This document shows positions 1 to 43,363 of a DNA stretch of 43,363 bases, piece by piece. The stretch's first letter is position 1, and each line of letters begins with the position of its first letter. Below the pieces are notes generated by a model that was given only the letters and a program-made list of their open reading frames with translations, ran no database searches and was not told where the DNA came from. A program made the position numbers and the translations under genes. This DNA is from Woeseiaceae bacterium (GTDB lineage: Bacteria; Pseudomonadota; Gammaproteobacteria; Steroidobacterales; Woeseiaceae). The DNA lies in assembly GCA_021773035.1 (NCBI GenBank), contig JAJFKU010000007.1, positions 1 to 43,363 of the forward strand, read 5' to 3'.

Positions 1-140
1 CCCCCCGCCCGGATCAACACCTGTTCAGCACGTTGACCGTTAACTGAAATACATGTCCGATTGTCGGGATGCGGTGGGAACGCCAATGACCTCGCCTGTG
101 GGTCGTGAAGACGGCATCGGCCCGCCCGGATCAACACCGG
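1..140. repeat. Window-edge repeat region
   Basis: An 18-bp direct repeat (CCCGCCCGGATCAACACC) occurs at 4-21 and 121-138, a period of 117 bp. Between the copies, 70-93 is a 24-bp string that recurs exactly at 43325-43348 at the other end of the window. The next 15 bp here (95-109) recur at 43349-43363 in reverse complement. No gene is seen in 1-268; the short open frames there have no ribosome site or recognisable protein. Likely a copy of a dispersed intergenic repeat that limited the assembly. Confidence 0.7.
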
Positions 141-268
141 ATTAAGAACGCCACCGGCAACCATAATGTTCCGTCGGCCGGCCAAAACGGTCACTCGATC
201 TCGCTATTGTCTGACAGCGACGGTCCGATCAAGGACCGACTATCACAGCTACGTGTGTTGTACTTCGG

Positions 269-1171
269 TCATTCCCCGGGCTCACGTTCGTAGCGGCCGT
301 CCCAGATCGCTGTCCAGGTTTCTCCGCCGTCGCTGGAAGTCTCCCAATACTGTCGAACGGCGCCGTTGTCGATCTGGGTAAACTCAAACTTGTGCAGCGT
401 GATGCTGCCGTCTGCCGGGTTGCGGGTTTCCGCCGTGTAGAAAATACCGCCGTCGCGCGCCTCGCCGGTGAACTCTATGAAGGTGCCGCTATCGCTGACC
501 CATATCTGGCGCCAGTGATCGCGACCCGGGTCGTAGTAGTTGAAACTTTTTCCCAGCGTGCCGGAGGAGCCCTCCCATTGTTCGAAGAGTACACAATGGC
601 CAAGAATCGGCTGGATGCTGTTGGCGCCGGCAAACTGTCCATTCTGCGAGACATTCCATTCGCCGATCCAGAAATCGAACGCCTTGTGCTTTTCGTCTGC
701 CGCGCAGGGGTAGCGTGCGGCCTGGATGATTTTGACGGCAGCGAGGAAACGGGCGTGGTTGCGGATCCCTTCATAGTCCGTCTCACCCTCGATCAGGCCG
801 GGCAGCCCAAAACCGCCGTCAGCCATCACTTCGAGCTGTTCGAGCGCGTTGTCGTCGCGGCCAACCCGTGCGTACAGCCTCGACAGGCGATAAGCGGCCC
901 CCAGGGGTTGGAACTCGAGTTCGATTGCACGTTCAAAGTGCTGAACTGCACTATGGAAATTGCCGTCGTTGTCCATTAGCAAAGTGCTCATCTGGTAGTG
1001 CCCGGCGCCGTCGTCGGGGCTGAGTTCAAGAAGCTGCCGCAGCTTGTTGGTCGCTACGTCGATTTCACCGGCAGCCACGGCGATACCGACCTCGGCGCGA
1101 AGGCTGTCAACATCGGCGCGGGCTAAAGCGCCGAGAACGACAAGTAACAGGATTGAAATCAGCACGCGCAT
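269..1171 (-). CDS. Secreted TPR protein with C-terminal lipocalin-like domain
   Basis: 300 aa. A signal peptide covers about residues 1-19 (short basic start, Leu/Val-rich core, ALARA end), so the protein is probably periplasmic. Residues 25-115 are helical and TPR-like, with a repeat of the AVQHFERAIEL type. Residues 165-295 begin with FDFWIGEW and are rich in aromatic beta strands ending in WDGRYERE. This resembles the DUF1579-like/lipocalin-type domains that open with a FDFWxGxW motif. The ATG at 1171 is preceded by GAGG seven bases upstream. It is transcribed away from the AraC regulator at 1265, with 93 bp between them. No catalytic residues are evident and the ligand is unknown. The fold call rests on motif resemblance only. 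Confidence 0.75.
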   Translation of the reverse strand: MRVLISILLLVVLGALARADVDSLRAEVGIAVAAGEIDVATNKLRQLLELSPDDGAGHYQMSTLLMDNDGNFHSAVQHFERAIELEFQPLGAAYRLSRLYARVGRDDNALEQLEVMADGGFGLPGLIEGETDYEGIRNHARFLAAVKIIQAARYPCAADEKHKAFDFWIGEWNVSQNGQFAGANSIQPILGHCVLFEQWEGSSGTLGKSFNYYDPGRDHWRQIWVSDSGTFIEFTGEARDGGIFYTAETRNPADGSITLHKFEFTQIDNGAVRQYWETSSDGGETWTAIWDGRYEREPGE

Positions 1172-1264
1172 AGGTCAGCCTCGGTTCTTGTAGATGGCCA
1201 TGGTCGGCGATGCGCCCGGCGTGGCGCTTGCACAAAATTGCTCAATAGACGGGGTTGAGAATCG

Positions 1265-2122
1265 ATGTCCTGGAACAACGATCGTTTATCGCCGGTGGAA
1301 ACCTTGCTGTTTCGCAGCGATCTGGTGAAGGTCGGCAGTTTCGTTTGTGGCGCGGACCACCCCTGTTTTCCGCTTTCTCCGCAGCTGGACAACGACGTCT
1401 TTGTGTTGCCGACTGCACCGGTCTGGATCCGCCGTAATGCTGGCGCCTATCGTTTTGTTGAGCCCGGAGCGCTGTTGATGCACCGTGCCGGATCGATGCT
1501 GGAACGCCGCCGTGTCACGGAGCTTGGCGATCGAACATACTGGTTCGGAGTACATCCGGGTGTTTTCGTCGAAACCCTGCAGCGGCACGGTCTTTCGATA
1601 GAGGCAATGGGCGGAGCCCTGATTCCCGATCTGCAACTTCGTTATCGGCTGGCGTTATTCCTGAAACAGATCAAAGGTGATGCGACCGACGGGCTGGGGA
1701 TTGAGGAGGAAGTGTTAACGCTGTTCTTCGAGATCTGCGAGCGGCGCGCCGCTTGCAATCAGAATCTGTACCGAGGGGAAATGGGCACGGCGGCACGACA
1801 GCGCCGACTGGTCGATCGCGCACGCGCCTATCTCGACGCCCATCTAACGGAGACGGTTGGCCTGGAAACCGTAGCGCGCGCGGCGGGCACCTCTTTGTTT
1901 CATCTGTGCCGCCTGTTCCGTGAGCAGACCGGACTGACAATGCATGCTTACCGTACTCGTCAGCGCCTCGGTGCCGCCGTTGACCGACTGGTGGACGGTG
2001 GCAGCACCGATCTTACCGAGCTCGCCCTCGATCTGGGGTTTTCCAGCCACAGTCATCTGAGCCGCACATTCCAGAAGCAAATGGGTATGCCACCCTCGGC
2101 AATACGTTCCGCGAGCGCCTGA
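1265..2122 (+). CDS. AraC-family transcriptional regulator
   Basis: 285 aa. The C-terminal 100 residues (about 181-283) contain the two helix-turn-helix units of the AraC family. The first is around LETVARAAGTSLFHLCRLF; the second is around LTELALDLGFSSHSHLSRTF, followed by the typical GMPPSAIR end. The N-terminal 170 residues look like a cupin-type sensing domain, with FVEPGALLMHRAGSM as its core; the effector is unknown. The start has only a weak GAGA site upstream. The gene lies just upstream of a TonB-dependent receptor in the same orientation. The intervening DNA carries paired direct repeats spaced like AraC half-sites, so control of receptor uptake is a reasonable inference. Confidence 0.9.
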   Translation: MSWNNDRLSPVETLLFRSDLVKVGSFVCGADHPCFPLSPQLDNDVFVLPTAPVWIRRNAGAYRFVEPGALLMHRAGSMLERRRVTELGDRTYWFGVHPGVFVETLQRHGLSIEAMGGALIPDLQLRYRLALFLKQIKGDATDGLGIEEEVLTLFFEICERRAACNQNLYRGEMGTAARQRRLVDRARAYLDAHLTETVGLETVARAAGTSLFHLCRLFREQTGLTMHAYRTRQRLGAAVDRLVDGGSTDLTELALDLGFSSHSHLSRTFQKQMGMPPSAIRSASA

Positions 2123-2165
2123 AAATAGCGCATCGAAATCGCGGCCGTAACACATGAAACAAATC

Positions 2166-2195
2166 GGAATTTCCTGTCGTATGCTCAGGAATTTC
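2166..2195 (+). promoter_or_regulatory. Candidate AraC half-site pair upstream of receptor 1
   Basis: GGAATTTC occurs at 2166-2173 and again at 2188-2195, with a matching GT two bases after each copy. The copies are 22 bp apart, about two helical turns, which is typical of AraC-family monomers bound in tandem. They lie between the araC-like stop and the receptor start. Binding by the neighbouring regulator is inference. Confidence 0.4.
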
Positions 2196-2302
2196 GCGTG
2201 CACATGAAGATCAAACGATGCTATTTTGTTCGCAGCAGGAAGCGATACAACACTGAATACAAACTACATGCCGGAAAACGGCAGCTTATTGCGGGGGAAG
2301 AG

Positions 2303-5300
2303 ATGAGAAACAGACTCAGGATCGGCTGTGGCGTACGTCAAGGGCTGAGAGTTCTTGGCACACTACTGCCATTCGCCTTCGGCGGCGCATTCGCGCAGGG
2401 CAACAGCGATGAATCCGAAGAGATAGAAGAGATCACCGTCGTCGGTTCGCAGATTCGCGGTGCAAAAATCACCGACGCCCTGGCGGTGACGGTGATCAGT
2501 GCGGAAGACATCGAGTTGATGGGCGTCGATTCGGGCGACGAGTTATTGCAGTTGATTCCGGAGAACGGACAGAACTTTTTTAACGAAGCGGAGAATATCA
2601 GCGGCGGCGTGAACTCCGCGCGCGGTGATATTGGCGCATTCAACCTGCGAAACCTGGGTACCGGTAACACACTGGTGCTTCTGAACGGCCGGCGCCTGGT
2701 GAACGCCGCCAGCTACCAGACGGAAGAAGTCGGCGGCAGCTTCGTACCGGTGAATACCGTCAATTCGCAGACGCTGCCGGTATGGGGGATCGAGCGTGTC
2801 GAGGTCCTGCGAGACGGCGCTTCCGCTATCTACGGTGCTGATGCGGTTGCCGGTGTTGTGAATACCGTGCTGAAAAACGACTTCGAAGGATTCAGTGTTC
2901 GGGTACGTTATTCGGATTATGAGAATATTCCACGAAACACCCAGACGCTGACTCTGGAGTGGGGCAAGGACTTCAACAACGGTGCGACTAATGTTGGTGT
3001 GTTCTTCAACTACTACGACCGCGATCGCGTGAATTCAGGAGACGATCCCAAGTGGGCGACGTCCGTTCTCAACGATTTTCTGCCGGAAGACTCGCCCTGG
3101 GCCGATGATAGTGAATTCCGCGATCAGAACAGCAGCCGCGGTCTGTACGGCCAGTTCGATATCGTGGGCAGTAACGAGTACGGTTTGAATGATTCGGGAC
3201 TGCAGCTTGTTGATAATGCGGGCGATCTGCAGCTCTTTCCAATTGGCCATCCGCAATGTGAGTACATGCTCAATGAGTATGTTTGCGGTAATGCCGATAA
3301 CGGTGGGATCTTCCGCAACAACCTGAATCGCAACCGGGACCTTTCTTCCGAACTGCAGCGTGGCAGTTTGTTCGTGAATGTCACGCATGAGTTTGACAGC
3401 GGGCTGGAGAGCTTTACCGAGTTGATGGCCTATCAGTCGAAGACCAATCTGATACGACATGGCAGCTATCCGAGCCAGCTCGATTTCGTCGTTGCTGCAG
3501 ACAACTACTGGAATCCTCTTGGTCCCTGCGGTTCGCCGAACCGGCTTCCGGACTCGGTGATTGGTACCGGTGTTCCCTGCGAAGGTGTCGCCTGGGACAT
3601 AGAGAACTACCGCTTCGATGAGGCACCACGAATTATCGATAACGACGGCGATACCTACCGGGTATTGCAGGGTTTCCGTGGCGCTATCGGTGAGTGGGAT
3701 TGGGAATCGGCAGTATCCTGGTCCAGGGCAACCAAGGACGACCTTACCCACAACCGCGTATCGAATACACTGATGCAGGAAGCGCTCGCCGACCCGACTG
3801 CTGCCGCATACAACCCGTTTAGTGCGGGTGTGAATTCCAATATAGAGAGAGCCCGGATCGATGTTCTGCGTGAAAACGAGACTGAGCTGACGACGTTCGA
3901 TATCCGCTTCTCGAACAACGAGATATTCTCATTGCCTGCGGGCCCGGTTGGATTTGTTGGCGGAGCCGAATGGCGTGAGGAGTCTTTCGTAGACAATCGG
4001 GACGATCGCCTTGATGGCACGATTGCGGCGGTTGCCGATGACGGCACGACCTTTCCGTTCGTTTCAGACGTCGTAAACTCCAGCCCCTCATCCGATAGCA
4101 GCGGTGAGCGGCAGGTAGTATCGGTCTTCGGTGAGTTGCAGGTTCCCGTATTTGAAACCCTGGATGTGCAGCTGGCTGTGCGTTACGAGGATTTCGACGA
4201 TGTTGGCGATTCGACCACCGTGGGAAAAATCGCCTTCGGCTGGCGTCCGGTTGAGGATATTCTCATTCGTGGTTCGTGGTCGCAGGCCTACCGAGTACCG
4301 AACCTCGTGACGGTGAACGAGGGTACGGTCGCAAGAGTGAACGGCCGCACCGATCAGGCCTGCCTGTATGCCGCTGAAAATGGCGGGGATCCGGATCAGG
4401 ATATTATCGACTGCTTCAACAACGTTCAGCGTATCGCCTCGGGAAGCAGCGAGCTGGTGCCTGAGGAATCCGACAATACCTCACTCGGTTTTGCTCTGAC
4501 ACCGTTGGATGACATGACCATCACGTTCGACTACTGGACGATCGAAAAAGACAAAACGATCGGTCTCTTCGGCGAGGAAAACCATACCGCGCTCGACCTG
4601 TTGTTCCGCCTGGAAAACGGTGGCACGAATTGCGACAGCACATCGTTTAATACAGCGGTTAACAGAGAAGCGCTGACGGATCCTGCTGCTATCGCGGTGT
4701 ACCAGGCAGCCGGAATCTGTCCTGCCGGGGACATCATCAACGTTTTCGACCGCTACACCAACCTGGATACGCGAACCGTCAAAGGTTATGACATAGGCGT
4801 GTACTACAATTTCGACACGTCGCTTGGCGATTTCCGTTTTTCTTACAACGGATCGTTCTTGCAGAAGTATGAACAGGAAGCTGGCGGTAATGCCGCCATA
4901 CTGGTTGCTGCGCAAGAGGAAGGCATATTACCCGCGGACGTGCCGGTCACAGGCTTCGCCGATTTGATCGGCAGAGACGGTAACCAGGAAGAGAAGCACT
5001 CGGCGAGATTCTCCTGGAGGAAGGAAGCCTGGGGAGCCGCCCTTTCCGCCTATAAGATCGGTAGCTTCTACTCGTCCGAGCTGACCCTCGCCGATGGCAC
5101 GCAGTACATTGTGCCGTCTATGACGACCTATGGTGCAACCTTCGACTACAGAGCCGAATTGGGAGGCGCGGACATGCGCTATCGGCTGGGCATCAAGAAC
5201 CTGACTAACGAACGGGCTCCGTTCACCGACGGCCGCTTCGGCTTCACGCCGGATGCGCATTCGGATTACGGCCGTTACTACTACCTGGACATCAGGGCCC

Positions 5301-5308
5301 GATTCTAG
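2303..5308 (+). CDS. TonB-dependent outer membrane receptor 1
   Basis: 1001 aa from the ATG at 2303, chosen because GGGGGAAG precedes it and a clean signal peptide follows (about residues 1-31, ending FGGAFA before Gln). The open frame runs upstream to a GTG at 2198, which would bury the signal sequence. A TonB-box-like EEITVVGSQIRG follows, then a plug domain (about 55-185) with VLLNGRRL, VEVLRDGASAIYGADA and VAGVV motifs. The rest is a 22-strand-type beta barrel ending in Phe (DIRARF). The length fits the large receptors that import oligopeptides, glycans or other bulky ligands. The substrate cannot be read from sequence. The AraC gene upstream and AhpD-like gene downstream suggest an inducible uptake locus. 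Confidence 0.93.
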   Translation: MRNRLRIGCGVRQGLRVLGTLLPFAFGGAFAQGNSDESEEIEEITVVGSQIRGAKITDALAVTVISAEDIELMGVDSGDELLQLIPENGQNFFNEAENISGGVNSARGDIGAFNLRNLGTGNTLVLLNGRRLVNAASYQTEEVGGSFVPVNTVNSQTLPVWGIERVEVLRDGASAIYGADAVAGVVNTVLKNDFEGFSVRVRYSDYENIPRNTQTLTLEWGKDFNNGATNVGVFFNYYDRDRVNSGDDPKWATSVLNDFLPEDSPWADDSEFRDQNSSRGLYGQFDIVGSNEYGLNDSGLQLVDNAGDLQLFPIGHPQCEYMLNEYVCGNADNGGIFRNNLNRNRDLSSELQRGSLFVNVTHEFDSGLESFTELMAYQSKTNLIRHGSYPSQLDFVVAADNYWNPLGPCGSPNRLPDSVIGTGVPCEGVAWDIENYRFDEAPRIIDNDGDTYRVLQGFRGAIGEWDWESAVSWSRATKDDLTHNRVSNTLMQEALADPTAAAYNPFSAGVNSNIERARIDVLRENETELTTFDIRFSNNEIFSLPAGPVGFVGGAEWREESFVDNRDDRLDGTIAAVADDGTTFPFVSDVVNSSPSSDSSGERQVVSVFGELQVPVFETLDVQLAVRYEDFDDVGDSTTVGKIAFGWRPVEDILIRGSWSQAYRVPNLVTVNEGTVARVNGRTDQACLYAAENGGDPDQDIIDCFNNVQRIASGSSELVPEESDNTSLGFALTPLDDMTITFDYWTIEKDKTIGLFGEENHTALDLLFRLENGGTNCDSTSFNTAVNREALTDPAAIAVYQAAGICPAGDIINVFDRYTNLDTRTVKGYDIGVYYNFDTSLGDFRFSYNGSFLQKYEQEAGGNAAILVAAQEEGILPADVPVTGFADLIGRDGNQEEKHSARFSWRKEAWGAALSAYKIGSFYSSELTLADGTQYIVPSMTTYGATFDYRAELGGADMRYRLGIKNLTNERAPFTDGRFGFTPDAHSDYGRYYYLDIRARF

Positions 5309-5314
5309 GACAGC

Positions 5315-5342
5315 AGCGGGGGGGGCTCGTGCCCCCCCCGCT
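5315..5342 (+). terminator. Poly-G/poly-C hairpin after receptor 1
   Basis: A perfect 12-bp inverted repeat (AGCGGGGGGGGC and its complement) surrounds the loop TCGT. It starts seven bases after the receptor stop and ends 12 bases before the next gene. No U-run follows, so it may be an attenuator or mRNA 3' stabiliser rather than an intrinsic terminator. Confidence 0.5.
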
Positions 5343-5354
5343 CTGCTTGAACAC

Positions 5355-5969
5355 ATGAGTTTCATAGAAACAACACTACCTGAAGACGCCGAAGATACCG
5401 TTCTCGATATGTACGAACGGCAGCAGGCCGCCTGGGGCTACGTGCCCAACTACGCCAAATCCTTTTGCCACCGGCCCGAAGTGATGGCCCGCTGGGGCAA
5501 GCTGCTGGCCGAAGTAAAGCGGCCACTCGATGAGCGCAGTTTCGAGCTGGCGACGTTCGTCGCCGCCCATGAGCTGCGGCACACAAGTTGCTCGCTGGCG
5601 CACGGCAATAAACTGACGCAATTCTTCAGTAATGAAGAAATACGAGCGATTGCCGATCAGCGGGGGCTCGATTTCCTGACTGACGGCGAGCAGGAAATGT
5701 TGCGCTTCGCCCGCAAGGTGGCCAGGGATGCTGTGACGGTGGAGGCGGCCGATGTCGAGCGCCTGAAGGCGCACGGGTTCTCCGATGCCGGCGTCTTCGA
5801 TATCGCCGCGGCCGTATCGGCGAGGGCATTTTTTACCAAACTGCTGGACGCCGTTGGTTCCCTGCCGGACAGTGGGTTTTTGTCGATCGATGAGGACCTG
5901 CGCGATCCCCTTACCGTGGGTCGAGCCATCGAAAGTGCCGATGTCGAGGTCATAAAGGACCGTAACTAG
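5355..5969 (+). CDS. Carboxymuconolactone decarboxylase/AhpD-like protein
   Basis: 204 aa from the ATG at 5355. An upstream in-frame ATG at 5253 lies inside the receptor gene and is rejected. The protein has the AhpD/CMD helical core, with a single redox-type motif E73, C79 and H83 (ELRHTSCSLAH). Classical AhpD proteins carry CxxCxxxH; here the first Cys position is His, so a two-Cys peroxidase cycle is not possible without a partner. Members of this group are often annotated as peroxidase-related. The gene lies 46 bp after the receptor, separated by a GC hairpin, and may be co-transcribed by read-through. No Shine-Dalgarno is obvious before the ATG, which fits coupling to the upstream gene. 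Confidence 0.8.
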   Translation: MSFIETTLPEDAEDTVLDMYERQQAAWGYVPNYAKSFCHRPEVMARWGKLLAEVKRPLDERSFELATFVAAHELRHTSCSLAHGNKLTQFFSNEEIRAIADQRGLDFLTDGEQEMLRFARKVARDAVTVEAADVERLKAHGFSDAGVFDIAAAVSARAFFTKLLDAVGSLPDSGFLSIDEDLRDPLTVGRAIESADVEVIKDRN

Positions 5970-6094
5970 CTGATCCTTAGGGTGTTTTTAAGGGTCACAA
6001 ATTAGTCATAGAACGGTCAAGCGAATAAGCTCCTCAGAACGCAGTATGCGCTCCCGACAGCGGCAACCCTGCTGCTGCAAATGAGGAGAAAGAC

Positions 6095-6670
6095 ATGAGT
6101 AAAGTAGTAGCGGCTGCCAACCAGGCAGCGAACAATGGCGTTAACGTCGCAGCATTGCTGGGCGCACGCGAGGCCCTGACCGCCGCCCCTGAGGCAGCGC
6201 AGTTCAAATGGCGCGCGACGTCCGAGTGGCAGAGCGGCACTCACACGAAATCGAATGTAAGGAGTTTTTTCGGGCTCGGCGAAGAGCATAATCACGTTGA
6301 AGACTATGCATTCGATACCGATCATCCGGAAATCTTCGCCTCGGAAGACAAGGGTGCTACCCCGGTCGAGCTCATGCTTGTAGGTCTGGCGGGTTGCCTG
6401 ACGGCGGGTATTGCGGCCGTTGCGCAGAATCGCAACATCCAGTTGAACTCGGTGACAGCAACGCTCGAAGCCGGTATGGATATCCAGGGCATTCTCGGTA
6501 TCGACTCGGACGTGCGCAATGGATTCGACGGCGTCAGGGTGAATTATCAGATCGACGCCGTAGCCTCCGCTGGAGAAATTGCGGCGCTCGTTGCGCAGTC
6601 GCAGAAACGCTCCGCCGTATTCGACATCATCACCAACCCGACGAACGTTACGGTTGAGGTCAACAAGTGA
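6095..6670 (+). CDS. OsmC-family protein
   Basis: 191 aa. The ATG at 6095 is preceded by GAGGAGA. The OsmC fold is seen in PVELMLVGLAGCLTAGIA (Cys101, the usual first redox Cys) and a C-terminal SAVFDIITNPTNVTVEV strand. The second Cys of OsmC/Ohr peroxidases is replaced by Ser (KRSAVFD, Ser173), so it is probably not a classical organic hydroperoxide reductase. The N-terminal 35 residues are an Ala/Asn-rich extension. The stop overlaps the GTG start of the flavoprotein gene by four bases (GTGA), which indicates translational coupling and a joint role. The 125 bp upstream show no promoter that can be called with confidence. Confidence 0.85.
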   Translation: MSKVVAAANQAANNGVNVAALLGAREALTAAPEAAQFKWRATSEWQSGTHTKSNVRSFFGLGEEHNHVEDYAFDTDHPEIFASEDKGATPVELMLVGLAGCLTAGIAAVAQNRNIQLNSVTATLEAGMDIQGILGIDSDVRNGFDGVRVNYQIDAVASAGEIAALVAQSQKRSAVFDIITNPTNVTVEVNK

Positions 6671-7932
6671 CAGTTACCCGTCAAAACACGATCCGGGCAG
6701 CCGGTGTCACTGACGTTGTCGTCATTGGTGCCGGTCATGCCGGGCTCGCGGCCAGCTACTGCCTGACCGAGCGGTCGATCGATCATGTCGTTCTGGAACG
6801 TGGCGAAGTGGCGAATTCCTGGCGTAACGAGCGCTGGGATTCCCTGAAGCTGCTGACGCCGAACTGGCAGAGTCGCCTGCCGGGCTTTGGCTACAGCGGC
6901 GCCGATCCCGATGGCTTCATGAGCATGCCGGAGGTAGTGGACTTTATTCAGGCCTATGCCGATTTCTCAGGCGCGCCGGTGCAAAGCAACACGACGGTAA
7001 CGTCGCTGCGGCAGAACGGCGACGGTTACCGGGTGATCTCCAGTTCCGGCGAGTGGCAGGCGAAATCTGTCGTCATCGCCAGCGGTGCGTGCAACGTTGC
7101 GGTGACGCCGAAAGTCGCGGAGGCGATACCGGCCGGAATCAGAACGCTGACACCGCACCAGTATCGCGGCCCTCAGCAACTTGACGCCGGCGGCGTACTG
7201 GTAGTTGGCGCATCAGCGACCGGTTTGCAGCTGGCCGACGAAATTCGTCGCGCAGGTCACGAGGTAACGATCGCCGTCGGGGAGCACGTCAGGATGCCAC
7301 GTAGCTACCGCGGTCGTGACATTCAGTTCTGGCTGGATCAGGTCGGCATTCTCGACGAGCGTTACGACGAAGTCGATGACGTCGTGCGAGCACGACGTCT
7401 GCCGTCGCCGCAGCTGGTCGGTTCGTCGGACAGGATGCTGGATCTGAACAGCATGTCCGATAACGGTATTCGCCTTACCGGCCGCCTCATGGGTTTCAAC
7501 AACGGTCTGGCGCAGTTTTCGGGCTCGCTACGCAATGTCTGCGCGCTGGCCGATCTCAAGATGAACCGAATGCTCGACGCGATTGATCAATGGATCGCGA
7601 GCGCTCGGGCAGGCAGCGATTTTCCAGCTCCGGAGCGCTTCGCCGAGACTCGGCTGGAAGCGTCGCCCAAGCTGACACTTAAGCTCGACGATGGCTCCAT
7701 AAAGACGATTGTCTGGGCCACCGGCTTTCGACCTGACTACAGTTGGCTGCATGTACCGGTACTCGATCGCAAAGGACAGATTCGGCATGACGGTGGTGTA
7801 GTTGCAGCAAACGGCATGTACGTCGTTGGCCTGCCTGTTTTGCGCCGACGCAAATCGAGCTTTATCCACGGTGTTGAAGATGATGTCCGCGACCTGAGCG
7901 CTCACTTGCATGCAACTCTGAAGGCCGCCTAA
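6667..7932 (+). CDS. FAD-dependent monooxygenase/NAD(P)-binding oxidoreductase
   Basis: 421 aa with a GTG start overlapping the OsmC stop. The FAD-binding Rossmann motif is at residues 19-28 (VIGAGHAGLA), and an NAD(P)-binding motif lies near 178-187 (VVGASATGLQ). WATGFRPDY near 348-356 is the usual second FAD contact of the flavin monooxygenase/CzcO-like group. SWRNERWDSLKLLTPNW after the first strand is also typical of that group. The reaction is probably NADPH- and O2-dependent oxygenation or reduction of a small molecule; the substrate is unknown. Coupling to an OsmC-like thiol protein suggests detoxification. The gene converges with the pilin gene, with only 23 bp between the stops and no strong terminator. 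Confidence 0.88.
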   Translation: MTVTRQNTIRAAGVTDVVVIGAGHAGLAASYCLTERSIDHVVLERGEVANSWRNERWDSLKLLTPNWQSRLPGFGYSGADPDGFMSMPEVVDFIQAYADFSGAPVQSNTTVTSLRQNGDGYRVISSSGEWQAKSVVIASGACNVAVTPKVAEAIPAGIRTLTPHQYRGPQQLDAGGVLVVGASATGLQLADEIRRAGHEVTIAVGEHVRMPRSYRGRDIQFWLDQVGILDERYDEVDDVVRARRLPSPQLVGSSDRMLDLNSMSDNGIRLTGRLMGFNNGLAQFSGSLRNVCALADLKMNRMLDAIDQWIASARAGSDFPAPERFAETRLEASPKLTLKLDDGSIKTIVWATGFRPDYSWLHVPVLDRKGQIRHDGGVVAANGMYVVGLPVLRRRKSSFIHGVEDDVRDLSAHLHATLKAA

Positions 7933-7955
7933 GCAAGCGATGCAGGACTGTGGGG

Positions 7956-8429
7956 CTATCGACAGGCGCCCGGCAGGTGTTTGATATCGAGAGTTGTTCG
8001 ATCGTCGCCGACGGGCTCCATTCCTTTCGGCGCTTCCCGGTATCCACAGGTCCAGGAAATCGGACTGGATGGACTCTCCGATACGAAGATGGGCCGAATA
8101 GTGAGCACCTGGTCCTGAAGCAGGACATGGGCATAATTTCCGAGCGTTACGTGCATGGCGCCGTCCACGACCTCAACCTGGGTCACGTAGTTGCCAATCA
8201 GGTGGTGGGCGCTGGGAACGGCTGCCTGCAGGTTGTCGGCAGGAAACCGGCCGTGGTGCTTGTAATAGTCCTTAATCGACAGCTTTAGCTCGCCGGTGAT
8301 CGAGAACGACTCGACGACCTGCGCTCGCATCGTATAGTCCTGATAGGCAGGGATCGCAATGGAGGCAAGAATTCCGATTATCGCGACGACGATCATCAAC
8401 TCAATCAATGTAAATCCGTTCTTTTTCAT
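7956..8429 (-). CDS. Type IV pilin (PilA-like major pilin)
   Basis: 157 aa. The class IVa prepilin signature is MKKNG then [22 protein letters not shown], with prepilin peptidase cleavage after Gly5 and Glu5 of the mature protein. Tyr-rich alpha-1 residues ([11 protein letters not shown]) follow. Cys128 and Cys156 probably form the D-region disulphide. The start at 8429 is preferred over the in-frame GTG at 8438 because AGGTGA lies five bases before this ATG, overlapping the stop of the PilC-like gene. It is the last gene of a four-gene minus-strand operon. No assembly ATPase, prepilin peptidase or secretin lies here, so the protein must use machinery from elsewhere. Confidence 0.9.
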
Positions 8430-8438
8430 ACAAGTCAC

Positions 8439-9434
8439 CTAAATCACTGAGCCCATTTTGAAAATAGGCAGGTACATAGCGACAACCAGTGTCCCCACGA
8501 ATACATATAGCAAAAGTTTCAGAACTAAAGAGAACTGGTCCCTCACCTGTATCAGGATGAGTGACATCTTCCCAATGTGTTCCTCGCACTGATGGTTTAT
8601 CTCGGCCCGAAAATTGCCGAGTTTCTCGGCGATCGCCAGCTCAGCGAGAATCGGCAGATCGGAGAAATCGCCGGTCTCGCCGTGCAGCGAATCGATACTC
8701 AGCGTATCCGGCTGATTGCTTGCTTTGGCCGCAAGGGTAACGGCCTGGCCGGGTGTTAGTTTGCAGTCCATCAGCAGCCTGCAGAAGTTGAGAAACAATC
8801 CGAGGTTGTAATACTCGGCAACCCGGCCAATCATGGGTACCCAGGACGGCCAGCGAGGTAACGGCTCGATTTGCTGTATGCGCCGATGAAACATCGCGAC
8901 AAACCATACGACCAGCGCAACAATCAGGGCCAGGAGGATTCCAACCAGCGGGAACCCGCTGCCACCAAACTTGAACACTGTCTGCGTGAGCGCCGGTAGT
9001 TGCTCATAGTGCTCTGCGAACATGCCCTCGAACGACGGCACAACCGACAGACCGAAAATCAGTGTGATGACTATCACGACAAGCGACAGTGCCGCGAGGT
9101 ACCAGGTCAGTCCCACGACACCCGCCCAGTAAGTCTCGAAGACAACCCTGCTCTGGCGCAGGTAATCGACAAAGCCGCGGAAAAAATCGTTCTTCGACTC
9201 CGGAACCGCCGGCATTAATTTCGCCAGCATGCGATAGGGGTTCGGTCCCAGCGCTCGTTCGGGCGTTTCGGTATTCGTGAACAGGCGGCGCAGATACCCG
9301 ATCTCTTTCTCATAGCGTTCCGGGCTGGCGTCAGCCAGTCTTTGCAGTGCCGCCTCCGCTTCGTTGCTGGCCAGGAGGTGCGCCAGCTGGCGACTCATGA
9401 AGGCCAGGTGCTCAGTTGTCTTCGATGCAAACAT
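8439..9434 (-). CDS. PilC/GspF-like inner membrane protein, shortened
   Basis: 331 aa against about 400 for PilC. The C-terminus (VGTLVVAMYLPIFKMG) is the PilC/GspF hallmark. The second T2SSF domain is present at about residues 195-325, including LLMDCKLTPGQAVTLAAKA. Of the first domain only the end is recognisable (membrane span near 103-130, then VVPSFEGMF). Residues 1-90 are an unrelated charged helical segment. Three membrane spans are visible (about 103-130, 155-182, 303-325). The gene lies six bases after the upstream pilin-like gene, and its stop overlaps the ribosome site of the pilin gene. It probably forms the platform of a small pilus-like assembly, though the truncation makes full function uncertain. 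Confidence 0.82.
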   Translation of the reverse strand: MFASKTTEHLAFMSRQLAHLLASNEAEAALQRLADASPERYEKEIGYLRRLFTNTETPERALGPNPYRMLAKLMPAVPESKNDFFRGFVDYLRQSRVVFETYWAGVVGLTWYLAALSLVVIVITLIFGLSVVPSFEGMFAEHYEQLPALTQTVFKFGGSGFPLVGILLALIVALVVWFVAMFHRRIQQIEPLPRWPSWVPMIGRVAEYYNLGLFLNFCRLLMDCKLTPGQAVTLAAKASNQPDTLSIDSLHGETGDFSDLPILAELAIAEKLGNFRAEINHQCEEHIGKMSLILIQVRDQFSLVLKLLLYVFVGTLVVAMYLPIFKMGSVI

Positions 9435-9440
9435 GTTCTC

Positions 9441-9986
9441 TCAGGGTCCTTTGCAAATGGATGGCAGGTCGTCCGGATTGACGGTAGTCTTGTCCAGACC
9501 TGACGTCGTAGTATCGGGTGGCTGCGGATGGCCGGCGCAGATTAGAACATAAGGGGCGCCGTCGTAGGCCGTGGCCCGGGCAAAACGAAATGTGGTGCGA
9601 CGGTTCGCGAGCCTCTCACTGCTATCGCGGCCATCAAACCAGGTATCAACCGCGCCACCGTCGTTGAGGGTCATCCGCGAGATGAAGCGGCCGAGATCGT
9701 CGGTCGTACTGAAGACGCCGATGGCCGAAACTTCCTTGTCCTCCGGCCAGCGACCGGTCTGCGCCCGATGGGTGATTAAATCGGTTTTCGCACCCAGTAT
9801 CAGGGTGAACGCTTCAGCTATCTCAGCCTTCGCGAGATACTCCTCATAGTCCCTTGCAGCCAGGCTTACGAGGAGCATGACGATGGCGAGGACAGCGCAG
9901 ATTTCAAATGTCGAGCGGAGCCTTTGTCCGATGTCTGCGGCGATAACCGCTAAAAGAACGCGCCGCAAGTCACTCTGTACCGACAT
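9441..9986 (-). CDS. Degenerate pilin-like membrane protein
   Basis: 181 aa from the ATG at 9986; the frame is open to 10052. After a 25-residue charged start comes a single hydrophobic helix (FEICAVLAIVMLLVSLA), then ARDYEEYLAKAEIAEAF and a TGRWPED stretch. These align with the neighbouring pilin ([15 protein letters not shown] and HGRFPAD). The prepilin Gly-1 and mature Glu5 are missing, so normal cleavage and methylation look impossible. The C-terminal half is a beta-rich globular region with two Cys (CAGHP, ICKGP). It overlaps the upstream membrane-protein gene by 17 bases and is followed after six bases by the PilC-like gene. Probably a non-processed pseudopilin relative or structural partner. 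Confidence 0.65.
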   Translation of the reverse strand: MSVQSDLRRVLLAVIAADIGQRLRSTFEICAVLAIVMLLVSLAARDYEEYLAKAEIAEAFTLILGAKTDLITHRAQTGRWPEDKEVSAIGVFSTTDDLGRFISRMTLNDGGAVDTWFDGRDSSERLANRRTTFRFARATAYDGAPYVLICAGHPQPPDTTTSGLDKTTVNPDDLPSICKGP

Positions 9987-10647
9987 AAACGATCTCGTTC
10001 GAACCAGCGAAGAAAATGGATGCCAGGCTATCGGAGCGACCGGCGACAACAAGAATGGAGACGATCATTGCCACGGGAATTACGCAGGCGACAAATGTGT
10101 TCAGAAGTGCCCTGGCCGTCGAAAATCCCTGCACGCTTGCGAGCCCCCGTACGAATATGGCCAATGACCAGATGACGAAGAGAAACTGAATGACAGTAAG
10201 CGCCATCGCTGCAGGCAAAACTGTCATCGTCGGTTCGGACAGAAAGTCTGCCTCGCTCGTCTCAGCCAGAATGGCCGCGGCGATCATCAACGGAATACTG
10301 AGGATTGTGAGGGCCGCAATCGGTGCGTTGCCCCAGGCAATAGCTGTTTGAATGCTCGCGAGTCCCGCTTTTCCACCGAGCCAGATGCCGGTAGCCCGAA
10401 TCAGGTAAGCGCCGACAAATAATTGCAGGACTTCGAATACGGGGCCGTACGATAACAATGCCAGCCAGAACAGGCCGATCTCTACCTGTTCGATATCGGT
10501 GGAAAAGAAAGCGATCGTCGGCCAGGTCGCGAACCCGGCAATGATCGGTAACGCGATGAGGCGGTAGCCGGGGTTTTCATGTGCGATCCGGGCAATCGTC
10601 TGAGACGGATGAAGCCAGACAGATCGTAGCGGCGAGCGATGCTTCAT
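9970..10647 (-). CDS. Yip1-like multi-pass membrane protein
   Basis: 225 aa from the ATG at 10647; a TTG at 10674 would add nine residues and cannot be excluded. After a soluble start with HPSQTIARIAHENPGYR there are about five hydrophobic spans (PIIAGFATWPTIAFF, LFWLALLSYGPVFEVLQLF, APIAALTILSIPLMIAAAIL, ALTVIQFLFVIWSLAIFV, LLNTFVACVIPVAMIVSIL). The pattern, with GxWLGGKAG between spans, matches the bacterial Yip1-domain family. The biochemical role is unknown. It is the first gene of the pilin-like operon, so it may help place or insert the pilus-like proteins; that is inference. Confidence 0.65.
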   Translation of the reverse strand: MKHRSPLRSVWLHPSQTIARIAHENPGYRLIALPIIAGFATWPTIAFFSTDIEQVEIGLFWLALLSYGPVFEVLQLFVGAYLIRATGIWLGGKAGLASIQTAIAWGNAPIAALTILSIPLMIAAAILAETSEADFLSEPTMTVLPAAMALTVIQFLFVIWSLAIFVRGLASVQGFSTARALLNTFVACVIPVAMIVSILVVAGRSDSLASIFFAGSNEIVYVGTE

Positions 10648-10800
10648 AGCGACGGGCAATACCCCTGCTTTCAAGTCCGCTCAAGCATACCAGCAACTCA
10701 GGGCGTAGCTGTCCGAAATCGTCCGTGAGGATGCCTTCCTGCGACGTTTCCCGCGCATCCGGCATCCATGTTGTGAAGACAACAAATAGGGAGCCTGATC

Positions 10801-11373
10801 ATGAAACTCAAACAAACAGCAGTATTTGTCGCCGCCGCGCTGTTCGCGACGACGGCTTTTTCCGGCGACAAGCATCACAAGACCGAAATCAAAGTGGTCG
10901 CCGGTGGCAGTGGCAACGAAGCCATTGTGGTGCTCGACAGTGATGAACTGGGCTTCGACCCGTATGAAATGCAGGTGGGTGAAAATCGTTCGTTTGTCGA
11001 CAAGAGCGGCCGCGCCGTTTTAGTTACGCGGTCGGAAGACGGTTTGACGATTGAGGCCGATGGCAAGACTATCGACGTGACGGCGTTCGGCGGCGCTCAC
11101 GATCAAGCCGTCCGGGTTCACGGTAATGCAGACATGCACGACATCGACGTAAAGGTGCTGCACGACACGATGATTGTCGATGTCGCGGCTTCCGATGCAG
11201 TCATGATCTTCAGTGGTAAGGAGATAGACGACGCGACGCAACAGCTGATCCGGTCGGCGCTCGAGTCTGCCGGCCATAGTAATGTGAGTTTCGCCGGTGG
11301 CAGTGATGGAGGCGGCCTGCATCAGATCGTCGTTACCGAGAAACTGCATGAAGTACGGGAACTCGTGGAGTAG
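10801..11373 (+). CDS. Secreted hypothetical protein
   Basis: 190 aa. TAGGGAG lies nine bases before the ATG. A signal peptide covers residues 1-21 (MKLKQTAVFVAAALFATTAFS), followed by a Lys/His-rich mature start (GDKHHKTEIKVV). The body is beta-rich and Asp/Val-rich, with DDATQQLIRSALESAGH as one helix and a Gly/Ser stretch (FAGGSDGGGLH) near 164. No known family is recognised. It stands alone between a divergent pilin-like operon and a strong terminator, so it is probably a single-gene transcript for a periplasmic protein. Confidence 0.75.
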   Translation: MKLKQTAVFVAAALFATTAFSGDKHHKTEIKVVAGGSGNEAIVVLDSDELGFDPYEMQVGENRSFVDKSGRAVLVTRSEDGLTIEADGKTIDVTAFGGAHDQAVRVHGNADMHDIDVKVLHDTMIVDVAASDAVMIFSGKEIDDATQQLIRSALESAGHSNVSFAGGSDGGGLHQIVVTEKLHEVRELVE

Positions 11374-11400
11374 GGCCTGAAAATCTCCCGGATCACCCAA

Positions 11401-11427
11401 AGGGCGGCCTCGGGGCCGCCCTTTTTT
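11401..11427 (+). terminator. Intrinsic terminator after secreted protein gene
   Basis: AGGGCGGC and GCCGCCCT form a GC-rich stem around a short loop (CTCGGG region), followed by six T residues. It lies 27 bases after the stop of the 10801 gene. Confidence 0.9.
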
Positions 11428-11492
11428 GTTCATATCCACGTGCCGTTGGTTAATACTAGAGAAATACCCCTGCGTCGAGCGTGGCACCATCA

Positions 11493-12713
11493 ATGGACTT
11501 CGAGTTTTCTCCCAAAGTACAGGAACTGCGTGAGCGCCTGCTGGCGTTCATGGAACAGCATATTTACCCGAACGACGCGGAATTCCAGAGTCAGGTCGAT
11601 GCCGGCGATCGCTGGGAACCACCGGAAATGCTTGCGGGGTTGAAGGAACGTGCCAGAGAGGCCGGTCTCTGGAATCTGTTTTTGCCCAAAAACTACGGCG
11701 AGTTCAGCGCCGGTCTGACAACGCTCGAGTACGCGCCACTGGCTGAGATTATGGGCCGCGTCCTGTGGTCGTCGGAAGTTTTCAACTGCAGCGCGCCGGA
11801 TACCGGCAATATGGAAGTACTGGCGCGTTATGGTAACGACGCACAGCAGAACACCTGGCTGTTGCCTTTACTGCGCGGTGAAATACGTTCGGCGTTTGCG
11901 ATGACCGAACCCGATGTTGCCTCATCCGACGCAACCAATGTGCAGACGTCCATACGGCGCGATGGTGACGACTACCTGATTAACGGGCGTAAGTGGTACA
12001 TCAGCGGTGCCTGCAACAGGCATACGCGAATAATGATTGTTATGGGCAAGACAGACCCAGACAACGACAATCGTTATCGGCAACAGTCGATGATCCTGGT
12101 TCCCATCGACGCGGCCGGCGTAAAGGTCGTCCGCCCGATGCGCGTGTATGGTTTCGACGACGCGCCGGAAGGGCACGCCGAGGTCATTTTCGACGACGTC
12201 CGGGTGCCGGCCGACAACCTGCTGCTCGGTGAAGGCCGCGGTTTCGAAATCGCACAGGGGCGCCTGGGGCCAGGGCGAATACATCATTGCATGCGGCTGA
12301 TAGGCATGGCGCAACGGGCGTTGGAAGCCATGTGCCTACGGGCTGAAAATCGCGTGGCGTTTGGTAGACCATTGAGCAAACAACAGTCGGTCCGTGAAGA
12401 CATCGCCAGATCGGCCTGCGAGATCGAGCAGGCAAGACTGCTGACTCTGAAGGCTGCGGCGAGAATGGATGACGGTGGCAACAAGGCGGCCAAGGACCTG
12501 ATTTCGATGATTAAGATCGTCGCTCCGGGGATGGCCTGCGCCGTTATCGATCGCGCCATACAGATTCACGGCGCGGGCGGCGTCAGCCAGGACTTTTTCC
12601 TGGCACATGCCTATGCGGCTGCGCGCTCCATCCGGCTGGCCGATGGTCCCGACCAGGTGCACATGATGCAGCTTGGCCGCAATCTTGCGGCGGCAACAGC
12701 GACGCTCAGGTAA
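11493..12713 (+). CDS. Acyl-CoA dehydrogenase (FadE/ACAD11-type)
   Basis: 406 aa. It has the acyl-CoA dehydrogenase layout: N-terminal helical domain, middle beta domain with [16 protein letters not shown], and C-terminal helices with [16 protein letters not shown] and [10 protein letters not shown]. That ending is typical of the ACAD10/11-like branch. It would oxidise an acyl-CoA to the 2-enoyl-CoA using FAD and electron-transferring flavoprotein. ATG 11493 ([12 protein letters not shown]) matches the usual family start; a GTG at 11481 would add four residues. The kinase-like gene follows 11 bases later with its own AGGAG, as in the fused human ACAD10/11 proteins that join these two domains. 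The chain length and substrate are unknown. Confidence 0.93.
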
Positions 12714-12724
12714 GGAGCGGCACG

Positions 12725-13747
12725 ATGCAGACTCCCGTCGATTCGTTGGATATCGATGTACTGGGACCCTATCTGGAGGCGCATGTCGACGGTTATACCG
12801 GGCCGGCCACGATCGAGAAATTCGCCGACGGCCAGTCGAATCCGACTTTCAAAGTGAGCGCAGCGTCGGGCGATTACGTTCTGCGCCGGCAACCGCCGGG
12901 CGAACTGCTGAAATCGGCGCATGCGGTCGATCGCGAATACCGGGTACTTGCTGCACTGGCCAACTCCGAGGTTCCGGTCGCAAGGGTTTTTCATTTGTGC
13001 GAGGACTGCAGTATCGTCGGCTCGATGTTCTACGTTATGCAGTATTGCCCGGGCCGGATTTTCTGGGATGCGGCGATTCCGGAGGTGAATAAAACCGAGC
13101 GAACGGGCATCTATGTCGAAATGAGCCGCGTATTGGCAGCCCTGCATCAGGTTGATATCGAAGCAGCCGGGCTCAACGACTTCGGCAAGCCCGGAAATTA
13201 TTTCGAACGGCAATTCGATCGCTGGAGCAGCCAGTATCGGGCGTCGGCGCTGCGTAAGATCGATGCGATGGAAGCCTTGATCGACTGGTTGGGCGATAAC
13301 CTGCCAAAAGACGATGGCCGGGTATCCCTGGTGCATGGCGATTATCGTCTCGACAATATGATTTTCGACAGTGAGCAGCCCAGGGTCATCGCGCTGCTCG
13401 ATTGGGAGTTATCGACGCTTGGCCATCCGTTCGCCGATGTCGGTTATCAGTGCATGCAGCTGCGTATGCCCGACCGGCAGGGCAGTATCTCCGGGCTGCG
13501 GGGGCGCAATCTCGGTGAACTGGGTATACCGACAGAGGCCGAATACGTTGCCAGTTACTGCGAACGCATGGGCATCGCCGGTATCGACAACTTCGGTTTC
13601 TACGTGGCCTTCAGCTTTTTCCGGCTGGCGGCGATCATACAAGGCGTTGCCAAACGCGCCGTCGATGGCAACGCATCAAACCGGAACGCCGCGGCGATGG
13701 GGGAGTACGTGGCGCCCATGGCTGAACTGGGTCTTGAGGCGCGGTGA
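12725..13747 (+). CDS. Aminoglycoside-phosphotransferase-like kinase (ACAD10/11 kinase type)
   Basis: 340 aa. The APH fold is shown by YVLRRQPPG (ATP-binding Lys/Arg region), the catalytic-loop HGDYRLDNMIF (about 204-214) and the metal-binding LLDWE (about 222-226). AGGAG precedes the ATG. It follows the acyl-CoA dehydrogenase by 11 bases. In animals ACAD10/11 carry this kinase fused to a dehydrogenase and act on 4-hydroxy acids by phosphorylating the hydroxy group before elimination. A similar job here, feeding hydroxy acyl-CoAs into beta-oxidation, is a family-based inference. True aminoglycoside resistance is unlikely. Confidence 0.9.
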   Translation: MQTPVDSLDIDVLGPYLEAHVDGYTGPATIEKFADGQSNPTFKVSAASGDYVLRRQPPGELLKSAHAVDREYRVLAALANSEVPVARVFHLCEDCSIVGSMFYVMQYCPGRIFWDAAIPEVNKTERTGIYVEMSRVLAALHQVDIEAAGLNDFGKPGNYFERQFDRWSSQYRASALRKIDAMEALIDWLGDNLPKDDGRVSLVHGDYRLDNMIFDSEQPRVIALLDWELSTLGHPFADVGYQCMQLRMPDRQGSISGLRGRNLGELGIPTEAEYVASYCERMGIAGIDNFGFYVAFSFFRLAAIIQGVAKRAVDGNASNRNAAAMGEYVAPMAELGLEAR

Positions 13748-13766
13748 TCGAACGGGAGCATTCGAA

Positions 13767-13931
13767 ATGACGAGACTCATTACGGTCATTCGCCTCGGTC
13801 CGGGAGACGGGGGTTTCGAAAACGCCGCGCTGGATGCGGTCGAGCAGTTTCGTTATGCACCGCAATTTGAGGGCGGCGAAGCTGTAGCGGTGAGTGGTAT
13901 CAAAACCCGGATTACTTCTGATCTGGAGTAA
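13767..13931 (+). pseudogene. TonB C-terminal domain remnant
   Basis: 54 codons beginning MTRLITVIRLGPGDGG. The rest (FENAALDAVEQFRYAP, then GGEAVAVSGIKTRIT and final DLE) reads as the last half of a TonB C-terminal domain: an AALxAVxxFRYxP helix, GxxVxVxGV turn and final beta strand. The membrane anchor, proline-rich linker and first half of the domain are missing. GGGAG lies upstream of the ATG, so the fragment could still be translated. It ends inside the last codons of the convergent glycosyltransferase gene. Probably a decayed tonB, though a short functional peptide cannot be excluded. Confidence 0.55.
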
Positions 13932-14697
13932 ATACGCGCAAGCGGCGGGTTCGCAAAGCAGGGGCTTCGAGGTGCTCCATGACGTAAACCCGCAGGTTAA
14001 ACAGCTCGCGCATAATCGAATTGCCGGTTTTTCTCAGTAAGCGCTGTATCCATAGTCGAAAACCGTAACTGGGACGTTGCCGGTTTCCTATATCCGACTG
14101 CGCTGCGAGAGTGCTGGCATGAACGATGGGTGGATTTAGCGCAGCGATGGTTTGCCGATGACGCCAGAAGCGCTGCATGAATTTATCCACCGGCTCATCG
14201 ACCACGCCACCCGCGGCATGCAGGCTTGCCGCGGCTTGCGGTGATATAGCATAAGCCAGGGCCAGTAAAGGTACGCGCTGACAGCGACGAATATCGAAAG
14301 GCCCGTTTCTTTCGGCACTTCGTGACCAGCGCGGATAGGGTCCGGAGAGGCGCAGCAGCCCCCAGCGGGCTACACGCTGCCGGGTAATGCAGAAGCCGTG
14401 TTGGAAGGCGGGGTCGAGGCGCGCGTCGTCTTCCAGAATCAGAAAATCTTCACCGCCGCTCGCACACTGACCCCAAAGTGCGAGATGGCTGGCATAGCAG
14501 CCGATTTCATTCGCGGTCGCGGATCGACCGCAGTTGCGGATAAATTCCGCGTCGTCGTAGTGGTGCACATGATCGAGTGCTTCGGAACCGGAAATAGCAT
14601 CGAAGAACTCGAAGTCTGTGTGCGCACTTTCAAGCTGCTTTCGAATACTGGCGCGCCGACGCTCGGACCGTCTCAAACTGATGACATAGCACTTCAT
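13912..14697 (-). CDS. Glycosyltransferase family 25 (lipooligosaccharide type)
   Basis: 261 aa. It starts MKCYVISLRRSERRR, the GT25 N-terminal pattern (VISLxRxxxRR). EIGCYASH (64-71) and ILEDDA (about 87-92) follow; the DD pair is the donor/metal-binding motif of this family. It should transfer a sugar, often galactose, onto cell-surface oligosaccharide from the cytoplasmic face. A C-terminal basic tail (RLWIQRLLRK) may contact the membrane. The gene lies 38 bases after the ABC permease on the same strand and could be read with it. A perfect 12-bp palindrome (GTCTCATGAGAC) sits directly against its ATG. Its 3' end overlaps the TonB remnant on the other strand. Confidence 0.85.
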   Translation of the reverse strand: MKCYVISLRRSERRRASIRKQLESAHTDFEFFDAISGSEALDHVHHYDDAEFIRNCGRSATANEIGCYASHLALWGQCASGGEDFLILEDDARLDPAFQHGFCITRQRVARWGLLRLSGPYPRWSRSAERNGPFDIRRCQRVPLLALAYAISPQAAASLHAAGGVVDEPVDKFMQRFWRHRQTIAALNPPIVHASTLAAQSDIGNRQRPSYGFRLWIQRLLRKTGNSIMRELFNLRVYVMEHLEAPALRTRRLRVFTPDQK

Positions 14698-14709
14698 GTC
14701 TCATGAGAC
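14698..14709. promoter_or_regulatory. 12-bp perfect palindrome at glycosyltransferase start
   Basis: GTCTCATGAGAC directly abuts the ATG on the minus strand and would overlap the ribosome site. It could be an operator or a chance palindrome. Confidence 0.25.
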
Positions 14710-14735
14710 GACCTCACGGCGGCGAATCGGTCGCG

Positions 14736-15950
14736 CTAGATGGATCGTGTGGCGATTGCCGGCGTTATATTGCTTGCCTTTCGCGCCGGCCCGGCGACCG
14801 CCGCCTGACCGACCAGCCAGAGAGCGATCATTGCGATCGGAATGACGTACCAGGCGAGCGGCTCCAGTGCGAAGGCCTCAACCATGACGATGTTCAGCGC
14901 AATGGCCAGTATGGCGCCGACGATTACGCCCAGGCTGCTGATGATGAAGTTTTCGACCATGAAGTAGCGAACGATTGCCGGTTTGGTAGCGCCCAGTGCG
15001 CGGCGGATTCCGATCTGCCGCGTGCGGCGGCTGACGTTAAAGCTCGCGAGACCGACGATTCCGAGTCCGGTGATAATCACCAGCAAAGCGACGGTAAACG
15101 TCAGGATTTTGATCAGCGCAGAGTCACCGAGGTAGGCCATTTTTCTGACCTGCTCAATGGTCGTCATACCCTTGACTATGCGGTCCCGGTTGCTGTTCGC
15201 CAGTAGCTCTTCGACCTGCAGCATCAGCTCGTCCCGGTAGCCCGGTTCGGTTCTCACGACGTAACGCTGAAACTCCGGAGTCCGGCGCTGTGGCACCAGC
15301 AGAGATCGTTCTATGCCGGACCAATCCTGCCAGGGAGCCTGCAAACGATCGATAACGCCGACAATGTTAACGGGGTCCGTGTCACCGAGATAGACGGTTT
15401 TTCCAACGACGGAGCCTTGCTCCTCGGGAAACAGCTCCTTGGCGAGCGCTTCCGTGATGATGCCGTAGGCCGGCCAGGTATTGTCTTCGGGGTCCTTCCA
15501 TGACACCTGATTGGGTGTGAAATTTTGACCATCGATTATCGTTGTGGCGAAGGTGTCTACGCCGTGTTCGTCCACGAAATAGATGGCGGCGCCCACCGAG
15601 TCGGTGCTCTGCGTCCCGGGCTCCAGCTGCAGACCCTGCGACCAGCCGCCCTGACGCAGTGGGAACGAATTAGTCGCCATTGCGGCGCGTACGCCCGGCA
15701 GGTTCCGCAGCATATCGAGGTCCGCTTCAACAAGGGCCCTAATATCCATATCGGGCTTGAACGACGCACTGTAGAAGGTGAACGTATTGGCCTCGTCAAG
15801 GCCGCTTTCGCGGCCCATGGCATTACTGCGTTCCTGCATGATCGCGAAGGCGTTGACCATGATGGTCATTGTTACGGCTATTTGCAGAGCGATGAGTACG
15901 AAGCCGGCCTTGTTCTTGAGCATCGCTCGCCAGATGGGTCCGAATTCCAT
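14736..15950 (-). CDS. ABC transporter permease (MacB/FtsX type), second subunit
   Basis: 404 aa. A first membrane helix is near 14-38 (FVLIALQIAVTMTIMVNAF). A large periplasmic domain (about 40-270) follows, then an FtsX domain with three helices (about 280-400) containing GLASFNVSRRTRQIGIRRALGAT. The last is the usual FtsX cytoplasmic loop that contacts the ATPase. AGGAG precedes the ATG. It is the last of four genes: adaptor, ATPase, permease 1, permease 2. The pair of different MacB-like permeases suggests a heterodimer that drives substrate export from the periplasm or inner membrane through the adaptor. The substrate is unknown; peptides, lipids or antimicrobials are the usual choices. 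Confidence 0.9.
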   Translation of the reverse strand: MEFGPIWRAMLKNKAGFVLIALQIAVTMTIMVNAFAIMQERSNAMGRESGLDEANTFTFYSASFKPDMDIRALVEADLDMLRNLPGVRAAMATNSFPLRQGGWSQGLQLEPGTQSTDSVGAAIYFVDEHGVDTFATTIIDGQNFTPNQVSWKDPEDNTWPAYGIITEALAKELFPEEQGSVVGKTVYLGDTDPVNIVGVIDRLQAPWQDWSGIERSLLVPQRRTPEFQRYVVRTEPGYRDELMLQVEELLANSNRDRIVKGMTTIEQVRKMAYLGDSALIKILTFTVALLVIITGLGIVGLASFNVSRRTRQIGIRRALGATKPAIVRYFMVENFIISSLGVIVGAILAIALNIVMVEAFALEPLAWYVIPIAMIALWLVGQAAVAGPARKASNITPAIATRSI

Positions 15951-15959
15951 GCCGTTCTC

Positions 15960-17279
15960 CTACTGAATTCTGAGTGTTGTCGCCGGTGAAATGCTGCAGG
16001 CCCGCCAGGTTGGGTACAGGGCGGCAGCGAGTGCCGAGATCACGGCCAGCGCGACCGCGAGACTGATCATCGACCAGTCCATGCGCACCAGGTGTTGTAT
16101 GAACTCGTACTCGATGTACAGATTCTCGATGCCGCGCAGGCCGAGCCAGGTCAGACCTATGCCAAACACTCCGCCAACGACGCCGATGATTCCGGCTTCA
16201 ATGATGTACTGCGAAAACAGGGCTGATTTGCTTGCGCCCAGGGCCCGCCGAAGACTGATGTCGCTGGACCGGCGCATGACCTTCGCCAGCAACAGACCAA
16301 TTGTATTTAGCAGACAGACGAGTAAAAACAGCACGGCGAGACTGAGCAGCACGCGAACGTTATCGTCGACAACGTCCTGGTTTTCGAGCCACTCTGCGGG
16401 CGTGCTCAAGCGGTTGTTCAGTGGCCGCGGGAAGCGCCCTATGAGCTTCTGTTGTTCGACATACGCGTCGAGGAACTGCAGGTATTCCTGCTTTTGCGAG
16501 TGGTTTTCCAGCTCAACCCACATCTGTATCCAGATACATTCAGACGCCAGGAAAGCGGCGTACCCGCCGTCGCCCGCGGGTTTCCAGCAACTGGTGTTAC
16601 CGTTGCTGCCAAACTCGCCGGTGATCGCGACAGAGAACGGCAGGTAAATGTCCTCGGGCGCCTCGAACGGATTGTTGTTGACGTCGAAAAACTTCGGTAC
16701 CGGTGTCCATTCAGCGAGCACACCCACTATCCGGTACGACTCGTCATTCATCGTCAGCATCCGGCCCACCGAGTCTGCGCCGCCGAACAGCTGTTCGTTC
16801 ATATCCGCCGATAGTACCGTGACATGCTCCTCGGCGAGATCTGCAGACTGGTCCCAGCCACTGCCAAAGGCGAATGGCACGTCGAACATGGCAAAAAATT
16901 CTCCGCTGGTCGCCCGAACGTTCTGCTGAAAGGGCCGCGTATCCGCGTTTTCGGGTTGCACGACCCGGTCCGACTTGAAGCTCACAACCTGACGGGCCGC
17001 GCGGCCGGCTTCGTACAGCACCTTCGCGTCGATGTACGTGATCTGCTCCGGCGGTTCGTTGGGCTCCCGATAAGGGTCGTCCGGATTCCAGTTGTCGACC
17101 TGAACGTGGAAAAGGACATCGTTTTTAGGCGCAATCGGGTTATCGCTCATCACGTGCCGTACGGTCGCTATCGTCATGCAGGCGCCGATGCCAATCGCGA
17201 TCGCCGCAACCATCAGTGAGCTTAGCGCCGGGTTCGCGCGAATACTGAGCAAGCCGAGTTTTAGATAGTATCGAAACAT
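15960..17279 (-). CDS. ABC transporter permease (MacB/FtsX type), first subunit
   Basis: 439 aa from the ATG at 17279 (MFRYYLKLGLLSIRANP), preceded by GGGGAGCGGAA; an extended frame reaches 17315. It has one N-terminal helix (SLMVAAIAIGIGACMTIATV), a long periplasmic MacB-type domain and a C-terminal FtsX domain with VMRRSSDISLRRALGASKSA, the ATPase-coupling loop. Its periplasmic part is longer than that of the second permease and carries two Cys (SCWKPAG and ASECIW). The gene is 13 bases after the ATPase gene and nine before permease 2. The two permeases share the family but are clearly diverged, supporting a heterodimer. Confidence 0.9.
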   Translation of the reverse strand: MFRYYLKLGLLSIRANPALSSLMVAAIAIGIGACMTIATVRHVMSDNPIAPKNDVLFHVQVDNWNPDDPYREPNEPPEQITYIDAKVLYEAGRAARQVVSFKSDRVVQPENADTRPFQQNVRATSGEFFAMFDVPFAFGSGWDQSADLAEEHVTVLSADMNEQLFGGADSVGRMLTMNDESYRIVGVLAEWTPVPKFFDVNNNPFEAPEDIYLPFSVAITGEFGSNGNTSCWKPAGDGGYAAFLASECIWIQMWVELENHSQKQEYLQFLDAYVEQQKLIGRFPRPLNNRLSTPAEWLENQDVVDDNVRVLLSLAVLFLLVCLLNTIGLLLAKVMRRSSDISLRRALGASKSALFSQYIIEAGIIGVVGGVFGIGLTWLGLRGIENLYIEYEFIQHLVRMDWSMISLAVALAVISALAAALYPTWRACSISPATTLRIQ

Positions 17280-17292
17280 TTCCGCTCCCCGG

Positions 17293-17994
17293 CTAAGAGT
17301 TGGCCGCGCTTGCAAAATGCAGCTCGGGAGGGCCGTCGCTCACCTGACCGTCGCGAACGAATATATTGCGCTTCGCCCGATTGGCAAGCGTGAGTTCATG
17401 CGTCACCATGATGATGGTCGTACCGCCGGCGTTAATCTCGGCAAGCAGCTCCATAACGCTGTCCGCCATGTTGGTGTCGAGGTTTCCGGTCGGTTCGTCG
17501 GCGAGCAGAAAACGTGGTTCTCCGGCAAGTGCGCGCGCAATGGCGACGCGTTGTTGCTGTCCGCCGGAAAGTTGTGCCGGATGGTGTTTCATACGGGAAG
17601 CCAGACCAACCATATCAAGGCACTTCTCGATGCGGCGCCTTCTTTCCGCAGCATCGAAGCCTCGATAACGCAGGGGTACATCGACATTGTCGAAGATATC
17701 CAGTTCAGGAATCAGATTGAAACTCTGAAAGATGAAGCCGATTTTCTCGTTGCGAACCCGGGATCGCTCTTTGTCGTTCAGCGATGAGATGTCGCGGCCA
17801 TCGAGTTCGTAGACGCCACTGGACAGTTCTTCCAGCAACCCGGCGATATTCAGAAACGTGGTTTTGCCGGAACCGGACGGCCCCGTCACCGATACGAAAT
17901 CACCTTCACCAACGTTTAGCGAGAATTCGCGAAGGGCGTGTGTCTCAACGGTATTCGTTCGATATGTTTTCGAAACAGCCTTCATCTTCAGCAT
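17293..17994 (-). CDS. ABC transporter ATP-binding protein (MacB/LolD type)
   Basis: 233 aa. Walker [10 protein letters not shown] (38-46), Q-loop FQSFNLIP (89-96), signature LSGGQQQR (142-149), Walker B LLADEP (163-168) and switch His199 are all intact. EPTGNLD is typical of the MacB/LolD/FtsE group that works with FtsX-type permeases. It would power the two permeases encoded downstream from the cytoplasmic face. GAGGAAC lies upstream of the ATG, and the adaptor gene ends 18 bases before it. Confidence 0.95.
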
Positions 17995-18012
17995 GGTAAG
18001 AGTTCCTCGAGA

Positions 18013-19290
18013 TTAGTCGGTCAGGAGAACCGATTCCGCACCGCGGAACGGATCCAGATTCGAAATTACAATGATGTCGCCAGCCGTCAGGCCGGCCAGG
18101 ATTTCAACGGCGCCGAGGCTCCTGGCGCCAGTTTCGATTGCGCGTCGTTCGGCGATGCGGTCTTCGTTGATGACGTAGGCGATCCTGCCGGCACCGCTGT
18201 CGAGAAACTGCCCGCGTTGCACCATCAATACGTCTTTGTATTCGGCCAAAAGAATTCGCGTTGTCAGTCGCTGGTTTTGCCGCAGGTTCGTTGGCCCGTC
18301 GCCTACGAAGCGGATACGGCTCGCGACCTGGTTATTCACGATCTCCGGGGATACGGCGGTCAACTGTCCCGTGTAGCGATCGCTGCCAACATGAATCTCG
18401 GCTTGCATACCGATCGCCAGATCGTCAGCGTAGCTCTCGGGAATGAGCGCATCGATCTCGAAGCGCGTCAGATCGACAACGGCCACTACCGGTGTATCGC
18501 GCGATACTGCGGCTTTCTGATCGACCAGCAGGTCGCCGACGATACCGTCGACCGGTGACTTGATCGCCAGATCGTCAACCTGACGACGAAGGTCCTCTAC
18601 CAGCAGAGCCTGCCGGCTCACTTCGAACTCGCTGGCGCGCAGCTCAAACGCGAGCCGTTCGTCGAACAAATCGGCATCGGCGATAGCATGCTGAAACGCG
18701 AGTTCGGCATTGCGCAGGTCGTCCTGCGCTTTCTCGAAATCGATCACCGGAATAACGCCCAGCTCATGCGCTTCGTTCGCGCGCCGTTGTTCACGCTTGG
18801 CGGCAACCAGCGCAACGTTCGCCAGATCGGCGGCCTTGCGCTTGTCCAGCGCCTGCTGACGCGACTCGATGCGCTGTCGCTCCAACTCCACCTCACGTTG
18901 CGCAAGCGTTGACTCCGCCTGCTGTAATTGACTGGCGAGATCCGGACTATCGACGCTGGCCAGTACCTGCCCGGCGACGACCTGCTCGCCGGCGTCGACA
19001 AGCAGCGTGATACTGCCGGACGCCGTTGCATACAGGGTGGGACTGACTGCGGCGACGATTTTCCCCTGTACGGAAACGTCGCGGACAAGATCGCCGCTGG
19101 TTACGGTTGCGGTTCGTATGCGCTCATAGGGAACGCTAACCGTTGCACTGGCCCAACGGCTTACCCAGGGTGCGGCGAGCAGTATCGACGCGATGATGGC
19201 GATAGCGATGGCGGCGAATACCAGTTGCCTGCGACGGGGATTCTTCGGTTCCAGCCGTACATCCTGCGCCGACGTGTCTGCGATTTTCAG
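18013..19290 (-). CDS. Periplasmic adaptor (HlyD/MacA-like), apparent CTG start
   Basis: 425 aa if it starts at the CTG at 19288-19290. After KIADTSAQDV, a hydrophobic anchor (about 23-43) is followed by a lipoyl-type half motif (VQGKIVAAVSPTL), a long coiled coil (about 100-220) with KRKAADLANVALVAAKREQRR, and beta-barrel and membrane-proximal domains. This is the full layout of an ABC-linked adaptor. From the in-frame TAG at 19294-19296 to a GTG at 18891 there is no ATG, GTG or TTG codon, yet this stretch encodes the anchor and first lipoyl half. AGGGGA lies six bases before the CTG. A start at 18891 would delete about 130 essential residues. A real CTG start or a base change from ATG are the two readings. 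Confidence 0.85.
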   Translation of the reverse strand: MKIADTSAQDVRLEPKNPRRRQLVFAAIAIAIIASILLAAPWVSRWASATVSVPYERIRTATVTSGDLVRDVSVQGKIVAAVSPTLYATASGSITLLVDAGEQVVAGQVLASVDSPDLASQLQQAESTLAQREVELERQRIESRQQALDKRKAADLANVALVAAKREQRRANEAHELGVIPVIDFEKAQDDLRNAELAFQHAIADADLFDERLAFELRASEFEVSRQALLVEDLRRQVDDLAIKSPVDGIVGDLLVDQKAAVSRDTPVVAVVDLTRFEIDALIPESYADDLAIGMQAEIHVGSDRYTGQLTAVSPEIVNNQVASRIRFVGDGPTNLRQNQRLTTRILLAEYKDVLMVQRGQFLDSGAGRIAYVINEDRIAERRAIETGARSLGAVEILAGLTAGDIIVISNLDPFRGAESVLLTD

Positions 19291-19450
19291 TTTCTATCCC
19301 CTGGTCAGCTGCGAAATCAGCGATTTACACTTCTTTGCTTGCTTAGATGCACCGGAATCGGAAATCGTTTGGAGCCTGCTTTCAGAGCCGCGCTACGACC
19401 AGCGGTGCCACAAGCAAGGCAGGATGTGCAATTTCAGGCATATTGGCCCC

Positions 19451-19456
19451 TATAAT
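19451..19456 (+). promoter_or_regulatory. Candidate -10 box for sensor kinase gene
   Basis: A perfect TATAAT lies 28 bases before the TTG start of the kinase, in the 194-bp divergent region shared with the export operon. No good -35 is seen at 17 bp, so an activator may be needed. This is a single-box call. Confidence 0.3.
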
Positions 19457-19484
19457 CGGAAATGCACCTTTGATAGGGACCATC

Positions 19485-20552
19485 TTGAATATCGATTACC
19501 TGTTCCGGAACAGGAGCCGCCTGTTCTGGCTTCTCAATATTGGCGGCTGGAGTGGTTACGGGATAGCGGCGTGGCTGGGTGCGCTCGCCCACGAGAAACC
19601 TGAGTCCTACTTCGCCGTTATCGCCGCGACGGCGATCACCGGCCTCATCGCCACCGTGCCACTGCGCTACATATTCCGGCGCCTGTGGTCGAGGACACCG
19701 CTGGTGCTCGGCGGCAGCATGATCGCATACTGCTACGCTATCGCGCTTGCCTGGCGCTGGTTGCAGAACGTCCTGTACTACGACTGGGTAAAGGACGCCT
19801 GGCAGCCTGAGCATGTGATGGACTATGTCGGTGGCGTGATGGGGTCTTTCTACATACTGCTATGTTGGAGTGGCCTTTACTTCGGCATCAAGTACTACCA
19901 GCAGTTGCAGGATCAGACCGAGCAGACGCTGAAGGCGACCTCTGCCGCGCATCAGGCGCAACTCAAAATGCTGCGTTACCAGTTGAATCCGCATTTTCTG
20001 TTTAACACGCTGAACGCGATCTCGACGCTGATTCTCGATGGCGCCAACGACACCGCCAATAAGTCCGTCAGCCGCCTCAGCGATTTTCTGCGTTATACCC
20101 TCGACAACGACCCGATGAGCCAGGTGACACTGGGCTCCGAGCTAAGGGCACTGGACCTGTATCTCGAAATCGAGAAAGTTCGCTTCGGCGATCGGCTTGT
20201 CATCGAAAAAGATATTGAAAGTCCTGCGGAGAAAGCGCTGGTCCCGAGCCTCATTCTGCAGCCGCTTATCGAGAATGCGATAAAGTATGCTATCTCGCCG
20301 AGTGAGGAGGGAGGCACCTTGCAAATCTCTGCGCGGGTGCAGCGCGGCGTGCTTATGATGCAGGTGGCCGATAACGGTCCGGGACTCGGGAACGGCTGCA
20401 GCGATCACAAGTCGAGCGGCGTTGGATTGAAAAATACGCGCGAGCGGCTGCAGCAACTGTATGGCGACAAGCAGGCGTTCACACTGGCACCGAATGAACC
20501 GTCGGGCTTAAGAATCACTATTAACCTGCCGTTTGAGGAAGATGATGCTTAG
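19485..20552 (+). CDS. LytS/YehU-type sensor histidine kinase
   Basis: 355 aa from a TTG at 19485 (MNIDYLFRNRSRLFWLL), preceded by AGGGA at five bases; the frame is open back to 19347 but that part looks non-coding. Four membrane helices lie in residues 10-145. The His_kinase domain has QLNPHFLFNTLN, with the phosphorylated His near residue 170. The HATPase domain shows PLIENAIKYAI, VADNGPGLG and GVGLKNTRERL. There is no separate sensor domain, so the membrane part probably senses envelope stress or a lipid-soluble signal. It overlaps the response regulator gene by eight bases and diverges from the ABC export operon, which it probably controls. Confidence 0.9.
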   Translation: MNIDYLFRNRSRLFWLLNIGGWSGYGIAAWLGALAHEKPESYFAVIAATAITGLIATVPLRYIFRRLWSRTPLVLGGSMIAYCYAIALAWRWLQNVLYYDWVKDAWQPEHVMDYVGGVMGSFYILLCWSGLYFGIKYYQQLQDQTEQTLKATSAAHQAQLKMLRYQLNPHFLFNTLNAISTLILDGANDTANKSVSRLSDFLRYTLDNDPMSQVTLGSELRALDLYLEIEKVRFGDRLVIEKDIESPAEKALVPSLILQPLIENAIKYAISPSEEGGTLQISARVQRGVLMMQVADNGPGLGNGCSDHKSSGVGLKNTRERLQQLYGDKQAFTLAPNEPSGLRITINLPFEEDDA

Positions 20553-21354
20553 AGCACTGATTGTCGATGATGAGGAACTGGCGCGGCGTGGTCTCGAGAT
20601 TCGTCTCGAGAAGTTCGACGATCTCGAGATATGTGCGCAGAGCCGCAATGGCCGGGAGGCGTTGACGGCGGTGCGTGAGCATTCACCTGACCTCATGTTT
20701 CTCGACGTACAGATGCCGGGCATGGATGGCTTTGATGTATTGCGAAACCTGTCGACGAGCAACATGCCGGCCGTGATTTTCGTCACAGCCTACGACGAGT
20801 TTGCGCTCAAGGCGTTCGAAGCAAACGCGCTTGATTATCTGCTGAAGCCGATCAACGACGAACGGCTGGCGGAAGCCATCGAGCGCGCCCGGCATGACAA
20901 TAACGAAAAACAGGCCAATGAGCACCGCTCAAAGCTGCTGCGCTTCGTCTGCGATCTGACCGGGCAGGAGTTGTCGCTGGACGCCGCTTTGCAGGCGGCT
21001 TCCGAAAGCGGCCACGGGTATCCGAAAAGGCTCGCCATTCGTGACGGCACGGAAACGACCTGCGTCGATGTCGAGGCTATAGACTGGATCGACGCGGCGG
21101 GTGACTACATGTGCGTGCATGCGCACGGCAATACCCATGTACTGCGCGGTACCATGAAGCGTCTCGAAGATTTGCTGAACCCGGAGACCTTTGTGCGCGT
21201 GCACCGGTCGGCGATCGTCAACCGACATCGCGTCAAATCGATGCGCCCGCACCGCAATGGTGAATACTTTCTGAGTCTCGAAGGAGACACCGAGCTCAAG
21301 CTGAGTCGTAAGTACAAATCCAACATCGGACGAATCGCGCACCGTTCATCCTGA
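20545..21354 (+). CDS. LytTR-family response regulator
   Basis: 269 aa. The receiver domain (1-120) has the acidic pair DDE near 8-10, phospho-acceptor Asp54 (MFLDVQMPG), Thr81 and Lys101 (LLKPI). The C-terminal LytTR DNA-binding domain covers about 165-265, with IDWIDAAGDYMCVHAHG, FVRVHRSAIVNRHRV and LKLSRKYKSN. The ATG at 20545 was chosen for its spacing from GAGGAAG; ATG 20542 and TTG 20533 are alternatives. It overlaps the kinase gene, so the two are co-translated. LytTR proteins bind paired imperfect direct repeats upstream of target promoters. The likely targets are the divergent export operon and perhaps the DUF5916 gene downstream. Confidence 0.93.
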   Translation: MLRALIVDDEELARRGLEIRLEKFDDLEICAQSRNGREALTAVREHSPDLMFLDVQMPGMDGFDVLRNLSTSNMPAVIFVTAYDEFALKAFEANALDYLLKPINDERLAEAIERARHDNNEKQANEHRSKLLRFVCDLTGQELSLDAALQAASESGHGYPKRLAIRDGTETTCVDVEAIDWIDAAGDYMCVHAHGNTHVLRGTMKRLEDLLNPETFVRVHRSAIVNRHRVKSMRPHRNGEYFLSLEGDTELKLSRKYKSNIGRIAHRSS

Positions 21355-21370
21355 TTCCGGCACATCCGAG

Positions 21371-21397
21371 CGCATACCTTGAAACAAAAGGTATGCG
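21371..21397. promoter_or_regulatory. 10-bp inverted repeat upstream of DUF5916 gene
   Basis: CGCATACCTT and AAGGTATGCG form a perfect 10-bp inverted repeat around GAAACAA, 17 bases after the response regulator stop. No U-run follows. It could be an operator, an mRNA hairpin or a weak terminator. Confidence 0.4.
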
Positions 21398-21444
21398 GCA
21401 CCCATCTGAGGAATATTGCATCTGTATTCCTGGGGAGGGATGAC

Positions 21445-23598
21445 ATGCTCCAAGCGACTCGATTTCTATTTGTAGTGATCCTGCTGCTGGTGTTCTCGGA
21501 CTCTGCTGCCGTCTACATCGTCAATGGCGAACGCAAAACCTTCGAAATCCACCGCGCCGAATCCGCACCGGTCATTGACGGGCGTCTGGACGACAAGGTT
21601 TGGCGAGACGCTGCGGTTGTAGACGATTTTCACATGACGACGCCGACGGACGGCGCGGCCCCGACCGAGGCGACGATCGTTCGCGTTACCTACGACGATG
21701 AATATCTCTACATTGCTGCAGATATGCGAGACAGCAGCCCCGGAGAAATACGTGCGAAGCAGATGGTGCAGGGGAAGATGTTCTTCTCCGACGATCGCTT
21801 CTACGTGATGCTCGATAGTTTCAACAACAAACGCAACGACTACTTCTTTCAGGTCAACGCCAACGGCGTGCGCAGGGAGGCACTGCGGGAAAATAACGCG
21901 CGGTTTATTGAAGAATGGGCGACGATCTGGGTTGCGGAGTCCGCTGTACACGAGGGTGGTTGGGCGACAGAGATTGCCATTCCCTTCAAGTCGATTTCGT
22001 TCGCGCCGGGTACCGATACCTGGGGTATCAACTTCGGCCGCGGTATCGTCAGAAAGCAGGAGTTCAATCTGTGGTCGTCGCATGACCGGCAGGACTGGCC
22101 GGCATACAGCGGCGAAGTAAGTGGCATAGAAAACATAGAACAGGGTCTCGGCCTGGACGTGGTGCCGGCGGTAAGTCTCAGTCAGCAGCGCGATCTGATT
22201 CTCGGTGAAAATCACTCCGGTTTCGAACCATCTCTTGATATTCGCTATCGTTTGACGCCATCGCTGAGCGCGACCTTTACGCTGAACACAGATTTCTCGA
22301 CCGCCGAAGTGGACGAACAGCAGGTTGCGCTCGATCGCTTCTCATTGTTCTTTCCGGAGAAGCGTGGTTTTTTCCTGCAGGATGCGGGTATTTTCGAGTT
22401 CGGCAACATTGATACCAATGGTCGGCCGTTTTTCTCCCGCCGTATCGGCTTGTCAGGGTCGGGCGAGGCGGTCGGTCTTGATGGGGGTGTCAAACTGACG
22501 GGCAGGCTGGGAGACTTTAACGTTGGTGCATTGGCGATACGCCAGGAAGAGGCAGGCGATGTGCAGGCCAGGGATCTGTTTGTTGCTCGTGGTTCCTACA
22601 ATGTGCTCGAGGAATCGGCCGTCGGATTCATCATGACGCATGGCGATCCGACGTCAAATGATTCGAATTCCGTGCTGGGCCTGGATTTTCTTTACAGGGA
22701 CAGCGACGGCCCGTTCGGTGAGATTCTGACCGGGAGATTCTGGGCACAGCAGAGCCGCTCGTCGGGAGTGAGTGGCGACGATCAGGCTTTCGGTGCGCAC
22801 CTCGAGGTTCCCAGTGACAAGCTGGAGCTCTATTTGGGCGCACAGCACATCGAGGAAAACTTCGATCCTGCACTGGGCTTCGTCAATCGTGCCGGTATTC
22901 GCCGTGTAGATATGGGGACGCGGTATCGCGTCCGCCCGGAAAGTGGCCGAATACGCGCGTTGAACAGTCGCATCGACTTCTTTCGTGTCACCGACATGGA
23001 CGGCGAGCTGCTTTCGCAACAGGTCAAGATTCGACCAATTAGTTTCTATACTCATGAGGACGATTTCCTGTTCATCGACTGGGAGCGAAACAAGGAAGTG
23101 GTGCGCAGCGCGTTCGATCTGTTCGATCGTCTCAACGTGCCGGTTGGAGAATACAGTTTCGATCGCGTGCGCGTTGAGCTGACTACCGGCACACAGCGTC
23201 CCGTCGAGGCGGTTCTTTCAATAGAAGACGGTGACTTCTTTGGCGGCGATCGGCTCGAGAAGTCCGTGGAACTGAAGTGGCGACAGTCCGCCTACTTTTT
23301 TATGGGACTGACGTTTACCGAGAACGACGTAAAGCTGCCAAGCGGCAGCTTTACGTCGCATCTTGCCAGCCTCCGGGGCGATGTGGCGTTCAATTCGAAA
23401 TGGTCCTGGAGTAATTTCTTTCAGTACGACAACAGTCGCGATGTATTCGGCGTCAACAGCCGCCTCAGATTCATCCCGGAGGCAGGCAGGGAAATGGTGC
23501 TCGTTTTGAATCACGGCGGCGCTGTCGACGCGTCGAACCACTTCTCGAGCACTCAGAGCGATATTAACCTGAAGCTGTCTTACACATTCCGCTACTAG
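21445..23598 (+). CDS. DUF5916 protein with CBM9-like N-terminal domain
   Basis: 717 aa from the ATG at 21445, preceded by GGGGAGGGA; an upstream ATG at 21379 overlaps the inverted repeat and is rejected. A signal peptide covers about residues 1-22. A carbohydrate-binding family 9-like domain follows (about 30-210), with APVIDGRLDDKVWRDA, YDDEYLYIAADMRD and GWATEIAIPFKSI. The remaining 500 residues are DUF5916, with FFPEKRGFFLQDAGIF and many alternating strands ending in an aromatic residue (TFRY), which suggests an outer-membrane barrel. The function of the family is not established. Its place after the two-component genes suggests a linked envelope role. Confidence 0.87.
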   Translation: MLQATRFLFVVILLLVFSDSAAVYIVNGERKTFEIHRAESAPVIDGRLDDKVWRDAAVVDDFHMTTPTDGAAPTEATIVRVTYDDEYLYIAADMRDSSPGEIRAKQMVQGKMFFSDDRFYVMLDSFNNKRNDYFFQVNANGVRREALRENNARFIEEWATIWVAESAVHEGGWATEIAIPFKSISFAPGTDTWGINFGRGIVRKQEFNLWSSHDRQDWPAYSGEVSGIENIEQGLGLDVVPAVSLSQQRDLILGENHSGFEPSLDIRYRLTPSLSATFTLNTDFSTAEVDEQQVALDRFSLFFPEKRGFFLQDAGIFEFGNIDTNGRPFFSRRIGLSGSGEAVGLDGGVKLTGRLGDFNVGALAIRQEEAGDVQARDLFVARGSYNVLEESAVGFIMTHGDPTSNDSNSVLGLDFLYRDSDGPFGEILTGRFWAQQSRSSGVSGDDQAFGAHLEVPSDKLELYLGAQHIEENFDPALGFVNRAGIRRVDMGTRYRVRPESGRIRALNSRIDFFRVTDMDGELLSQQVKIRPISFYTHEDDFLFIDWERNKEVVRSAFDLFDRLNVPVGEYSFDRVRVELTTGTQRPVEAVLSIEDGDFFGGDRLEKSVELKWRQSAYFFMGLTFTENDVKLPSGSFTSHLASLRGDVAFNSKWSWSNFFQYDNSRDVFGVNSRLRFIPEAGREMVLVLNHGGAVDASNHFSSTQSDINLKLSYTFRY

Positions 23599-23604
23599 CC
23601 AAAG

Positions 23605-23624
23605 AAAAGGGCTCTGACCCCTTT
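23605..23624. terminator. Candidate bidirectional terminator hairpin
   Basis: AAAGGG at 23606-23611 and CCCTTT at 23619-23624 form a stem around CTCTGAC between two convergent stops. A- and T-runs flank it on either strand. The sequence also resembles the GGGTCAGAGC-type strings seen at 27236. Confidence 0.4.
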
Positions 23625-23636
23625 CAGCCGTTGCGG

Positions 23637-24620
23637 CTAGCCCCAGAAGTGGACCGGGGGCAGTGATACCATGCCGCGGTCGTAAAGCAGTCCACCGTCG
23701 CGATCCTTTTTGATAAGCAGCGGCCCATCGATATCGACGAATTCGCAGAGTTGAGCCAGAACGTGTGACGGCGCCATGGAGAGCGATGTGCCGCCCATGC
23801 AACCAACCATCACGTCCAGGCCGCGCTGCTTCGCTGCACGGGCAAGCTCCAGGCCGTGCGTCAATCCACCGCATTTGTCGAGTTTGATGTTAATCATCTG
23901 GTAGCGGTTTTCGTTCTCTTCCAACTCGCCGAGGTGCAGGCAGGATTCATCCGCACAGAGCGGGACGCCGGACTCATAGTCGTCGAGTTCGTGATCCTTG
24001 CCGCGCGGCAAGGGCTGCTCAATCATCAGGACGTCGAGCTGCTGTAGCTGCGGTTCATATTGCACCAGCTCTTCGAACGTCCAGCCCTGATTTACGTCGA
24101 CGACGAGCCGCGCCTCGGGTCGTGCACTGCGTATGGCCTCGATGCGCTCAATGGGTCGGTCATTGTTCAATTTGACCTTGAACAGAGTAAGCTCGGCGGC
24201 GGCGGTGGCTTTCGCGGCCATTTGCTCCGGTGTGTCTTCCAGACCGATAGTGAATACGGTTTCTACCGGGTTTTCCGCGACGCCGGCGAGTTCCCAGGCG
24301 CTGCTTGCGGACTGCTGTGCGTGTAAATCCCACAACGCCGAGTCTGCGGCAAATCGAGCACCGCCCGGCGGCAGTAAATCCAACAGTTGCTCGCGACCGG
24401 CGCCGCTCGCGATCCTGTCTTCTACCGCCTTGAGTTGCTGCAACATCGATTCCGGCGTCTCATCTTTGTAGTACACGCCAATTGCCTCTCCACGACCGAC
24501 TACGCCGTTTTCTTCGACTTCGTAGACGATGCAGGGAAAGTCGTCGAAGACCCGATCGGATATGCGAAATGGGATGATGCTGGGCCAGGACTCTATACGA
24601 ATGGATACGTTACGGCTCAT
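23637..24620 (-). CDS. dgcA: N-acetyl-D-glutamate racemase (dipeptide-epimerase family)
   Basis: 327 aa enolase-superfamily protein. Catalytic and metal residues are visible: KVKLN (Lys148, Lys150), DVNQGW (Asp175), EQP (Glu201), DES (Asp224) and IKLDKCGG (about 245-252). It looks like the L-Ala-D/L-Glu epimerase family. Its start shares one base with the stop of the DUF1611 gene upstream (TAATG). In marine Proteobacteria this gene pair is DgcN/DgcA: DgcN N-acetylates D-glutamate and DgcA racemises the product to N-acetyl-L-glutamate. The pairing favours that role over murein-peptide epimerisation. The assignment comes from family and neighbourhood; the two enzymes cannot be told apart from sequence alone here. 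Confidence 0.82.
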   Translation of the reverse strand: MSRNVSIRIESWPSIIPFRISDRVFDDFPCIVYEVEENGVVGRGEAIGVYYKDETPESMLQQLKAVEDRIASGAGREQLLDLLPPGGARFAADSALWDLHAQQSASSAWELAGVAENPVETVFTIGLEDTPEQMAAKATAAAELTLFKVKLNNDRPIERIEAIRSARPEARLVVDVNQGWTFEELVQYEPQLQQLDVLMIEQPLPRGKDHELDDYESGVPLCADESCLHLGELEENENRYQMINIKLDKCGGLTHGLELARAAKQRGLDVMVGCMGGTSLSMAPSHVLAQLCEFVDIDGPLLIKKDRDGGLLYDRGMVSLPPVHFWG

Positions 24621-25645
24621 TACGAGTACTCCAGGAGGAAATCGGCGATGGGCGTCATGCCGACGGCGACAGGGTCGACACAGGGAAGGCCCAGGTAGGT
24701 AGTGTGTTTCGACAAGTACATTTCACGTTCGAAGTCATCCATCATTGATGTATTGATGCTGACACCAGCGCAGAAACAGCGGGCGCTGGTTCGTCGCGCC
24801 ATACGCAGAGCGTCGTCAATTACTTCGTCGAGCTCCGGTATTGGATAGTCGCCGCCGGCCGCGTCGATTTTCGTCCGAGTGGCGTCGTGACAAAGAACGA
24901 TCGCATCCGGTTGCGAGCCATGCAGCAGGCCCAGGCTAACTCCCGAGTAGCTTGGACTCAGCAGTGAGCCCTGACCTTCGATGACGTCCCAGTGATTGTC
25001 GTCATTGTCGGGTGACAGAGTCTCGGCAGCACCCGATATGAAGTCCGCTACGACAGCGTCGACGGGAATCCCTTCGCCTGCGATCATGATGCCGGTCTGG
25101 CCTGTCGCGCGAAAACTGGCGTCGATACCTCGGCGCTGCAGCTCCCGGTGCAACGCGAGCGCGCTGTACTTCTTGCCGACGGCGCAATCGGTGCCGACCA
25201 TCAAAACACGCTTGCCCGATCGGGGGCGACCGTCTCCGACCGGTATGTCGGCGGGGGGTACCCGGACGTCGATGAGTTTCGCGTTTCCGGACGCGGCGGC
25301 CGCCACCAGTTCCGGGATATCGCTGAGCTTGGTATGCAGGCCGGCGGCGATGTCCAGTCCGGCCGCCGCCAGCGCTACGAGTTGAGGCAGCCACTGCTCG
25401 GGAATCTGCCCTCCCACCGGCGCAACGCCAACCACCACGGTTTTGACGCCGGCATCCATCGCTGTTTCTACGTTGAGCTCCGGCAGCCCCAGATCCACCG
25501 GGCATCCGTCCAGTCGCATCTGGCCGGCGCAGTGTTGCGGTCGCCAGTGTGCAATTCCGGCACCGGTCTTTGCATGAGTTTCGTCGGGACAGTCGCCGAG
25601 GTAGAGCAGATACGGCGCTTCCAGGCTTATTCTTGTAAGTCGCAT
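24620..25645 (-). CDS. dgcN: D-glutamate N-acetyltransferase (DUF1611)
   Basis: 341 aa. The N-terminal half (about 1-140) is the DUF1611 Rossmann-like domain with GVAPVGGQIPEQW; the C-terminal half holds a P-loop-like GTDCAVGKKYSALAL (151-165) and GQGSLLSPSYSG. These are typical of DUF1611 proteins, including DgcN, which acetylates D-glutamate with acetyl-CoA. AAGGGA lies right before the ATG. It is the first gene of a two-gene operon with dgcA and diverges from a FAD oxidase. A GTATAC-centred palindrome lies in the 79-bp divergent region. Together the genes would let the cell use D-Glu from peptidoglycan or marine organic matter. Confidence 0.83.
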   Translation of the reverse strand: MRLTRISLEAPYLLYLGDCPDETHAKTGAGIAHWRPQHCAGQMRLDGCPVDLGLPELNVETAMDAGVKTVVVGVAPVGGQIPEQWLPQLVALAAAGLDIAAGLHTKLSDIPELVAAAASGNAKLIDVRVPPADIPVGDGRPRSGKRVLMVGTDCAVGKKYSALALHRELQRRGIDASFRATGQTGIMIAGEGIPVDAVVADFISGAAETLSPDNDDNHWDVIEGQGSLLSPSYSGVSLGLLHGSQPDAIVLCHDATRTKIDAAGGDYPIPELDEVIDDALRMARRTSARCFCAGVSINTSMMDDFEREMYLSKHTTYLGLPCVDPVAVGMTPIADFLLEYS

Positions 25646-25680
25646 TCCCTTGTCCTTGCTGTCTGCTCCCCAATTCTAGG

Positions 25681-25706
25681 ATAGTGTATACAGACAGGCA
25701 CACTAT
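25681..25706. promoter_or_regulatory. Inverted-repeat operator candidate, dgcN/oxidase divergent region
   Basis: ATAGTG (25681-25686) and CACTAT (25701-25706) form an inverted repeat. Within it GTGTATACAG carries the TGTATACA palindrome similar to FadR/GntR-type operators. It lies between two divergent genes. No GntR gene lies nearby in the window. Confidence 0.35.
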
Positions 25707-25724
25707 TCACCAGCTGGAGTTGGT

Positions 25725-27101
25725 TTGAACGGAATAGCAACGAAACTCGCCACGGTAATAGGCGCGCAAAGCGTACTCGATTCGAGTGCCGTGGCGGAGC
25801 GCGCGACGAGTTACTGGAATAGTTCACCGATGCAGGCGGCGGCGTTGGCGATGCCTTCGACGACCGCGGAGATCGCAGAGATTCTGCAGACCTGTGACGC
25901 ATCCGGGCAGTCGGTCATCACGCATGGCGGTTTGACCAACTGCGTGTCGGCCGTTGAACCTGCTGGCGACGACCTGGTTCTATCGACCGAAAAAATGCGT
26001 GGCATTATCGAGATCGACAAAATCGGTGGCACCGCAGTCGTAGAAGCCGGTGCAATTTTGCAAAACGTACAGGAAGCCGTTGCCGAGGAAGGGTTTCGGT
26101 TCCCTCTGGATCTCGGCGCGCGGGGTAGTTGTACGATCGGCGGTAACATTGCGACAAACGCCGGGGGTATCAACGTGTTGCGCTATGGGATGGCCAGGAG
26201 CCTGGTGCTCGGTCTCGAGGCGGTGCTGGCAGACGGCACGGTCGTGTCTTCAATGAATCGTATGCTTAAAAACAACGCCGGCTACGACACGAAGCAGCTT
26301 TTCATTGGCACAGAGGGGTCGCTTGGTATCGTCTCCCGTGCCGTGCTGCGTCTGTTTCCACAGCCGGCCAGCCGCCAGAATGCGCTGGTCGCGATGCGCG
26401 GTTTTGACGATGTTATCGAGTTTTTGGGGCTGGTCCGCCAGCAGCTCGCAGGCTCGCTGAGTGCTTTCGAGGTGATGTGGGGCGACTACTATCATGCGGT
26501 GACCGCGGATGGCGGCCTGCGAGCACCGCTCGCCCGCGATCACGCCTATTACGTTGTATTTCAGGCCGAAGGCAGCGACCCGGTCGCCGACGATGAGCGC
26601 TTCGAGCAGGTGCTTGGTATGGCGCTCGATGGCGGTGTTATCGCCGACGCCGTGATACCGAAGTCGGAAGCGGAGGTGCGTGACATCTGGCGCGTGCGTG
26701 AGGATTTCGATGCAGTCCTTGAGCCGGCCCCCTGCTACCTGTACGACGTCAGCTTGCCAATCCGGGACATGGAAGCGTATGTCGCCGACGTTAAGCGGCG
26801 TGTGTCGAGCCGCTGGCAGAATGGCCGCTGTTTTACGCTGGGACATATGGCAGACGGTAATCTGCATTTCTTCGTGTCACCGTGCGAAACGGGTGATCAC
26901 CATCAAAGTGCGAACGAGTGTGTCTATGAGCCGCTGCGTCCGCTCGGAGGCTCGGTGTCTGCGGAGCACGGTATCGGTACGGAAAAGCTATGTTGGTTGC
27001 CGCACAGTCGCAGCGTGGCGGACATCGAGCTGATGCGGACGCTAAAGCGCAGCCTGGATCCCAACAACATCCTGAATCCTGGCCGGGTGTTCGGGGTCTG
27101 A
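25725..27101 (+). CDS. FAD-linked oxidase (GlcD / D-2-hydroxyacid dehydrogenase type)
   Basis: 458 aa from a TTG at 25725, preceded by GGAG. The FAD_binding_4 (PCMH) domain covers about 40-215, with VITHGGLTN, GSCTIGGNIATNAGG and FIGTEGSLGIV. The FAD-oxidase C-terminal domain includes GHMADGNLHFFV (about 372-383), SAEHGIG and a LDPNNILNPGRVF end. These place it in the GlcD/D-lactate/D-2-hydroxyglutarate dehydrogenase group. The stop codon and preceding Val codon belong to the left terminal repeat of the palindromic element at 27096, so its last residues may have changed on insertion. Its divergent position next to dgcNA suggests oxidation of a D-glutamate-derived 2-hydroxy acid; that is inference. 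Confidence 0.88.
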   Translation: MNGIATKLATVIGAQSVLDSSAVAERATSYWNSSPMQAAALAMPSTTAEIAEILQTCDASGQSVITHGGLTNCVSAVEPAGDDLVLSTEKMRGIIEIDKIGGTAVVEAGAILQNVQEAVAEEGFRFPLDLGARGSCTIGGNIATNAGGINVLRYGMARSLVLGLEAVLADGTVVSSMNRMLKNNAGYDTKQLFIGTEGSLGIVSRAVLRLFPQPASRQNALVAMRGFDDVIEFLGLVRQQLAGSLSAFEVMWGDYYHAVTADGGLRAPLARDHAYYVVFQAEGSDPVADDERFEQVLGMALDGGVIADAVIPKSEAEVRDIWRVREDFDAVLEPAPCYLYDVSLPIRDMEAYVADVKRRVSSRWQNGRCFTLGHMADGNLHFFVSPCETGDHHQSANECVYEPLRPLGGSVSAEHGIGTEKLCWLPHSRSVADIELMRTLKRSLDPNNILNPGRVFGV

Positions 27102-27134
27102 CCTGACTTCGACGCACTGGGATTTGCGCAGGGT

Positions 27135-27209
27135 CATCGATCTGGAGAGGTATACCGGAATGGCTCCCTGCGGTCCGCTTTATTTCCGGTATACCTCTCC
27201 AGATCGATG
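27135..27209. repeat. Hairpin 1 of the palindromic element
   Basis: 26-bp perfect inverted repeat (CATCGATCTGGAGAGGTATA and six further bases) with a 23-base loop at 27161-27183. The loop is the exact reverse complement of the loop of hairpin 2. Confidence 0.85.
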
Positions 27210-27286
27210 CCTTGAGACAGTTGCCGGTACGTCCGGGTCAGAGCAGATACGAAGTGCTGACCGGACGACTACGTTAAGTGTTGTAA

Positions 27287-27370
27287 GCGGGCGGGTGAGA
27301 GAGTGTTTACAGGAAATAAAGCGGACCGCAGGGAGCCATTCCTTGTAAATACTCTGTCGCCCGTCCGCCT
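27287..27370. repeat. Hairpin 2 of the palindromic element
   Basis: Imperfect inverted repeat: AGAGTGTTTACAGGAA pairs with TTCCTTGTAAATACTCT, and an outer GCGGGCGGG pairs with CCCGTCCGC. The loop is at 27316-27338. The stem sequence differs from hairpin 1 but is still self-complementary. Confidence 0.7.
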
Positions 27371-27477
27371 GCGCCGATTACCGTTCGCCGAAGTCAGGTC
27401 AGACACAGCTGTCGCGAGGCTACGATTGCTTACGCTTAAGTAAGTGCCATTCGGGTCAGACCCTTGTCCGCGCGTGA

Positions 27478-28698
27478 TTAAGGTAGAAAGATCGTTGCCG
27501 GGTGTTCCAGCATTTCCTTGATACGTTGAATCATCGCTGCTGCATCGTAGCCATCGACGAAGCGATGGTCGAACGATGACGACAGATTCATCATCAGCCG
27601 CACCGCGATCTGACCGTTAACCACCATGGGACGTTCGACGGCACGGTTTACGCCAATGATGCCAACCTCCGGCAGGTTGATGACGGGAGTCGATGCGATA
27701 CCACCGAGTTTTCCAAGGCTCGTGATGGTGATGGTCGACCCGGACAGTTCGTTTTTCTTCGCACTATTGTCGCGGGCGGCTTCCGTTACGCGGCGAATGC
27801 TGTTCGCGAGGCCGTCGATATCCAGAATCTCAGCGTGTTTGACAACCGGCACCTTAAGGCCATCGGGAGTTTGTGTCGCGACGCCGAGGTGTACGGCTTC
27901 GTGCTGCAACAACACATTGCGCTCTTTGTCGTAGGTTGAATTGCACTGTGGAAACTCTCTCAAGGCACGCATCAACGCGAGGCCCAGGAAAGGCAGCAAC
28001 GTCAATCGGTCGGAGCCACCGCCTCTACGGCAGTTCAAGTGTTTTCGCAATGCCTCAAGTTCGGTGATGTCGATTTCCTCGACGTAGGCAAAGTGCGGGA
28101 TTTCCTGTTTTGCCCGGCTCATGCGTTCGGCAATGATGCGGCGCAGGCCGATAACCTTGATTTCCTTGACGGCGGTAGACGGCGTCACGACCTGTGCAGC
28201 TGCTACACCGCTGGCCTGAGTTTGCAGATAGTTGTCGAAATCCCTGCGCTGAATCCGCCCGCCCGCGCCGGTGCCCGGAACGAGGTTCAGATCGATGCCG
28301 GCCTCTTTCGCCCGGCGTCGGATAGCCGGAGAGGTCATAACGCGTGCACGCGTCTCGCCCGCGGTTTTCGACGCGGCTTTAACCCCGGATGTCGGCTTTG
28401 CTTGCGCTTCCGGGACAGGCGGCGCAGCGGCTGACGGTTCTGGAGTCGTCGTTGCACGGTCGGTTTCGAAGACGACCAGCGCGGCACCGACGGCTACGAT
28501 GTCTCCCGGCTCGCCGGCAAGTTTTACGACGGTACCGCTGACCGGAGAGGCGAGTTCAACGGCGGCCTTGTCCGTCATCATGGTGCCGACAACCGCTTCT
28601 TCATCGACGAATTCACCGACTTTGATGAACCACTCGCCGATTTCAGATTCGACCGTGCCTTCGCCGAGATCCGGCAGTTTGAAAATGTGTTCGCTCAT
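27478..28698 (-). CDS. bkdB: Dihydrolipoamide acyltransferase (E2) of branched-chain 2-oxo acid dehydrogenase
   Basis: 406 aa from the ATG at 28698 (MSEHIFKLPDLGEG), with GGAGG just upstream; the frame is open to 28761. One lipoyl domain (about 1-80) has the lipoylated Lys44 in MTDKAAVE. An Ala/Pro linker leads to a peripheral-subunit-binding domain (about 120-158) with SPAIRRRAKEAGIDL. The catalytic 2-oxoacid dehydrogenase domain ends with FDHRFVDGYDAA (HxxxDG). A single lipoyl domain and the neighbouring leucine dehydrogenase and E1 genes support a BKD rather than a pyruvate complex. It moves acyl groups from E1 to CoA. It overlaps the E1 beta stop by four bases (ATGA). No E3 gene is present here. 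Confidence 0.93.
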   Translation of the reverse strand: MSEHIFKLPDLGEGTVESEIGEWFIKVGEFVDEEAVVGTMMTDKAAVELASPVSGTVVKLAGEPGDIVAVGAALVVFETDRATTTPEPSAAAPPVPEAQAKPTSGVKAASKTAGETRARVMTSPAIRRRAKEAGIDLNLVPGTGAGGRIQRRDFDNYLQTQASGVAAAQVVTPSTAVKEIKVIGLRRIIAERMSRAKQEIPHFAYVEEIDITELEALRKHLNCRRGGGSDRLTLLPFLGLALMRALREFPQCNSTYDKERNVLLQHEAVHLGVATQTPDGLKVPVVKHAEILDIDGLANSIRRVTEAARDNSAKKNELSGSTITITSLGKLGGIASTPVINLPEVGIIGVNRAVERPMVVNGQIAVRLMMNLSSSFDHRFVDGYDAAAMIQRIKEMLEHPATIFLP

Positions 28699-29711
28699 CC
28701 CGCCTCCATTACTCTGCGTATGCCAGCCGACATCCGTTTCAGTCCCGGGAAATACTGCCATTCAAACGCGTGCGGGTAAGGGGTGTCCCAGCCCGCGACC
28801 CGGCCGATAGGTACTTCAAGACTGTAAAAGCACTCCTTTTGCACGGTTGCGGCCAACTCGGCACCGTAGCCGCCGAATCGTGTCGCTTCGTGGGCGACCA
28901 GGCAACGACCGGTTTTGTTCACCGAGTCGGCCAGTGTTGCAACATCGAGCGGCGCCATCGTGCGGACATCGATGACTTCGGCATCAACGCCGGTCTCCGC
29001 AGCCGCGGCAATCGCGATATGGACCAGCGTTCCGTAGGTGACGATGGTCAGTTCCTCGCCGGGCCGGGCGACGTCTGCCTTGCCAAGCGGGACCGTATAG
29101 TGTCCCTCGGGCACCTCGCCCTTGGGATGGGAGTTCCACGATACCGCGGGTTTTTCGGGGTCGCCGTCGAAGGGGCCGTTGTAAATTCGTTTCGGCTCGA
29201 AGAATACGACCGGGTCATTGGACTCGATGGCGCTGATCAACAGCCCCTTCGCGTCGTAGGGATTTGATGGCATGACCGTTTTGATGCCGGTGACGTGCGT
29301 AAAAATACCCTCCGGCGACTGCGAGTGTGTTTGTCCTCCGCGGATACCGCCTCCACACGGGGTACGAATAGTCACCGGCGAAAAGAACTCTCCGCAGGAG
29401 CGATAGCGCAGTCGTGCAAGCTCGCTGACGATCTGGTCGAACCCGGGATAGATATAGTCCGCGAACTGAATCTCGGCCACGGGCCGCAGGCCGTTCACGC
29501 CCATACCGATCGCCGCGCCGATAATGCCACCCTCGGAAATCGGCGCATCGATAACACGGTGTTCGCCGTATTTACGCTGCAGCCCGTCGGTGCAGCGGAA
29601 GACACCGCCGAAGTAACCGACGTCTTCTCCCAGTACGATGACGCTCGGGTCCCTGTCCATGACAATGTCATGGGCGGAGCGAATGGCTTCGATCATGTTC
29701 ATCCGCGCCAT
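28695..29711 (-). CDS. bkdA2: Branched-chain 2-oxo acid dehydrogenase E1 beta subunit
   Basis: 338 aa, full length for E1 beta. The transketolase-type pyrimidine-binding domain (about 4-180) contains VLGEDVGYFGGVFR and GLRPVAEIQFADYIYPGFDQI. The C-terminal transketolase domain has EVIDVRTMAPLD and VAHEATRFGGYGAE. It pairs with E1 alpha to decarboxylate 2-oxo acids from Leu, Ile and Val using thiamine diphosphate. Its ATG shares one base with the E1 alpha stop (TAATG), and its own stop overlaps the E2 start, so the three subunits are translationally coupled. Confidence 0.93.
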   Translation of the reverse strand: MARMNMIEAIRSAHDIVMDRDPSVIVLGEDVGYFGGVFRCTDGLQRKYGEHRVIDAPISEGGIIGAAIGMGVNGLRPVAEIQFADYIYPGFDQIVSELARLRYRSCGEFFSPVTIRTPCGGGIRGGQTHSQSPEGIFTHVTGIKTVMPSNPYDAKGLLISAIESNDPVVFFEPKRIYNGPFDGDPEKPAVSWNSHPKGEVPEGHYTVPLGKADVARPGEELTIVTYGTLVHIAIAAAAETGVDAEVIDVRTMAPLDVATLADSVNKTGRCLVAHEATRFGGYGAELAATVQKECFYSLEVPIGRVAGWDTPYPHAFEWQYFPGLKRMSAGIRRVMEAG

Positions 29712-30949
29712 TATTCGCCCCTCTCGACTTCGAGCATGCGACGACGTTGTGACTCCAGATTGTGTGGCGTCTCGTCAAACACATCGTCGAACATCGTGCC
29801 GGGGTCCAGCCATGGGCCCTCAGTCATCGTGCCGTACTTCTGGGCTTCCTTCCACGCTGCGGTCACTTCGGTGCGCAGCTCGTCGATGAGACTTTCATGC
29901 TTCGCCTCCGACCAGTGTCCTTCGGCGATCATGTGCTGCTTCAGACGTTCTACCGGGTCGCCGAGAGGAAACGATTCCCACTCGTCTTTCGGTCGGTACT
30001 TGGTCGGGTCGTCGCTGGTCGAGTGGGCGCCACCCCGATAGGTGACAAGCTCGATAAGCGTTGGTCCACCGCCGCGGCGGGCGCGGTCGGCCGCCCACAA
30101 TGTCGCTGAGTAGACGGCGAGAAAATCGTTGCCGTCAACGCGGATACCCGGGATGCCGAGGCCGAGGCCTCGAGCAGCGAATGCCCGTCGCTGCCCGGCC
30201 GCTGTGCCCTGGAACGTGGAAATGGCCCATTGGTTGTTGACCACGTTGAGGATCACCGGCGCCTGATAGACGGCGGCAAACGTCAGTGCATGATAGAAAT
30301 CGGCCTCTGCCGTAGTGCCGTCGCCAACCCAGGATGCGGCGATATGATCTTCGCCCTTGATGGCCGACGCCATTGCCCAGCCGACGGCATGCGGGTACTG
30401 CGTGCCCAGATTGCCGGATACGGAAAAGACATTGCCGCTTTTGCTGTGATACATGATGGGCAGTTGCCGGCCCTGGCACATATCTCTCGTATTCGACAGG
30501 CACTGGCACATCATGTCGACCAGCGTAACGCCGCGATACATAAAGAGGCCTTGGTTGCGATACGAGGGGAAGCACATGTCTCCCGGGCGCAAGGCCATGC
30601 CTTGCGCGATGGAGACGGCCTCTTCACCGGTCGCCTGCATGTAAAAGGAGATTCGGCCCTGGCGCTGGATTTGCCACATGCGCTCGTCGAAGACGCGGTT
30701 TAGCAGCATCCAACGCAATCCGACCTGCAATTGAGTTGCGTCGAAACCGGGATCCCACTGACCCTTGGCCGAGTGATCGTCGTCCAGTACCCGAACGAGC
30801 CCGCGACTCAGGTGTTCAATATCGCGCGCGCGCGCGTCCAGCGCTGGTTTGTCTACGCTGCCAGCGGGCGACAGATCCAGATAGCTGAAGTCCGGCGTTT
30901 CGCCGGGCCGCGCTGTGGGTCTCGGAATATGCAATCTCGATTTCGTCAT
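29711..30949 (-). CDS. bkdA1: Branched-chain 2-oxo acid dehydrogenase E1 alpha subunit
   Basis: 412 aa from the ATG at 30949 (MTKSRLHIPRPTARPG), with AGGAAAGG six bases upstream; the open frame reaches 30982. The thiamine-diphosphate motif runs from WVGDGTTAEADF to ILNVVNNQWAIS (GDG then NN). The N-terminal extension and GATGEEA-like QATGEEAVSIAQG stretch fit the alpha subunit of BKD complexes. YRGGAHSTSDDPTKYR is the phosphorylation-loop region known in animal homologues. It is 16 bases after leucine dehydrogenase, so the keto acids that enzyme makes pass straight to this complex. Confidence 0.93.
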   Translation of the reverse strand: MTKSRLHIPRPTARPGETPDFSYLDLSPAGSVDKPALDARARDIEHLSRGLVRVLDDDHSAKGQWDPGFDATQLQVGLRWMLLNRVFDERMWQIQRQGRISFYMQATGEEAVSIAQGMALRPGDMCFPSYRNQGLFMYRGVTLVDMMCQCLSNTRDMCQGRQLPIMYHSKSGNVFSVSGNLGTQYPHAVGWAMASAIKGEDHIAASWVGDGTTAEADFYHALTFAAVYQAPVILNVVNNQWAISTFQGTAAGQRRAFAARGLGLGIPGIRVDGNDFLAVYSATLWAADRARRGGGPTLIELVTYRGGAHSTSDDPTKYRPKDEWESFPLGDPVERLKQHMIAEGHWSEAKHESLIDELRTEVTAAWKEAQKYGTMTEGPWLDPGTMFDDVFDETPHNLESQRRRMLEVERGE

Positions 30950-30965
30950 GCTGTGCCTTTCCTGC

Positions 30966-32015
30966 TCATTTGCCGACTGCAATCAGGCGGCGGGCCAGTT
31001 CGTCGGCGAGTTCGTTGGTCGGTCGGCCGGTTTTGCTGGCCTCAGAGAATATGGCTTCCAGCCGTCGCGGTATTTTCTCAACGTCGCTTCGAACCTGATC
31101 TTCCGAACTGTTGCCAAAGTATTCATGGGAAACGCTGATTATGCCACCGGCGTTTATGACATAGTCGGGTGCATACAGGATATCGCGTTCGGCCAGTCGT
31201 GCGCCGTCCGCTTCGGTCGAAAGCTGATTGTTTGCCGCCCCGGCAATGACTTTCGCCCTGATCTGCGGAATCGTTGCTGTCGATAAAATATTGCCCAGCG
31301 CGCAAGGGGCGAGCACGTCGGCCTCCGCATACAGAATCTCGGCCGGGGTAACTACCTCGGCCGGTATCGCCGCGCACACGGCCATCAGATTCTCCCGGTT
31401 GACGTCGGCTATCATCAGCTTTGCGCCGGCGTCGTGCAACAGCTGACACAAATGCCCGCCTACATGACCGACGCCCTGGACGGCGACGGTCAAGCCCTCA
31501 CACGAGTTCCTGGCGAGGCGGGTGCGAATCGCAGCCTGGATGCCCAGAAAGACGCCGACGGCAGTCCAGGGGGAGGGGTCGCCGCCTGCATTGTCGCCGC
31601 TTTGCGGGAGACCGGAGACGAATTCGGTTTGCTGTTTTACATTGCGCATATCCTCGACGGAGATACCAACGTCCTCGGCGGTAATGTAGCGCCCCCCGAG
31701 GGAGGCGACTGCCCGGCCCAGGGCGGCAAACAGCTCGGCGGATTTGGGCGCATTGTCGTCGGCGAGAATGACCGCCTTGCCGCCGCCAAACGGGAGTTCG
31801 GCCACGGCATTTTTATAGGTCATGCCGCGTGACAGACGCAACGCGTCGGTCAGGGCGTCGGTTTCGCTGGTGTAGGTCCAGCGGCGACAGCCGCCGGCGC
31901 CGGGGCCGAGAACAGTGGAGTGCACGGCGATGATAGCGCGGAGGCCAGTTGCCGCATCATTAAAGAAATGCAGCGATTCGTGATCGTCGAATTCGGCGTG
32001 ATCGAAGACGCCCAT
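30966..32015 (-). CDS. ldh: Leucine dehydrogenase (Glu/Leu/Phe/Val dehydrogenase family)
   Basis: 349 aa. Catalytic lysines lie in RGMTYKNAVAELPFGGGKA (Lys68 and Lys80). The NAD-binding domain has VAVQGVGHVGGHLC (about 177-190). GPGAGGCRRW near 37-46 is typical of leucine dehydrogenase. The enzyme deaminates Leu, Ile and Val to 2-oxo acids with NAD. It is the first gene of a four-gene operon with the BKD complex. The 127-bp region upstream is AT-rich and carries a divergent Lrp-type regulator. Phenylalanine dehydrogenase is the main alternative, but the BKD genes argue for branched-chain substrates. Confidence 0.9.
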   Translation of the reverse strand: MGVFDHAEFDDHESLHFFNDAATGLRAIIAVHSTVLGPGAGGCRRWTYTSETDALTDALRLSRGMTYKNAVAELPFGGGKAVILADDNAPKSAELFAALGRAVASLGGRYITAEDVGISVEDMRNVKQQTEFVSGLPQSGDNAGGDPSPWTAVGVFLGIQAAIRTRLARNSCEGLTVAVQGVGHVGGHLCQLLHDAGAKLMIADVNRENLMAVCAAIPAEVVTPAEILYAEADVLAPCALGNILSTATIPQIRAKVIAGAANNQLSTEADGARLAERDILYAPDYVINAGGIISVSHEYFGNSSEDQVRSDVEKIPRRLEAIFSEASKTGRPTNELADELARRLIAVGK

Positions 32016-32110
32016 GCCTCTCCCCTAACAGTCCTGCATAGATTGACTAATATATCGCGAACTATCGTGATAATGCTTGCAAATCCTTTCGTCAAAGCCG
32101 AAAAACACGC

Positions 32111-32127
32111 ATAATCAAAGCGATTAT
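32111..32127. promoter_or_regulatory. Operator candidate between bkd operon and Lrp gene
   Basis: ATAATC and GATTAT form a 6-bp inverted repeat around AAAGC in an AT-rich 127-bp divergent region. The size and setting fit an Lrp-type site; binding is inference. Confidence 0.35.
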
Positions 32128-32142
32128 TGCTAAAAAAAGACC

Positions 32143-32616
32143 ATGTTTATGCATAGCGCATCACTCGATCAGACCGACCGCAAGATACTCGATCTGTTGC
32201 AGACCCATCCGGGCATCAACGCCACTGCGGTTGGCGAGCGAATAGGGCTGTCGCAATCGGCCTGCTGGCGGCGCATGCAGCGACTGCGGGAAGAAGGCGT
32301 TATCCGTGATCAACCGGTAATCCTGGACCGCGAAAAAGTCGGATTGACGACGATGGTCTTTGCGCATGTGAAGCTCACATCGCACGGTCGCAGCAATCTT
32401 TCGTCTTTCGCGGAAGCCGTAAAGGAGTATCCGGAAGTCATGGATTGCTACGTGGTGCTGGGTAACGTCGATTTTTTACTGCGTATCGTGGCGGAAGATA
32501 TCAAAGCCTACGAGCGTTTCTTTTTCGAAAAACTGTCGCAGTTACCGGGTATTCAGGAAGTCACGTCCAGTATCGTGCTGTCGGACATCAAGCACACAAC
32601 TGCGCTGCCCATCTAG
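32143..32616 (+). CDS. Lrp/AsnC-family regulator of the bkd operon
   Basis: 157 aa. The N-terminal winged helix has LDQTDRKILDLLQTHPGINA and LSQSACWRRMQRLREEGVI (recognition helix). The C-terminal RAM domain covers about 75-150, with PEVMDCYVVLGNVDFLLRI, the region where amino-acid effectors bind. It diverges from the leucine dehydrogenase/BKD operon, the same arrangement as BkdR in pseudomonads, which senses branched-chain amino acids. ATGs at 32143 and 32149 are both possible; neither has a strong ribosome site. It converges with the TauD-like gene, with ten bases between stops. Confidence 0.92.
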   Translation: MFMHSASLDQTDRKILDLLQTHPGINATAVGERIGLSQSACWRRMQRLREEGVIRDQPVILDREKVGLTTMVFAHVKLTSHGRSNLSSFAEAVKEYPEVMDCYVVLGNVDFLLRIVAEDIKAYERFFFEKLSQLPGIQEVTSSIVLSDIKHTTALPI

Positions 32617-32626
32617 CAGCGCGCGG

Positions 32627-33682
32627 CTACCACTTGCCGGGGAGATCGCCGACGCGTTCGAATGTTTCACCGAGCATTACGCCGAGTTCGCGCTTCTCCG
32701 AAGCCTGCAGGGTGATCCCGGGCCGCCCATGTGCCCAACGATAGTTACATACGATCGCGATATCTCCGACGCGCCAGTCGATCGGCACGCCGAAGCGATC
32801 ATAGATGTCGACGAACAACGCCTTTTCTTCCCGTGTCATCTCAGACAGGTCGCCAAAGGTGAGTTTTAACGGTCGCTGATCGTAGGGCAGGTGCATGACC
32901 TTCGGCCATGTGTCAAACCACATACCGTCATCGGCGATGCTGCTGTACAGCAGGTTTCTGTCCAGCGGTTCGAAGTACTCGAACGCCGAGACATAAAACC
33001 GGGTTTTCAACAGGCGCTGTGGTCCCCACTCGACCTCGAGCCCGCGCGATTCGGCAAACTTTAGCGCCGCTTCGGGGTCGTCCGTGAGCATCGATTTCTG
33101 CCAGTGGTTGTAAACGCCGATCTGTTCGCTGCCGTCAAATGCCTCGCGGTCGGTGAGATCGCGGTGGTAGCAGAGCCCGAGCTCTTTGAGTTTGCGGCCC
33201 AGATCGGTCGCCAGGATCGCGTCGGTTGCCTGCAGGTTATCGGAAACGAAGGTTGCACCCTTCATTCCTACCGCTGTTTTCGCCATGAAGCCAAGCATCG
33301 TCGTACTGGTGCCGACATAGGCCATTTCATGGTGATAATGCAGATGAGCCTGCAGCGGCGCGCCGACCTCATACACATTCGGTTCAAGTGTATCGCGTGG
33401 GTTTGCGCCTGCCTCGTAGCGCATTTCGTTTCGCATCACGAGTTTGGCGGCAAGCCGCATTTTCTGTACGTCCCTGAGCCCGGTGTTCACGAGGTAGACG
33501 AGGCCAACTCGCTGAAACGTACCGTTCATTCGTTCCGCGAGTTCGCTGCCGGGCGCGAGGTCAGCGTCATTCATCGAGAAGCCGGCGCAGTCGATCGTGA
33601 ACAGCGACGGATCCTGCGCCGGAGCGCCCTGCCACCAGCGCGGTTCGATATAGTCAGGCAGCGGAGCCATCGATGTGTTCAT
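32627..33682 (-). CDS. TauD/TfdA-like Fe(II)/2-oxoglutarate dioxygenase
   Basis: 351 aa. Probable iron ligands are His117 and Glu119 (HYHHEMAY, an HxE variant of HxD) and His318 (NYRWAHGRPGI), with Arg320 and nearby Arg residues for 2-oxoglutarate. The layout resembles the TauD/TfdA superfamily, which includes gamma-butyrobetaine and trimethyllysine hydroxylases. The ATG lacks a good ribosome site; the thioesterase gene ends 12 bases upstream, so coupling is likely. It is the last gene of a catabolic operon with BKACE and thioesterase. It may hydroxylate a substrate before oxidation and cleavage; no dehydrogenase for the next step is found here. Confidence 0.78.
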   Translation of the reverse strand: MNTSMAPLPDYIEPRWWQGAPAQDPSLFTIDCAGFSMNDADLAPGSELAERMNGTFQRVGLVYLVNTGLRDVQKMRLAAKLVMRNEMRYEAGANPRDTLEPNVYEVGAPLQAHLHYHHEMAYVGTSTTMLGFMAKTAVGMKGATFVSDNLQATDAILATDLGRKLKELGLCYHRDLTDREAFDGSEQIGVYNHWQKSMLTDDPEAALKFAESRGLEVEWGPQRLLKTRFYVSAFEYFEPLDRNLLYSSIADDGMWFDTWPKVMHLPYDQRPLKLTFGDLSEMTREEKALFVDIYDRFGVPIDWRVGDIAIVCNYRWAHGRPGITLQASEKRELGVMLGETFERVGDLPGKW

Positions 33683-33694
33683 GTCAGAGTCTTG

Positions 33695-34096
33695 TCAGAG
33701 TTTATCCAGAGCCTTGGCGCGCAGGTCGCCCGGGATCGTCACGGCGCAGCGTTTTTTCAGGTCAAACAATACCATAACGCCTTCGAGCGTGGCCGCGATT
33801 TCACCGTTGGCGAGCTTGATCATTTCATAGCAAACCGTCAGCGACTTTCCGCCGACTTTCGATAGTCTGGCACGTACTTCCAGGAGATCGCCGGCATCAA
33901 CCTCGTTCTTGTACTCGACGGTGTGTTTCACATCGACCCATCCGAAGTCGCCGTCACGAGCGCCGTTCCAGGCGAATAAGTGGTGCAGGAAGCAATAGGA
34001 TGCATCGTCGAACATCGCCATATAGAAGCGCGTCGTCATATGACCCATGATGTCGCATTGCCAGGGGTGTGCAACGGCTTGATGTACGGCGTTCAT
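33695..34096 (-). CDS. Hotdog-fold acyl-CoA thioesterase
   Basis: 133 aa. CDIMGHMTTRFYMAMFDDAS near the start is the 4-hydroxybenzoyl-CoA thioesterase/YbgC motif, with Asp15 as the likely catalytic residue and GHM in place of the common GHVN. VDVKHTVEYKNEVDAGDLLEV and a C-terminal ANGEIAATLEGVMVLFDL strand complete the hotdog fold. GGAG precedes the ATG. It follows BKACE by 11 bases. In carnitine catabolism, BKACE is linked to a betainyl-CoA thioesterase, so this enzyme probably hydrolyses the CoA ester made by its neighbour. The exact acyl group is unknown. Confidence 0.87.
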   Translation of the reverse strand: MNAVHQAVAHPWQCDIMGHMTTRFYMAMFDDASYCFLHHLFAWNGARDGDFGWVDVKHTVEYKNEVDAGDLLEVRARLSKVGGKSLTVCYEMIKLANGEIAATLEGVMVLFDLKKRCAVTIPGDLRAKALDKL

Positions 34097-34107
34097 TCGA
34101 GCTCCGG

Positions 34108-34998
34108 CTAGTGGTGGGCAGTGAGTCCCAGTGACTCGCGGGCCTCGGCGGGCGACTGCACCGCTGCGCCCATCGATTCTACAATTTTTCGTGCCCGCTC
34201 GACGAGCTGCGCGTTCGTGGCGAGCACGCCTTTTTCGAGGTAAAGATTGTCTTCCAGCCCGACCCGTACGTTGCCCCTGAGCAAAGCGGCCTGGGCGACC
34301 ATCGGCATTTCCATCGCGCCGATCGCGAATCCGCTCCAGTTACAGCCGTCAGGTAATTCGTCCACCATTGTCTGAAAAACCCGGGTGTTGGCCGGGGCTC
34401 CCCACGGGATGCCGAGACAGACCTGGAACAGCGGCGGGCTGTCGATCAGGCCGTTTTCTATCATATGCCGGGCGAACCAGATCTGGCCGACATCAAACAC
34501 TTCAAGTTCGGGCTTCACGCCGATTTCCTGCAGGCGTTTTGCGCCGAGCTCAAGCATGGTCTGGGTGGAAACGTAAACGTAATTCTGACCCATATAGTTG
34601 AAGGAGCCGCAGTCGAGCGAGCAGATTTCGGGCCGCAATGCCTCGACGTGTTCCATACGTTCCATCTGCCCAACGCAGTCGGTATCGGCCGCGAGCTTGA
34701 GCGGATCTTCGTCCGGTCCCAGGAACAGGTCGCCGCCCATGCCGGTGGTCAGGTTCAGAATAACGTCGGTATCGCTGTCGCGAATGTATCCGACAACCTG
34801 CCGGTATAGCTCAATATCGCGCGATGGTTTCCCCGATTCGGCTTCGCGAACGTGAATGTGCGCGATTGCGGCACCGGCTTTAGCTGCGTCAATCGCCGCC
34901 GTCGCAATTTCGAGCGGCGATTTCGGGAGCTCCGGGTGTTTTGCGGCGGTGTCGCCAGAGCCGGTAACGGCACAGGTGATGATAGGTTTGCGATTCAA
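34108..34998 (-). CDS. Beta-keto acid cleavage enzyme (BKACE, DUF849)
   Basis: 296 aa from a TTG at 34998 (MNRKPIITCAVTGSGDT), which matches the usual family start and has GGGGG upstream; an in-frame TTG at 35028 overlaps the upstream gene. The TIM barrel has metal-binding HIH (His47, His49) and a VGLEDNLYLEKG stretch near the C-terminus with the conserved Glu. BKACE enzymes react a beta-keto acid with acetyl-CoA to give acetoacetate and a shorter acyl-CoA. Dehydrocarnitine and 3-keto-5-aminohexanoate are known substrates. The thioesterase next door points to a carnitine-type route, but no carnitine dehydrogenase is present. Confidence 0.88.
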   Translation of the reverse strand: MNRKPIITCAVTGSGDTAAKHPELPKSPLEIATAAIDAAKAGAAIAHIHVREAESGKPSRDIELYRQVVGYIRDSDTDVILNLTTGMGGDLFLGPDEDPLKLAADTDCVGQMERMEHVEALRPEICSLDCGSFNYMGQNYVYVSTQTMLELGAKRLQEIGVKPELEVFDVGQIWFARHMIENGLIDSPPLFQVCLGIPWGAPANTRVFQTMVDELPDGCNWSGFAIGAMEMPMVAQAALLRGNVRVGLEDNLYLEKGVLATNAQLVERARKIVESMGAAVQSPAEARESLGLTAHH

Positions 34999-35020
34999 GG
35001 AGGCCCCCGTTATCTGATTG

Positions 35021-35905
35021 CTAGGCAAACGTCGTGACGCGCAGGGCCTGTGCGGTCGAGACCGACGCTCTTTTCATACCGTCCGAATTGTACAGTGTTG
35101 CGATCGCCGTCTCGTGGGTAACCGCGATCACACCGGCGTCGCCGCCCAGTCGCTGCACTTCGTCGAGCATGTCCTGAACCGCCGCTTCAAGCGTTACACC
35201 GGATTTGTAGGCACACGCGATCGAAACGGCGCCACCCGAGCGGATAATCTGTTCACCCGTGCCGGTGCACGATATCGCAATAGTATCGTCGGCCCAGGTG
35301 CCCGGGCCGATGAGCGGCGTGTCGCCAACACGGCCCTCCAGTTTTCCGAACGTGCCGCCTGTCGATGTGGCGGCTGCGAGCGCGCCAGACTGATCGAGTG
35401 CAACGGCACCGACGGTCCCGTGGGCGTTACTGTCCAGCAATTCGTCCGCGGTCACGCCGACCGGCAGAACATAGTAATTTCCAGGCTCAACAACGGCCTC
35501 GTAGCTGTTTTTCCGGGCAAAGGCCCCGGCCCCGGGTCCTGCGAGCAGGACATGTGGTGTTTTGTCCATCACGCCGCGGGCGACCCGGATCGGGTTGATA
35601 AAGTCACGAAGCGCCGCAACGGCGCCGGCTTTACGGTCCGGTCCATGCATGATCGAGGCGTCCAGTTCGACATAGCCGGCCGTATTTGGCGCAGAGCCGC
35701 GCCCGGCGACGTAAAGACCGCTGCGCTCAAGCTCCGTAACGGCGACCTCGACGACGTCGAGTGCGCTCTGGCCCGCCGCGAGCAGGGCCTCGCAGTCCGT
35801 AGCGAGTTTTTTAAGGTGTTGCTCGACGGAGTCGTAGTTTCTTCCAGCCACCGCACCTGCTCCGCCATGCAGGGCGAGTGCGTAACGCTCATTGCTCGTG
35901 CTCAT
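35021..35905 (-). CDS. Plant-type L-asparaginase / isoaspartyl peptidase
   Basis: 294 aa from the ATG at 35905; a TTG at 35932 could add nine residues. ALHGGAGA opens the Ntn-hydrolase fold. GTVGAVALD (163-171) supplies the nucleophile Thr164 after autocleavage into alpha and beta chains. GDTPLIGPGTWADD and GTGEQIIRSG form the substrate pocket. The enzyme would hydrolyse asparagine or isoaspartyl peptides. It is the first gene of the operon, 22 bases before BKACE. Its link to the other three genes is not obvious; perhaps it frees an amide- or peptide-linked precursor. Confidence 0.9.
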   Translation of the reverse strand: MSTSNERYALALHGGAGAVAGRNYDSVEQHLKKLATDCEALLAAGQSALDVVEVAVTELERSGLYVAGRGSAPNTAGYVELDASIMHGPDRKAGAVAALRDFINPIRVARGVMDKTPHVLLAGPGAGAFARKNSYEAVVEPGNYYVLPVGVTADELLDSNAHGTVGAVALDQSGALAAATSTGGTFGKLEGRVGDTPLIGPGTWADDTIAISCTGTGEQIIRSGGAVSIACAYKSGVTLEAAVQDMLDEVQRLGGDAGVIAVTHETAIATLYNSDGMKRASVSTAQALRVTTFA

Positions 35906-36000
35906 TAGTCGATGTCTTTCGGTGTGTCGCAAAGGCTTGCGAGCATAACGGCAAACCGGACGGGACGGTAGCGCTCGCGTGACTGCAATTGATCCGGCGG

Positions 36001-36195
36001 TCAGTCGGCTCGATTGAGGATATTGCGCAAATCAACGGTGACGGGTGCAGTGATTCCGAAACGGTATAAGAAAGAAAAAAACAGCGAGTCAGGGTCCAAA
36101 ACCCCGGTCACCGGGTCATCGACAGCACCCTTCAACGCGGCCTGAGCACGGCTGAGCGCAGCCACAAAGCAAGTGGTTTCACCTGTTTTGAACAT
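36001..36195 (-). CDS. Doubtful small hypothetical protein
   Basis: 64 codons starting MFKTGETTCFVAALSRAQAA. It has no recognised domain and no ribosome site before the ATG. It occupies part of an otherwise empty 498-bp stretch (35906-36403) between the asparaginase operon and receptor 2. The rest of that stretch is AT-rich and holds promoter-like and repeated strings. It could be a real small protein or chance. Confidence 0.25.
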   Translation of the reverse strand: MFKTGETTCFVAALSRAQAALKGAVDDPVTGVLDPDSLFFSFLYRFGITAPVTVDLRNILNRAD

Positions 36196-36207
36196 AATAA
36201 TGCTGTA

Positions 36208-36374
36208 AAAAACGCAACTGTTGCATTAATGACACAAATTGATCCAATCGCCGTAAATTTGAAGATTCGAGGCTACAGCCCTTATAGAACGACCACTTAC
36301 GACAGAAGCTGTTTGCGATTCTCAGCCGCCGTGGTATAAACTTTCGCGATCGTTGTAAGAAAAACGCAACGTTT
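36208..36374 (+). promoter_or_regulatory. Repeated AAAAACGCAAC boxes upstream of receptor 2
   Basis: AAAAACGCAAC occurs at 36208-36218 and 36360-36370. The first copy overlaps GCAACTGTTGC, an 11-bp palindrome; the second lies between the promoter and the ribosome site of the receptor gene. These may be operator half-sites; no regulator gene is adjacent. Confidence 0.3.
36313..36340 (+). promoter_or_regulatory. Candidate sigma-70 promoter for receptor 2
   Basis: TTGCGA (36313-36318) and TATAAA (36335-36340) are spaced 16 bp apart, leaving a leader of about 57 bases before the ATG at 36404. Fits to the sigma-70 consensus are 4/6 and 5/6. Confidence 0.45.
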
Positions 36375-36403
36375 CTTTTTTACCAGCATTAAGGGGAATA
36401 TTC

Positions 36404-39328
36404 ATGTTTTCGAATCGCAAGCTGCAAAAGGCAGTTCGCTTGGGCCTGGGGATGGGCGCAGGTGCACTGGCTGTCGGTTTTGCGCCAGGTGCCATGGCAC
36501 AGGACGCGAACTCAGCAGACGAGCCTTTAGAAGAAATCGTCACCACAGGATCGCGCATTAAGCGCGCCGATCTTGATAGCGCAAGCCCGGTGACCGTTCT
36601 CGATCGTGAGGACATCGTTGCGCAGGGCATTACCGACGTCGGTAACCTGATTCAGCGCATGCCGTCCATGTCGGGTACGCCGCTGGGCACTACGACCAAC
36701 AACGGTAACAACGAAGAGGGTACCGTTCAGATCGACCTGCGTGGAATGGGCGTTGATCGTACCGTTACCCTGGTTAACGGTAAGCGTACCGTTGACGGCG
36801 GTGACTACACGACCATCCCGTCGATCATGATCGAGCGCGTCGAGATTCTGAAGGATGGCGCATCGGCTGTTTACGGCGCTGACGCGGTTGCCGGTGTTGT
36901 TAACATCATCACCCGCAAAGACTTCGAAGGCGTGAATGTTGACGTCCAGAACGTGGACTGGTTTGACACCAAGAAGGCGCAGCAGACCTCGCTGTCTTTC
37001 ATCGCGGGCAAAAACTTCGACGGCGGTAACTTCGTCTTCGGTGCTGAGTACGTCGATCAGGAAGAAGCACTGCAAAGCGACACGCCATGGGCGTTCCTGA
37101 AGGGCTCTTACTACGTCTACTACGACGCCGACCAGGGCTGTGAAACCAACCCGACAACCTGCACGTTCTTCGGTTCGTCGCGTATTCCCGAGTCGCGCAT
37201 TACGTTCAGCACACCAGGCGGCCTCGAGACACTGGTAGATGACCGTGCGGCCGATCCTGGCGCAACCCCACCTGTGACCTTCCTCCGGAGACCCGCGATC
37301 TTCATGATCGAATCTCCGGGAGCTACGATGACTGCATACGATAATCGTACCTATAACTATGCGCCGACCAACTACATGCAGACGCCGTATGAGCGCATTA
37401 ACTACTTCGGTGAAGGACATTTCGACGTATCCGACGATATCGTGTTTACCGCATCGTTCCGCGGTACCGATCGTCGCACTGACCAGGAACTGGCGCCGTT
37501 GCCGTACGACTCGAACATCTATCCGAGTTTCGCCGGAACCTTCGGCGGTGCCGCGTACAACGGTATTTCGGAAGATAACTTCTACGTTCGCCAGGCGATC
37601 GATGCGTACAACACCGCAAATGGCACGGCATTCGCTTACGAGCCTGTGACGAACGTCCGCCGTCGTATGGTCGAACGACCACGTCACTACACGCAGGATC
37701 TGGCGCAACTCCAGGCTTCCTTCGGTTTTGCGGGCGTGATCAACGACATGGAATGGGACGTTTATTACAACCGTGGCAAACGCACACTGATCAATAACAA
37801 CACGGGGCAGTTCTCTGGCGTTCGTTTGACCGGTGCTCTCGGCCCATCTGCGGATCTCGACGGTGACGGAACTCCGGAGTGCTATACGGATATCACCGAC
37901 GCTTCGACGCTGATCACCGGTTGTACGCCGTTGAACCTGTTCGCAGGTGAAGGTGCGGTTACCGATGACATGTATAACTGGGTAGCGGTAGAAACGGTTG
38001 ATTCCCGTGTTAACGAACAGGAAATCTTTGGCGCGGCCCTGACCGGCTCGGCTATGGATCTTCCTGGTGGTGAACTCGGTTGGGCTGTCGGTACGCAATA
38101 CCGTGCTGAGACCTACAAGTTCACACCCGATTCCGCCAAGGCGATCGGTGCGGTGACCGGCGGTACTACACAGGGTACGGACGGTTCCTTGTACTCCAAG
38201 TCGCTGTTCTTCGAGCTGTACGCACCGCTGTTTGACAACGGTTCGCAATCATTGGCTCTGACCGGTGGCGCTCGATACGACGACTACAATCTATTTGGTG
38301 ACGACACCACCTGGCAGTTTGGCGTTGAGTTCCAGGCACTGGATTCTCTGAAGTTCCGTGCAACAGCAGGAACGGCATTCCGTGCACCGGGCATCGACGA
38401 GCTGTTCGACGGGCTCGGACGTAGCGCGCCCAGCTACTACGATCCCTGTGATGCCAGTGACTTTGCCTCGAACCTCGGTGGTAACGGAGCGAGCATTGCT
38501 CCGGGTTGTGCGCAGGAAGCCAATCGTACCGATACGCAAACCACGTCGCTGGAAGGCGGTAATCTGGATCTCGTGCCTGAGACTGCAGATACCTACACAG
38601 CAGGTTTCGTATTTACGCCGGAAATCGGTGGCAACGATCTGTCGTTGACGGTTGACTGGTGGAGCATCGAGATGGATAAAGCCATCAGCTCCTACGGTGT
38701 GCAGTACATTCTGAATCAGTGTTACGTCAACGGTGCTGCGGACCAGTGTGCTCTGATCACCCGCCGTGCGGATGCCGACTACACGATCCGGGACATCATC
38801 GACAGCAATGTCAATGTTGCAACTCAGACGGGCTCGGGTATCGATACGGAAGTACGCTACAACTTCGACACCAGCTTTGGTCAGTTCGAACTCTCGCTGT
38901 TGTGGGCGCATATGCTCGAACGTGAGAAGACGGCACTGCCAGGCGATCCGGTTCAGGATCTGCTCGGAAGTCACACCAATACGACGTCTGAAGACGGTGG
39001 CACGTACGCGGAAGACAAGCTGAACTTCTCGGCTCGATTCCACACTGGCGACCTGTCGGTGAGCTACCTGACGGAGTACATCAGTGACATTAATGCCACT
39101 GCTACGTACAACAACTACACCTACAAGATCGACGCGATCATGTACCACGACCTGGTATTCGACTACACGCTGGATGCCCTGGGTGAAACGAGGTTGACGG
39201 CCGGGTTCACGAACCTGACCGACGAAGCGCCTCCGTACATCGATCCGGGCTTCAACGCCAACACCGATCCGAATACCTACCGTGTATTCGGCCGGGGTTA
39301 CTTCTTGCGACTTTCTCAGACGTTCTAA
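36404..39328 (+). CDS. TonB-dependent outer membrane receptor 2
   Basis: 974 aa. AAGGGGA precedes the ATG. A signal peptide covers about residues 1-32 (ending PGAMA before Gln). It is followed by the TonB box EEIVTTGSRIKR, a plug domain (about 50-175) with VTLVNGKRTV, VEILKDGASAVYGADA and GVVNIITRKDF, and a beta barrel ending YFLRLSQTF. Codon use here is more biased (many CGT, GGT and GTT codons) than around it, which suggests strong expression. It is a single gene with its own promoter and a strong terminator. The substrate is unknown; peptides or other amino-acid compounds would fit the neighbouring catabolic operons. Confidence 0.94.
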   Translation: MFSNRKLQKAVRLGLGMGAGALAVGFAPGAMAQDANSADEPLEEIVTTGSRIKRADLDSASPVTVLDREDIVAQGITDVGNLIQRMPSMSGTPLGTTTNNGNNEEGTVQIDLRGMGVDRTVTLVNGKRTVDGGDYTTIPSIMIERVEILKDGASAVYGADAVAGVVNIITRKDFEGVNVDVQNVDWFDTKKAQQTSLSFIAGKNFDGGNFVFGAEYVDQEEALQSDTPWAFLKGSYYVYYDADQGCETNPTTCTFFGSSRIPESRITFSTPGGLETLVDDRAADPGATPPVTFLRRPAIFMIESPGATMTAYDNRTYNYAPTNYMQTPYERINYFGEGHFDVSDDIVFTASFRGTDRRTDQELAPLPYDSNIYPSFAGTFGGAAYNGISEDNFYVRQAIDAYNTANGTAFAYEPVTNVRRRMVERPRHYTQDLAQLQASFGFAGVINDMEWDVYYNRGKRTLINNNTGQFSGVRLTGALGPSADLDGDGTPECYTDITDASTLITGCTPLNLFAGEGAVTDDMYNWVAVETVDSRVNEQEIFGAALTGSAMDLPGGELGWAVGTQYRAETYKFTPDSAKAIGAVTGGTTQGTDGSLYSKSLFFELYAPLFDNGSQSLALTGGARYDDYNLFGDDTTWQFGVEFQALDSLKFRATAGTAFRAPGIDELFDGLGRSAPSYYDPCDASDFASNLGGNGASIAPGCAQEANRTDTQTTSLEGGNLDLVPETADTYTAGFVFTPEIGGNDLSLTVDWWSIEMDKAISSYGVQYILNQCYVNGAADQCALITRRADADYTIRDIIDSNVNVATQTGSGIDTEVRYNFDTSFGQFELSLLWAHMLEREKTALPGDPVQDLLGSHTNTTSEDGGTYAEDKLNFSARFHTGDLSVSYLTEYISDINATATYNNYTYKIDAIMYHDLVFDYTLDALGETRLTAGFTNLTDEAPPYIDPGFNANTDPNTYRVFGRGYFLRLSQTF

Positions 39329-39339
39329 TTGTCTGAGAA
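39313..39339 (+). repeat. Hairpin spanning the stop codon of receptor 2
   Basis: TTCTCAGAC and GTCTGAGAA form a perfect 9-bp stem around GTTCTAATT, which contains the TAA stop. It may slow mRNA decay from the 3' end. Confidence 0.5.
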
Positions 39340-39354
39340 GTAGAGTAAGAATAG

Positions 39355-39383
39355 AAAGGGCCGCGTAAGCGGCCCTTTTTTTT
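39355..39383 (+). terminator. Intrinsic terminator of receptor 2
   Basis: AAAGGGCCGC and GCGGCCCTTT form a 10-bp stem with a GTAA loop followed by a run of eight T residues. Confidence 0.95.
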
Positions 39384-39412
39384 GCTATCCGTTATCGCCG
39401 GGCGATGTTGAC

Positions 39413-39811
39413 CTACTGCCAGATGTCATCGCGCTCAGTTAAGCCGTAAAGCAGCTCGGCGCTTTGTCTGAGGCGCTCTGCTTCGGACGGGTCGATGCCC
39501 GGCCGGTCGGCGTCCAGCTGCCATTTTAAGGACAGGTGCCGTGCGACATCCCTGGGCGTTGCGGCGAGTTCGGAACCAATGTGATCGGTAGGCACGGCAC
39601 CGCATATCACCCAATGAAATACCACGGATGCATTGGCTTCCCGCACCTGGCCGATGACAATCTGGTCTTCCAGAGTCCAGAACGGGCGTGCTTCAATGAC
39701 CTCGACATCAATGAGGCCGCCGGCAATGAGCTGGCGTACGGCTTTGTCGAAGGTTTCCCGCGTCCACGCCGAAACCGACGGGGGTATCTTGTTTTGTTCA
39801 CTTTCAGACAT
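39413..39811 (-). CDS. DUF4826 family protein
   Basis: 132 aa cytoplasmic protein. VFHWVICGAVPTDHI followed by RDVARHLSLKWQLDA and the C-terminal AELLYGLTERDDIW match the DUF4826 family of gammaproteobacteria (aromatic strand, PTDH, then a SLxWQL helix). The function of that family is not known. It converges with receptor 2 and its terminator, and diverges from the sulfotransferase pair with 171 bp between the starts. A TATAAT at 39864-39869 in that gap could serve the plus strand, though no -35 box is clear. Confidence 0.75.
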   Translation of the reverse strand: MSESEQNKIPPSVSAWTRETFDKAVRQLIAGGLIDVEVIEARPFWTLEDQIVIGQVREANASVVFHWVICGAVPTDHIGSELAATPRDVARHLSLKWQLDADRPGIDPSEAERLRQSAELLYGLTERDDIWQ

Positions 39812-39982
39812 GATTCGTCCTTGTTAATGCTGCTAGCCCGCGCCGCAACGCAGCGGTTTGTCCTATAATCGCTGTGGCTTCGAAAGCCGAGGATAGGGAC
39901 ACGGAACCCGACAATCAACGATTTTCGTCTGTACGAATCGCTGCTCGTCACTTCGGGCCACAACGATCACAATGGGGGAATA

Positions 39983-41566
39983 ATGAACGATTACTTGCTG
40001 CAGGTCAGTGCGGCCGGTCGCGACGCGGTGCGTCGCAAAGACTGGGCGACTGTCGGTGCCTGTGCTGTAGAGATTCGCAAGCATGACGAAAACAGCCCGG
40101 AAGGCTACTTTCTTGCCGGCCTCGTCGAAAAGGCCTTCAGTCGCAACGATAGTGCAGAGACTTTCTTATCCAAAGTTATTGAACTGGACCCCGAGCGCTA
40201 CGATGCCGCGATCGAGTTGGCGCACCTGTATTCCTCGGCGCGGCGCAACGGCGTGGCAGCGGCACTGGTCAGTCGATACGAAAGCAAGCTTTCGAACAGC
40301 CCTATTTACCTCAATGTCGCTGGCAGCGTCTATTCTCAGGTTGGAATGCCGGACAGAGCCTGGCCGCTCTACAAAAAAGCGAGTGAGTTACAGCCGGGTG
40401 TCGATCTGTTTCAGGAAAACCGGGCTACCAGCGGCGTTTTTCTCGGCAAGATCGACGAAGCGAGAGAAATACTGACGGGCTTGCTGAGCCGCAATCCGGA
40501 ACATCAGAGAAACCACCTGTCGCTGGCGCGCCTCGACAAAGCTAAAGACAGGGAACACATCGACCAAATGAAAGCGGTCCTAAGGACTACAAACCTGTCG
40601 CCGGATAAGAATGTCTTCATGTACTACGCCATTGGCAAGGAGCTGGAGGATCTGCAGGAGTGGGATGAGGCTTTCCGCTACTTCAAGATGGCTGGCGACG
40701 CCGCCACCAGCGTCGCCGACTACGACGTCAAGACCGACCTGCAGTTGATAGACAAGATTATCGCGGTCTGCAACGCCGACTGGCTGCGTGATGGCGCTAT
40801 CGATAGCGCAGCCGATAAGAGTCCGAGGGAGCCGATCTTTATCGTTGGACTGCCACGCACCGGAACGACGTTGACCGACCGCATTATCGCCAGTCACTCG
40901 AAGGTGAGCAGCGTGGGTGAAACGCAGTTCATGCAGATGACCGTGCGTCGAGAAAGCGGCATCGACAGCGAAGAAAAGATGACACCGGAGATGATCGAAG
41001 CTACAGCGAAGATGGATATCGACGTCATCGCCCGCGGCTATATGGAGATGCTCAGCTACCGCTTCGGCGACGCGCCGATGTTCGTTGATAAACTGCCTTT
41101 CAATATTCTCTACCTTGGTTACATCGCGAAGGCGTACCCAAAGGCTCGTATCGTCTATATTCACCGTAATCCGATGGATGCGTGTTTCGCGATGTATAAG
41201 CAGGTTTTCACCTGGGCGTACAAGTTCTCCTACACTTTGGAAGGCCTGGGTGAGTTTTACGTCGCGTTCAATCGTTTGCTAAATCACTGGCGAAATGTTC
41301 TCGGCGAACGCCTGATCGAAGTAGAATACGAAGCGCTGGTTGCGGATCAGGAAAATCAGACTCGACGGCTCATCGCTAGCCTCGGCCTCGATTTCGAGGA
41401 GGCCTGCCTGAATCCGGATCAGAATGAATCGGTATCTGCTACGGCGAGCTCTGTTCAGGTTCGTGAAAAGGTGCATACGCGCAGCGTTAACCGGTGGAAG
41501 AATTACGAAATGCAGTTACAACCCCTGAAGCAGCATCTGGAGGGCGCGGGTATATCCCTCGATTAG
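39983..41566 (+). CDS. TPR-repeat sulfotransferase, copy 1
   Basis: 527 aa. GGGGGA precedes the ATG. Residues 1-250 are TPR-type helical repeats (for example DRAWPLYKKASELQPG). The sulfotransferase domain begins with IVGLPRTGTTLTDRI (about 287-301, the 5'-phosphosulfate loop of PAPS). IHRNPMDACFAMYKQ (about 392-406) is the 3'-phosphate loop; the usual Ser of that loop is Ala here. The C-terminal REKVHTRSVNRWKNYE is typical of bacterial TPR-sulfotransferases. The acceptor is unknown; saccharide or peptide sulfation are candidates. It has a close tandem paralogue four bases downstream. Confidence 0.9.
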   Translation: MNDYLLQVSAAGRDAVRRKDWATVGACAVEIRKHDENSPEGYFLAGLVEKAFSRNDSAETFLSKVIELDPERYDAAIELAHLYSSARRNGVAAALVSRYESKLSNSPIYLNVAGSVYSQVGMPDRAWPLYKKASELQPGVDLFQENRATSGVFLGKIDEAREILTGLLSRNPEHQRNHLSLARLDKAKDREHIDQMKAVLRTTNLSPDKNVFMYYAIGKELEDLQEWDEAFRYFKMAGDAATSVADYDVKTDLQLIDKIIAVCNADWLRDGAIDSAADKSPREPIFIVGLPRTGTTLTDRIIASHSKVSSVGETQFMQMTVRRESGIDSEEKMTPEMIEATAKMDIDVIARGYMEMLSYRFGDAPMFVDKLPFNILYLGYIAKAYPKARIVYIHRNPMDACFAMYKQVFTWAYKFSYTLEGLGEFYVAFNRLLNHWRNVLGERLIEVEYEALVADQENQTRRLIASLGLDFEEACLNPDQNESVSATASSVQVREKVHTRSVNRWKNYEMQLQPLKQHLEGAGISLD

Positions 41567-41570
41567 TGCT

Positions 41571-43145
41571 TTGAACGATGTAATCCGGCAACTAAGCGGC
41601 GCTGCACGGCAGGCCGCGCGGGCGAAAAACTGGCTGCAGGTAAAAAGTTGTGCCCGGGAAATTCTGAATCGTAGTCGCGACAATGCCGAGGGCCACTTCC
41701 TGCTCGGACTTGCGGAGAAGGGCGCCAGCCGTGTCGATCCTGCCGTCAAGTCGTTCGAACGTGCGATCAGGGCGGACGATGCCCGCTACGACGCGGCGAT
41801 CGAATTGGCCGGCCTGCGGTTACGTTCGTCGCGGCACGGCGATGCCTGTGATTTGTTGCAGCGTTACGAATCCCGGCTGGAAAACAGCCCGCTTTACCTG
41901 GACATGGCGGGGATGATCTATACCAACGCGGGCCTGCCGGAAAAGGCGTGGCCCTTGTTTCGTAAAGCCAACGATTTGCAGCCGGGTGTTAGCAAACTGC
42001 AGGAGAACCTCGCTGCCTGTAGCGTGTTCATCGGCAAAATCGACGAAGCACAGGATATCTACCGGCGGTTGCTTGAGAAGCAGCCAAATCATCAGCGTAA
42101 TCACTATGAGTTGTCGCGCCTGGCGCGGGCAGCGAATAGCGACCATGTCGATGCGATGATCGCGATGCTCGAGTCGACGAACTTGCCGGAAGAACAGAAT
42201 ATCTACGCTTACTACGCCATCGGTAAGGAGCTTGAGGATCTGCAGCGATGGGGCGAGGCGTTCGAGTACTTCAAAAAAGGTGGCGACGCGGCGGCGTCAG
42301 TTGCGGATTACAAGGTGCAGGCCGACGTCGATCTTATCGACAAGATGATCGCGGTTTGCGATGCAGACTGGCTGGATGACAAGGCTGCCGATGAGACGTC
42401 TGTCGCCGGCGAGAAAACACCGGTCTTTGTAGTTGGACTGCCGCGCACGGGAACGACGTTGACCGAACGCATACTCACGAGTCACTCCCGGGTCGAGAGT
42501 GTCGGCGAGTCCTTTTTCATGCAAATCGTGATCAAGCGGGAGAGCCGCGTGTTGACAGCAGACGGTATGAGTCCGGCTATTGTCGACGCTTTCGCACACA
42601 AGGACATCCGCCGTCTTGCCTCGGGCTACCTGCAGGCCGTGGGCTATAAGTTCGGAGATAAACCATTGTTTATCGAAAAGTTTCCGGAGAACTTCCTATA
42701 CCTCGGGTTCATCGCGAAAGCGTTTCCCGACGCACATATCGTTCACCTGAAGCGCAACCCGATGGACACCTGTTTCGCAATGTACAAGCAGTCATTTTTT
42801 CGTTACGCCTACACGCTCGACGATCTTGGTGCGTATTACGTGGCTTATCATCGTCTATACCAGCATTGGCGCGACTTGCTCGGCGATCGAATGATAGAGC
42901 TTGACTACGAAGAGCTGGTCGGCAATCAGGAGCAGCAGACGCGTCAGCTGCTGGCTCGTCTCGGTCTGGATTTCGAGGACGGGTGCCTGCGGTTCGAGCA
43001 GAATCGTACAGCGAGCAACACGGCCAGTACCGTGCAGATTCGCGAGAAAATCCACGCACGATCCGTCCACCGGTGGAAGCGCTTCGAAGAGCAGTTGCAG
43101 CCGTTGCGAAAGACGCTGCAGGGCGCCGGTATCGAGATCGAATAG
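41571..43145 (+). CDS. TPR-repeat sulfotransferase, copy 2
   Basis: 524 aa with a TTG start. MNDVIRQLSGAARQAARAKNW aligns end to end with copy 1 (MNDYLLQVSAAGRDAVRRKDW), which fixes the start even though no ribosome site is present. The TTG lies four bases after the copy 1 stop, so translation probably re-initiates. It has the same layout: TPR repeats, VVGLPRTGTTLTERIL (PAPS loop), LKRNPMDTCFAMYKQ and REKIHARSVHRWKRFE. The copies differ throughout, so the duplication is old and both are probably functional, perhaps with different acceptors. An N-terminal signal peptide is lacking in both, so they act in the cytoplasm. Confidence 0.9.
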   Translation: MNDVIRQLSGAARQAARAKNWLQVKSCAREILNRSRDNAEGHFLLGLAEKGASRVDPAVKSFERAIRADDARYDAAIELAGLRLRSSRHGDACDLLQRYESRLENSPLYLDMAGMIYTNAGLPEKAWPLFRKANDLQPGVSKLQENLAACSVFIGKIDEAQDIYRRLLEKQPNHQRNHYELSRLARAANSDHVDAMIAMLESTNLPEEQNIYAYYAIGKELEDLQRWGEAFEYFKKGGDAAASVADYKVQADVDLIDKMIAVCDADWLDDKAADETSVAGEKTPVFVVGLPRTGTTLTERILTSHSRVESVGESFFMQIVIKRESRVLTADGMSPAIVDAFAHKDIRRLASGYLQAVGYKFGDKPLFIEKFPENFLYLGFIAKAFPDAHIVHLKRNPMDTCFAMYKQSFFRYAYTLDDLGAYYVAYHRLYQHWRDLLGDRMIELDYEELVGNQEQQTRQLLARLGLDFEDGCLRFEQNRTASNTASTVQIREKIHARSVHRWKRFEEQLQPLRKTLQGAGIEIE

Positions 43146-43363
43146 CCTAGGTGTAATAACTCAGACCCGACCTTACAGACGGTGTCGGAATTGATCGAAT
43201 TCGAACGGCGGGCTTCTTTGAGAGCTCCAAGGATCAATGTAACGCAGGCATTGGATTCTTGCACCGGTGTTTCGCCTTACAGCGCAACGAAGCTTGCTAA
43301 ACGAATTGATGTTCGGCGCGGGGTTGCGGTGGGAACGCCAATGACCTCTTCACGACCCACAGG
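43146..43363. other. Non-coding tail ending in the window-edge repeat
   Basis: 218 bp with no convincing gene. ACTCAGACCCGACC near 43160 follows the stop. From 43325 the sequence repeats 70-93 exactly over 24 bp. The last 15 bases are the reverse complement of 95-109. Confidence 0.65.

What the first reader, a model, noticed from the sequence alone, without database searches (positions are those of the whole stretch)
27096..27404. A 309-bp concentric palindromic element with an inverted, invariant apical core
Seen directly: 16-bp terminal inverted repeats, two large hairpins, a central hairpin and two identical 31-bp cores in opposite orientation, all sharing one centre near 27250. The two hairpin stems differ in sequence, yet each is self-complementary, which looks like compensatory change. 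The two 23-base loops are exact complements, so the RNA or single-stranded DNA could switch between two separate hairpins, kissing loops, or one long 31-bp stem. No coding gene explains it. It resembles a paired REP/BIME or a MITE, but with a conserved loop and variable stems, the opposite of what is usual for REP sequences.
Basis: partly seen in the sequence, partly recalled or inferred. Interest (0 to 1): 0.85.

Follow-up and report, generated by a model that had tools for sequence, protein, structure and literature searches.

The report
Strand-specific DNA hairpin repeat family
Between two genes of a Woeseia-like bacterium sits one copy of a dispersed family of predicted long hairpins whose stems change sequence yet stay self-complementary while the 23-base tip hardly changes; they are likely mobile sites that an unidentified enzyme would read on one DNA strand only, a kind of repeat for which our searches found no description.

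Summary
The 309-bp element is real: 12 near-full copies in its genome, this one included. Its two predicted hairpins belong to a wider family: a covariance model hits 60 of 73 congeneric genomes and one distant genome of the class. The 23-base tip is nearly constant; the stems fall into 60 sequence clusters but are self-complementary in 131 of 140 hairpins. 25 of 26 stem pairs show two-sided changes, and two short helices inside the tip covary around a GNA triloop, as in the hyperstable DNA mini-hairpin d(GCGNAGC). Mismatches are strand-biased: the strand reading ATAAAGCGGACCG.AGGGAGCCA carries G.T, G.A and G.G, rarely A.C, never C.C; its arms fold better in 46 cases against 4 (34 against 4 in a second set). 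That strand is not tied to transcription (10 same, 11 opposite). Pairs are almost always inverted; sites lie mostly at gene 3' ends. It resembles REP/REPIN elements, but their defining features (GTAG/CGTC tag, short stem, neighbouring Y1 transposase) were tested and not met. Mobility, recognition as single-stranded DNA and the enzyme are inferred.

The parts
27096..27404 (.). whole palindromic element, one of 12 near-full copies found in this genome
27096..27111 (+). left 16-bp terminal inverted repeat (overlaps the stop codon of the upstream ORF)
27389..27404 (-). right 16-bp terminal inverted repeat
27135..27209 (-). predicted hairpin 1; the favoured strand is the minus strand; perfect stem
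   Evidence: model coordinates (this copy is in the model)
27161..27183 (-). 23-base tip of hairpin 1 (reads ATAAAGCGGACCGCAGGGAGCCA on the minus strand)
27167..27173 (-). predicted mini-hairpin CC-GCA-GG inside tip 1 (GNA triloop, covarying outer pair)
27233..27264 (+). small central hairpin between the two long ones
   Evidence: seen; alignment of copies
27290..27365 (+). predicted hairpin 2; the favoured strand is the plus strand; stem with one bulge and mismatches
   Evidence: model coordinates (this copy is in the model)
27316..27338 (+). 23-base tip of hairpin 2
27326..27332 (+). predicted mini-hairpin CC-GCA-GG inside tip 2

Best explanation
The element is a pair of inverted long repeats, predicted to form hairpins, from a dispersed family whose tip is nearly constant while the stems change sequence and stay self-complementary, and it is likely a non-autonomous mobile repeat that a still unidentified enzyme would recognise as folded single-stranded DNA of one specific strand. 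Shown by sequence: multi-copy dispersal, inverted pairing, covarying stems, covarying pairs inside the tip, a strand-specific mismatch spectrum, and placement mostly at gene 3' ends irrespective of the direction of transcription. Inferred: that the folded form is DNA rather than RNA, that the tip (AATAAAGCG.. and ..GAGCCATT around a GNA mini-hairpin) is the recognition signal and the stem only a scaffold, and that copies spread through a trans-acting single-strand nuclease or recombinase working in the style of REP (TnpA-REP) or integron attC systems. Inverted pairs would put one recognisable hairpin on each strand. Maintenance in place across species suggests that copies either stay active or have gained a host role at transcript ends.
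For: Dispersal: 12 near-full copies in the genome; model hits in 60 of 73 genus genomes, up to 62 in one (best 66 candidates per genome scored); near-identical hairpins at 7 and 5 loci of two other genomes; the rpsJ-rplC spacer has a hit in 23 of 50 genomes and none in 27. Covariation: 131 of 140 hairpins, sampled by loop pattern, have complementary arms, median score 26 against 6 for arms of different hairpins; 60 cluster representatives: 89.1% of cells paired against 58.4% shuffled and 35-48% slid, 555 doubly changed cells against 166, 25 of 26 stem pairs changed on both sides; tip pair 37-43 is CG 47, GC 12, AU 1 and pair 32-47 GC 58, AU 2, the two AU being one element; in place at one locus in 7 species: 10 pairs doubly changed, 19 cells against 6.9. 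Strand: isolated mismatches on the favoured strand G.T 36, G.A 15, G.G 15, A.A 5, A.C 4, C.T 2, T.T 1, C.C 0 in 60 representatives; 38 hairpins lean one way, 2 the other, 20 neither; DNA folding of the arms with a neutral loop favours that strand 46 to 4 with 10 ties; second set of 39 hairpins 34 to 4 with 1 tie. Favoured strand equals the mRNA strand in 10 of 21 tandem singles and 8 of 22 in an overlapping earlier set. Inverted pairs: 50 of 51, 20 of 20. A GNA loop on two G-C pairs is the hyperstable DNA mini-hairpin (PMC4686876, passages).
Against: No enzyme was found; 0 of 31 Y1 transposase loci carry a hairpin within about 1.5 kb. No target-site duplication or clean boundary was established and no transposition was seen; empty rpsJ-rplC spacers could also be losses. 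Stems are maintained in place across species, which selfish repeats need not do. G.T is the commonest mismatch, which RNA would also allow; RNA energy rules favour the same strand for the arms (43 to 6) and, less clearly, for whole hairpins (41 to 19), against 54 to 6 with DNA rules. No significant replication-strand bias of 56 singles (22 on the G-rich strand, 34 on the other, p 0.14). Part of the tip conservation is ascertained, because the 140 hairpins were collected with a loop pattern; spacers and model hits show departures from GNA.
Confidence: 0.55

Rival explanations
1. A structured RNA family: the hairpin acts in transcripts (3'-end stabiliser, attenuator or protein-binding RNA), and the stem is kept by RNA selection.
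For: Sites cluster at gene 3' ends: 29 convergent, 26 tandem, 6 divergent, against 21/51/28% of spacer bases in the same stretches; 24 of 26 tandem sites nearer the upstream gene's end. G.T is the commonest tolerated mismatch, and RNA energy rules favour the same strand.
Against: The favoured strand is as often antisense as sense to the upstream gene (11 to 10; 14 to 8); an inverted pair puts opposite strands into any one transcript; G.G plus G.A mismatches (30) nearly equal G.T (36), and G-U makes only 66 of about 1365 paired stem cells (summed); no Rfam family reaches its cut-off in the window.
Confidence: 0.2
2. Dead repeats whose arms are kept identical by quasipalindrome correction (template switching), with no function.
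For: Long locus-specific, nearly perfect inverted arms outside the shared part of several copies (L004, L005, L010); recombinant hairpins and loop rearrangements. Template-switch correction is an established mechanism (seen in a search listing).
Against: Correction is blind to which strand carries the tip, yet mismatches are strand-biased in two sets and the outer pair of the tip mini-hairpin covaries as well.
Confidence: 0.12
3. A single-strand initiation site or replication-linked signal: the tip recruits priming machinery when the strand is exposed.
For: The constant-tip, variable-stem design resembles single-strand origins of rolling-circle plasmids (recalled; only a search listing was seen); DNA-type mini-hairpin.
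Against: No significant replication-strand bias in 56 singles; patchy presence, no hit in 13 of 73 genus genomes at the cut-off used.
Confidence: 0.06
4. An ordinary REP/REPIN family mobilised by a RAYT (Y1 transposase).
For: Inverted dimers, intergenic, gene 3' ends, dispersed copies across the genus.
Against: No GTAG or CGTC tag (GTAG in 9 of 60, CGTC in 11 of 60 five-prime flanks); stems median 32 bp against 5-13 bp in the REP survey; 0 of 31 Y1 loci carry a hairpin; no Y1 match in 5 of 17 and 10 of 20 hairpin-bearing genomes, 8 of these 15 being at least 90% complete.
Confidence: 0.07

Closest known systems
REP / BIME / REPIN with TnpA-REP (RAYT)
   Same: Dispersed intergenic palindromes, inverted dimers with a short spacer, gene 3' ends, strand-specific recognition of a folded single strand (PMC8266576 abstract, introduction and passages; PMC3733652 passages). 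REPINs too show compensatory changes in a variable hairpin part (PMC3116915 passages).
   Different: Stem about 32 bp instead of 5-13 bp; the constant part is a structured tip, whereas in REPINs it is the outer ends and the inner spacer varies; no GTAG/CGTC tag; no neighbouring Y1 gene.
Integron attC sites
   Same: Structure on one strand only is what matters, with little sequence conservation of the stem (PMC2727003, start of abstract in a search listing).
   Different: Here the tip is the constant part; integrases and attC boxes were not searched for.
MITEs, e.g. those of Coxiella burnetii (PMC5896051, passages)
   Same: Short, non-coding, terminal inverted repeats, 100-400 bp.
   Different: No related transposon and no duplication found; stems vary beyond recognition while the tip is constant.
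GNA-loop DNA mini-hairpin d(GCGNAGC)
   Same: The tip ends in x-C-GNA-G-x', mostly with two G-C pairs; the stability is stated in PMC4686876 (passages).
   Different: Known as a chemical motif; here it is the predicted apex of a natural repeat.

Membership tests
REP (GTAG/CGTC) | unpaired GTAG or CGTC tag at one end | tested here: not met
   GTAG in 9 of 60 and CGTC in 11 of 60 five-prime flanks of the favoured strand, 1 and 10 of 60 on the other side
REP (GTAG/CGTC) | short stem (5-13 bp) and loop of 2-20 nt | tested here: not met
   median stem 32 bp by ungapped extension; tip 23 nt, in variants 44 nt and more; limits from PMC3733652 passages
REP (GTAG family) | cognate RAYT gene flanked by the repeats | tested here: not met
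   0 of 31 Y1_Tnp loci hold a model hit at E up to 1; no Y1 match in 15 of 37 hairpin-bearing genomes, several of them incomplete
REPIN/BIME | inverted dimers | tested here: met
   50 of 51, 20 of 20, 38 of 39 de-duplicated; overlapping sets; singles exist as well
MITE | terminal inverted repeats | tested here: met
   16 bp exact in the window; variable, absent on one side or extended in other copies
MITE | target-site duplication and parent transposase | tested here: inconclusive
   no consistent duplication seen by eye in flanks of 16 copies; no transposase among the 25 recurrent ORF groups printed
integron attC | conserved R/L boxes, gene cassettes, integrase | not tested
   only the general design was compared
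known RNA families (Rfam 15) | match at gathering score | tested here: not met
   0 matches in the window; in six loci 16 matches below the gathering score, 11 of them microRNA precursors, best E 1e-8

The most novel reading that the evidence does not exclude
A new class of mobile single-stranded-DNA site, defined by its tip and not its stem: a constant AATAAAGCG/GAGCCATT motif around a GNA mini-hairpin, carried on an arbitrary long stem and read on one strand by an enzyme that is neither a RAYT nor an integron integrase, shared by distant members of one bacterial class.
Probability: 0.4. Interest if true: 0.9.

Novelty: new variant of a known kind. Interest (0 to 1): 0.72.

Why it matters
It shows a repeat family under strand-specific structural selection with the roles of loop and stem exchanged relative to REP sequences, and its predicted apex is a DNA mini-hairpin known mainly from chemistry. 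The mismatch spectrum gives a simple way to tell, from sequence alone, which strand of a palindrome is the functional one. If the reading holds, it points to an unknown single-strand DNA enzyme in Woeseia-like bacteria, and the constant tip makes a direct bait for finding it.

Tried and rejected
Kissing loops or a long-stem switch as the conserved function: rejected, 24 of 38 de-duplicated inverted pairs have unequal loops. RAYT partner: rejected. Autonomous parent with a gene between two hairpins: the one candidate, G035 contig 15 (L137), holds an ORF without a Pfam match at E 0.001; I take it for an unrelated insertion, which is a guess. Recurrent neighbouring gene families: among the 25 groups printed none looked like a transposase to me; they were orthologous loci, common families or the repeats themselves (judged by eye). 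Replication-strand bias: not significant. Coding reading of the core: its arms are not conserved as codons (by eye). Plasmids and viral contigs: no match. Literature: no paper of the held library holds any of five 15-letter core strings; a second letter search listed only 20 of 120 papers, none of these with the tip letters; topic searches (25 of 51 listed, all listed) showed no such family. Other literature was not searched. Rfam. The origin of the locus-specific outer arms stays unexplained.

Full report
OBSERVATION. The element starts at the stop codon of an FAD-linked oxidase ORF (25725-27101) and faces the end of a 2-oxoacid dehydrogenase E2 ORF on the other strand (27478-28761), so it lies between convergent genes.

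FAMILY IN THIS GENOME. Blast finds 12 copies, the window copy included, that cover at least 274 of 309 nt, the other 11 at 85-93% identity, and many fragments. The 22-nt core with up to 2 mismatches occurs 33 times; the reversed control 0 times. Three loci (L017, L018, L021) carry a shortened version, the arms of the two hairpins around one tip with 21 extra nt, and a fourth (L020) a rearranged relative; the same or nearly the same extra stretch is in a tip at the ribosomal locus of this and two other genomes (L177, L170, L183).

FAMILY ELSEWHERE. The 27-nt core is in 33 of 73 genus genomes at up to 3 mismatches, 28 of 296 genomes of the order at up to 2, and a 23-nt core in none of 397 other genomes drawn from the phylum at up to 1 (no other member of the order was in that draw). 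The 30 named contig stretches with exact cores are titled Woeseiaceae bacterium, Woeseia sp. or Gammaproteobacteria bacterium; one titled Woeseiaceae matches the congener G035 in contig length and positions, hence 'Woeseia-like'. A covariance model built on 60 representatives, the two window hairpins among them, reaches further: 60 of 73 genus genomes, and 3 of 369 genomes of the class: the own one, one congener and G332, a distant genome with 6 copies (stricter filters, at most 13 candidates scored per genome). In G332 the tip keeps AATAAAGCG and GAGCCATT but its apex is longer, in 4 of 6 copies GGCC-GAA-GGCC, and the stems again differ between copies and pair.

COVARIATION. I collected 140 distinct hairpins by a loop pattern (up to 2 substitutions), not by their stems. 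Their left arms fall into 60 clusters at 75% identity, yet 131 of 140 have complementary arms by the threshold used; median local score 26, against 6 for arms taken from different hairpins. The 60 representatives align without gaps. With the structure named in advance, 89.1% of cells pair (58.4% when shuffled, 35-48% when slid), 555 cells have changes on both sides (166 shuffled), and 25 of 26 stem pairs have two-sided changes; the last, the A-T pair closing the tip, never varies. Inside the 23-base tip, pair 37-43 is CG 47, GC 12, AU 1; pair 38-42 never varies; pair 32-47 is GC 58, AU 2 (both AU from one element, L149); pair 33-46 is CG 59, other 1, with one T-A seen at the ribosomal locus. 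They surround a triloop that is mostly GNA on one strand, with all four N seen. C-GNA-G with two G-C pairs is the hyperstable DNA mini-hairpin (PMC4686876, passages). Caveat: the sampling pattern favours GNA; spacers and model hits show departures such as ACA, AAC and TCA.

IN-PLACE EVOLUTION. The spacer between rpsJ and rplC was measured in 50 of the 53 genomes with an rpsJ match (393-745 nt). In the model search it holds a pair of hits in 13, one hit in 10 (two of them weak, E about 0.007) and none in 27 (letters). Seven orthologous second hairpins, those of model length 75, show 10 doubly changed pairs and 19 such cells against 6.9 shuffled. A second spacer, shared by three species according to ORF similarity, also carries members.

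STRAND. A palindrome offers two strands. On the strand that reads ATAAAGCGGACCGMAGGGAGCCA, isolated mismatches in the 60 representatives are G.T 36, G.A 15, G.G 15, A.A 5, A.C 4, C.T 2, T.T 1, C.C 0; 38 hairpins lean that way, 2 the other, 20 neither. Folding the arms with a neutral loop favours that strand 46 to 4 with DNA rules and 43 to 6 with RNA rules; over all 140 it is 104 to 19 and 90 to 29; whole hairpins give 54 to 6 with DNA rules but only 41 to 19 with RNA rules. A second set of 39 hairpins, chosen from 59 of the 99 hits, gives G.T 25 against A.C 5, and 34 to 4. Selection therefore appears to see this strand. It is not the transcript: among single hairpins between tandem genes it equals the mRNA strand in 10 of 21 and in 8 of 22 of an earlier, partly overlapping set. 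It has no significant replication bias (22 to 34, p 0.14). I read this as selection on folded single-stranded DNA; the step from 'one strand' to 'DNA' is inference.

ARCHITECTURE AND PLACE. Pairs are inverted in 50 of 51, 20 of 20 and 38 of 39 after stricter removal of duplicates; these sets overlap, and both polarities occur. Inner spacing clusters at 112-132 nt. Of 76 groups in 60 stretches, 61 had both neighbours within 800 nt: 29 convergent, 26 tandem, 6 divergent, while spacer bases in the same stretches are 21, 51 and 28%; the other 15 had no predicted gene near enough. An earlier count gave 35 tandem, 24 convergent, 1 divergent and 2 inside a predicted gene, with 35 at locus edges left out. 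Gene prediction was a simple codon-usage script of mine.

ENZYME. The own genome has one Y1 transposase match, flanked by GGGGTCAGAGCCC repeats, not by these hairpins. Y1 matches are missing in 5 of 17 and 10 of 20 further hairpin-bearing genomes; 8 of these 15 are at least 90% complete, among them G218, G006, G066, G034 and G332. None of 31 Y1 loci holds a model hit. No other candidate emerged.

VERDICT. A new REP-like class: it is built like a strand-specific folded site and dispersed like a mobile repeat, but it is not a REP by the three defining features tested. Mobility, DNA recognition and the tip as the signal are inferred.

Noticed in passing
window 27430-27465: A second repeat type (GCTTAAGTAAGTGCCATTCGGGTCAGACCC) lies just beyond the element; similar stretches lie near other copies (L003, L014, L019), and GGGGTCAGAGCCC flanks the genome's only Y1 match (L157). 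In the window itself GGGTCNGACCC with one mismatch is not above chance (3 against 1.5 expected).
   Followed up: partly
L137 1981-3210: A 409-codon open frame without a Pfam match lies between two arm copies of a core hairpin in G035, as if cargo had entered a hairpin.
   Followed up: partly
L017, L018, L021 (and L020): Shortened elements with one tip carrying 21 extra nt (L020 rearranged); the same or nearly the same variant occurs at the rpsJ locus of three genomes.
   Followed up: partly
L213 (rpsJ-rplC spacer): A tip enlarged by about 70 nt of foldable sequence, so the apex tolerates long additions.
   Followed up: no
L010, L004, L005, L018: Locus-specific, nearly perfect inverted arms (about 15 to more than 40 bp) outside the shared part of the element; origin unexplained.
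   Followed up: partly
L199, L200, L206, L208, L209: The same rpsJ-rplC slot holds other GTAGGAGCGG/GTGGGAGCGG-type or related palindromic repeats in other genomes (by eye), so it may be a general landing place.
   Followed up: no
L132: A hairpin with the left arm of one stem type and the right arm of another, joined at the core: a likely recombinant.
   Followed up: no
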